A stretch of DNA of 35,198 bases from Campylobacterales bacterium (lineage in GTDB: Bacteria; Campylobacterota; Campylobacteria; Campylobacterales; Sulfurovaceae). The position numbers and the translations under genes are program-made. The stretch lies in contig JAJRRK010000071.1 in assembly GCA_024279555.1 (NCBI GenBank), positions 1 to 35,198 on the forward strand, in the 5' to 3' direction. Shown in pieces: positions 1 to 35,198 of this stretch (the first letter of the stretch is position 1; every line of letters starts with the position of its first letter). A model generated the notes under the pieces. It worked only from the letters and a program-made list of their open reading frames with translations, made no database searches and was not told where the DNA came from.

Positions 1-27
1 ATTATACATCAACCTTTATTGAATCTA

Positions 28-36
28 TGTTAAAAT
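28..36 (+). promoter_or_regulatory. Extended -10 promoter for the lipoprotein gene
   Basis: TGT-TAAAAT matches an extended -10 element (TGn followed by a -10 hexamer with one mismatch to TATAAT). It lies 27 bp before the lipoprotein ATG, leaving room for an AAGGAGA Shine-Dalgarno at about 52-58. No good -35 box is visible, which is usual for sigma70 promoters in Campylobacterota. Assignment is by inspection only. Confidence 0.4.
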
Positions 37-63
37 CCATGCAACCCAAGTGAAGGAGAGACA

Positions 64-579
64 ATGCGTATGATCGCATGGGCAGTTGTATCTGCCGCAC
101 TGTTGACTGCCTGTACGAACACGGAGCAGGAAGCACTCCTTGCACAGTATCAGAAGAACAGACACTACCATAAACAGCTTCTCAAGACAGAGAAGGTACA
201 ACTTTATGATGGCAATCTGACCAAAGTAGCATTAACCGCAACCTACCTCAATCCTGCTTCGTCTGAACAAAATGCTACAGAGGATGAACGTTTCATCATA
301 GGGCTCTATATGGAAGATGCCCTTGAAAAGAGTGGTCACTATGACTTTAACCTTTCTCTTGACGGGGAAGCACCCAGAGAAGTTCTGCCGCTTACACATA
401 GAGACAGCAGGCTTAAAAACCTCTCTTTTATCTCGGAATGGAACCACTATTTTCTTGTGACATTCCCCCATATTTCCAAGAATAGGTTCAAACTTGTATT
501 TGAGAGTGAAACATATGGAAAAGGGGAGCTGGACTTTGCCAAGAAGGCAAAATATATTTTCTCAAAAAAAGCCTTCTGA
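64..579 (+). CDS. Putative outer-membrane or periplasmic lipoprotein
   Basis: A 171-residue protein with a short signal peptide ending in a lipobox (L-L-T-A-C, lipidated Cys17), so it should be processed by Lgt/LspA and anchored in a membrane on the periplasmic side. The next residues are T-N-T, not Asp, which under the E. coli +2 rule favours the outer membrane, though that rule is untested here. The mature part has a charged, probably helical stretch (about 20-45) and then alternating hydrophobic residues suggesting a beta-rich domain. I recognise no family. The start is supported by GAAGGAG about 6 bp upstream. It converges with the lytic transglycosylase gene, whose stop lies 2 bp away. 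Function unknown. Confidence 0.8.
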   Translation: MRMIAWAVVSAALLTACTNTEQEALLAQYQKNRHYHKQLLKTEKVQLYDGNLTKVALTATYLNPASSEQNATEDERFIIGLYMEDALEKSGHYDFNLSLDGEAPREVLPLTHRDSRLKNLSFISEWNHYFLVTFPHISKNRFKLVFESETYGKGELDFAKKAKYIFSKKAF

Positions 580-581
580 GT

Positions 582-1868
582 CTATTTCCTGAAACGGTCT
601 GTCAAATAGGGGTCGGTAAGTGTTTTGATAAACGGAAGCAGCCTCATCGGTTTGCCCAGTTTGTTCATGTAGATGACGTAGTTGGTCAAAACACGCTTGC
701 CGTACTCTCTTGCCTCGACATTACTCATCTTTTCCATACTTAGATAGGGCTCAAATGGTCCGGGTCTGAAATTGCCACGTTTACGGATAAGTTTTTTGGT
801 AAAGCCTATGCCGCCATTATAGGCGTAAGCGATGAAAAGCGGATGGTAGAGATATTTGGTGAGATAATCAAGATGATAGTTTGCATAGTCGATTGCCTTG
901 TAGGGGTTGAATATCTCATCATAGTCGATGCGTTCTCCTTTTTGTTTGGCGACATGGTCGATGAGAAACGGCATAAACTGCATCATCCCCAGTGCAAAGG
1001 AGCGAGAAACGGCAGAAGGAACAAAGCGGCTCTCCTGTCTTGCAATGGCATAGATAAGTGCCTGACGTTCGATGGGAAACCGCTTCATGAAATCACGATA
1101 GGGCATGGGGAAATAACTTTTGGTGTAATTACATGCACGTGCTTTGATATAGGTATGCATACCGATGGTCTCCTGTGATTCACAATCTTCGGCAAGATCA
1201 TCCAGATCGACATTTCCAGAGAAGAGTTTCCGCTTTATTTTTGCCCAGTCAATGGGATCTTCGGCATCGATGCCCCACACACTTTTTTGGGAGACCTTCG
1301 GGGTGATGATCGTTCGGGGATACTTGTCTCCCGTCATATCTGCTGCCAGAAGAGTGTACATATTGATATGATAGCTTTGTTTCAATTTGAGCAGATAGCT
1401 TTTGTTCTTCGTTACCAGATAGAGCCAGAAAAGGGCTTTGTCCTTCTCCCAACGCTCCTCATAGATACGGTAGGCGGAATTGAAGTATTGCGCGGCGAGT
1501 TTAAGCTGCCGCTTCTGTACCATGGAAATCCCTTTTTTAAAGGCGAAGTTTCCCTGTGCACGGTTTTTCCATGTGTCAGCATCACCATTTTTGTAGCGGA
1601 TGGGTGTGGGTTTGAAACTGGGGTATGAGCCTGTTTTTTTCCGATAGGCTGTTTTCAGTTTCTTGTTCAGGGAGTTGGCTTCCCGGATGATGGCGCGTGC
1701 TTCGGCGGCAGTGGTACTGCGCTGTCTGAGAAAACGCCAGATGTAGTAGTCCTTTTCAACGCTCTGTGGCATACTGTGTATCTGACTGTAGGAGAAGTGT
1801 TTTGCCTGCAAGAGGCTCCCCGCCAGCAGTAGTATTGTCAGCAAAGTAATGAAAGAAGGGTGTCTCAT
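582..1868 (-). CDS. Soluble-lytic-transglycosylase-like murein hydrolase
   Basis: A 428-residue exported protein with an N-terminal signal peptide (about 1-22, ending near L-L-Q-A-K). The long middle region is helical, as in the superhelical part of Slt70. The C-terminal SLT (GH23) domain spans about 265-400. Catalytic Glu279 lies in A-R-Q-E-S-R-F, followed by the family signature G-M-M-Q-F-M-P (about 294-300) and A-Y-N-G-G (about 352-356). It should cleave the MurNAc-GlcNAc bond of peptidoglycan, leaving 1,6-anhydro-MurNAc, in the periplasm. It is shorter than E. coli Slt70 (about 620 residues), as is common in Campylobacterota. It is the last gene of the minus-strand operon, 5 bp after yggT. 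Confidence 0.88.
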   Translation of the reverse strand: MRHPSFITLLTILLLAGSLLQAKHFSYSQIHSMPQSVEKDYYIWRFLRQRSTTAAEARAIIREANSLNKKLKTAYRKKTGSYPSFKPTPIRYKNGDADTWKNRAQGNFAFKKGISMVQKRQLKLAAQYFNSAYRIYEERWEKDKALFWLYLVTKNKSYLLKLKQSYHINMYTLLAADMTGDKYPRTIITPKVSQKSVWGIDAEDPIDWAKIKRKLFSGNVDLDDLAEDCESQETIGMHTYIKARACNYTKSYFPMPYRDFMKRFPIERQALIYAIARQESRFVPSAVSRSFALGMMQFMPFLIDHVAKQKGERIDYDEIFNPYKAIDYANYHLDYLTKYLYHPLFIAYAYNGGIGFTKKLIRKRGNFRPGPFEPYLSMEKMSNVEAREYGKRVLTNYVIYMNKLGKPMRLLPFIKTLTDPYLTDRFRK

Positions 1869-1873
1869 CCGTT

Positions 1874-2152
1874 TTATCCAAACACAAGTTTCATCATAAA
1901 AAGGTCAATGAACTGCAGCCCGAAGATGATCACCAGTGGCGAGAGATCAATACCACCTATGATCAGAAACGGGAACCTGCGCCTGAGCCAGTAGTAAACC
2001 GGCTCTGTCAGACGGTAGAGTACCTGAACGATGGGGTTGCTCGGATCGGGTCGCACGAAACTCAGCAGAGCAGAAATGATAACCACCCAGATATAGAGTG
2101 TGATGACCATATGGATAATGTTGACAACTGAATAGATGAATGCGTCTATCAT
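1874..2152 (-). CDS. YggT family membrane protein
   Basis: A 92-residue integral membrane protein with two hydrophobic segments (about 5-30 and 62-90) separated by a conserved loop containing V-R-P-D-P-S-N-P-I-V and Y-W-L-R-R. This is the YggT (PF02325) pattern of a single unit, whereas E. coli YggT has two. YggT proteins are poorly understood; links to osmotic or ionic stress and to cell-division-proximal membrane functions have been suggested. Its ATG overlaps the stop of the upstream GluRS-like gene (ATGA at 2149-2152), so the two are probably translationally coupled. Confidence 0.85.
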   Translation of the reverse strand: MIDAFIYSVVNIIHMVITLYIWVVIISALLSFVRPDPSNPIVQVLYRLTEPVYYWLRRRFPFLIIGGIDLSPLVIIFGLQFIDLFMMKLVFG

Positions 2153-3408
2153 GAGATTACCTCCAGTAAATAAGATCGGATATAAGGATAGATATCCTGT
2201 AGATCAGGTCCCTGCTGTACCCCTGTCAGCAGCAGACGCAGCGGTGTTTTGAGCTTTTCGCCCTGAAGTCCTGTAGTTTGGGTGACATACGCCTGCAGCT
2301 CCTCGAAGGTCTCGAACATCGGTGCGTCGAGGAGTACCTGCTGAATTTGGCGCATCTGTTTTCTCCAGACACCTTCAAATGACTTGGGTGCCAGGATAGG
2401 GCGTATTTTGGCAGCGAGTTCGTTGATGGTACTTGCCTCTTCGAGGTAGAGTTTTGCCAGTTTCCCGATGTCCGCATCGGCAAAACCAAAGAGCGTAGAG
2501 AGCTGTTTGTCATCCATCATCTGTAGATGCGCACGATTGATAGTGTGCAGTTCTTCAAGCTCGAAAACCACAGGTGTTTGGGGTGCATCTTCGAGTTTAA
2601 ACCATTCGATCGCTTCGGGAAAATAGAATATCTCTTTGGGCACATCGGTCGTGCTCAGAAGCAGCAGGTAGTTGATGATGGCATCGGGGATGAAGCCCTC
2701 GGCAAAGAGTCGCAGGAGCGAAAACGTGTCATCCTCGGCGAGTATCGTCCCCTTTTTGTTCACCAGTGAAGCGAGGTGTGCGTAGTGGCAGACTTCATTG
2801 TAGCCGAGCATCTCTTTGATGTAGACCTGCTTTGCGGTAGATTGTATCTTCTGGGCACTCTCAATGACCAGATCCACCCCGCTGAGCATATCAGCACAGG
2901 CAGCGGCAAAGTCGGAAGTGGGGGAGGCATCGCTGCGAAGGATGACAAAACTGTCGATCTCGTCGGGTGCAGTGATCACTTTGCCCTGTATCATATCGTG
3001 ATAGACGACACGCTCTTGCGGCTTTTGTACCCTGACGACAAATGATTCGCCACTCTCTTCGAGTCGGTTGTAGTCGCCTTTGTCACGTGAGAGACATTCA
3101 CCGTTACACTGATCACTTTTGCAGGTACAGACAAAGGCTTTCCCTTCTTCGAAAAGCCGGATAGCGAGGGTCTGATGAAGGTGTGTGTGTTCGCTCTGAT
3201 GATGGACACGGTCGTGGATGACAGCAAACTTCTCGAGAATCTGCATGATCTCGGTATCCTTGCCTTCGATAACTGCTTCTTTGTTCGTGTCGTTGATACG
3301 TACGAGAAACGGTACATTTTTCTGTTTTGCCACAAGGTAGTTGACCAGTGCGATACGTAGTTGGTCGATGTGCATATCACCTGTGGGTGAAGGCGCGAAT
3401 CTCAGCAT
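2149..3408 (-). CDS. GluRS2-like protein with lost catalytic motifs (pseudo-synthetase)
   Basis: A 419-residue protein aligning end to end (from memory) with the second glutamyl-tRNA synthetase (GltX2) of Campylobacterota, from F-A-P-S-P-T-G-D-M-H at the N-terminus to the anticodon-binding domain. The ATG at 3408 is chosen because it gives the family N-terminus M-L-R-F-A-P-S-P and has GGAGAGG 6 bp upstream; an in-frame ATG at 3435 adds an unconserved tail. Active-site residues are replaced: HIGN is H13-I-D-Q, R-I-E-D-T-D is R37-I-N-D-T-N, R-G-E-D-H is E183-S-A-Q-K, and KMSKR is I222-L-A-E-D. A Cys cluster (C94, C96, C101, C105) resembles the zinc site of other GluRSs. The protein should not aminoacylate; tRNA binding or a regulatory role is possible. 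The reading frame is intact with SD and promoter, so it is not simply a decayed gene. Confidence 0.85.
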   Translation of the reverse strand: MLRFAPSPTGDMHIDQLRIALVNYLVAKQKNVPFLVRINDTNKEAVIEGKDTEIMQILEKFAVIHDRVHHQSEHTHLHQTLAIRLFEEGKAFVCTCKSDQCNGECLSRDKGDYNRLEESGESFVVRVQKPQERVVYHDMIQGKVITAPDEIDSFVILRSDASPTSDFAAACADMLSGVDLVIESAQKIQSTAKQVYIKEMLGYNEVCHYAHLASLVNKKGTILAEDDTFSLLRLFAEGFIPDAIINYLLLLSTTDVPKEIFYFPEAIEWFKLEDAPQTPVVFELEELHTINRAHLQMMDDKQLSTLFGFADADIGKLAKLYLEEASTINELAAKIRPILAPKSFEGVWRKQMRQIQQVLLDAPMFETFEELQAYVTQTTGLQGEKLKTPLRLLLTGVQQGPDLQDIYPYIRSYLLEVIS

Positions 3409-3436
3409 CTGTTCCTCTCCGGAAATAAAGTACATT

Positions 3437-3442
3437 ATTATA
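3437..3442 (-). promoter_or_regulatory. -10 box for the GluRS-like operon
   Basis: Perfect TATAAT on the minus strand. Transcription would start near 3430, about 22 nt before the ATG at 3408 and just upstream of the GGAGAGG ribosome-binding site. No convincing -35 is seen. It supports expression of the GluRS-like / yggT / slt operon. Confidence 0.5.
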
Positions 3443-3546
3443 GGCTTTTTTGCTTTGGAAAATGATAGTCCACCAAGGTAAACAGAACAATAAGCACAGA
3501 TTGGTTAAAATACACCCTTATTATCGCAGATACAAAGGGTCTATAT

Positions 3547-5808
3547 ATGGCAGCAAAAAGCAAGGATTTCCTACGCAGGATCGTCGAAGAGGATCTGGCT
3601 TCGGGAAAATATAAAGAGATCGTAACACGCTTCCCGCCTGAACCCAACGGTTTTCCACACATCGGACATGCCAAGTCCATTACCATTAACTTTGGGATTG
3701 CCAAAGACTACAACGGACGCTGCCATCTGCGTATGGACGACACCAACCCCACCACGGAAGATACCAAATATGTCGAAGCGCTCAAAGATGCCGTCGAGTG
3801 GCTTGGTTTCAAGTGGGATGGGGATGTGCGTTATACCTCCGACTACTTCGACAAGCTCTACGCCTATGCCATCGAGCTCATCAAAATGGGGAAAGCCTAT
3901 GTCGACAGCTTGGATGAAGAGACGATGCGCAAGTTCAGGGGTACCGTTACCTCCCCGGGGAAACGCAGCAAGTATGCCCAGCGCAGTGTCGAAGAGAACC
4001 TTGACCTGCTCGAACGTATGAAGAACGGTGAGTTCGAGGAGGGTGCCCATGTACTGCGTGCCAAGATCGACATGGCATCGCCCAATATGAAGATGCGCGA
4101 TCCGCTGCTCTACCGTATCCGGCATGCGCACCACTACCGTGCAGGAGACAAGTGGGCGATCTACCCTATGTATGACTTTGCACACTGCCTTTCAGACTAT
4201 ATCGAGGGGATCACCCACTCGTTCTGTACACTGGAGTTTGAGAACAACCGGGAGATCTACGACTGGGTCATCGACACCTTGGGCCTGCCTCCGCCGCGTC
4301 CCTACCAGTACGAGTTCGCCAGACTCAACATTAACTACACGGTGATGAGTAAACGAAAACTGCTCGAGTTGGTAGAAAAGAAGATCGTCAACGGCTGGGA
4401 CGATCCGCGTATGCCGACTATTGCGGGGTATAGGCGAAGAGGGTACACCCCCGAGTCTATCCTCACTTTTTGTGATCAGATCGGTATCGCCAAAGCCAAC
4501 TCGGTCGTGGATGTCTCGCAGCTTGAGTTCTGTATCCGGGATGATCTCAACCCCAAGGTGCCGCGTGTGATGTGTGTGGTCGATCCGCTCAAGGTGACCA
4601 TCGTCAACTATGAAGGCAGTGAAGAGATAGGTGCACCGTACTATCCGCACGATGTCCCCAAAGAGGGCTCGCGTATCATGCCGTTCTCCAAAGAGATCTA
4701 TATCAACCGGGAGGATTTCAGCGAAAATCCGCCCAAGGGGTACTTCCGTCTGACTCCCGATCAGCCGGTACGCCTGAAGTATGCCTATATCATCACCTGT
4801 AAAGAGGTGATCAAAGATGCGGAGGGGAACATCACCGAGATCAAAGCGGAGTACCACCCCGACTCCAAAAGCGGATCAGACACCAGCGGTATCAAGGTCA
4901 AGAGTGCGATCCAGTGGGTAGAAGCCAACAGCGCCAAAAAGGTGGAACTACGGCTTTATGACAGACTCTTCTGTGTCCAAGCACCCCAAGGGATTGAAGA
5001 TATCAATCCTGACTCACTCAAGATCGTCAAAGATGCGCTCATCGAACCGGCGGTCATCACCGAAAAACCTGACGTGCGTTTCCAGTTTGAGCGGGAGGGG
5101 TACTTCTTTGCCGATCCTGTTGACTATAGCGATGAGATGCCTGTTTTCAACAAGATTGTTTCTCTCAAGGATTCATGGGCAAAAAAGAGTAAGGCGCCCG
5201 AAAAACCCAAAGCCCAAAAGCAGAAGACAGCCCCCAAAAAAGCACAGGTTGAGGGAGAAGTGGCTCCAATGAGTGAAGCGGAGCAGGCGCGTTACGACCG
5301 CTACACCAAAGCACTGCAACTCAAGAGTACCGTTGCGGAGATGATCGCCAGAGATGAAAAACTCTCAATATTTTTCGAAGAAGCGCTCAAAGCCTATCAT
5401 GCTCCCGTAAACATTGCCAATATCGTAGCCAATGAAGTCTCAAGGGAGATGAAGCAGCAGGAAAAACTGCTCTTTTCGCCCCAACAAGTTGCGCAACTGG
5501 TAAAAATGATCGATGATGAGACCATCTCGACCAAGATCGCCAAAGAGGTATTTGAAGTGATGGCGCAAAGCGGAGAGGATCCCGAAGCAGTCGTCGCGTC
5601 AAAAGTACTCAAACAGATCAGTGACCCTGCCGAGATCCTGCCGGTCATTGACGAAGTGATCGCCCAAAATCCTGATAATGTGCAAAAATACAAAGAGGGC
5701 AATCAAAAACTGTTCGGTTTCTTCGTCGGACAGGTACTCAAAGCGACCGGGGGCAAGGCAAATCCGAAAGTGGTTAATACACTGGTGAAACAGCAGCTTG
5801 AGGTTTAG
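3547..5808 (+). CDS. glnS: Glutaminyl-tRNA synthetase with C-terminal GatB/YqeY domain
   Basis: A 753-residue class I synthetase that charges tRNA-Gln with glutamine. The GlnRS signature is present: F-P-P-E-P-N-G-F-P-H-I-G-H (HIGH at 38-41), D-D-T-N-P, and V266-M-S-K-R as the KMSKS loop. The catalytic and beta-barrel anticodon-binding domains run to about 540. A Lys/Ala/Pro-rich linker follows (about 545-573), then a 180-residue tail (about 575-753) resembling the C-terminal domain of GatB and YqeY, including the typical G-x-V-M/L-K-A-T-x-G-K-A-N-P segment. A similar appended domain is known in Deinococcus GlnRS, where it aids tRNA-Gln binding. E. coli GlnRS (about 550 residues) lacks it. Most Campylobacterota lack GlnRS and use GluRS2 plus GatCAB, so this gene is probably acquired. 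It is divergent from the GluRS-like gene and converges with the next. Confidence 0.96.
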   Translation: MAAKSKDFLRRIVEEDLASGKYKEIVTRFPPEPNGFPHIGHAKSITINFGIAKDYNGRCHLRMDDTNPTTEDTKYVEALKDAVEWLGFKWDGDVRYTSDYFDKLYAYAIELIKMGKAYVDSLDEETMRKFRGTVTSPGKRSKYAQRSVEENLDLLERMKNGEFEEGAHVLRAKIDMASPNMKMRDPLLYRIRHAHHYRAGDKWAIYPMYDFAHCLSDYIEGITHSFCTLEFENNREIYDWVIDTLGLPPPRPYQYEFARLNINYTVMSKRKLLELVEKKIVNGWDDPRMPTIAGYRRRGYTPESILTFCDQIGIAKANSVVDVSQLEFCIRDDLNPKVPRVMCVVDPLKVTIVNYEGSEEIGAPYYPHDVPKEGSRIMPFSKEIYINREDFSENPPKGYFRLTPDQPVRLKYAYIITCKEVIKDAEGNITEIKAEYHPDSKSGSDTSGIKVKSAIQWVEANSAKKVELRLYDRLFCVQAPQGIEDINPDSLKIVKDALIEPAVITEKPDVRFQFEREGYFFADPVDYSDEMPVFNKIVSLKDSWAKKSKAPEKPKAQKQKTAPKKAQVEGEVAPMSEAEQARYDRYTKALQLKSTVAEMIARDEKLSIFFEEALKAYHAPVNIANIVANEVSREMKQQEKLLFSPQQVAQLVKMIDDETISTKIAKEVFEVMAQSGEDPEAVVASKVLKQISDPAEILPVIDEVIAQNPDNVQKYKEGNQKLFGFFVGQVLKATGGKANPKVVNTLVKQQLEV

Positions 5809-5812
5809 CCGG

Positions 5813-6376
5813 TTAGAAACGCTTATGCCTTACGCCGCCAACCTGCATACGGATCGGCTCTTCTTTATGTAATTGTGATGGCATTGTTACGGTTTTAGGC
5901 AGTGCTTTTGATTTGGTATATTCAGTCTTGATACCCTTTTCATCGACAATAGTCAGTTTGTTATTGTCCAGGAAGGTAATGGTGTTGATGCGAATAGGGT
6001 TGCCTCTCAGGCGTGCCTGATAGGTGCCTGCCAACAATTCGAGAGAGCGTTGGGTAATTGTGCGAGAGACCTCTTTTGCAAAAGGCACCTCTATTTTTTG
6101 GATGACCACCACAAGGGTTGTCACATAGCGTTTCCAAATACCTGAAGCCTTTACCTGCAGATCTTTGATGAAGTGTTCGCCTTTTTTGAGGTTGACCAGA
6201 ATGGTAATGTCGAAGGTGTGATCGGCTTTGAGATTGAGAAACTCTTTTTCCGTGACATGGGTACGGTTTTCGCTGGTCGAAGTGGTGATAGTCTGCCAGT
6301 TACCCACGGTCATGTCATGGACGGGCTCTGCATGAAGCAGCAGAGCAAGAGAAACAAGCGTCAAAAGATGTCGCAT
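5813..6376 (-). CDS. Exported protein of unknown function
   Basis: A 187-residue protein with a clear signal peptide (about 1-16, L-L-L-H-A). The mature region begins H-D-M-T-V-G-N-W-Q-T-I and shows alternating hydrophobic/polar stretches (including G-I-W-K-R-Y and I-T-F-L-D-N-N-K-L-T-I-V-D), suggesting a small beta-barrel such as a lipocalin-like fold; that is a guess from pattern only. The end is basic (R-H-K-R-F). The ATG has AGGA 7 bp upstream. It lies 9 bp after the exonuclease gene on the same strand, so they are probably cotranscribed. It converges with glnS, only 4 bp between stops. Confidence 0.75.
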   Translation of the reverse strand: MRHLLTLVSLALLLHAEPVHDMTVGNWQTITTSTSENRTHVTEKEFLNLKADHTFDITILVNLKKGEHFIKDLQVKASGIWKRYVTTLVVVIQKIEVPFAKEVSRTITQRSLELLAGTYQARLRGNPIRINTITFLDNNKLTIVDEKGIKTEYTKSKALPKTVTMPSQLHKEEPIRMQVGGVRHKRF

Positions 6377-6385
6377 CGTCGCTTC

Positions 6386-7123
6386 CTATCCGAGATACTG
6401 TTTGAGGGTATATTGCATATCCTCATCCAGATCCAGATTTTTGTACATCCACTGCAGGTAGCCCATGTCTTCCCGTGAGATCTCTTCGATGTCGCGGTCT
6501 TTGTATTTACCGAACTTGAAGGTCTTAATGAGCACCGGCGTTTTCGTCAGCTCTGCCATCTTCTGCATCGGGTTGACGCCGGGAAATTGCTCCTGTATCA
6601 GCTGTACCAGTTTTGAGAGCAGCAGTTTCATGACCAGCACATCACCAATGGCATCATGTGCTTTGATGGTGATACCGAGTTTTTCCGCCTCCTGCGCTTC
6701 GGTCTTGTAAAGCTCAAGCGCATAGCGCAGGTATTGAAGCCTGTGGTAGGGCATGTCAGGCAGCAGGTGTCTGGCGCAGCGTACGGTATCGATAAGTGTA
6801 TAGCGGTTGGTAAATCCCTCTTTCTCCAACATGCCCAGATCAAAACCGATATTGTGGGCGATAAGATAGTTCTCTTCACTGTTGTATGTTTCGACTTTCT
6901 GGGAAAAATCGGTTTTGCTGAAGGGGGGCTTGTTCTCTATGACCTCCGGTGTGATGTTGTGCACTTCCATCGCTTCGATGCTGATGGGTACGGATGTGGA
7001 ACAGAGTTCGTCAAAGACTTCGATGTTCTCTCTGTCATGCACGATCATCGCGCCAACCTGGATGATACGGTCATTTTCCTGATTACCTGTGGTTTCTGTG
7101 TCGAAAAGTACATAAACTGCCAT
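6386..7123 (-). CDS. DnaQ-like 3'-5' exonuclease with ExoX-type C-terminal motif
   Basis: A 245-residue DEDDh exonuclease. Exo I is D8-T-E10-T-T-G, Exo II is H90-N-I-G-F-D95, and Exo III is H156-D-A-I-G-D161, so all metal-binding residues and the general-base His are present. A short C-terminal module (about 200-245, F-K-F-G-K-Y-K-D-R-D) resembles the element in ExoX-like nucleases. It could be a proofreading-type exonuclease or a repair nuclease; it is not clearly the replicative epsilon subunit. The ATG at 7123 gives the standard start right before the Exo I strand and has AGGA 9 bp upstream; an ATG at 7195 would add 24 unconserved residues. It is first in a two-gene operon. Confidence 0.85.
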   Translation of the reverse strand: MAVYVLFDTETTGNQENDRIIQVGAMIVHDRENIEVFDELCSTSVPISIEAMEVHNITPEVIENKPPFSKTDFSQKVETYNSEENYLIAHNIGFDLGMLEKEGFTNRYTLIDTVRCARHLLPDMPYHRLQYLRYALELYKTEAQEAEKLGITIKAHDAIGDVLVMKLLLSKLVQLIQEQFPGVNPMQKMAELTKTPVLIKTFKFGKYKDRDIEEISREDMGYLQWMYKNLDLDEDMQYTLKQYLG

Positions 7124-7198
7124 AGTGGATGATCCTGCTGTATTTGAAGTAGAGAAATCATACCCAATTTCCTCTGATACTCCAAATTCAATCACTCA

Positions 7199-7207
7199 TG
7201 GTATAAT
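7199..7207 (+). promoter_or_regulatory. Extended -10 promoter upstream of the NifU-like gene
   Basis: TGG-TATAAT is a perfect extended -10. Transcription would start near 7214, leaving a leader of about 21 nt that includes AGGAG 6 bp before the ATG at 7235. It probably drives the whole plus-strand cluster to 10931. It also lies just upstream of the divergent exonuclease gene. Confidence 0.6.
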
Positions 7208-7234
7208 ATCTCCAAATTAACACAGGAGTCCCTC

Positions 7235-7684
7235 ATGACCGTAGATGAAATAATGATTGAACACATGATGAGCCCGAAGAATTATGGGACACTGCCTCTT
7301 GCCAACGCCGAAGGGATCGGAAAGAACCCGCAAAATGGCGAGAAGGTCGTCATCTATATTCATGTCAAAGAGGATGAAGCAAAACCCTATATCGATGACA
7401 TTGCATTTAAGGCCATTGGGTGTACAACGACCATCGTCGCCGGTTCGATGCTGACCGAGGAGGCAAAAGGACTTACGCTTGACGGTGCACGCAACCTTGT
7501 TGCCGCGACGATGGAGCTGTTGGAGAAGCTCCCCCCTGAAGATGCCGCCTGTTCGGAGATGGTCGCCCTTGCCATCAAGGCGGCGGTCGATACCTACGAG
7601 AAGCGAAAAGAGGAGAGTGACTACCCCGCCATCACCTATCAGGTCACCAATGACTGTACCCCCAAAGAGGAGAACGCCCAATGA
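7235..7684 (+). CDS. NifU/IscU N-terminal-like scaffold protein, first cysteine missing
   Basis: A 149-residue protein matching the IscU/NifU N-terminal fold: M-M-S-P-K-N-Y-G near the start, F-K-A-I-G-C63, and L-P-P-E-D-A-A-C106-S-E-M-V. IscU builds [2Fe-2S] clusters on three cysteines and an Asp. Here the first site, usually N/A-P-x-C-G-D, reads N-P-Q-N34-G-E36, so Cys is Asn and Asp is Glu. Cys63 and Cys106 remain, while the His before Cys106 is Ala. Residues 130-149 form a divergent tail with one Cys. It may hold a cluster differently, act as an iron or sulfur carrier, or have lost scaffold activity. It is first in an operon, overlapping the ferritin-like gene by 4 bp. Confidence 0.75.
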   Translation: MTVDEIMIEHMMSPKNYGTLPLANAEGIGKNPQNGEKVVIYIHVKEDEAKPYIDDIAFKAIGCTTTIVAGSMLTEEAKGLTLDGARNLVAATMELLEKLPPEDAACSEMVALAIKAAVDTYEKRKEESDYPAITYQVTNDCTPKEENAQ

Positions 7685-8517
7685 AGACCGTACTGATCAA
7701 AACACACGAGGCATGGCTGGAGATGCTCATGGCAGGGTTCATGAGCCATACGCAGAACAAGCAGGTGCTCTTTGATTTTTCTGACATACTGTTCCGTCAC
7801 TTCACATGGGTAGAACAGGAGTTGATCCGTTCGGGTGAAGCATACGACTACAACAGAGACAATATTCCCATTAAAGTAGAACGGTTGAGCCATATGCTCA
7901 AAGCGATCATCTCCCGCCTGCTTGAACTGGAACTTCAGCTTGTAGGCATGGAGAACAAAGCCTTGGCATCTCGCATCAGAACAGACATTACTTACATGGT
8001 CGATGTACTGCATGAGATGAATGATGAAGTGATCACGGCGTTCAATATGGAGCGGAAACTCCCCGGCATCGAACTGACAGAAGAGGCCACAGACGCTTTG
8101 ACTCTCTTTTTGTTCGATGAGAGTTATAAAGAGTATGAGCTCATCATGATTTACAACTATCTCAAGGCACACAGTGACGATGCGTTCCTCAACCGCATCT
8201 TCCAGATACTCATCGACGAGAGTGTGTTCCATTTGCGACAGTTTGGCGACATGATGGCGAAAATGGGCATACTTGCCGTGCCGAGGGTCGTAATGCGCGA
8301 GCTCTATGAAGTTGAAGATGTCGTAGCGTTCCTCAAAGCCGGTATTGAAGAGGAACTTGCCGCCAAAGATGAGTGCAAGAAGCTCTCCGAAGCGGTTGCA
8401 AAGGACTCCAAGCAACTGGCGAAGTTCTTTGACTTCATCAACTATCAGGAGAACTACCATATAGAGTTGATGACCGAAGCACTGGCACACTACAGTAAAA
8501 AGGAAGAGAATGGGTAA
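7681..8517 (+). CDS. Putative ferritin-like/helical iron-binding protein
   Basis: A 278-residue, strongly helical soluble protein with no signal peptide or membrane segment. I do not recognise a named family. Several helices carry carboxylates and histidines in patterns like diiron four-helix bundles: H40 and E45 in the first half, then E153 (Y-E-L-I-M-I-Y), E180-x3-H184 (D-E-S-V-F-H), E223-E-E225 and E257-N-Y-H260 (an ExxH pair). The two halves could be two helical bundles. Overlap by ATGA with the NifU-like gene suggests a joint role in iron or Fe-S handling, but that is inference. It overlaps the psd gene by 8 bp. Confidence 0.6.
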   Translation: MKTVLIKTHEAWLEMLMAGFMSHTQNKQVLFDFSDILFRHFTWVEQELIRSGEAYDYNRDNIPIKVERLSHMLKAIISRLLELELQLVGMENKALASRIRTDITYMVDVLHEMNDEVITAFNMERKLPGIELTEEATDALTLFLFDESYKEYELIMIYNYLKAHSDDAFLNRIFQILIDESVFHLRQFGDMMAKMGILAVPRVVMRELYEVEDVVAFLKAGIEEELAAKDECKKLSEAVAKDSKQLAKFFDFINYQENYHIELMTEALAHYSKKEENG

Positions 8518-9328
8518 AAAGCACTTTACCTCCGTGGTTTCATCGTATTTTGGCACATTCGCCTCCAAACGATTTCCCTCTATCATTCAGCATATCATCA
8601 ACAGCAGCTATGTGAAGCTTATGGGGCTTGATATGTCCGAGTTCAGAGAGCCTGCAAGTTATGAGACACTCAATGCGCTCTTTACCCGTCCACTAGAAGT
8701 CCCCCGTCCGCTTCCCGAAGACCCGCGCGCGCTTATCAGCGGTGTGGATGCGCTTGTGACAGATTATGGAACGGTCAGTGAGGGGAAAGCCTACCAGATC
8801 AAAGGAATGTCCTATAGTATAGATCGGCTCTTTGGGGAGTACCACAAAGCCGCTGCAGAGTGGATGGAGGGCGGAACGTTTATGAACTTCTATCTCTCAC
8901 CAAAGGACTACCACCGTTACCATATGCCCTTTGGTCTGAAGATACATTCGCTCACCCATATTCCCGGGAAGCTCTATCCGGTCAATTTTCCGCTCTTGCG
9001 CAACAAGCAGGATCTTTTCATTGAGAATGAGAGGGTGATCATCGAGTGTGAGGACGAAAAGGGTCGTATGCATATACTGGTGCTTGTCGGTGCGCTCAAT
9101 GTCGGCAAGATGGTCGTGACATTTGAGCCACGGGTCAATACCAACTCGGATATCACCGAGCCGCAGCACTATACCTATGAAGATCTAACGCTTGAGAGAG
9201 GAGTACTTTTGGGCTGGTTTGAGATGGGCTCTACACTTTTGCATTTTGCGCAAAAAGATGCCGTTGTGATAGAGCTTGCCATCAATCAGAAGGTCAAGTT
9301 TACCGATGTGATCGGAAGTGTGAAATAG
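8510..9328 (+). CDS. psd: Phosphatidylserine decarboxylase proenzyme
   Basis: A 272-residue proenzyme that converts phosphatidylserine to phosphatidylethanolamine at the inner membrane. It should self-cleave within M-G240-S241-T (the usual L-G-S-T), turning Ser241 into the pyruvoyl cofactor of the alpha chain. The catalytic Asp lies in S-G-V-D80 (usual S-P-x-D-G) and the conserved histidines in Y-H135-R-Y-H138-M-P. Length fits the short epsilonproteobacterial form. The start overlaps the preceding gene by 8 bp. GAAGAG lies just upstream, making translational coupling likely. Confidence 0.93.
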   Translation: MGKKHFTSVVSSYFGTFASKRFPSIIQHIINSSYVKLMGLDMSEFREPASYETLNALFTRPLEVPRPLPEDPRALISGVDALVTDYGTVSEGKAYQIKGMSYSIDRLFGEYHKAAAEWMEGGTFMNFYLSPKDYHRYHMPFGLKIHSLTHIPGKLYPVNFPLLRNKQDLFIENERVIIECEDEKGRMHILVLVGALNVGKMVVTFEPRVNTNSDITEPQHYTYEDLTLERGVLLGWFEMGSTLLHFAQKDAVVIELAINQKVKFTDVIGSVK

Positions 9329-9358
9329 ATATTATAAAATATTAAAAGGATTTTCAAG

Positions 9359-10291
9359 ATGTTGACTGTCAAAGAGATACAGGAATATGCACAGATACGC
9401 ACCAAAGCAAGGGCTTACCTGTGTTACATCCTAAGCAGAAATATCGCCCACAGTATCGGTAAAGAAGAGGGTGTAACCCTCGATATGGTCATTGGAAAGA
9501 TCAAGAATCTTCAGGAAGTCATACCGCTGGCGGAAGTGATCTATGCGCTTGACGGCAACGGTATTCAGATTACCGAGAATATCTCTTCCAATCCAAAACT
9601 CAACGGTATCGGAAAGGGGGAAGACAGAAGCGACCGTGCCTATTACTACCGTACGCTCAAAGAACACCGCTGTATTCTGACCGATCCTTATCCGTCACTG
9701 GAGACGAATGAGTTGGTGGTCACGGCATCGTTCCCTATTTACGATACGAACAACCGTCTCGTTGCGATCATTTGTGTGGATATTACGCTTAAAAACATTC
9801 TGAGAATGATACACCCGAGCTCTGTTGACTCCAATTTCGGTGTGGCGAGTAAATGGGTCTATGCGGCGTTCTCCGTTGCACTCATGGGGGTAGCACTTTT
9901 ACTTTTCATTAAGGGAATCGCGAGTTTCCTGCATTTTGGCATAAATATTTCCAACATCGACATCAACGAGGTGTTCAAGTCCACCATTTTGCTGACACTC
10001 TCTCTTGCCATTGCTGACCTGGTCAAGGCGATCATGCTCGAAGAGGTACTCGGACGGGAGAAGAAGCACGGTGTAACCGAAGACGAGACCCACCAGACGA
10101 TGGTGAAGTTCCTCGGCTCGATCATCATTGCGCTCTCCATCGAAGCGTTGATGTTGGTATTCAAGTCCGCACTCATCGACCCGACCAAGATCGAGTATGC
10201 GGTCTATCTGATTGTGGGGGTCTCTTTCCTGCTGGTGAGTCTGTCCCTTTATATCAAGTTCAGCCGTCCTGATGCAAAGCATAAAAAGTAA
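9359..10291 (+). CDS. PDC/Cache sensor-like membrane protein
   Basis: A 310-residue protein. Residues about 20-160 resemble a PDC (Cache) ligand-binding domain: an N-terminal helix, D-G-N-G-I-Q-I-T, then R-S-D-R-A-Y-Y-Y and P-Y-P-S-L, and a second strand set ending V-A-I-I-C-V-D-I-T-L. It is followed by four predicted membrane helices (about 165-190, 207-228, 250-272 and 278-302). There is no kinase, HAMP, methyl-accepting or cyclase domain. Unlike typical receptors, no transmembrane helix precedes the PDC domain, so it may be cytoplasmic. Similar proteins occur across Campylobacterota without a known function. AAAAGGA precedes the ATG. Probably in the psd operon. Confidence 0.7.
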   Translation: MLTVKEIQEYAQIRTKARAYLCYILSRNIAHSIGKEEGVTLDMVIGKIKNLQEVIPLAEVIYALDGNGIQITENISSNPKLNGIGKGEDRSDRAYYYRTLKEHRCILTDPYPSLETNELVVTASFPIYDTNNRLVAIICVDITLKNILRMIHPSSVDSNFGVASKWVYAAFSVALMGVALLLFIKGIASFLHFGINISNIDINEVFKSTILLTLSLAIADLVKAIMLEEVLGREKKHGVTEDETHQTMVKFLGSIIIALSIEALMLVFKSALIDPTKIEYAVYLIVGVSFLLVSLSLYIKFSRPDAKHKK

Positions 10292-10298
10292 ATAGCCG

Positions 10299-10931
10299 AT
10301 GGTAAACAAAGAACTGATCATCTTCGATATGGACGGGACGCTGGTGAATTCATCGATCACCATCGCCAACGCCATCAATTATGTGCGAAAGCAGCTTGGT
10401 TTCGAGCCGATGGATGCTGCATACATTCTTTCAAAGGTCAATGACCACACCATCAACCCCGCACAGCTCTTCTACCACACAAAAACCTTCGAGCGCGACC
10501 ATGAGCGGTGGTTCTCCGAGTACTACACACGGCACCATGACAAAGAATTGGTGCTTTACAACGGCATCGAAGCGTTGCTGCAGGAGCTCAAACACAAGGG
10601 ATTCAAACTGGCCGTAGCGACCAATGCCTACCGCCGTTCTACCATCGAGTCGCTCACCCATCTTGGCATCTATGTCTACTTCGATGCCATCGCCTGCTAC
10701 GATGATGTCCATAAAGGTAAGCCCTATCCCGATATGCTGTTGAAACTGTTGAAAGAGTTGAATGTCCCCAAAGAAAAAGCGCTCTTCATCGGAGATGGTC
10801 CCCGGGATGAGCAGGCGGCAAAACGCGCCGGCATAGACTACATCATGGTCGATTGGGGTTTTACCGACCACGCCGAGGACAAAAAAGTGGTGACGAGTGT
10901 GGAAGAGCTGAGAAAGATCCTGCTGGGTTAG
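10299..10931 (+). CDS. HAD-superfamily hydrolase, phosphoglycolate-phosphatase-like
   Basis: A 210-residue cytosolic phosphatase of the HAD superfamily. Motif I is F-D10-M-D12-G-T, motif II the A-T-N segment near 106-108, motif III the conserved Lys of H-K-G-K-P-Y-P, and motif IV G-D-G-P-R-D. The alpha-helical cap lies between motifs I and II, typical of Gph-like phosphatases. Substrate cannot be assigned: phosphoglycolate, pyrophosphate and other small phosphates are all handled by this class. It follows the PDC gene by 7 bp and its stop overlaps the convergent gene by 4 bp. Confidence 0.85.
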   Translation: MVNKELIIFDMDGTLVNSSITIANAINYVRKQLGFEPMDAAYILSKVNDHTINPAQLFYHTKTFERDHERWFSEYYTRHHDKELVLYNGIEALLQELKHKGFKLAVATNAYRRSTIESLTHLGIYVYFDAIACYDDVHKGKPYPDMLLKLLKELNVPKEKALFIGDGPRDEQAAKRAGIDYIMVDWGFTDHAEDKKVVTSVEELRKILLG

Positions 10932-11260
10932 ATGTCATCCCTGTAGACATCGGTGATATCAAAGTCATAGTCGGGTTCTATGGCAGGGACATCAGGCAGG
11001 GAGTCTGGGTCAACCTCATGGGCTTTGAGATCGTACTCGTCCCCCTGATAGAACTTCTGCTCTTTGGCATACTTTTTTTCACGTTCCATCTGCTCTTTGA
11101 TCTTGGCTTCTATCTTTTTCTTCTTTTCGGCAGCGTTCTCTTCTTTTTTGGGTTTGGTTGTATTGGTCTCTTTGGTCTGCTTGGCTGTAGCATTTGTCTC
11201 GGCGGCAGGCAGTGTAGTCACAGATAGCAGTGCGGCAAGGATGAGAGGAGTGTATTTCAT
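10928..11260 (-). CDS. Small exported Lys/Glu-rich protein
   Basis: A 110-residue protein with a signal peptide (about 1-20, L-P-A-A-E). A highly charged Lys/Glu/Thr-rich segment (about 22-72) should be a coiled coil or single helix. The acidic C-terminus is rich in Asp and Pro (D-P-D-S-L-P-D-V-P, ending Y-R-D-D-I). Not recognised. AAGGTC 6 bp before the ATG supports the start. It is likely periplasmic. Its stop overlaps that of the HAD gene by 4 bp. Confidence 0.7.
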   Translation of the reverse strand: MKYTPLILAALLSVTTLPAAETNATAKQTKETNTTKPKKEENAAEKKKKIEAKIKEQMEREKKYAKEQKFYQGDEYDLKAHEVDPDSLPDVPAIEPDYDFDITDVYRDDI

Positions 11261-11379
11261 AAATTGACCTTATGAATATAATTTGTATACATTATACATT
11301 AAAAAGGATGCTTTTTCAAGAATCACTGGGTAATTTAGGAAGATTATACCATTCATTAGGTAAATCGGGTTTATTACGC

Positions 11380-11537
11380 TATACTGCCACTCTAATTGAA
11401 GCGCCTATCGGTCAGCACTTTCTTTTTTAGAGCACATGAATCATCTTCTGCTCCACACTATCAATCACACAACTCAGCCTGGGACCGACCCGGAAATACT
11501 TCGGTAGGTTTTGTTTATATTACAAGGCAAACTATTT
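11380..11537 (+). promoter_or_regulatory. Predicted promoter and structured leader of the DEAD-box helicase gene
   Basis: TATACT at 11380-11385 could be a -10 box, giving a leader of about 145 nt. Within it GAGCA (11430-11434) pairs with TGCTC (11449-11453). GACCGA (11483-11488) can pair either with TCGGTC at 11408-11413 or, less one base pair, with TCGGT at 11501-11505; the two options exclude each other. Long structured leaders are known for cold-induced DEAD-box helicase genes, but no function is shown here. Confidence 0.35.
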
Positions 11538-12794
11538 ATGCAAACATTTCAAGAACTCAAACTCAACGACGCACTCCTCAAAGCGGTAAAAGCAGAGGGG
11601 TATACCACACCCACACCCATTCAGGCACAGGCGATCCCTACGATTATAGCGGGAAAAGACGTACTGGCTGCAGCACAGACAGGTACGGGGAAGACAGCCG
11701 GTTTCACACTGCCGCTACTGCAGAGGCTTTCAACCACTGCTCCCAAAATGAAGAAACTTCAGATCCGTGCACTGGTACTTACCCCGACTCGGGAACTCGC
11801 CGCACAAGTACATGAGAGTTTCAAGACCTACGGCAAACACCTGCCGTTCAAGAGTATGGTCATCTACGGTGGGGTAGGTGTCAACCCGCAGCTGGCACAG
11901 CTGAGAAAAGGGGTCGACGTGGTCATTGCCACACCGGGAAGACTACTGGACATCGCAGGGCAGCGGGGTATCGACTTCTCCGCACTGGAAACACTGGTAC
12001 TTGATGAGGCGGACCGTATGCTTGACATGGGATTCATCCACGATATCAAAAAGCTGATGAAACTGATGCCCAAAGAGCGTCAGACGCTGCTTTTTTCCGC
12101 GACCTTCTCCAAAGAGATCAAAGCGCTCGCTTCCGGACTGCTCAAAGATCCTCAACTGATCGAAGTGGCACGGGAGAACACTACCGCTGCGAAGATCAGC
12201 CAGGTGGTACACCATGTGGACAAGAGCCGTAAACGGGAATTGCTCGCGCAGCTCATCAAAACGAAGAACTGGGAGCAGGTACTGGTCTTTACCCGTACCA
12301 AACACGGAGCGAACAAACTGACCAAGCAGTTGGAGGACTCCGGCATCCGGGCGGCTGCCATCCACGGGAACAAGAGTCAGGGGGCACGTACCAAGGCTTT
12401 GGCTGAATTCAAATCAGGCAAGATACGTGTACTGGTAGCTACAGACATCGCCGCGCGTGGTATCGACATAGACCAGCTGCCGCATGTGGTCAACTACGAG
12501 CTCCCCAATGTGGCGGAAGACTACGTACACCGTATAGGGCGTACCGGCAGAGCAGGGCAGAGCGGTGAGGCGGTCTCACTGGTCTGTGTGGACGAGCATA
12601 AACTGCTGCAGGACATCGAGCGTTTCACCAAACAGAAGATAGAGAAGGTGGAGATAGAAGCGTTCAGACCTGACCCGAGCATTAAAGCCGAACCGATCCA
12701 GAACGGTAGAGGAGGAAAGTCAAGAGGAAGAAGCGGCGGCTCTTCTCCACGTAACGGAAGACAGGGGAGCAGAAGGCAATCTCAGACAAGATAG
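11538..12794 (+). CDS. ATP-dependent RNA helicase, DEAD-box, RhlE-type
   Basis: A 418-residue DEAD-box helicase that remodels RNA or ribosome intermediates. All motifs are present: Q motif (F-Q-E-L near 4-7 with P-T-P-I-Q), Walker A A-Q-T-G-T-G-K-T (46-53), P-T-R-E-L-A, T-P-G-R, D156-E-A-D, S-A-T, A-R-G-I-D and H-R-I-G-R-T-G-R. The short basic, Gly/Arg/Ser-rich tail (about 392-418) is typical of RhlE and probably binds RNA. The ATG at 11538 gives the standard family N-terminus; an in-frame TTG at 11511 would add nine unconserved residues. It is a single gene with its own promoter. Confidence 0.93.
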
Positions 12795-12801
12795 TCTGGC
12801 G

Positions 12802-13936
12802 CTACTCCTCTTTAAATTCTATCTCTTCCTCTTCCGCCTGCTTCTTGGCGGTATATTCAGCACTCAGCGTAAACATCAATTTTAGATCGGCAGGGCTTGT
12901 TGCATACTGATAAGCCTGTGCCTCGGTGATCTTGTCGGCAAGTGTCAGCTCGAAAAGCGCACGGTTGAAACTGACAGAACCAAAGCTGATACTCTCTTTC
13001 TCGATCGCATCGGGGATCTCGTTGTCTCTGTGGCTTCGTATGAGCTCCTGCACAAGCGGTGACTTGAACATCATCTCTACTGCCGGTATCATGTTACCGT
13101 CGGTTCCTTCGATCAGACGCTGTGAGATCGTCGCCTCGAGTGTTGATGCCAGTACGAGCCGGACACGGTTCTGCTCACTGGTGGGGAAAAGCCCAATAAG
13201 CCTGTCGATAGTCTCTTGTGCATTCAGGGTATGCATGGTAGAGAAGACCAGGTGTCCCGTGTTGACCGCTTGGACGATCGCTTCGGCTGTCGCCATATCT
13301 CGTACTTCTCCGACCATGATGATATCCGGATCTTCACGCATTGCTGCACGCAGTGCTCTGGCAAAACTGTGTGTATGGGTTCCCAGTTCACGCTGTTCTA
13401 TGATGGACTTCTGATCATGAAATACATACTCGACAGGATCTTCTATGGTGATGATGTGGCGTGGATGTTTGGCATTGATATTCTCCAATATCGTCGCCAG
13501 TGTCGTTGTCTTACCGCTTCCTGTTGTTCCGGTCACAAGAACCAGTCCACGCCGCAGGTCGACAAGCTTTTTGAGTGCAGAGGGGAGGTTCATCTCTTCA
13601 AATGTCTTGATGATATCGGGAATGAGTCGGAAGGCAATAGCTATCCCGTTGACATGTAGAAAGATATTGAAACGGAACCGGTAATGGTTATCCAGTTTGT
13701 AGGCACCGTCATATTCACGTTTTTTCATGAATGTCTCATAGGTGTCTCCGGTTAGAAGTTCGACAAGATCTATGAGTGTCTTTTCACTGGCAATCTCTTC
13801 TGAAAGTTTGACAATATCACTCTTAAGCCGGGCATGCAGCGGACTATTGCTTTTTGATGTGCAGATCAGCCCCTTCGATCGATATGAGCATATAGAGCCA
13901 GCGGTCAAGTATCTCTTTGGTCTTCATGTTTGTCAT
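12802..13936 (-). pseudogene. PilT-type secretion/twitching ATPase gene with a frameshift near its 5' end
   Basis: The downstream frame encodes a near-complete PilT/GspE-family ATPase: Walker A G-T-T-G-S-G-K-T-T-T, Asp box I-T-I-E-D-P-V-E-Y, Walker B region I-I-M-V-G-E-V-R-D, His box S-T-M-H-T-L, and a PilT-like C-terminal segment (V-Q-E-L-I-R). The N-terminus lies in another frame: ATG at 13936 with AAGGA 7 bp upstream encodes M-T-N-M-K-T-K-E-I-L-D-R-W-L, then I-E-G-A-D-L-H-I-K, the expected PilT start, and stops after 31 codons. The two parts join if the A5 run (T5 on the plus strand, 13851-13855) had four A. Either the gene is inactivated or the sequence has an indel error. The ATG at 13908 of the long frame is out of frame with the real N-terminus. 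Intact, it would power pilus retraction or a related secretion system. Confidence 0.8.
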
Positions 13937-14059
13937 CTCTCCGTCCTTTTTTGTGGTCTTTTTACTATCATAACGAAATTTTCTGATCAATGTAAAGCTT
14001 TCTTTCCGAAAATACAAAAGAAGATATAATACAGAATAAAAAGATGAGGAGGCAGAAAA

Positions 14060-14824
14060 ATGCAGGACCGTTATGTAGCCGATGTCGGTGATTTTGGTAA
14101 ATTTCAGCTCTTTCGCTATCTTTTCCATCATTCACAGAGTCCGCTTGACGGTAAGGGACTTGCACAGATCTGGTTCTTGCATAAAGGGGAGGGGGAGCGT
14201 AACAACGATGGTCGGTACATCGATTACTTCGAGCGTATGAGTGGTACAGATGAGTACCTTGAACACTCACTGATGGATCTACTCATGCGTGGCAGACGTG
14301 AAGTCGAAGAGCTTGAACGTCTCAAGCTACTGCCCAATGCAACATTTTTCTACGATGAAGTGCCAAGACCCTATGAAGACAGGCTGTCATGGTTTGAACG
14401 GGCACTCTGGTTCGCGCACAAAAGCGATGTAGTGGCTGTGGCACCGGACAATGGTATGGCACTGCGCTGCCTCAGAAGTGAAGGGCGTTTTGAAATGCTG
14501 CACGCAGACCGTGACTACCGCCAAAAGGTCTATCCGCAGAAATATATCTTTGCTGATGAAATAGGGCGCTTGTTCAGTCTGCCAACGACTGAAATACTCA
14601 TTGTTTACCAACATCTTGGACGCTGTATGAGCCATGAGCGCCAGACTACAGTACTCAAAGAGCAGCTTTCACAAACCTATCGTCATGTTGCGGCGATCAA
14701 GCATACCCCCTATAGTCCGCGTGTTTTTTTCTTTCTTTGTAAAAGTGAGATCATTCTTGAGAACCTTCAGTACCGTTTGGATCAGTTCACAGAAGAGTAT
14801 GGTACATTTTGGAAATGTTGTTAA
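14060..14824 (+). CDS. Uncharacterised protein with N-terminal V-G-D-F-G-K motif
   Basis: A 254-residue soluble protein. The N-terminus D-R-Y-V-A-D-V-G-D-F-G-K-F matches, from memory, a family of uncharacterised proteins found sporadically in many bacteria and often near mobile or defence genes. Other family-like points are W-F-L-H near 38-41, N-N-D-G-R-Y near 48-53, and a central D-N-G (A-P-D-N-G, about 132-136, where other members often have D-P-D-N-G). No signal peptide, membrane helix or recognised catalytic motif. GAGGAGG lies about 7 bp before the ATG. It is divergent from the pilT-like gene. Confidence 0.7.
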   Translation: MQDRYVADVGDFGKFQLFRYLFHHSQSPLDGKGLAQIWFLHKGEGERNNDGRYIDYFERMSGTDEYLEHSLMDLLMRGRREVEELERLKLLPNATFFYDEVPRPYEDRLSWFERALWFAHKSDVVAVAPDNGMALRCLRSEGRFEMLHADRDYRQKVYPQKYIFADEIGRLFSLPTTEILIVYQHLGRCMSHERQTTVLKEQLSQTYRHVAAIKHTPYSPRVFFFLCKSEIILENLQYRLDQFTEEYGTFWKCC

Positions 14825-14883
14825 CATCCAATTAATACAATACCAGTATTATGCATGTACACCAAACATAAAAAAGGAATATA

Positions 14884-15480
14884 ATGATGATCAAAAAAAT
14901 AACACTAGCCTCGGTAGCGGCACTGGCGCTGATGACCGTGTCGGCTCAGGCAGAGATGAAATGCCAGGCAGGAAAATGCGGTGGAGCAATGATGCAAAAG
15001 GGTAAAGCGTCTGCTAATCCTAAAGCGATGAAAATGCGCAAGAAGCGTATGGGGTCGCCATTTCTAATCAAGCATGGTTTGCCACATTATACAAAGATGC
15101 TCATGAAAAGCTGGGACGATCCAAGGCTCAACCTAACTGAAACACAGAAGAACAAGCTTCTGGAAGTACGAAAAGCGACGATGGGCAGTGTTGGGAAACT
15201 CAAGCCTGAAGTCATGACACTACGCAAAGAGATCATTGCCTCCAGCAGAGCGGGTGCCAAGGCAGAGGAACTTAAAGCAAAGGTAGAAAAACTTGCTCAT
15301 CTCGAAGCCGAAGCGACCATGACACACCTCAAGTGTATTGAAGACACCAAAGCGGTATTGAGCAAAGAGCAGATAGCATACCTTATGCAGCAGCAGAAAA
15401 TAAAACATCAGAAGCGTAAAGCCATGATGCAAAAGAAAGGTATGAAGTGTGCAGCCGGTAAATGCGGCGGTGCCAAATAG
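14884..15480 (+). CDS. Spy/CpxP-like periplasmic protein flanked by two K-C-x-A-G-K-C-G-G motifs
   Basis: A 198-residue exported protein with signal peptide 1-23 (A-Q-A/E). The central part (about 70-175) is helical, with two LTxxQ-like motifs (L84-T-E-T-Q88 and L159-S-K-E-Q163) as in the metal- and stress-linked chaperones Spy and CpxP. The mature N-terminus carries K-C27-Q-A-G-K-C32-G-G and the extreme C-terminus K-C189-A-A-G-K-C194-G-G. These copies and the many Met/Lys residues suggest metal (copper or zinc) binding or disulfide pairing between ends. There is also an internal Cys151. AAGGA precedes the ATG by 5 bp. Role inferred: periplasmic metal or envelope stress. Confidence 0.72.
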   Translation: MMIKKITLASVAALALMTVSAQAEMKCQAGKCGGAMMQKGKASANPKAMKMRKKRMGSPFLIKHGLPHYTKMLMKSWDDPRLNLTETQKNKLLEVRKATMGSVGKLKPEVMTLRKEIIASSRAGAKAEELKAKVEKLAHLEAEATMTHLKCIEDTKAVLSKEQIAYLMQQQKIKHQKRKAMMQKKGMKCAAGKCGGAK

Positions 15481-15488
15481 GGTACTCT

Positions 15489-15505
15489 TATAGTAGGGTA
15501 CTATA
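15489..15505 (+). terminator. Short perfect hairpin after the Spy-like gene
   Basis: TATAGTA-GGG-TACTATA forms a 7-bp stem with a 3-nt loop, 8 bp after the stop. It lacks a U-tract and is AT-rich, so it may be a weak attenuator, an mRNA 3' stabiliser or an operator rather than a strong terminator. Confidence 0.3.
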
Positions 15506-15570
15506 CAAAACGGTCTGATGTACCTCTGTGTGCATGTGACCGGCCATCATTCAGGTAGAAGGAGAAACAG

Positions 15571-16014
15571 ATGAACCGACACAATTTTATCGGTGTGACA
15601 CTTTTTGTCTCCATACTGGTATTCAACCCCGCTGTTGCACAGACCACAGAAGAGGCACGTACTCCCTATACGCTCAAACAAACACAGGTACTTTCCGAAC
15701 AGATCGCATCAGCACTGTACGATAAAGGACTTGAAGCCGAGGCCGCACAGAAGATTGCCAAAACATTCACCGCAACCAAAGAGCATGAGTTGGCGCAAAA
15801 GGTTCAGGTTTTTGTAGATCACTGTACAGAGATCACTCATGAACAAGTGCTTGCATATCTGGCAAATGAGGCCTTGCACCGAAACACTGTTTCTCTTGCA
15901 CGTTATGATGAACTGCTTCAGATATACAGTAAGATCACACAGCGTACAGCACCAAAAGATATACAAGCACAACTGCAAAAGATCGCTGCGCTCAACAGTC
16001 AGGCTTTCGGATAG
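15571..16014 (+). CDS. Exported helical protein of unknown function
   Basis: A 147-residue protein with a signal peptide (about 1-23, N-P-A-V-A-Q). The mature part is helical and contains a single Cys (about 90) in V-D-H-C-T-E-I-T. Not recognised. AAGGAG lies about 8 bp before the ATG. It follows the Spy-like gene by 90 bp on the same strand and ends in a strong hairpin, so the two may share a transcript and an envelope role. Confidence 0.7.
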   Translation: MNRHNFIGVTLFVSILVFNPAVAQTTEEARTPYTLKQTQVLSEQIASALYDKGLEAEAAQKIAKTFTATKEHELAQKVQVFVDHCTEITHEQVLAYLANEALHRNTVSLARYDELLQIYSKITQRTAPKDIQAQLQKIAALNSQAFG

Positions 16015-16038
16015 ATCATATCCGAAAGTTTCTCTTGT
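16004..16038 (+). terminator. Rho-independent terminator overlapping the stop codon
   Basis: CTTTCGGATA (16004-16013) pairs perfectly with TATCCGAAAG (16019-16028) around a 5-nt loop, followed by TTTCTCTTGT. The hairpin includes the TAG stop (16012-16014) of the preceding gene. Confidence 0.7.
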
Positions 16039-16467
16039 ACATGTAAACGTATATGATACTTCTTGTATCAGTAATCCATATTGGTTAACATAATATAAAT
16101 TCTATTAAAAAAGTCTATCCCTTCTCTTACTCCTGCCAGGATCCTACTGTCTACCTGTATTTTTACTTGCAAAATTGCACATACACATCAAGAATGTTTT
16201 CAATCACCCCAAATAGACAAATATGATTTGATTGTTATATGGCAATTATTTTAGTAATGGATTGAACAAGCCTAAAGACAAACTAGTATCGACTTTTTTA
16301 GAACCTTACTCATAATCAATGTAAAACTTAATACTTGTAATATTAATAATATAATCATATTAAAAAAGTATTACGGGTGCCTTTTTTGTAAAGAAGCAAG
16401 AAAATAACAATAGACACTAGATGTTCCTCCACAAGGCACGCAATACAGGGGCTTACAGTGAATTATG
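16039..16467. other. AT-rich gene-free region upstream of the TetR operon
   Basis: No credible gene is seen in this part of the 619-bp gap. It holds two inverted repeats: TGATAC-TTCTT-GTATCA (16054-16070) and an AT-rich arm pair TAATACTT (16329-16336) with AAGTATTA (16366-16373). A run of T follows at about 16382. Base composition is clearly more AT-rich than neighbours. A small RNA or a remnant of a lost gene is possible but unsupported. Confidence 0.5.
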
Positions 16468-16608
16468 TTAACAAATGTTCATTTAATGGTATTTGATTTA
16501 ATGCACTATATGAACAAGTGTTCACAATAAAAATATTCACATTGCTATAAAATGAACACTTGTTCTTAAAAAAAGATTCTCCTCTCTTGACTTATGAACA
16601 ATTGTTCA
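16468..16608. promoter_or_regulatory. Array of four TetR-type operators at 43/42/42-bp spacing
   Basis: Consensus TGAACA-nn-TGTTCA. Sites: 16468-16481 (TTAACA-AA-TGTTCA, one arm mismatch), 16511-16524 (TGAACA-AG-TGTTCA), 16553-16566 (TGAACA-CT-TGTTCT, one mismatch) and 16595-16608 (TGAACA-AT-TGTTCA, perfect 14-bp palindrome). Start-to-start distances are 43, 42 and 42 bp, about four helical turns, so the sites would lie on one face of DNA. The last lies exactly between the -35 and -10 boxes of the tetR promoter. Autorepression by the adjacent TetR-family protein is the obvious inference. Confidence 0.75.
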
Positions 16609-16615
16609 CTATAAT
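16587..16615 (+). promoter_or_regulatory. Sigma70 promoter of the tetR operon, operator in spacer
   Basis: TTGACT (16587-16592), a 17-bp spacer, then a perfect TATAAT (16610-16615). The fourth operator fills 14 of the 17 spacer bases, so a bound repressor must block RNA polymerase. Predicted start near 16622, leaving a very short leader that begins at the AAGGAG ribosome-binding site (16623-16628). Confidence 0.75.
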
Positions 16616-16633
16616 TACACCAAAGGAGCTGCA

Positions 16634-17290
16634 ATGAACGATGAGAGCGTCAATACTCCCCTTTCCAAAGGGAGCAAAACTAAAGCAAAAATACTCAAAC
16701 ATGCCCTGAAACTCTTTTCTACCAAGGGGTACAAGGCAACAACGGTAAGAGACATAGCAGGATCGGTAGGCATTAAACAAAGCGCCCTCTATAACCACTG
16801 TAAGAACAAAGATGAGATACTCGAAACACTTATCAGCGACCTTACCTCCTCTGCAATCGTGACCTTATTTGACAATAAAGATGCCCAAGAGCTCCATAGA
16901 CAGGGGAAATCGCTTTTGATGAGTATTGCCACTACCTTCAAGCTTTTGAGCTTTGACAGGCAGAATGAGGCGCTTTTCAAGCTCTTGATGCAGGAGATCT
17001 TCCGAAATGAGCGCATTCGGGAGATCTATAACGAGCATTTCTATCAGGAGAATGTCAAAAAGCTCTCAGGTCTCTTCTTTCAGATGATGCAGGAGGAGAT
17101 GATCAAGTCATCAGACCCCCTACTGCTGGCAAATGAGTTCTTTTCACCGCTTTTTTTCTACCAAATGCAGGTTTCTTTGCTAAAATTAGACAAAAAATCG
17201 ACCTCTTCTGTGGTAACTCTCTTTGAGAAGCATGTCGACTATTTTTGGGACAACATTAGAGTGGATAGCTCTCCAGATACACTATTTTAG
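16634..17290 (+). CDS. TetR/AcrR family transcriptional regulator
   Basis: A 218-residue one-component repressor. Residues about 15-62 form the TetR helix-turn-helix domain: I-L-K-H-A-L-K-L-F, K-G-Y-K-A-T-T-V-R-D-I-A, and the recognition helix V-G-I-K-Q-S-A-L-Y-N-H. The C-terminal helical ligand-binding and dimerisation domain has no recognisable ligand signature. AAGGAG lies 5 bp before the ATG. It is first in an apparent operon with a methyltransferase and a DUF2238 protein, whose promoter carries its probable operators. Confidence 0.92.
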   Translation: MNDESVNTPLSKGSKTKAKILKHALKLFSTKGYKATTVRDIAGSVGIKQSALYNHCKNKDEILETLISDLTSSAIVTLFDNKDAQELHRQGKSLLMSIATTFKLLSFDRQNEALFKLLMQEIFRNERIREIYNEHFYQENVKKLSGLFFQMMQEEMIKSSDPLLLANEFFSPLFFYQMQVSLLKLDKKSTSSVVTLFEKHVDYFWDNIRVDSSPDTLF

Positions 17291-17343
17291 TAATATAGTA
17301 AAAAATATTAAAACAAATATATAATCAATATTAAGGAATATCA

Positions 17344-17961
17344 ATGCAAAAATACAATGATGATCTCTTTGCCCACAAGTCCAAAAGTTGGGATATGAGC
17401 TCAAGACGGGTCAAAAATGCACAGGCGATCGCTGAACTAATAGTAAAAAATATAAAACTAAATAAAGAGATGGAACTGATGGACTTTGGTGCCGGTACCG
17501 GTCTCTTGAGTTACTTTGTCGCACCATTTGTCAAAAAAATAGTGGCAGTTGACAACTCCCCTTCCATGCTGCGGGAGTTCAAAAACAAATGCAGCGAGTT
17601 TGCCTGTGAAACAGAAGTGTTGGAGCATGATCTCAGCGAGAAAGCACTTGAGCGGGAATTTGACGGCATTATCTCGTCCATGACCATCCACCACATAGAG
17701 GACACAGCTGCCCTCTTTCGCAGATTGTACACTATGCTTAAACCCGGCGGTTTCATCGCCATTGCTGACTTGGACACGGAAGACGGCAGCTTCCACAGTG
17801 ACAATACAGGGGTATTCCATCACGGGTTTGACAGGAAAAGACTTGAAGAGACAGCGAAAGAGGCAGGTTTTGGGAAGATACACTTCGATACTGCTTCGAC
17901 CATTGAAAAACCGCATCGTGACTTCACGGTCTTTCTTATGACGGCGGAGAAAGATAGATGA
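17344..17961 (+). CDS. Class I SAM-dependent methyltransferase
   Basis: A 205-residue Rossmann-fold methyltransferase. Motif I is D-F-G-A-G-T-G-L-L (about 48-56), the acidic end of strand 2 is A-V-D-N-S (about 73-77), and the post-motif region M-T-I-H-H-I-E-D followed by L-K-P-G-G-F-I-A-I-A-D resembles the UbiE/Methyltransf_11 group. Substrate unknown; this group often acts on small molecules. AAGGAA lies 6 bp before the ATG. The stop overlaps the next gene by ATGA. Its place after tetR suggests an inducible stress or detoxification function. Confidence 0.85.
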   Translation: MQKYNDDLFAHKSKSWDMSSRRVKNAQAIAELIVKNIKLNKEMELMDFGAGTGLLSYFVAPFVKKIVAVDNSPSMLREFKNKCSEFACETEVLEHDLSEKALEREFDGIISSMTIHHIEDTAALFRRLYTMLKPGGFIAIADLDTEDGSFHSDNTGVFHHGFDRKRLEETAKEAGFGKIHFDTASTIEKPHRDFTVFLMTAEKDR

Positions 17962-18566
17962 TGCGCTATGTATGGCTTGCCCTGTTTGCAGGTACGCTGG
18001 TATGGTCAGGCATTCACCCCAAAGATCAGTTCACCTGGTTCCTTGAAGTCCTTCCCGCCCTGATCGGGTTTGGGTTGATTGTAGCGACCTACCGCACCTT
18101 CCCGCTCACACCCCTGCTCTATACGCTCATATTGATTCATATGATCATCCTGATGGTGGGCGGACACTACACCTATGCGGAGGTTCCTGCCGGTGAGTGG
18201 GTCAAAGAGCTACTGCACCAGAGCCGAAACAACTACGACAAGCTGGGGCACTTTTTTCAAGGGTTCGAACCAGCGATTCTGGCACGAGAGATACTGATAC
18301 GCAAGCAGATCGTCAAACCGAGTCGGATATGGCTGAACTATATTGTGCTGAGCATTGTACTGGCGTTCTCTGCCTTCTATGAACTCATCGAGTGGTGGGT
18401 GGCACTGGCAACGGGTGAAGGTGCGGATGCGTTTCTGGGGACACAGGGGTATGTGTGGGATACGCAGTCAGATATGATGTGGTGCCTTGTCGGAGGCATT
18501 GCTGCCCTGCTTTTGCTGAGCAGATGGCACGACAGACAATTGGAAGAATTAGGAATTAGGAATTAG
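17958..18566 (+). CDS. DUF2238 (YjdF-like) membrane protein
   Basis: A 202-residue integral membrane protein with about five to six hydrophobic helices. The family signature N-N-Y-D-K-L-G-H-F-F-Q-G-F (about 91-103), then F-Y-E-L-I-E-W-W and W-D-T-Q-S-D-M-M-W are all present. The conserved D, H, E and D/Q residues near the membrane hint at metal binding or catalysis, but the family has no assigned function. The last residues (E-L-G-I-R-N) and the stop codon come from a 7-bp tandem repeat (18546-18578). It is the last gene of the tetR operon. Confidence 0.85.
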   Translation: MMRYVWLALFAGTLVWSGIHPKDQFTWFLEVLPALIGFGLIVATYRTFPLTPLLYTLILIHMIILMVGGHYTYAEVPAGEWVKELLHQSRNNYDKLGHFFQGFEPAILAREILIRKQIVKPSRIWLNYIVLSIVLAFSAFYELIEWWVALATGEGADAFLGTQGYVWDTQSDMMWCLVGGIAALLLLSRWHDRQLEELGIRN

Positions 18567-18578
18567 GAATTAGGAATT
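18546..18578. repeat. Heptanucleotide tandem repeat, GAATTAG x 4.7
   Basis: Four perfect copies of GAATTAG (18546-18573) and a partial fifth. The repeat encodes the C-terminus of the DUF2238 protein and its TAG stop. Since seven is not a multiple of three, copy-number change shifts frame, but TAG recurs in frame within every three copies, so only a few terminal residues would vary. Confidence 0.9.
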
Positions 18579-18604
18579 TACGGTGCGCGTGGTTGCGCTC
18601 CGTA
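18579..18604. terminator. GC-rich hairpin between convergent genes
   Basis: TACGG-T-GCGC, 6-nt loop, GCGC-T-CCGTA: a 9-bp stem with one T-T mismatch. It immediately follows the heptanucleotide repeat. A short T-rich tail follows on the plus strand (TTTAATGCTTTTT). It probably serves as terminator for the plus-strand tetR operon and may also act on the minus-strand gene. Confidence 0.55.
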
Positions 18605-18605
18605 T

Positions 18606-19166
18606 TTAATGCTTTTTGATTTCTGCGACGATGACACCTCTGAGATCACCCTCTTTGAATCCTACGGCATGGTCGTGTGGATAAGCACTCTCAAGTGCCT
18701 CTTCTATCTTTGGAGACAGATCGCTTCCATGGCATTTGAGACAGACTTTTTTGGTCACAAGCGGCTTGTATACACGTGTGGTATCACCTACTTCAACCAC
18801 TTTGATGTCTTTAGGTGTGAAGGTTTTGGCTGCGATCGCGTCTTCATACTCCTTCATCACTTTCTCATCCGTTTCATCAGGTGTGTTGACCTTGTCATTC
18901 CTGACTTTGAGTGCCGTTCTTCTGACCTTGGCGTATTTTGGCAGTTTGGCATTGACCTCGTTGGTGATCTTGTCGGCACTGCCGGTACAGAATGCCAGTG
19001 CAGTCAGTCCGCTTGGGTCTTCCTTCATCTTCGCCTTGAGCTGTGTTTTGAGTGCCCCGCCAAGCATCTTGATGTATTTGATGCCCTCCTGCTTGACATT
19101 CTCCTGTGCGTAGGCAGTGCTGCCGAGGATCAGTGTTGCGCTCAAAAGTGTTGTGATTCTTTTCAT
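18606..19166 (-). CDS. DUF3365 (Tll0287-like) periplasmic haem protein
   Basis: A 186-residue exported protein with signal peptide 1-20 (A-Y-A/Q). A single c-type haem motif C142-L-K-C-H146-G lies in the second half, and the family-conserved Cys60 is in A-L-A-F-C. Domain layout fits DUF3365, a PAS-like haem-binding fold linked to redox or gas sensing, or to electron transfer. With no signalling domain attached it is probably a soluble periplasmic cytochrome. AGGAG 8 bp before the ATG supports the start. Confidence 0.87.
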   Translation of the reverse strand: MKRITTLLSATLILGSTAYAQENVKQEGIKYIKMLGGALKTQLKAKMKEDPSGLTALAFCTGSADKITNEVNAKLPKYAKVRRTALKVRNDKVNTPDETDEKVMKEYEDAIAAKTFTPKDIKVVEVGDTTRVYKPLVTKKVCLKCHGSDLSPKIEEALESAYPHDHAVGFKEGDLRGVIVAEIKKH

Positions 19167-19194
19167 GTTTGTTCTCCTGAAAATGATTTGTCTG

Positions 19195-19200
19195 ATTATA
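19195..19200 (-). promoter_or_regulatory. -10 box of the DUF3365 gene
   Basis: Perfect TATAAT on the minus strand, 28 bp before the ATG. A perfect inverted repeat TTTAAC-CGGC-GTTAAA (19211-19226) lies just upstream, at about -35 relative to the predicted start, and could be an activator or repressor site. Confidence 0.5.
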
Positions 19201-19221
19201 GGAAAGTTTCTTTAACCGGCG

Positions 19222-20148
19222 TTAAATTCCAATACGAACCGCGGTAAGAAAAAGATACTGTTTGCCGGTGATCATGACACGGTAACGCTTCTGCTGTAGA
19301 TACTTCTTTGCAAAGATGATATCTTCAAGCACCACGCCCATCTCGCTGAAGTTGTAGTGGGCTGCTTTAGCACCGTAGACCAACTCCCCGTCACGCCATC
19401 TGGCATTTGGAAATCCGAGTATTAGTGCAGAGTTCTCTCTCAGATGCTTCTGTACCAGTTCCATCAAAAAGGGTTTATATGCGATGCCCGGACTCTGGAG
19501 TGTCCCTATGGAGATAAGCAGGTCAAACCTGCCGAGTCCAAGCGTCTCGAGTGCATTGATGTCTGCATAGTGAAAGTGGACATTCGGTTCGGGAAATGCC
19601 GCTTTTGCCATTTCTATAGCACTTTTGCTGTGATCGATACCGCACAGTTCTTTCTTCTCATAGTTGTCAGCATCAAGCATATTGCGTATGACTTCGAATT
19701 CATCTGCCCTGTTGATACCAAGGTCGAGTATGCGCCCTCTTCGCTCCAGCCCCGCATGGATAAGCGCTTCTTTGTAGTAGTGGTAGAAAGTGGGTTCTTC
19801 CATTTTGTGTATCTGTGAAAAAGGAGAGTTGCTGCCGTATTTCTCTTCTCCTGAAAATGTACCGGTATGAAAGGAGTTTTTACCCAGTTTTTCAAAGGTT
19901 AGGTGAAGCAGTTCCCCTTTCCCCTTCTGAGGTACGAGCATACGGCATCCCAGTAGTTCGGCAAGTTCCATCCATGCACGGAGGCTACGGTAAAGGTAGC
20001 ACTGCTTCCCGACATGTACCTTTGTTCCGGCATAGACACCCCTAAAAAGATCAGGGTCGAGCACCTGAAAGTCTACCTGAGCGCTTTTTTCGAGTGCAGA
20101 CAAAAGAATATCAATAATTTCAGATATAGGTTGCGTGCTAAAAGTCAT
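19222..20148 (-). CDS. Class I SAM-dependent methyltransferase with N-terminal extension
   Basis: A 308-residue protein. The C-terminal methyltransferase domain (about 125-300) has motif I I-L-D-L-G-I-N-R-A-D-E-F, strand 2 C-G-I-D-H-S-K-S-A, and D-L-L-I-S-I-G-T-L-Q-S-P. The G-x-G-x-G loop is weak (G-I-N-R-A), so SAM binding may be atypical. The N-terminal 120 residues are unrecognised. A substrate cannot be assigned. A perfect TATAAT lies 6 bp before the ATG and there is no Shine-Dalgarno sequence, so the mRNA may be leaderless. Confidence 0.75.
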   Translation of the reverse strand: MTFSTQPISEIIDILLSALEKSAQVDFQVLDPDLFRGVYAGTKVHVGKQCYLYRSLRAWMELAELLGCRMLVPQKGKGELLHLTFEKLGKNSFHTGTFSGEEKYGSNSPFSQIHKMEEPTFYHYYKEALIHAGLERRGRILDLGINRADEFEVIRNMLDADNYEKKELCGIDHSKSAIEMAKAAFPEPNVHFHYADINALETLGLGRFDLLISIGTLQSPGIAYKPFLMELVQKHLRENSALILGFPNARWRDGELVYGAKAAHYNFSEMGVVLEDIIFAKKYLQQKRYRVMITGKQYLFLTAVRIGI

Positions 20149-20154
20149 TGTACC

Positions 20155-20160
20155 ATTATA
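20155..20160 (-). promoter_or_regulatory. -10 box 6 bp before the methyltransferase ATG
   Basis: Perfect TATAAT on the minus strand, ATG at 20148. The expected start of transcription (6-8 bp downstream) coincides with the A of ATG, predicting a leaderless transcript. Confidence 0.5.
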
Positions 20161-20204
20161 TACGCCGTAGATTAAGGTGACATATCATACCATACTTTCA
20201 TATT

Positions 20205-20210
20205 TATAAT
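20205..20210 (+). promoter_or_regulatory. -10 box of the coiled-coil gene pair
   Basis: TATAAT, 15 bp before the ATG at 20226; AAGGAA follows 7 bp before the start. No -35 is evident. Confidence 0.45.
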
Positions 20211-20225
20211 TCCAAGGAATACGTT

Positions 20226-20618
20226 ATGAAACACTTGCTTATGTTCCTGATTCTGCTTGGCAGTGCCAATGCGGGAGCATCTTCTCTCTATGAGACTTCA
20301 CTCTATACCGGTACACTCTTTCTGTTTCTACTGTTGCTTGGTATGGTCATTTATATGACACGACGTGCGTCTCAGGACAAAGAACTGCTTAAAGAGAAAG
20401 AGGCGAAGATCACATGGCTGCGCCAGATCCATGCTGAAAATGAACAGAAACACCTTCAAAAACTCCAGGAACTGGAGAAGGAGATACTGAAACTGACCCA
20501 TACCATTGAAAACCTTGAAGTGAAGCTCAAAGAGGGAACCAAAAATCAGGTCGTTGCAAAGATAGAGGCGCTCCACAATCAGAGAGAAGCCATACGCAAG
20601 CAAAAAGAGGCATCATAA
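20226..20618 (+). CDS. Membrane-anchored coiled-coil protein
   Basis: A 130-residue protein with a signal peptide or first membrane segment (about 1-18, ending G-S-A-N-A-G), a second hydrophobic helix (about 28-46) and then a long charged coiled coil (about 50-128) rich in K, E and L. If the first segment is cleaved, it has a short periplasmic N-terminus and a cytosolic coiled coil. No family recognised. It is 3 bp from the next coiled-coil gene, with which it probably forms a complex. Confidence 0.7.
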   Translation: MKHLLMFLILLGSANAGASSLYETSLYTGTLFLFLLLLGMVIYMTRRASQDKELLKEKEAKITWLRQIHAENEQKHLQKLQELEKEILKLTHTIENLEVKLKEGTKNQVVAKIEALHNQREAIRKQKEAS

Positions 20619-20621
20619 GCT

Positions 20622-21287
20622 ATGGAACACAAACGAGCGGAAACAGCCCCTGTCACTCTTGGGAGCAACGAACTCCAAATCGATAAAGAGCAGGCAAATA
20701 CGCCTAATGCCCATGCTGCAGCACAGGTTGCTGTGGCGTTGGGTATGCTTGAGAGCCGATATCGGGAGAATGTTGCATCCTATGCGGAAGTACTGCATAA
20801 GGTGAACCATGAGATTGAGATGGCAAAAATAGAACTTACACAGTTCAAAGAGCAGAAACGCCCCTATGACGATGATTTGACACAAATGCTAAAAGAGATA
20901 GACCATGAACTGAAGCTGCTCGAGCATCTTACTCAGCGATGGATGCAGGATGCCGGTGTGATCCGTGAACTCTCCAGAGAGATGAAGCATCTGGCTAACC
21001 CCGGAGAGATGGCAGACCGGCTGGCATACAGAGAAGAGAACCTGATGGCTCTGGATGAGGAGATCGCCGCTTTGGAACTGAACCTCCTCAACCATGAACT
21101 CGAAAAAGAGAACCTGCAGTTGAAGATTGAACCTATCGAGCAGAAGATACGCAGTGTCGAAAAACGCATTGCAGAGCTTGAGTCGGAAAAGCGCTATATA
21201 GAGTCGGCACAATTACATAAGATCACGCAGGTTGTCTCTCCGGAAGAAAATGCTCTGCTTGAAGATCTCAAGAGTGGGAAGCACTAA
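20622..21287 (+). CDS. Soluble coiled-coil protein
   Basis: A 221-residue protein with no signal or membrane helix. Residues about 50-205 are nearly continuous heptad-like helix broken by G-V-I-R and N-P-G-E at about 107-127, suggesting two or three antiparallel helices. Not recognised. Translated right after the membrane coiled-coil gene, so a membrane-tethered scaffold is a fair inference. Its stop overlaps the convergent bioC-like gene by 4 bp. Confidence 0.7.
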   Translation: MEHKRAETAPVTLGSNELQIDKEQANTPNAHAAAQVAVALGMLESRYRENVASYAEVLHKVNHEIEMAKIELTQFKEQKRPYDDDLTQMLKEIDHELKLLEHLTQRWMQDAGVIRELSREMKHLANPGEMADRLAYREENLMALDEEIAALELNLLNHELEKENLQLKIEPIEQKIRSVEKRIAELESEKRYIESAQLHKITQVVSPEENALLEDLKSGKH

Positions 21288-22000
21288 AGGATTTTTTGGG
21301 ATCTCTTTTCCATGGTCGTTTCATGCAGCAGCACGATCTCGTACTCGAGATGATCGAGAGGATAGGTTTCCATGAGGTGTTTCATCTCACTGTAACCCAG
21401 TACATTTCGCCCCGCCCCTACCCCGCTTCGTTTCATGTAGCGGAACATCTCTCTGACTGAGTCAAATCCCAGCGTGTAATGCAGCAGTTGTATCTTTCCG
21501 CCAAAGTGACTGTTTAGAAGTGATATGACGGTTTCCCTGTCGCGAAGTATAGGGGAGAGTCCGGCAGTTTGATAGAGTGTTTTGAAGGTACCGGATGTGA
21601 AGATCGCCAGTGAGACGGGGGCATTCATCGCAGCAATAGCCTCCAGTGTGGCATTAAGGTCAGTAGCCCACTGTAAAGCAGAAGCAGAGACAATGCGTTC
21701 GAAACGGTGCCCTTCGAGACCTTTGAAAGCATCGGGGGTATTGAAGTCTCTTTGAAGCAGGATTACCCCATTCTTTTTAGGATGCAGTGTTAACATACCT
21801 TCGGCAAAATCCATGCCCACGAATGTCTCTATCTGCCAGTCGATCGCTTTGAAGAGTGTTCCGTTGCCGCATCCGATATCGAGCAAACGGCGCGGAGTAT
21901 CGTCTATTTTTTTCAAAAGTTCCTGTACGACCTTCTTTTGAATGACATTGACCTCGTCATAGGCTCTGGCATTCTGGGAGAACTCTCGCTGGATTTTCAT
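21284..22000 (-). CDS. bioC: BioC-like malonyl-ACP O-methyltransferase
   Basis: A 238-residue class I methyltransferase resembling the short BioC of Campylobacterota. It begins F-S-Q-N-A-R-A-Y-D-E-V-N-V-I-Q-K, followed by motif I L-L-D-I-G-C-G-N-G-T, V-G-M-D-F-A, and the characteristic S-A-S-A-L-Q-W-A-T-D-L. BioC methylates malonyl-ACP to start pimeloyl (biotin) synthesis. The ATG at 22000 matches this family N-terminus; an in-frame ATG at 22180 adds 60 low-complexity residues. The Shine-Dalgarno is weak (AAGG, 12 bp away). No other biotin genes are in the window, so the call rests on sequence alone. Confidence 0.7.
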   Translation of the reverse strand: MKIQREFSQNARAYDEVNVIQKKVVQELLKKIDDTPRRLLDIGCGNGTLFKAIDWQIETFVGMDFAEGMLTLHPKKNGVILLQRDFNTPDAFKGLEGHRFERIVSASALQWATDLNATLEAIAAMNAPVSLAIFTSGTFKTLYQTAGLSPILRDRETVISLLNSHFGGKIQLLHYTLGFDSVREMFRYMKRSGVGAGRNVLGYSEMKHLMETYPLDHLEYEIVLLHETTMEKRSQKIL

Positions 22001-22167
22001 GATATGGTCATGCCTTAGGTTGGTTTGGGGTATTATACGATTGTTTATGTTAGAAGTATGGAATGTGATAAGCCCTTCCCCACTTAAAAAGGGAGAAGAA
22101 TGTTTCTGCTTTGGAAAGGAAGAGTAAACATTTTGTAGGAAAGGGTTAATGAAATTATACATATTTA

Positions 22168-22189
22168 ATGTTAATCGCATGTTAATCGT
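22168..22189. repeat. 11-bp direct tandem repeat in the divergent bioC-like/BaiN intergenic region
   Basis: ATGTTAATCGC followed directly by ATGTTAATCGT, then ATGAC. The 11-bp period puts the copies about one helical turn apart. It might be a regulator-binding site in the 253-bp divergent region or chance. Confidence 0.4.
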
Positions 22190-22253
22190 ATGACATTTTT
22201 ATGATATTGTTGTTTTTTATACATGATTTGTCAGTGGAAATGAAGGGAAAAAT

Positions 22254-23495
22254 ATGGTACAGAAATATGATGTGATCGTAGTCGGCTCCGGTGCTGCCGG
22301 TATGATGTCGGCTATTGTGGCGTCAAGAAACGGACGGCGGGTGTTGTTACTGGAGAAACTCTCCCGTATCGGGGCGAAGCTCAAGGCAACAGGTGGCGGC
22401 CGCTGCAACCTTACCAACACACTTGACAATGAGAGCTTCATGTCAGCTTTCGGAAGGGATGGCAAGTTCATGATGCCGGCCCTCAATGCATTCGACCATA
22501 AAGCGCTCACAGATTTTTTCAGCCAGATCGGTGTACAGAGCCATGCACCCGACGGATTTCGTATCTTTCCCGTCACGCACAGCTCCTCTACCATCATCAA
22601 TGCCCTCGAATCGGAGATGGATCGTCTTGGTGTAGAGGTACTGTGCTCGCAACGCGTTGTCTCTCTGGAGTATGACAGAAAGAGGGTCATGGGCGTGCGT
22701 ACTCAGAGTGATGTTTTTTTTGCTTCCAGAGTGATTATCGCTACAGGCGGCAAGGGCTACCCAATGCTTGGTACCGAAGGCGACGGCTACCCGATCGCCG
22801 AATCGGTCGGGCATACAGTCACCCCGCTTCATCCTGCGATGATGCCGTTGAAAACCAAAGAGAAATGGGTCGAAAACTGCCGAGCAGACACCATAGCAAA
22901 GGTTGAGTTGCGTGTTAATATGAAAAAATATAAAAAATTGCATGCCAAGGGGGATCTCATCTTCACCAAAGAGGGTATCCGCGGTCCGGTGGTACTCGAT
23001 TTCTCCCGTGAGATCACCCCTCTGCTTGCCAAATATGATGAAGTACCGCTGGTGGCGAACTTTACCAAGGGAATGAACGAAGAACAGATACGGGTACATT
23101 TCAAAAAAGCGATCGCCCAAAAGCCGGACATCTCTACCCTTTTACTGCTCAAGACCCTGCTGCCCGAATCTCTGAGTCTGGAACTGTGTAAACTTGCCGG
23201 TACAGATCCCGAGGTCACGCTTGCAAAACAGGAGGGGAAGGCCAGAGACAGGCTCTTCAAACTTCTGGTCTGGACACCGCTTACCGTCAATGGACATGAA
23301 GGGTTCAAAATGGCAATGATCACACGCGGCGGTGTGAGCCTCAAGGAGATCGATCCCTATACCATGGAGAGCCGAAAGCTTAAAGGACTCTATTTTTGCG
23401 GTGAAGTCATGAATCTGGACGGACCCTGCGGCGGATATAACTTGCAGTGGTCTTTTGCTAGCGGCTATCTTGCGGGAAGTGCGGCTTCTTCCTGA
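22254..23495 (+). CDS. BaiN/HI0933-family NAD(P)/FAD-dependent oxidoreductase
   Basis: A 413-residue cytosolic flavoprotein. The FAD-binding Rossmann motif V-G-S-G-A-A-G-M-M is at about 11-19. The family signatures K-A-T-G-G-G-R-C-N-L-T-N (about 42-53), A-T-G-G-K-G-Y-P-M-L-G-T, and the C-terminal C-G-E-V-M-N-L-D-G-P-C-G-G-Y-N-L-Q-W are all present. Family members are widespread; physiological substrates are mostly unknown. AAGGG lies 7 bp before the ATG. It overlaps the convergent histidine kinase gene by 38 bp. Confidence 0.93.
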   Translation: MVQKYDVIVVGSGAAGMMSAIVASRNGRRVLLLEKLSRIGAKLKATGGGRCNLTNTLDNESFMSAFGRDGKFMMPALNAFDHKALTDFFSQIGVQSHAPDGFRIFPVTHSSSTIINALESEMDRLGVEVLCSQRVVSLEYDRKRVMGVRTQSDVFFASRVIIATGGKGYPMLGTEGDGYPIAESVGHTVTPLHPAMMPLKTKEKWVENCRADTIAKVELRVNMKKYKKLHAKGDLIFTKEGIRGPVVLDFSREITPLLAKYDEVPLVANFTKGMNEEQIRVHFKKAIAQKPDISTLLLLKTLLPESLSLELCKLAGTDPEVTLAKQEGKARDRLFKLLVWTPLTVNGHEGFKMAMITRGGVSLKEIDPYTMESRKLKGLYFCGEVMNLDGPCGGYNLQWSFASGYLAGSAASS

Positions 23496-24678
23496 AAGCA
23501 ATGATGAAGCAGGCACCATTGTCTCTGTTTTCAACCTCAATGCTCGCATGGTGTTTGTGTGCGATCTGCCGGCTCATATAGAGACCGATCCCGGTTCCTT
23601 TCCCTTCCTCTTTTGTCGTTACATTCGCTTCAAAAATATCTTCGATGACCTCTTCTGGAATGCCGCCGGCGTTGTCACATATTTCCAGTTTGTCTCCCTC
23701 CTCTGATGCGATCAGCGCAATGGTGACAAGCCTTTTTTCAACGGTATTCTCGATGAATGCATCTTTGGCATTGTTGATGATATTCAGAATAAGATGCTTA
23801 AACTCGTTGGGGTAACCGATGATCTCAATATCATCCTCCTGTATGACTTGAACCAGTATACGATGCTTGAGAATATCATCTTTGGCAAGAAAAAGTGCGG
23901 AGTTGACAATATTGATGAGTTTGAATTTCTCCTGTTCCTTGTTGGGACGGAAGAAGGAGCGGAACTCATCGAGGGTATTGATCATATGGTCTATCTGAAC
24001 CTGCAGGTTCTTTCTGTACTCCTCAATGTAGGCCTTGTCAACGACCCCGTCCTCGAAGTCGTTACGGATCAGCTCACTGTAGAGTGTCAGGGCGTTGAGC
24101 GGCTGTTTCCACTGGTGTGCGACGGAGTCCATCATCTCGCCCATCAGTGCCATCTTCGACTGTTGTATCAGCATCTCTTCATGTGCAAGACGCAGTTCAT
24201 GCTCTTTTGCCTCTTTCGCCCTGGATTTGGCGAGATTGATCGTACGGCGATTGAGATTCTCGACCAATAGCCCTATTTCACCTTTGTCTGCACATTCAAG
24301 CAGCGTATTCTCTGAAGTCATTTGGTCAAGTTGTTTGTTGATCGCTTCAATAGGATTGATAAAAAGGGCTTTGAGCGCAATATAGCCTATGAGTGTCGCC
24401 AGAATAGTCAGCAAGAGGGTCACAAGAAGCATGTTGGCAAAAAGTGCATTGGAATTCTCGATAAGTGACTGGTTGAGGGAACTTATCTCTTTTTTGAGTT
24501 GCAGGTCTTTTACGTTGAATGTCTGCGTATATGTTTGACGGTTTTGAAGATAATCCTGTCTTAATGATAAAAATGCAGCGATGATGCTAATGAGAAAAAA
24601 GATGGAAACAGTGACAAAAAAGCCGATCAGTTTTACTTTCACACTGTTATACCACTTCAACTGTATCCTCTTAAGCAT
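23458..24678 (-). CDS. Membrane sensor histidine kinase (orphan)
   Basis: A 406-residue kinase. Two membrane helices (about 16-38 and 80-105) flank a small periplasmic segment of about 40 residues. A HAMP-like linker follows, then a dimerisation/phosphoacceptor helix with His188 (S-V-A-H-Q-W-K-Q-P-L), and an HATPase domain: N box (N-I-I-N-N-A-K-D-A), G1 (D-N-A-G-G-I-P), G2 (G-K-G-T-G-I-G-L). All catalytic residues are present. The H-box type is common in Campylobacterota. No response regulator lies next to it. Its 3' end overlaps the 3' end of the BaiN-like gene. Confidence 0.92.
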   Translation of the reverse strand: MLKRIQLKWYNSVKVKLIGFFVTVSIFFLISIIAAFLSLRQDYLQNRQTYTQTFNVKDLQLKKEISSLNQSLIENSNALFANMLLVTLLLTILATLIGYIALKALFINPIEAINKQLDQMTSENTLLECADKGEIGLLVENLNRRTINLAKSRAKEAKEHELRLAHEEMLIQQSKMALMGEMMDSVAHQWKQPLNALTLYSELIRNDFEDGVVDKAYIEEYRKNLQVQIDHMINTLDEFRSFFRPNKEQEKFKLINIVNSALFLAKDDILKHRILVQVIQEDDIEIIGYPNEFKHLILNIINNAKDAFIENTVEKRLVTIALIASEEGDKLEICDNAGGIPEEVIEDIFEANVTTKEEGKGTGIGLYMSRQIAHKHHASIEVENRDNGACFIIAFRKKPHFPQDSR

Positions 24679-24695
24679 ATTTTGTCTATCTGTCC

Positions 24696-24704
24696 ATTAT
24701 ATCA
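24696..24704 (-). promoter_or_regulatory. Extended -10 promoter of the histidine kinase gene
   Basis: TGA-TATAAT on the minus strand, 17 bp before the ATG at 24678. The leader would be only about 11 nt and shows no clear Shine-Dalgarno. Confidence 0.5.
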
Positions 24705-24790
24705 AACTATAAATTAATATTATCTACCCTTGGTACTTTCTGGAGGTTTTTCCTCTGGCAATACACCAACCGTTAACCAAACTATATTAT

Positions 24791-24805
24791 GATTTTTCAA
24801 AAATC
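24791..24805. repeat. Perfect 15-bp inverted repeat upstream of the NlpC/P60 gene
   Basis: GATTTTT-C-AAAAATC lies 14 bp before the ATG at 24820 and would lie in or near the promoter. It could be an operator. Nearly the same arms recur at 35074-35112. Confidence 0.4.
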
Positions 24806-24819
24806 AAAACGGATGCCTT

Positions 24820-26160
24820 ATGTGCTTTAAACGACTCTTCTCCCTTTCGGTACTTGTTCTCTTCTCACTTTCTCTGCTCCATGCAGACTATGTACTTAAA
24901 CCAAGCAAGCGAAAGCCCAGCCGCATCGATCATATGCCCAAGGGGATGGTAGCTGACATGAAGCGCATCCCCCAGGATCCGGCTTACTATGCGAAGCAGA
25001 TTAAGCCATGGCCTAGGATGAGACAGAAACGGGCTGATGAACAGTTCAACCGAAAATACTTCAAACCGTGGACGTTGCGAAAACTTGACATTCCTTTGAA
25101 GGATTTTGGCTGGGAGATACGCTTTGTGAGCAAGAACAAGATATACACTGCATCAGGAAAACCCATTCCCGCTTCAGTCTACAAAAAGTGGATACACAAC
25201 GCCAACTACAGTGCCAAAGACAGCAAACGCTACCATGCCATCACGACAGAACGTACCAATGTGCATGCACTGCCGACCTCACAGGCTTTCTACCTTGATC
25301 CGCGCAAACCCGGAGAGGGGTTTCCTTTCAACTACAACCAGAACTCTGCACTGCACATGAACGTGCCGCTCTATGTCTCACACTTCTCCAAAGACAGAAA
25401 ATGGGCGTTTGTCCGTGCCTCCTACGCTTTCGGGTGGATCAAAGTACATGACCTCGCTTTCGTTGATGACAAATTCATACGCAAATTTAAAAATGGCACA
25501 TACGCCATGACCGTTAAAGACAATTTACGCCTCTATAATGAAAAAGGCAGACCTGTCAGCTTTGTCAAGCTGGGTACACTTTTCCCTGTGGCAAAAGACG
25601 GCAAACGCTATCTTGCGGCAGCACGCAGTGCAACCGGACAGGCGCTTATCAAGAAAGTACAGGTACGCACCCCCGGTATTATCGCCAAAAAACCGCTTCC
25701 CTTCACTGCCGCCAATGTCGCAAAGGTGGCAAAAGAGTTCTACAATGAACCTTATGGCTGGGGCGGTGGGTATGGCTGCCGTGACTGTTCAGCAACGACA
25801 CGCGATTTTCTCGGGGTTTTCGGTATCTTTCTGCGACGGAACTCAAGCAAACAGGCACAGGATGGCCAATCTGTTTACATCAAGGGGATTCCTCCCCGGA
25901 AGAAAAAAAAGAAGATCATCCGTGAGGCAGAGCCATTCCGTTCGCTTCTCTATGTCCCAGGACACATCGTACTTTACCTTGGACAGTATAAAGGTGAACC
26001 GGTCATTATGCACACCTACTGGGGTATCCGCAAGAAGGACGGCAGCAAGCTGGTGACCGGACGCACCATTATTACTACGACAGAACCTGGCAAGGAGAGA
26101 CGCGATACCAAGCCTTCAAGTCGGCTGATCAATACGCTTAAAACCATCGTAAAGTTTTAA
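24820..26160 (+). CDS. NlpC/P60 cell-wall peptidase with SH3 domains
   Basis: A 446-residue exported protein with a signal peptide (about 1-22, L-L-H-A-D). The layout matches the three-part family: an NlpC/P60 stabilising domain (about 40-130), SH3-like domains (about 140-280) and the C40 peptidase domain (about 290-430). The catalytic Cys is C323 in G-C-R-D-C-S-A-T, with His in P-G-H-I-V-L-Y-L and a second His in V-I-M-H-T-Y-W-G. It should cleave peptide stems of peptidoglycan (probably gamma-D-Glu-diaminopimelate) in the periplasm. Monocistronic. Confidence 0.9.
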   Translation: MCFKRLFSLSVLVLFSLSLLHADYVLKPSKRKPSRIDHMPKGMVADMKRIPQDPAYYAKQIKPWPRMRQKRADEQFNRKYFKPWTLRKLDIPLKDFGWEIRFVSKNKIYTASGKPIPASVYKKWIHNANYSAKDSKRYHAITTERTNVHALPTSQAFYLDPRKPGEGFPFNYNQNSALHMNVPLYVSHFSKDRKWAFVRASYAFGWIKVHDLAFVDDKFIRKFKNGTYAMTVKDNLRLYNEKGRPVSFVKLGTLFPVAKDGKRYLAAARSATGQALIKKVQVRTPGIIAKKPLPFTAANVAKVAKEFYNEPYGWGGGYGCRDCSATTRDFLGVFGIFLRRNSSKQAQDGQSVYIKGIPPRKKKKKIIREAEPFRSLLYVPGHIVLYLGQYKGEPVIMHTYWGIRKKDGSKLVTGRTIITTTEPGKERRDTKPSSRLINTLKTIVKF

Positions 26161-26175
26161 GGGCACCTCTAATAT

Positions 26176-26198
26176 AAGGTGGTGGTAAACCCACCCTA
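26176..26198. other. Short GGTGG/CCACC hairpin after the NlpC/P60 gene
   Basis: GGTGG-TAAAC-CCACC can form a 5-bp stem about 20 bp after the stop. No U-tract follows. It may be a weak terminator between this gene and rsmD. Confidence 0.3.
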
Positions 26199-26208
26199 CA
26201 GAGAAGTT

Positions 26209-26217
26209 TGATAGAAT
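26209..26217 (+). promoter_or_regulatory. Extended -10 box 6 bp before the rsmD ATG
   Basis: TGA-TAGAAT, then six bases and the ATG. Transcription would start at or next to the start codon, and no Shine-Dalgarno is visible. This predicts a leaderless rsmD mRNA. Confidence 0.45.
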
Positions 26218-26223
26218 ACGCCC

Positions 26224-26856
26224 ATGAAAAAAGAAAGAAACGAAAATACCCGAAGAGTCAAAGAGAAGATTAAACTCTTCACTACCACCATCATCGCCGG
26301 AGAATTCAAAGGCAAACGTATCGAAATACCTGACATCTCCACTACACGCAGCTCCAAGTCGATTTTGCGTGAGTCGTTCTTCAATACCATACAGTTTGAT
26401 ATCATCGACCGTAATTTCGTCGAGGTTTTCGCCGGCAGCGGTTCTGTAGGACTTGAGGCGCTCAGTCGCGGTGCGGCACAGTGTTACTTCATGGAGTACA
26501 ACAAAATCGCCTTCCGTTCACTGGAGAACAACATCAAACAGACCGACCCCTCACGCTGCCATGCTTTTTATGGTGACAGTTTCGAGAACTTCGAGACGGT
26601 CTACGGACTGGTGAAGCGGCAGGGAGGAAAGACCTATTTCTACTTCGACCCCCCTTTCTCCACCCGTGACGGCATGGACGATGTCTACGACAAGACCATC
26701 GCACTTATCGAGCAGATAGAACCTGATGTGTGTGAAATGGTCGCAGTGGAGCACATGACGAAATTGACCATGCCCGGCAAGATCGGTACACTGGAAAAAG
26801 TAAAAAAGAAAAAATTCGGTCGTTCAACACTCACCTACTACAAACCACAGTCTTAA
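26224..26856 (+). CDS. rsmD: 16S rRNA (guanine-966-N2)-methyltransferase
   Basis: A 210-residue SAM-dependent enzyme that methylates G966 of 16S rRNA during 30S assembly. T-T-T-I-I-A-G-E-F-K-G-K is the usual N-terminal element, F-A-G-S-G-S-V-G-L-E-A-L is motif I, and Y-F-D-P-P-F-S is the N6/N2-methyltransferase D-P-P-F catalytic motif. The protein carries about 18 extra basic residues before the conserved start; no alternative start codon lies between. Promoter position suggests leaderless translation. Confidence 0.92.
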   Translation: MKKERNENTRRVKEKIKLFTTTIIAGEFKGKRIEIPDISTTRSSKSILRESFFNTIQFDIIDRNFVEVFAGSGSVGLEALSRGAAQCYFMEYNKIAFRSLENNIKQTDPSRCHAFYGDSFENFETVYGLVKRQGGKTYFYFDPPFSTRDGMDDVYDKTIALIEQIEPDVCEMVAVEHMTKLTMPGKIGTLEKVKKKKFGRSTLTYYKPQS

Positions 26857-26866
26857 CCCTTATCCC

Positions 26867-26896
26867 TTTACATCCTTCTTGCTCTCGTGCTATAAT
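26867..26896 (+). promoter_or_regulatory. Sigma70 promoter of the rhodanese gene
   Basis: TTTACA (26867-26872), 18-bp spacer, perfect TATAAT (26891-26896). The leader of about 12 nt carries an AAGGAGG ribosome-binding site. Confidence 0.6.
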
Positions 26897-26914
26897 GAGA
26901 GAAAGGAGGCAATC

Positions 26915-27352
26915 ATGAATCAAAACGAACAGATGAAACGGTACTATGCCCGTTGTGACATGTCACAGATCAAAGGGCATCTCAAAGCACTGCTTGAAAG
27001 AGCACAGCAGGATGTGAAGCAGATCGGGGTGGATGAGATCGATCTTGAGACGATGGTACTCATCGATGTACGGGAACATGACGAATTTGCGTCCGGAGTA
27101 ATCCCTGCAGAAACGGTTTTTACCATTCCTCGTGGCAAACTGGAGTTCGCCGTGGATGAAACACTGGTGGAGATGAGCGAACGTCCCATCGTCTGCTACT
27201 GTCTCAAGGGTGCGCGAGGACTGATGGCGGCGCAGCGTCTTAAAGAGCTTGGGTTCAGCAACGTCGTCAACCTCAAAGGCGGTATTGAAAGCTGGGTCAA
27301 TGCAGGCAAACCCATCAAAAATTATCTCGGTCTGTTTACTCTTGGTGACTAA
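26915..27352 (+). CDS. Rhodanese-domain protein
   Basis: A 145-residue single-domain rhodanese. The active-site loop is C96-L-K-G-A-R101 (CxxGxR type), preceded by another Cys (C94). L-I-D-V-R-E-H-D-E-F and L-K-G-G-I-E-S-W are conserved structural motifs. It should carry persulfide or transfer sulfane sulfur in the cytosol; in sulfur-oxidising Campylobacterota such proteins may serve sulfur trafficking. A 40-residue helical N-terminus precedes the domain. The ATG at 26915 follows a perfect AAGGAGG at 6 bp; an in-frame ATG at 26879 lies upstream of the promoter and is rejected. Confidence 0.9.
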   Translation: MNQNEQMKRYYARCDMSQIKGHLKALLERAQQDVKQIGVDEIDLETMVLIDVREHDEFASGVIPAETVFTIPRGKLEFAVDETLVEMSERPIVCYCLKGARGLMAAQRLKELGFSNVVNLKGGIESWVNAGKPIKNYLGLFTLGD

Positions 27353-27356
27353 TGCA

Positions 27357-27365
27357 TGGTATAAT
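27357..27365 (+). promoter_or_regulatory. Extended -10 promoter of the NYN-domain gene
   Basis: TGG-TATAAT, 20 bp before the ATG at 27386. The predicted leader (about 14 nt) has only a weak AGAAG ribosome-binding site. Confidence 0.5.
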
Positions 27366-27385
27366 GGCTGAAAAAAAGAAGCAAC

Positions 27386-28138
27386 ATGACCAAAAAAGAA
27401 GACCACATAGCCCTGTTCATCGACTGTGACAACATTTCACACCGTTCGATCGAGGGTATCATCAACGAACTTAGCAAATACGGCGTGGTGAACATCCGCC
27501 AGGCCTACGGCAACTGGACCAAGGAGAACCTTAAAAACTGGGAAGACAAACTCTTGGAGTTCGCCATCAAACCCATTCAGCAGTTCGACTACTCCAAGAA
27601 CAAGAATGCCACAGATATCCTCATGACCATCGATGCCATCGACCTGCTGCACACCAAAGACATCGATGCGTTTGCCTTTGCCACCAGCGACAGTGACTTC
27701 ACACCTGTGGTGATGCGTGTACAGGCAGAGGGCATCAAGGTATTTGGCTTTGGAGAGAAGAAGACCCCCAAGCCTTTCATGGCAGCCTGTTCGCAGTTCA
27801 TCTTCACCGAGAATCTTGTAGGCAACAGTGACGATGAGAATGCACCCGAAACCCCTGTACAAAAAGAACAGAGAAGAAAGACAGGGAAACAACTCAGGCA
27901 GGACAGCTGGCTGGTGAACCTGCTTCGAACCGCTGTGGAGCAGACAGCAGACGACTACGGCTGGGCAAACCTCGGCTCGGTCGGGCAGTACATCAATAAC
28001 AAATCCTCCTTCTCCCCGCTCAACTACGGTTACAAGAAGCTCAGCTCCCTCATCAAGGAGATCGACCTCTTCGACATCGCCTATGACGAGGTCAGCAAAC
28101 AGATGAGCATTCGGGACAAGCGCTGGAAGAACAGCTAG
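27386..28138 (+). CDS. NYN-domain (PIN-like) putative RNase with LOTUS/OST-HTH domain
   Basis: A 250-residue protein. The NYN domain (about 7-150) has acidic residues where PIN-like nucleases bind metal: F-I-D13-C-D15-N, the N-A-T-D-I-L-M segment, and A-T-S-D-S-D-F-T. After a charged linker (about 150-172) a C-terminal OST-HTH/LOTUS domain (about 175-240, Y-G-W-A-N-L-G-S-V-G) should bind RNA, perhaps G-rich. The combination is known across bacteria and resembles eukaryotic MARF1-type RNases. Probably degrades or processes RNA; target unknown. Its stop overlaps the convergent helicase gene by 4 bp. Confidence 0.88.
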   Translation: MTKKEDHIALFIDCDNISHRSIEGIINELSKYGVVNIRQAYGNWTKENLKNWEDKLLEFAIKPIQQFDYSKNKNATDILMTIDAIDLLHTKDIDAFAFATSDSDFTPVVMRVQAEGIKVFGFGEKKTPKPFMAACSQFIFTENLVGNSDDENAPETPVQKEQRRKTGKQLRQDSWLVNLLRTAVEQTADDYGWANLGSVGQYINNKSSFSPLNYGYKKLSSLIKEIDLFDIAYDEVSKQMSIRDKRWKNS

Positions 28139-30189
28139 GCTGGATTTTTCTTCTTCGTATCAGGTGGCACGAATGCCTCTTTGATGAGCCCCGCCTCATG
28201 CAGGAACTGTGAGGGTTTGTACTCGAGTTTTTTGACTTTGTCATATTTTGCCAAAGAGAGGTAGAGTTTGTCCTTGGCGCGTGTGACCGCTACGTAGAAG
28301 AGCCTTCGCTCCTCCTCGATAGAACTCATCATTTTTCGGTTGGGGAAACGACCGTCGACCAGGTCGACCACATAGACCTCCGGGAACTCAAGCCCCTTGC
28401 TGGCATGAACGGTCAGCAGATTGACCCCTTCCCCCTCGCTCAATTCACCGCCGCCAAGTACCATGGCATTGACAAATCGCCTGAGATCCTTGTATTGCCG
28501 TGAAAGATCAAGCAGCAGTCTGGCTTTGCGGATAATGCGCTCTCTGGCGGTTTTTCGCTTCTCTTCGTCTATCTCTCCGTTCTTGAGCCGTCCCCGCTGC
28601 TTGGAGAGAAGTTCGATAATTCCCTCATAGAGTCTTGAAGAGATAACAGTCTGTAGGATCGTAGCCGGATACTGCTCCTGTTCGATGGTCTGCATGAGAC
28701 GGTAGAAGTTGGCGAAGAATTTCACCCCCTCCTGTGTCAGCTTGGGATGTTTGAGCAACGGGTGGCTGTAGATTTCCGGCGGAAGATCGAGATGTTTGAA
28801 CCGGGTAGCAGAACCGATCTCCTGGTCATCATCGAAAAGCCCCAGTTGCACATTCTTTTTCGGGTTGAGCTTGGGCAGCTCTTTTTCAAGGGGATGAAGC
28901 ACTCCGTCCATGAACCTGCCGCGTCCGAAATGGTTGAAGCACTGGAACATCTCTTTGGAGAGTGCCGACCCTATACCGCCCGCATATTCGAAAATATGAA
29001 TGAACGCCATCATATCCTTGGGGTTGACCAGTAACGAGAGAACATCGAGCAGGAACTTGATCTCTTTGGCATCGAAGAAGCTGGTACCCCCCTTACGCTT
29101 ACATGTGATCCCAAGTTCTCTCAGGCTCGCCTCTATCCCGTCCGCCGAGGAGTTGTTACGGAAAATGACCGCAATGTCGTTGTTGGGTACATGGGTGTGC
29201 TTGATGGAGTGTGCGATCGCCTGATACTGTTCGAAAAGATCATTGTAGATCAGCAGTTTCGGAGAGTAAGCCTTTCCGTGACGCCCCACTTCGAGTTTCT
29301 TGGGGTAGATGCGTTCGTTACGCTCAATAACCCGATTGGCAAGTGAGAGAATGGGTGCAGAGGAGCGGTAGTTTGTCTTGAGGGTAAATACCTGTGCACT
29401 GGGGTAACGCTTCGAAAAGGTAGCAATATTCTCGATGTTTGCCCCGTTGAAAGCATAGATGCTCTGGTCATAGTCACCCACACAGAAGAGCGATCTGGGC
29501 TTGAGTGAGTCGATGAGCGCGCTTTGGAGGGTGTTGGTATCCTGATACTCGTCAACCAGTACTTCATCAAAGGCAATAGTGTTCTCTTCCAGATGGGCTT
29601 TGATACGCAGCAGCAGATCATTGAATGAGGCAAAACCATAGGCGATCTTTTCCTCTTCAAACTCCTCGATGATATGCATATAGGCATCCATCAGCACCTC
29701 ATGTTCGGGATATTTCTCCAAAAACCAGTTGTCAAATCCCTCCAGTGAAGCATTCTGATAGAGTGAATACATCTCATAGAGGTAGGTGGCCGAAAAAGGA
29801 GCCACATCAAGATTCATACGTTCAAAATTTCGCTTTTCGTAAATACTGCGAAAAAGGGTTTTGAGCTCACTGGGCTGTTTGAGTGCCAGATTGGGGTGCA
29901 TCTCTTTGAGCCAGCGGTAGCTGACGGCATGAAAGGTACCCGACTCTATTTGAGAGACCACCTTTTTAGGGAAGAAGCGCTCCAGACGGGCGATCATCTC
30001 TCCCGCAGCCTTGTTGGTAAAGGTCAGCAGCAGGATCTTCGAGGGTTCTAGCCCGCTTTGGAGCAGATGGGCAATCCGCCCGACGATGGTCGAGGTCTTG
30101 CCTGTTCCGGCAGAGGCAATAATGAGATTGTGTCCAAGAGGTGCGGTGGCAGCACTCAGCTGCTCGTCATTGAGGGCTGAGAGCGGCAC
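28135..30189 (-). CDS. UvrD/PcrA/Rep-type superfamily 1 DNA helicase
   Basis: A 684-residue 3'-5' SF1A helicase. Motifs in order: Q motif and L-N-D-E-Q, Walker A A-S-A-G-T-G-K31-T, T-F-T-N-K-A-A, DEYQDTN (Walker B), G-D-Y-D-Q-S-I-Y (III), N-Y-R-S (IV), V-H-A-S-K-G-L-E-F (V) and V-A-V-T-R-A-K-D (VI). It acts in DNA repair or in restarting stalled forks. It starts with GTG at 30189, directly after the stop of the preceding small gene, so translation is probably coupled. The GTG fits the family N-terminus (L-N-D-E-Q-L) at residue 6. Confidence 0.93.
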   Translation of the reverse strand: MPLSALNDEQLSAATAPLGHNLIIASAGTGKTSTIVGRIAHLLQSGLEPSKILLLTFTNKAAGEMIARLERFFPKKVVSQIESGTFHAVSYRWLKEMHPNLALKQPSELKTLFRSIYEKRNFERMNLDVAPFSATYLYEMYSLYQNASLEGFDNWFLEKYPEHEVLMDAYMHIIEEFEEEKIAYGFASFNDLLLRIKAHLEENTIAFDEVLVDEYQDTNTLQSALIDSLKPRSLFCVGDYDQSIYAFNGANIENIATFSKRYPSAQVFTLKTNYRSSAPILSLANRVIERNERIYPKKLEVGRHGKAYSPKLLIYNDLFEQYQAIAHSIKHTHVPNNDIAVIFRNNSSADGIEASLRELGITCKRKGGTSFFDAKEIKFLLDVLSLLVNPKDMMAFIHIFEYAGGIGSALSKEMFQCFNHFGRGRFMDGVLHPLEKELPKLNPKKNVQLGLFDDDQEIGSATRFKHLDLPPEIYSHPLLKHPKLTQEGVKFFANFYRLMQTIEQEQYPATILQTVISSRLYEGIIELLSKQRGRLKNGEIDEEKRKTARERIIRKARLLLDLSRQYKDLRRFVNAMVLGGGELSEGEGVNLLTVHASKGLEFPEVYVVDLVDGRFPNRKMMSSIEEERRLFYVAVTRAKDKLYLSLAKYDKVKKLEYKPSQFLHEAGLIKEAFVPPDTKKKNPA

Positions 30190-30528
30190 CTATTTGTGTC
30201 CGATGATGTAGTAGGTATTTTTGTTGTCTACTTTTTTGAGTGAGAGTTTGTATTTGTCCGCCCAATGGTTGACCAGTTCGGTAAAAGCTGTAAGGTTGGC
30301 TGCATTGGTGTCGGCATCACATTTGATCTTGAGGTAGTCTTCTGAGTTGGACATGGCGATATAGCCCTTCTCTATGGCAAGCGCATCGGCAAATGACGGA
30401 AGATGGGGAAGGAATTTGTCAAGTCCGTCGGTATTGTCCAAAATGCGGTTGATCTGTTTGAGTGTCTGTTCGGTAACGGAGTATCCAAGCTGTTTCAAAA
30501 GTGCTTCGGGGGTTAGTTCTAAATGCAT
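30190..30528 (-). CDS. Small uncharacterised protein upstream of the helicase
   Basis: A 112-residue soluble protein of mixed alpha/beta appearance. Its N-terminal half is helical (E-A-L-L-K-Q-L-G-Y) and the C-terminal half has a probable beta-hairpin (K-K-V-D-N-K-N-T-Y-Y-I-I-G). Not recognised. The ATG at 30528 has AAGGA 6 bp upstream; an ATG at 30576 would add 16 unlikely residues. Its TAG is directly followed by the GTG of the UvrD-type helicase, so a functional link is likely. Confidence 0.72.
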   Translation of the reverse strand: MHLELTPEALLKQLGYSVTEQTLKQINRILDNTDGLDKFLPHLPSFADALAIEKGYIAMSNSEDYLKIKCDADTNAANLTAFTELVNHWADKYKLSLKKVDNKNTYYIIGHK

Positions 30529-30621
30529 GAAAATCCTTGATGGTGTTTGGTAAATCAGAGCCCGATTGTAGCGCATTTTTGTTTAGGTTTTATTAGTATA
30601 GAAACGGAAGTTGTAAGAATG

Positions 30622-30640
30622 GGGTCGTACAAAACGACCC
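30622..30640. terminator. GGGTCGT/ACGACCC hairpin after the coiled-coil gene
   Basis: A perfect 7-bp GC-rich stem with loop ACAAA in the minus-strand intergenic gap, 34 bp after the stop of the 191-residue protein gene. There is no U-tract on the minus strand. It may end the upstream transcript with Rho, or protect the mRNA 3' end. Confidence 0.4.
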
Positions 30641-30673
30641 GGTAAGTAGAGGATGTGTTTAGTGTACTTCTGC

Positions 30674-31249
30674 TCAGAAAAGCCTGTCTAAAGGCATATC
30701 GATCTTTTCGATGAGTTCTTTGTAGTGTTCAACGTTCTGGAAAGCCTTTTCATAACGCCAGCGCAGGACGAATTCGATGATCTCGTTCTTCAGTTTTGGT
30801 TCCAGTGTCTCTGCTTTACCGAAATACCCCAGAGAGATGTTCTTCGCTTTTTTCTTTCCGTTTTTGTCCGGCTCATAGGTTATGGCGATCACCTGAATGT
30901 ATTTCCCCTCTCTGACCTGTCCAAAGTCCTCTTCCTTCAGCCCGATACCCGAAAGGTTCATTGCCTTGTAGATAAAAATATTCTCGAAATCAGGCGACTT
31001 TTCATAGATCTTGAGCTTTTCATACAGCTCTTTGACACGGTCTATATTTGCCTGTCTTACATCCTCGGGCACTGCTTTTTTGATCTGCTTTTTTTCGCTT
31101 TTTGGTGCAGGAGAGGAAACCGTTGGCTCTGCTGTTTTTTCTACTCTCTCGTCAGTGATCAGTGTCTGTACCGGTTGGCTTTTTTTCTGTTCAAGCTTCT
31201 CTTCCAGTTTGCTTGTAAGTGCTTTGAGCTTGTCTAAACTGCTTGACAT
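30674..31249 (-). CDS. Uncharacterised protein with coiled-coil N-terminus
   Basis: A 191-residue protein. A short coiled coil (about 3-24) is followed by a Lys/Glu/Pro-rich flexible linker (about 25-65) and a globular domain (about 70-191) with G-K-Y-I-Q-V-I-A-I-T-Y-E-P-D and V-L-R-W-R-Y. No signal peptide. Not recognised. It is not clearly cotranscribed with the helicase pair, being separated by a hairpin. Confidence 0.7.
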   Translation of the reverse strand: MSSSLDKLKALTSKLEEKLEQKKSQPVQTLITDERVEKTAEPTVSSPAPKSEKKQIKKAVPEDVRQANIDRVKELYEKLKIYEKSPDFENIFIYKAMNLSGIGLKEEDFGQVREGKYIQVIAITYEPDKNGKKKAKNISLGYFGKAETLEPKLKNEIIEFVLRWRYEKAFQNVEHYKELIEKIDMPLDRLF

Positions 31250-31360
31250 CTTTTCCCTTCATTCGGGGCTTTGTGTGCCCGGATCACTAAATATTAGAAA
31301 ATATAGTACACCAGATTCTCTGACAGTTACTTTAAATTATAGTGAATAATATGAATTTTT

Positions 31361-31382
31361 CTATTTTTTAATGTAAAAATAG
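31361..31382. other. AT-rich hairpin upstream of murA
   Basis: CTATTTTT-TAATGT-AAAAATAG, perfect 8-bp stem in the 230-bp divergent gap between the 191-residue protein gene and murA. It may be an operator or simply AT-rich sequence. Confidence 0.3.
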
Positions 31383-31479
31383 ACTTCTTATTTAATATTA
31401 TAAAATATACCGACTCATTCTCCTCCTCTTAACCTATCTTTGGATAAAATCCTATTCCATAATATAAAGAGGAAGAGAA

Positions 31480-32751
31480 ATGGACTATCTACAGATAAAC
31501 GGCGGAAAGAAACTGAGCGGAAGGGTAACCATAAGCGGAGCAAAAAATGCCGCCCTTCCGGTGATCGCAGCAACGATACTCAGTGACAAACCTGTCACAC
31601 TCACCAACCTGCCAAATGTCGTAGATATTCGTACCCTCCTCAAGCTTTTGACCATGCTCGGAGGCAAGGTCGATCATGAAGGCACCGTTGCCCACATTGA
31701 CAACAGTACCATCAACTCCCACAAAGCAGTCTACGAGATCGTCGCGCAGATGCGTGCCTCCATTCTGGTACTTGGTCCCCTGCTGGCTCGGTTTGGCGAG
31801 TGTGAAGTGAGTCTTCCCGGAGGCTGTGCCATTGGTCAGCGTCCCATTGACCTGCACCTCAAGGCGCTAGAAGCGATGGGAGCGACCATCGAGATCAAGG
31901 GCGGATATGTGCATGCCATCGCACCCGAAGGTGGACTCAAAGGTACAAAAATCATTTTTGACACCATTACCGTCGGCGGTACGGAAAACACCCTCATGGC
32001 AGCGGCACTTGCAAACGGTACCACTACCATCATCAACGCCGCCAAAGAGCCGGAGATCGTCCAACTGTGCGAGATGCTTGCCTCAGCCGGGGTTAGCATA
32101 AAAGGCACCGGTACCAGTGAACTGACCATTGAAGGAACAGGCGGTGTACCCTTGACCTTCCCCGAAACCAGGATCATCCCAGACCGTATTGAGGCGGGTA
32201 CCTACCTTTGTGCCGGTGCGATTACCAATTCCGAGATCACCCTTGAAGCGGTAGAACCTGAGCATATCCGCGCAACCATCGACAAACTCGAATCGATGGG
32301 ATTTACTTTTACCATCGGTGAAAACAGCATAACCATACACCCTGCCGAAGTGATCAAGCCGGTCAATATTGTTACGGTAGAGTACCCGGGCTTTCCTACA
32401 GATATGCAGGCACAGCTTATGGCAGTGGCAGTCGTTGCTGAAGGAGAAAGTCTTATTGAAGAGCGGCTGTTTGAGAACCGTTTCATGCATGTGAGCGAAC
32501 TCAACCGACTGGGGGCTGACATCTGGCTCAAAGGCAACACAGCTGCGGTCAAAGGGGTGGACAGACTCTACGGTGCTGATGTCATGGCAACCGACCTGCG
32601 CGCCTCCTCTGCCCTTGTTCTTGCCGGACTGGTAGCCGAAGGCACCACCAATGTCCGCCGCATCTACCACCTCGACCGCGGTTATGACGATCTGGAGGGC
32701 AAACTCGCAGCCCTCGGTGCAGACATCGTACGCAAAAAAGAGCAAAAGTAA
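31480..32751 (+). CDS. murA: UDP-N-acetylglucosamine 1-carboxyvinyltransferase
   Basis: A 423-residue cytosolic enzyme that transfers enolpyruvate from PEP to UDP-GlcNAc, the first committed step of peptidoglycan synthesis and the fosfomycin target. Lys22 in G-A-K-N-A-A-L-P, and active-site Cys116 in P-G-G-C-A-I-G are present, so this is the fosfomycin-sensitive (Cys) form. Length matches the family. GAGGAAGAG lies about 3-10 bp before the ATG and TAAAAT at 31445-31450 may be its -10 box. It is followed by a CYTH-domain gene 6 bp later. Confidence 0.96.
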
Positions 32752-32757
32752 CTTTCA

Positions 32758-33219
32758 ATGGCACAGGAGATCGAACGCAAGTTCCTCGTCGACACCACCA
32801 AACTCCCACCGCTTCCCCGGCCGCTTATCATCAAACAGGGCTACATTCCTGCCCAAAATGCCACCGTACGCATCCGCCGTACCGATGACCAAGCCTACCT
32901 CACCATTAAAGGCCGCGCCACAGGGCTGACCCGTTCGGAATTTGAGTACCCTATCCCCCCTTCTGATGCCGAAGCAATGCTCGCAGAGCTTTGTGAAAAA
33001 CCCTATATCGAGAAAAAGCGCTATCTTATCAAACATCAGGGGCATACCTGGGAACTGGATATCTTCGAGGGGGAGAACGAAGGCTTGATCATCGCAGAGA
33101 TTGAACTCTCAAGCGAGGATGAAACATTTGAAAAGCCCGAATGGGTCACACAGGAGGTATCAGACGATCCACGATACCGCAACAGCTATCTGATTGGACA
33201 TCCATACAAGACATGGTAA
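32758..33219 (+). CDS. CYTH-domain protein, putative triphosphatase
   Basis: A 153-residue protein with the N-terminal ExExK signature (E4-I-E6-R-K8) and alternating charged strands (R-I-R-R-T, L-T-I-K-G-R, E-L-D-I-F-E-G-E) that build the triphosphate tunnel. CYTH proteins hydrolyse tripolyphosphate or related triphosphates, or act as adenylate cyclases; single-domain bacterial forms are mostly tripolyphosphatases. It follows murA by 6 bp and is probably cotranscribed. Confidence 0.9.
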   Translation: MAQEIERKFLVDTTKLPPLPRPLIIKQGYIPAQNATVRIRRTDDQAYLTIKGRATGLTRSEFEYPIPPSDAEAMLAELCEKPYIEKKRYLIKHQGHTWELDIFEGENEGLIIAEIELSSEDETFEKPEWVTQEVSDDPRYRNSYLIGHPYKTW

Positions 33220-33223
33220 AATA

Positions 33224-33232
33224 TGCTATAAT
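33224..33232 (+). promoter_or_regulatory. Extended -10 promoter 5 bp before mntA
   Basis: TGC-TATAAT, then five bases and ATG. There is no Shine-Dalgarno. Transcription should start on the start codon, predicting leaderless mntA mRNA and giving the toxin-antitoxin pair its own promoter. Confidence 0.5.
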
Positions 33233-33237
33233 ATTTT

Positions 33238-33549
33238 ATGTTGAAACAAAAAGAACTGATTTTATTTCTCAAAAACTATAATCATACATTGCCTAAAGGT
33301 ATACAGATCACAGGACTGTTCGGCTCCCAGGCAAGAGGTACAGCGGATGCTTATAGCGACATTGATCTTACATATAAGATAGATCATGCCGTTTTCTATC
33401 CTGAAAATGGCTTTAAAAAACTCATTGCGCTTGAAGAGATTAAAAAAGAGCTTGAAAGAGAATTGAAGCATCCGGTTGATCTTATCCCCGAAAATACAAA
33501 AGACCCGCTTTTGCTTGAGAGCTTAAAGCAGGAGAAGATAGCACTGTGA
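33238..33549 (+). CDS. mntA: MntA-type nucleotidyltransferase antitoxin
   Basis: A 103-residue minimal nucleotidyltransferase with the signature G29-S30 followed after ten residues by D41-I-D43 (GSX10DXD). MntA antitoxins neutralise HepT by AMPylating it near its active site. The gene overlaps hepT by 4 bp. Composition is more AT-rich than the flanking murA and truD genes, consistent with transfer. Confidence 0.9.
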   Translation: MLKQKELILFLKNYNHTLPKGIQITGLFGSQARGTADAYSDIDLTYKIDHAVFYPENGFKKLIALEEIKKELERELKHPVDLIPENTKDPLLLESLKQEKIAL

Positions 33550-33905
33550 AAAAACGTCTCGAAAAAATACTGCTAAGTATGGATGATATTGACTATTTCA
33601 TTGAACAAAAAGAAGGTAAGATTGTTCCTGCTCTTGAAGATCGTGTACTACGTCCGGCGATTAGAATGAAAATCATCACCATTGCAGAGCAGTTCAACAA
33701 GCTTAAAGAAGAAAATGCTTTCGAGTTACTCAGCCATTTTGGCAAAGAAGATCTTCGTGGACTTAATGCGGTAAGAAACTTTATTGCACACGATTACGAC
33801 AGTGTCGATGATGAAATTTTGGAACTGGTTTTACGCAAACACTTACCCAAAATAAGAAAAACCATTATAGAGTGCATCACTTTCCAAGACACCAATGACC
33901 AATAA
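33546..33905 (+). CDS. hepT: HepT-type HEPN RNase toxin
   Basis: A 119-residue HEPN-domain protein with the catalytic RX4HXY motif at R77-N-F-I-A-H82-D-Y84. HepT toxins are RNases; the Tyr is the site AMPylated by MntA. All-helical with a charged N-terminus. It is encoded directly after mntA with a 4-bp overlap, the usual antitoxin-first order for this type. The pair stabilises mobile DNA or may serve in phage defence. Confidence 0.9.
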   Translation: MKKRLEKILLSMDDIDYFIEQKEGKIVPALEDRVLRPAIRMKIITIAEQFNKLKEENAFELLSHFGKEDLRGLNAVRNFIAHDYDSVDDEILELVLRKHLPKIRKTIIECITFQDTNDQ

Positions 33906-33917
33906 GCACTGCCGAAC

Positions 33918-34985
33918 CTACAACGGCTCTCCCCTCAAGACATCCAGCACATTGGTAGCATACGACCCTTTAGGCAGCACGAACGAAAGCTCATAGTGCG
34001 CCCGCTCTTCGATGTACTTCTTTTTGATCTCCGTTACCTGCACCCAGGCGTAGCGTCTGGCGCCAAAGAGTTTCATCTCCTCATCGAACATCTGTTCAAA
34101 ATACCCTGCCAGTCCAGAAGCCCGCTTGGTTTTGCTGCCGGGGATGAGTCCGGTGGGGGCGATGTCTTTGGCGGCAAAGCGTTCGGCTTCTGTTGTCAGA
34201 TCTTCAACTTCAAAGAGTCTGCCATAGGGGTAGTGCATCATCAAATCGCCTTCAAGCAGTTTGTAAAAGCTTGGCTGTTTCTTGACCCCTTTGAGCGAGC
34301 CTTCGGGCAGTCCCATTACCTGCTCAGTCTCTGATTCGGTGAACTTTTCCAGTAGCAGGTTCAGCTCCATGCGTTTTGCCAGCCATTTGTTAAAAAGATA
34401 GCTTTGGTAGGAACCCATCAAAAACTCACGGGTTTTTTTGTCCCGCATCTTCAGTGTGCCCTCAAGCAGTTTTTTACCCTCTTCCCAGTTGTTGCCGTTG
34501 GTGCCGAAACGCTGGTTGCCAAAGTAGTTGGGTACGCCGTTGGCTTTGATCCACTTGAGAACAGAGTCGAGCTTCTCTTTTTGTACGCCAAGTACCTTTT
34601 TGAGGCGTATCTCAAAGCGGTTGCCCTTGAGGTGCCCTACCCGAATTTTGTTGTTGTGGCGGAAGGTGTCGAGTATCTTGATTTTGTCATGGCTGAAGGC
34701 AGAGAGTTTCTCTTCAAGTTTGGCAGGCAGTGAGATGTACTGAATGGTCATGGCATGCTTGTCCTTCAGCCCCGCATAGCCAATATCACGCCGCCTGATG
34801 CCAAGGTGTGTCGAGATGGCATCGAGCATCCCCCATGTGGTCATCTCTTTTTTACGCACCTTCAACACCAGATGCTCCCCCTCCCCCGTAAAGTCATACA
34901 GCGGTATCTCCTCGACAGTAAAATCCCGCGGCGAGGGGTTGAAGACAAATTCATTTTTGATGTTGAGGGGGTAGATGGGCTTCAT
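33918..34985 (-). CDS. truD: tRNA pseudouridine-13 synthase
   Basis: A 355-residue pseudouridine synthase that modifies U13 of tRNA-Glu. The catalytic Asp75 is in G-L-K-D-K-H-A, with the TruD signature P-N-Y-F-G-N-Q-R-F-G and a C-terminal catalytic segment rich in charged residues. The ATG at 34985 has AAGG 6 bp upstream and gives the usual N-terminus; an in-frame ATG at 35069 adds 28 unconserved residues. It converges with hepT, 12 bp between stops. Confidence 0.93.
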   Translation of the reverse strand: MKPIYPLNIKNEFVFNPSPRDFTVEEIPLYDFTGEGEHLVLKVRKKEMTTWGMLDAISTHLGIRRRDIGYAGLKDKHAMTIQYISLPAKLEEKLSAFSHDKIKILDTFRHNNKIRVGHLKGNRFEIRLKKVLGVQKEKLDSVLKWIKANGVPNYFGNQRFGTNGNNWEEGKKLLEGTLKMRDKKTREFLMGSYQSYLFNKWLAKRMELNLLLEKFTESETEQVMGLPEGSLKGVKKQPSFYKLLEGDLMMHYPYGRLFEVEDLTTEAERFAAKDIAPTGLIPGSKTKRASGLAGYFEQMFDEEMKLFGARRYAWVQVTEIKKKYIEERAHYELSFVLPKGSYATNVLDVLRGEPL

Positions 34986-35073
34986 GGGTACCTTTTTAAG
35001 AGATTGTATTTTATTACCGCACCAACATATAACCTGAAACTTGATGCTGGTGATTTCGTTCATAATCAAGGCA

Positions 35074-35112
35074 GATTTTTGAAATCCTAGCCGTAGCTAA
35101 GATGAAAAAATC
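35074..35112. repeat. Imperfect inverted repeat upstream of truD
   Basis: Outer arms GATTTTT (35074-35080) and AAAAATC (35106-35112), inner arms TAGC and GCTA around CGTA. In RNA this is a stem-loop of about 39 nt with an internal mismatch. Arms resemble the repeat at 24791-24805. It lies in a divergent region between truD and a possible gene at the right edge. Confidence 0.4.
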
Positions 35113-35172
35113 TAACATAGAGTATGGGCGAAAGCACCAGCACCCTTCGGGGAGAACGATAAGAGGCGACCT

Positions 35173-35198
35173 GTGAGCAGATACATTTTCGAATTCCC
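35173..35198 (+). CDS. Possible 5' end of a truncated gene
   Basis: A GTG at 35173 preceded by AAGAGG (6 bp) opens a frame V/M-S-R-Y-I-F-E-F that runs off the window. Only eight codons are visible, so no identity can be given. A CCC-TTCG-GGG tetraloop hairpin lies in the upstream leader (about 35143-35152). Tentative. Confidence 0.25.

Follow-up and report, generated by a model that had tools for sequence, protein, structure and literature searches.

The locus described here raises the question of what an IscU-like protein is doing once its first-site cysteine and aspartate have been replaced. IscU is strongly conserved, and three cysteines plus this aspartate are taken as defining it. The window (the whole stretch analysed, 35,198 nucleotides of a contig from a Campylobacterales bacterium of the Sulfurovaceae) encodes such a protein, here called U, directly followed by a partner, H278 (Table 1). 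The IscU-fold variant represented by U is genuine and conserved, and its ferritin-like partner is obligate. Our preferred answer, held tentatively and at a little short of an even chance, is that U and H278 together make up an accessory iron or Fe-S module of two proteins, apart from the housekeeping NifS-NifU system, in which U, with its changed ligand set, exchanges iron or clusters with the diiron protein H278. With its different fixed ligand set and obligate ferritin-like partner, the family offers a natural experiment that can separate the ligands needed for cluster assembly from those needed for transfer, and it bears on the route by which iron reaches the scaffold.

Table 1. Coordinates in the window of U, H278 and their principal sites.
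Feature	Position	Strand	Basis
U, NifU_N/IscU-fold protein with rearranged ligand set	7235..7684	+	149 aa, ATG start
N34-G35-E36, replacing Cys37-Gly-Asp39 (E. coli IscU numbering)	7334..7342	+	Family alignment
Cys63, invariant	7421..7423	+	54/54 homologues
Ala105-Cys106, pocket His replaced	7547..7552	+	Ala 54/55, Cys 55/55
Cys141, invariant tail cysteine, the family's third Cys	7655..7657	+	55/55
ATGA, stop of U overlapping start of H278	7681..7684	+	Sequence
H278, double ferritin-like (two four-helix) protein, constant partner of U	7681..8517	+	278 aa; AlphaFold2, profile match
H278 C-terminal ferritin-like domain	8119..8460	+	Invariant columns of 53 homologues, aligned to 9viw ligand positions

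The original prediction, that this reading frame encodes a NifU/IscU-like protein, is borne out by a match of PF01592 (NifU_N) to residues 6-126 (76 bits, E 2.8e-21). The AlphaFold2 model, whose input included 54 homologues, has a pLDDT of 89.9, with confidence falling below 50 from residue 143 onward. Its best Foldseek matches in the PDB are all IscU or SufU structures, headed by the H106C and H106A forms of Methanothrix thermoacetophila IscU (E 3e-11 and 1.3e-10). By both Pfam and Foldseek, then, U is a single NifU_N/IscU domain with the fold of the canonical IscU/NifU scaffold. None of the NCBIfam equivalog cut-offs is reached (cut-offs in parentheses): U scores 80.3 bits for NifU_clost (187.9), 58.7 for IscU (192.4), 54.3 for NifU (273.3) and 48.5 for SufU (92.5), which marks it as a divergent representative of the fold rather than a standard scaffold.

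The first-site motif of U reads N31-P-Q-N34-G-E36, where N34 and E36 are equivalent to Cys37 and Asp39 of E. coli IscU. Among 54 homologues, which come from Sulfurovum and from further families in the order, position 34 is Asn in 52 and Thr in two, and is never Cys; position 36 is Glu in all 54. Sequencing error, a pseudogene or chance as the source of this pattern is ruled out, the substitutions being fixed throughout these homologues. A phylum-wide sample, partly overlapping with the 54, gives the same pattern, adding Ser at position 34 and, in one family, Val or Ile at position 105. U thus has neither the trio of cysteines at 37, 63 and 106, nor Asp39, nor a His105 before Cys106. The loss of the first cysteine and the aspartate and the survival of Cys63 and Cys106, all correctly predicted, hold family-wide, and no paired homologue carries the normal cysteine at the first site. 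What the prediction overlooked is the change of His105 to Ala and the invariant Cys141.

Cys141 is the sole invariant residue past Val110 in 55 sequences, standing amid widely varying tail neighbours, and with Cys63 and Cys106 it makes up the total of three cysteines in U. A profile of the tail against solved IscUs aligned no further than the last helix. On the alignment, the family did not just drop a ligand; three cysteines and one acid are retained in a new arrangement, and Cys141 would form part of the metal site.

In a survey of 298 genomes of the phylum, H278 was found in 52 and U in 44, one counted U (from G246) being a fragment. In all 44 the U gene immediately precedes H278 in the same orientation, and no U occurs elsewhere; the gap ranges from -8 to 185 bases (median 10). 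Fisher's test of the association, in which kinship is left uncorrected, gives p about 8e-45. The prediction had linked the two frames of the window through their ATGA overlap and had named independent genomic contexts as evidence against it; the overlap is present, and no U stands apart from H278. H278 itself stands without U in eight genomes, seven of them from a single family and the eighth from a second. In L102, L103 and L106, which belong to one family, H278 without U lies near genes for 2-oxoacid:ferredoxin oxidoreductase-like subunits.

The pair is flanked by exonuclease and PSD genes in Sulfurovum, by truA-like or radical SAM-like genes in another family and by an EF-G-like gene in a third. 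Since the flanking genes change between families, a common neighbourhood does not account for the pairing. PSD was considered as a further member of the module and ruled out: it comes after the pair in Sulfurovum and in two further families, whereas several others lack this order. At positions 9359-10291 the window encodes a membrane protein with a Cache-like domain, which also comes after PSD in the close relative L034. A plasmid search with H278 gave no match, and a scan of the region for sigma-70 promoters and terminators yielded no more sites than shuffled sequence. As to occurrence of the pair beyond the phylum, a pattern scan suited to close relatives returned 39 loci, all labelled Sulfurovum or other Campylobacterota/Epsilonproteobacteria.

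Many genomes of the genus, including nearly complete ones, have no U, which is therefore dispensable; this and the genomes with H278 alone weigh against the preferred reading. Two genomes lacking H278 (L125 and L126) encode U-like proteins that are nested in the paired clade (support 98/98) and have lost Cys63 and Cys106; that these residues are lost where H278 is absent argues that they are coupled to the partner. The partnerless proteins (L125:1968-2501 and L126:1573-2112) nonetheless retain cysteines in tails of their own, in motifs such as CPYSTTECH.

This distribution bears on the possibility that U is a maturation or iron-delivery factor which loads or repairs the diiron site of H278, the latter then being an oxidase, peroxidase or oxygen sensor. 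Such a role would fit the observations that U never occurs without H278, while H278 can stand without U, and that the H278 start codon overlaps the end of U. We consider it unlikely, the genomes with H278 alone implying that loading is not strictly dependent on U. An accessory module in which the two proteins exchange iron or a cluster remains the preferred reading.

The AlphaFold2 model of H278 is all-helical, with eight main helices and a pLDDT of 94.3, and has the four-helix bundles characteristic of the ferritin-like superfamily. The window's own H278 has no Pfam match; 29 of the 53 family members match the rubrerythrin family PF02915, and the family profile gives a full-length match to bacterioferritin 9viw (E 8.6e-13). 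The top Foldseek matches are ferritins, Dps and Mn catalase, at probability 1.00 but with E values of 0.03 or worse and one domain covered. In the second domain E147/E151/E153, E180, H184, E224/E225, E257 and H260 are invariant in all 53, a complete diiron-type ligand set within one domain as read from the sequence. The expectation of a diiron helical partner is to that extent upheld. The first domain lacks such a set: only H40 and D102 are invariant among its ligand-like positions, and E37 is retained in some families only.

Equally improbable, in our judgement, is a sulfur relay of the SufU type, in which E36 and the three cysteines of U would hold zinc or pass persulfide sulfur to a client, with a rubrerythrin-like H278 guarding the step from oxygen or peroxide. 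A zinc site with four ligands could well be made from one acid and three cysteines, SufU structures occur among the fold matches of U, and the PF02915 matches agree with the guarding role. Against this, U matches IscU better than SufU, both by sequence and by fold, and no desulfurase gene lies beside the pair at the loci examined.

Canonical NifU was looked for elsewhere in the genome, as had been proposed, and is present (L001/L124), cut by a contig end. No clear NifS was recovered from this draft genome, as expected if nifS sits past the contig end that cuts nifU; in four relatives examined, a gene named as NifS-type by its sequence precedes canonical NifU. The N-terminal domains of canonical NifU retain CGD, FGC and KMHCS in 30/30 related genomes. 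U and NifU form separate clades (support 100/100), U being closer to archaeal-type IscU, which rules out a recent copy of the genome's own nifU.

Two other NifU_N variants were observed. In L115, L118 and L119 (e.g. L119:1374-1862) a second single-domain NifU_N-like family has NPSNYGQ in place of PxCGD, together with an NCEEC motif; it sits between NrdD (anaerobic ribonucleotide reductase, PF13597) and a radical SAM gene, and is possibly an Fe-S partner of the NrdD activase. A full-length NifU paralogue, seen at L129:753-1676 and, as matches of comparable size (about 307-320 aa), in further Sulfurovum genomes, has lost its N-terminal cluster cysteines (GSVSLGEQ, FGTPS, ECEQY), and its C-terminal NifU domain retains CxxC. 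Within the phylum, cysteines have been lost from the NifU_N fold on several occasions, which would allow U to be a non-catalytic adaptor or regulator binding NifS or H278 through the same fold, with structural or redox cysteines, but this is the least probable of the alternatives, since all paired U proteins strictly retain the three cysteines and E36, unlike the decayed paralogues.

For the preferred accessory module we infer the following function. U would retain the IscU fold and hold iron or an Fe-S species through E36, Cys63, Cys106 and, probably, Cys141 of the tail, instead of Cys37, Asp39, Cys63, His105 and Cys106. The ferritin-like diiron site in the second half of H278 would exchange iron, or cluster-derived iron, with U, much as YtfE/RIC does with IscU; metal binding by both proteins, their direct contact and the direction of transfer are thus putative parts of the scheme. 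The first cysteine of IscU has been proposed as the residue that first accepts sulfur from IscS (PMC9769115). Its loss speaks for U as a carrier or exchanger; de novo assembly by U appears doubtful on this analysis. The original prediction implied that U falls short of what a [2Fe-2S] cluster needs. This does not follow: the H106A change makes the IscU cluster more stable, and a D40A/H106A IscU dimer holds its cluster through cysteines only (PMC13423590). A stable cluster is therefore compatible with the His-to-Ala change that U carries naturally.

A more specific form of the proposal, possible and less probable than the general one, is a dedicated iron or Fe-S transfer pair independent of NIF, ISC and SUF, in which one ligand cysteine of the IscU fold has moved from the active-site loop to the C-terminal arm and U functions solely together with a double ferritin-like diiron protein. 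A search of the literature for the U-H278 pair found no paper, and the data suggest that Sulfurovum and its relatives have a side-branch of iron or iron-sulfur handling not described before.

Four known systems invite comparison. With the zinc-dependent sulfurtransferase SufU, U shares the IscU fold and a Cys-rich pocket; the match is the weaker one, and the ligand positions differ. With the IscU/NifU N-terminal scaffold (PF01592; best structures 7cnv/7c8n) it shares fold, length, Cys63, Cys106 and the NP..G. loop, and differs in Cys37 to Asn, Asp39 to Glu, His105 to Ala and the extra tail cysteine, in having neither a BFD nor a NifU C-terminal domain, and in the absence of an adjacent nifS. 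The E...H and ExxH motifs of bacterioferritin 9viw recur in the second domain of H278, whereas the first domain is without most of the ligands (L37 in the window for E; D102-I-T-Y for D-E-N-H). In E. coli the diiron protein YtfE binds both IscU and IscS and stimulates the formation of clusters on IscU (PMC8117158). The likeness is one of outline, a helical diiron protein going together with a protein of IscU fold; for U and H278 the association is one of gene pairing. YtfE is hemerythrin-like and its partner is canonical IscU, whereas H278 is double ferritin-like and shares a fixed unit of two genes with the altered U.
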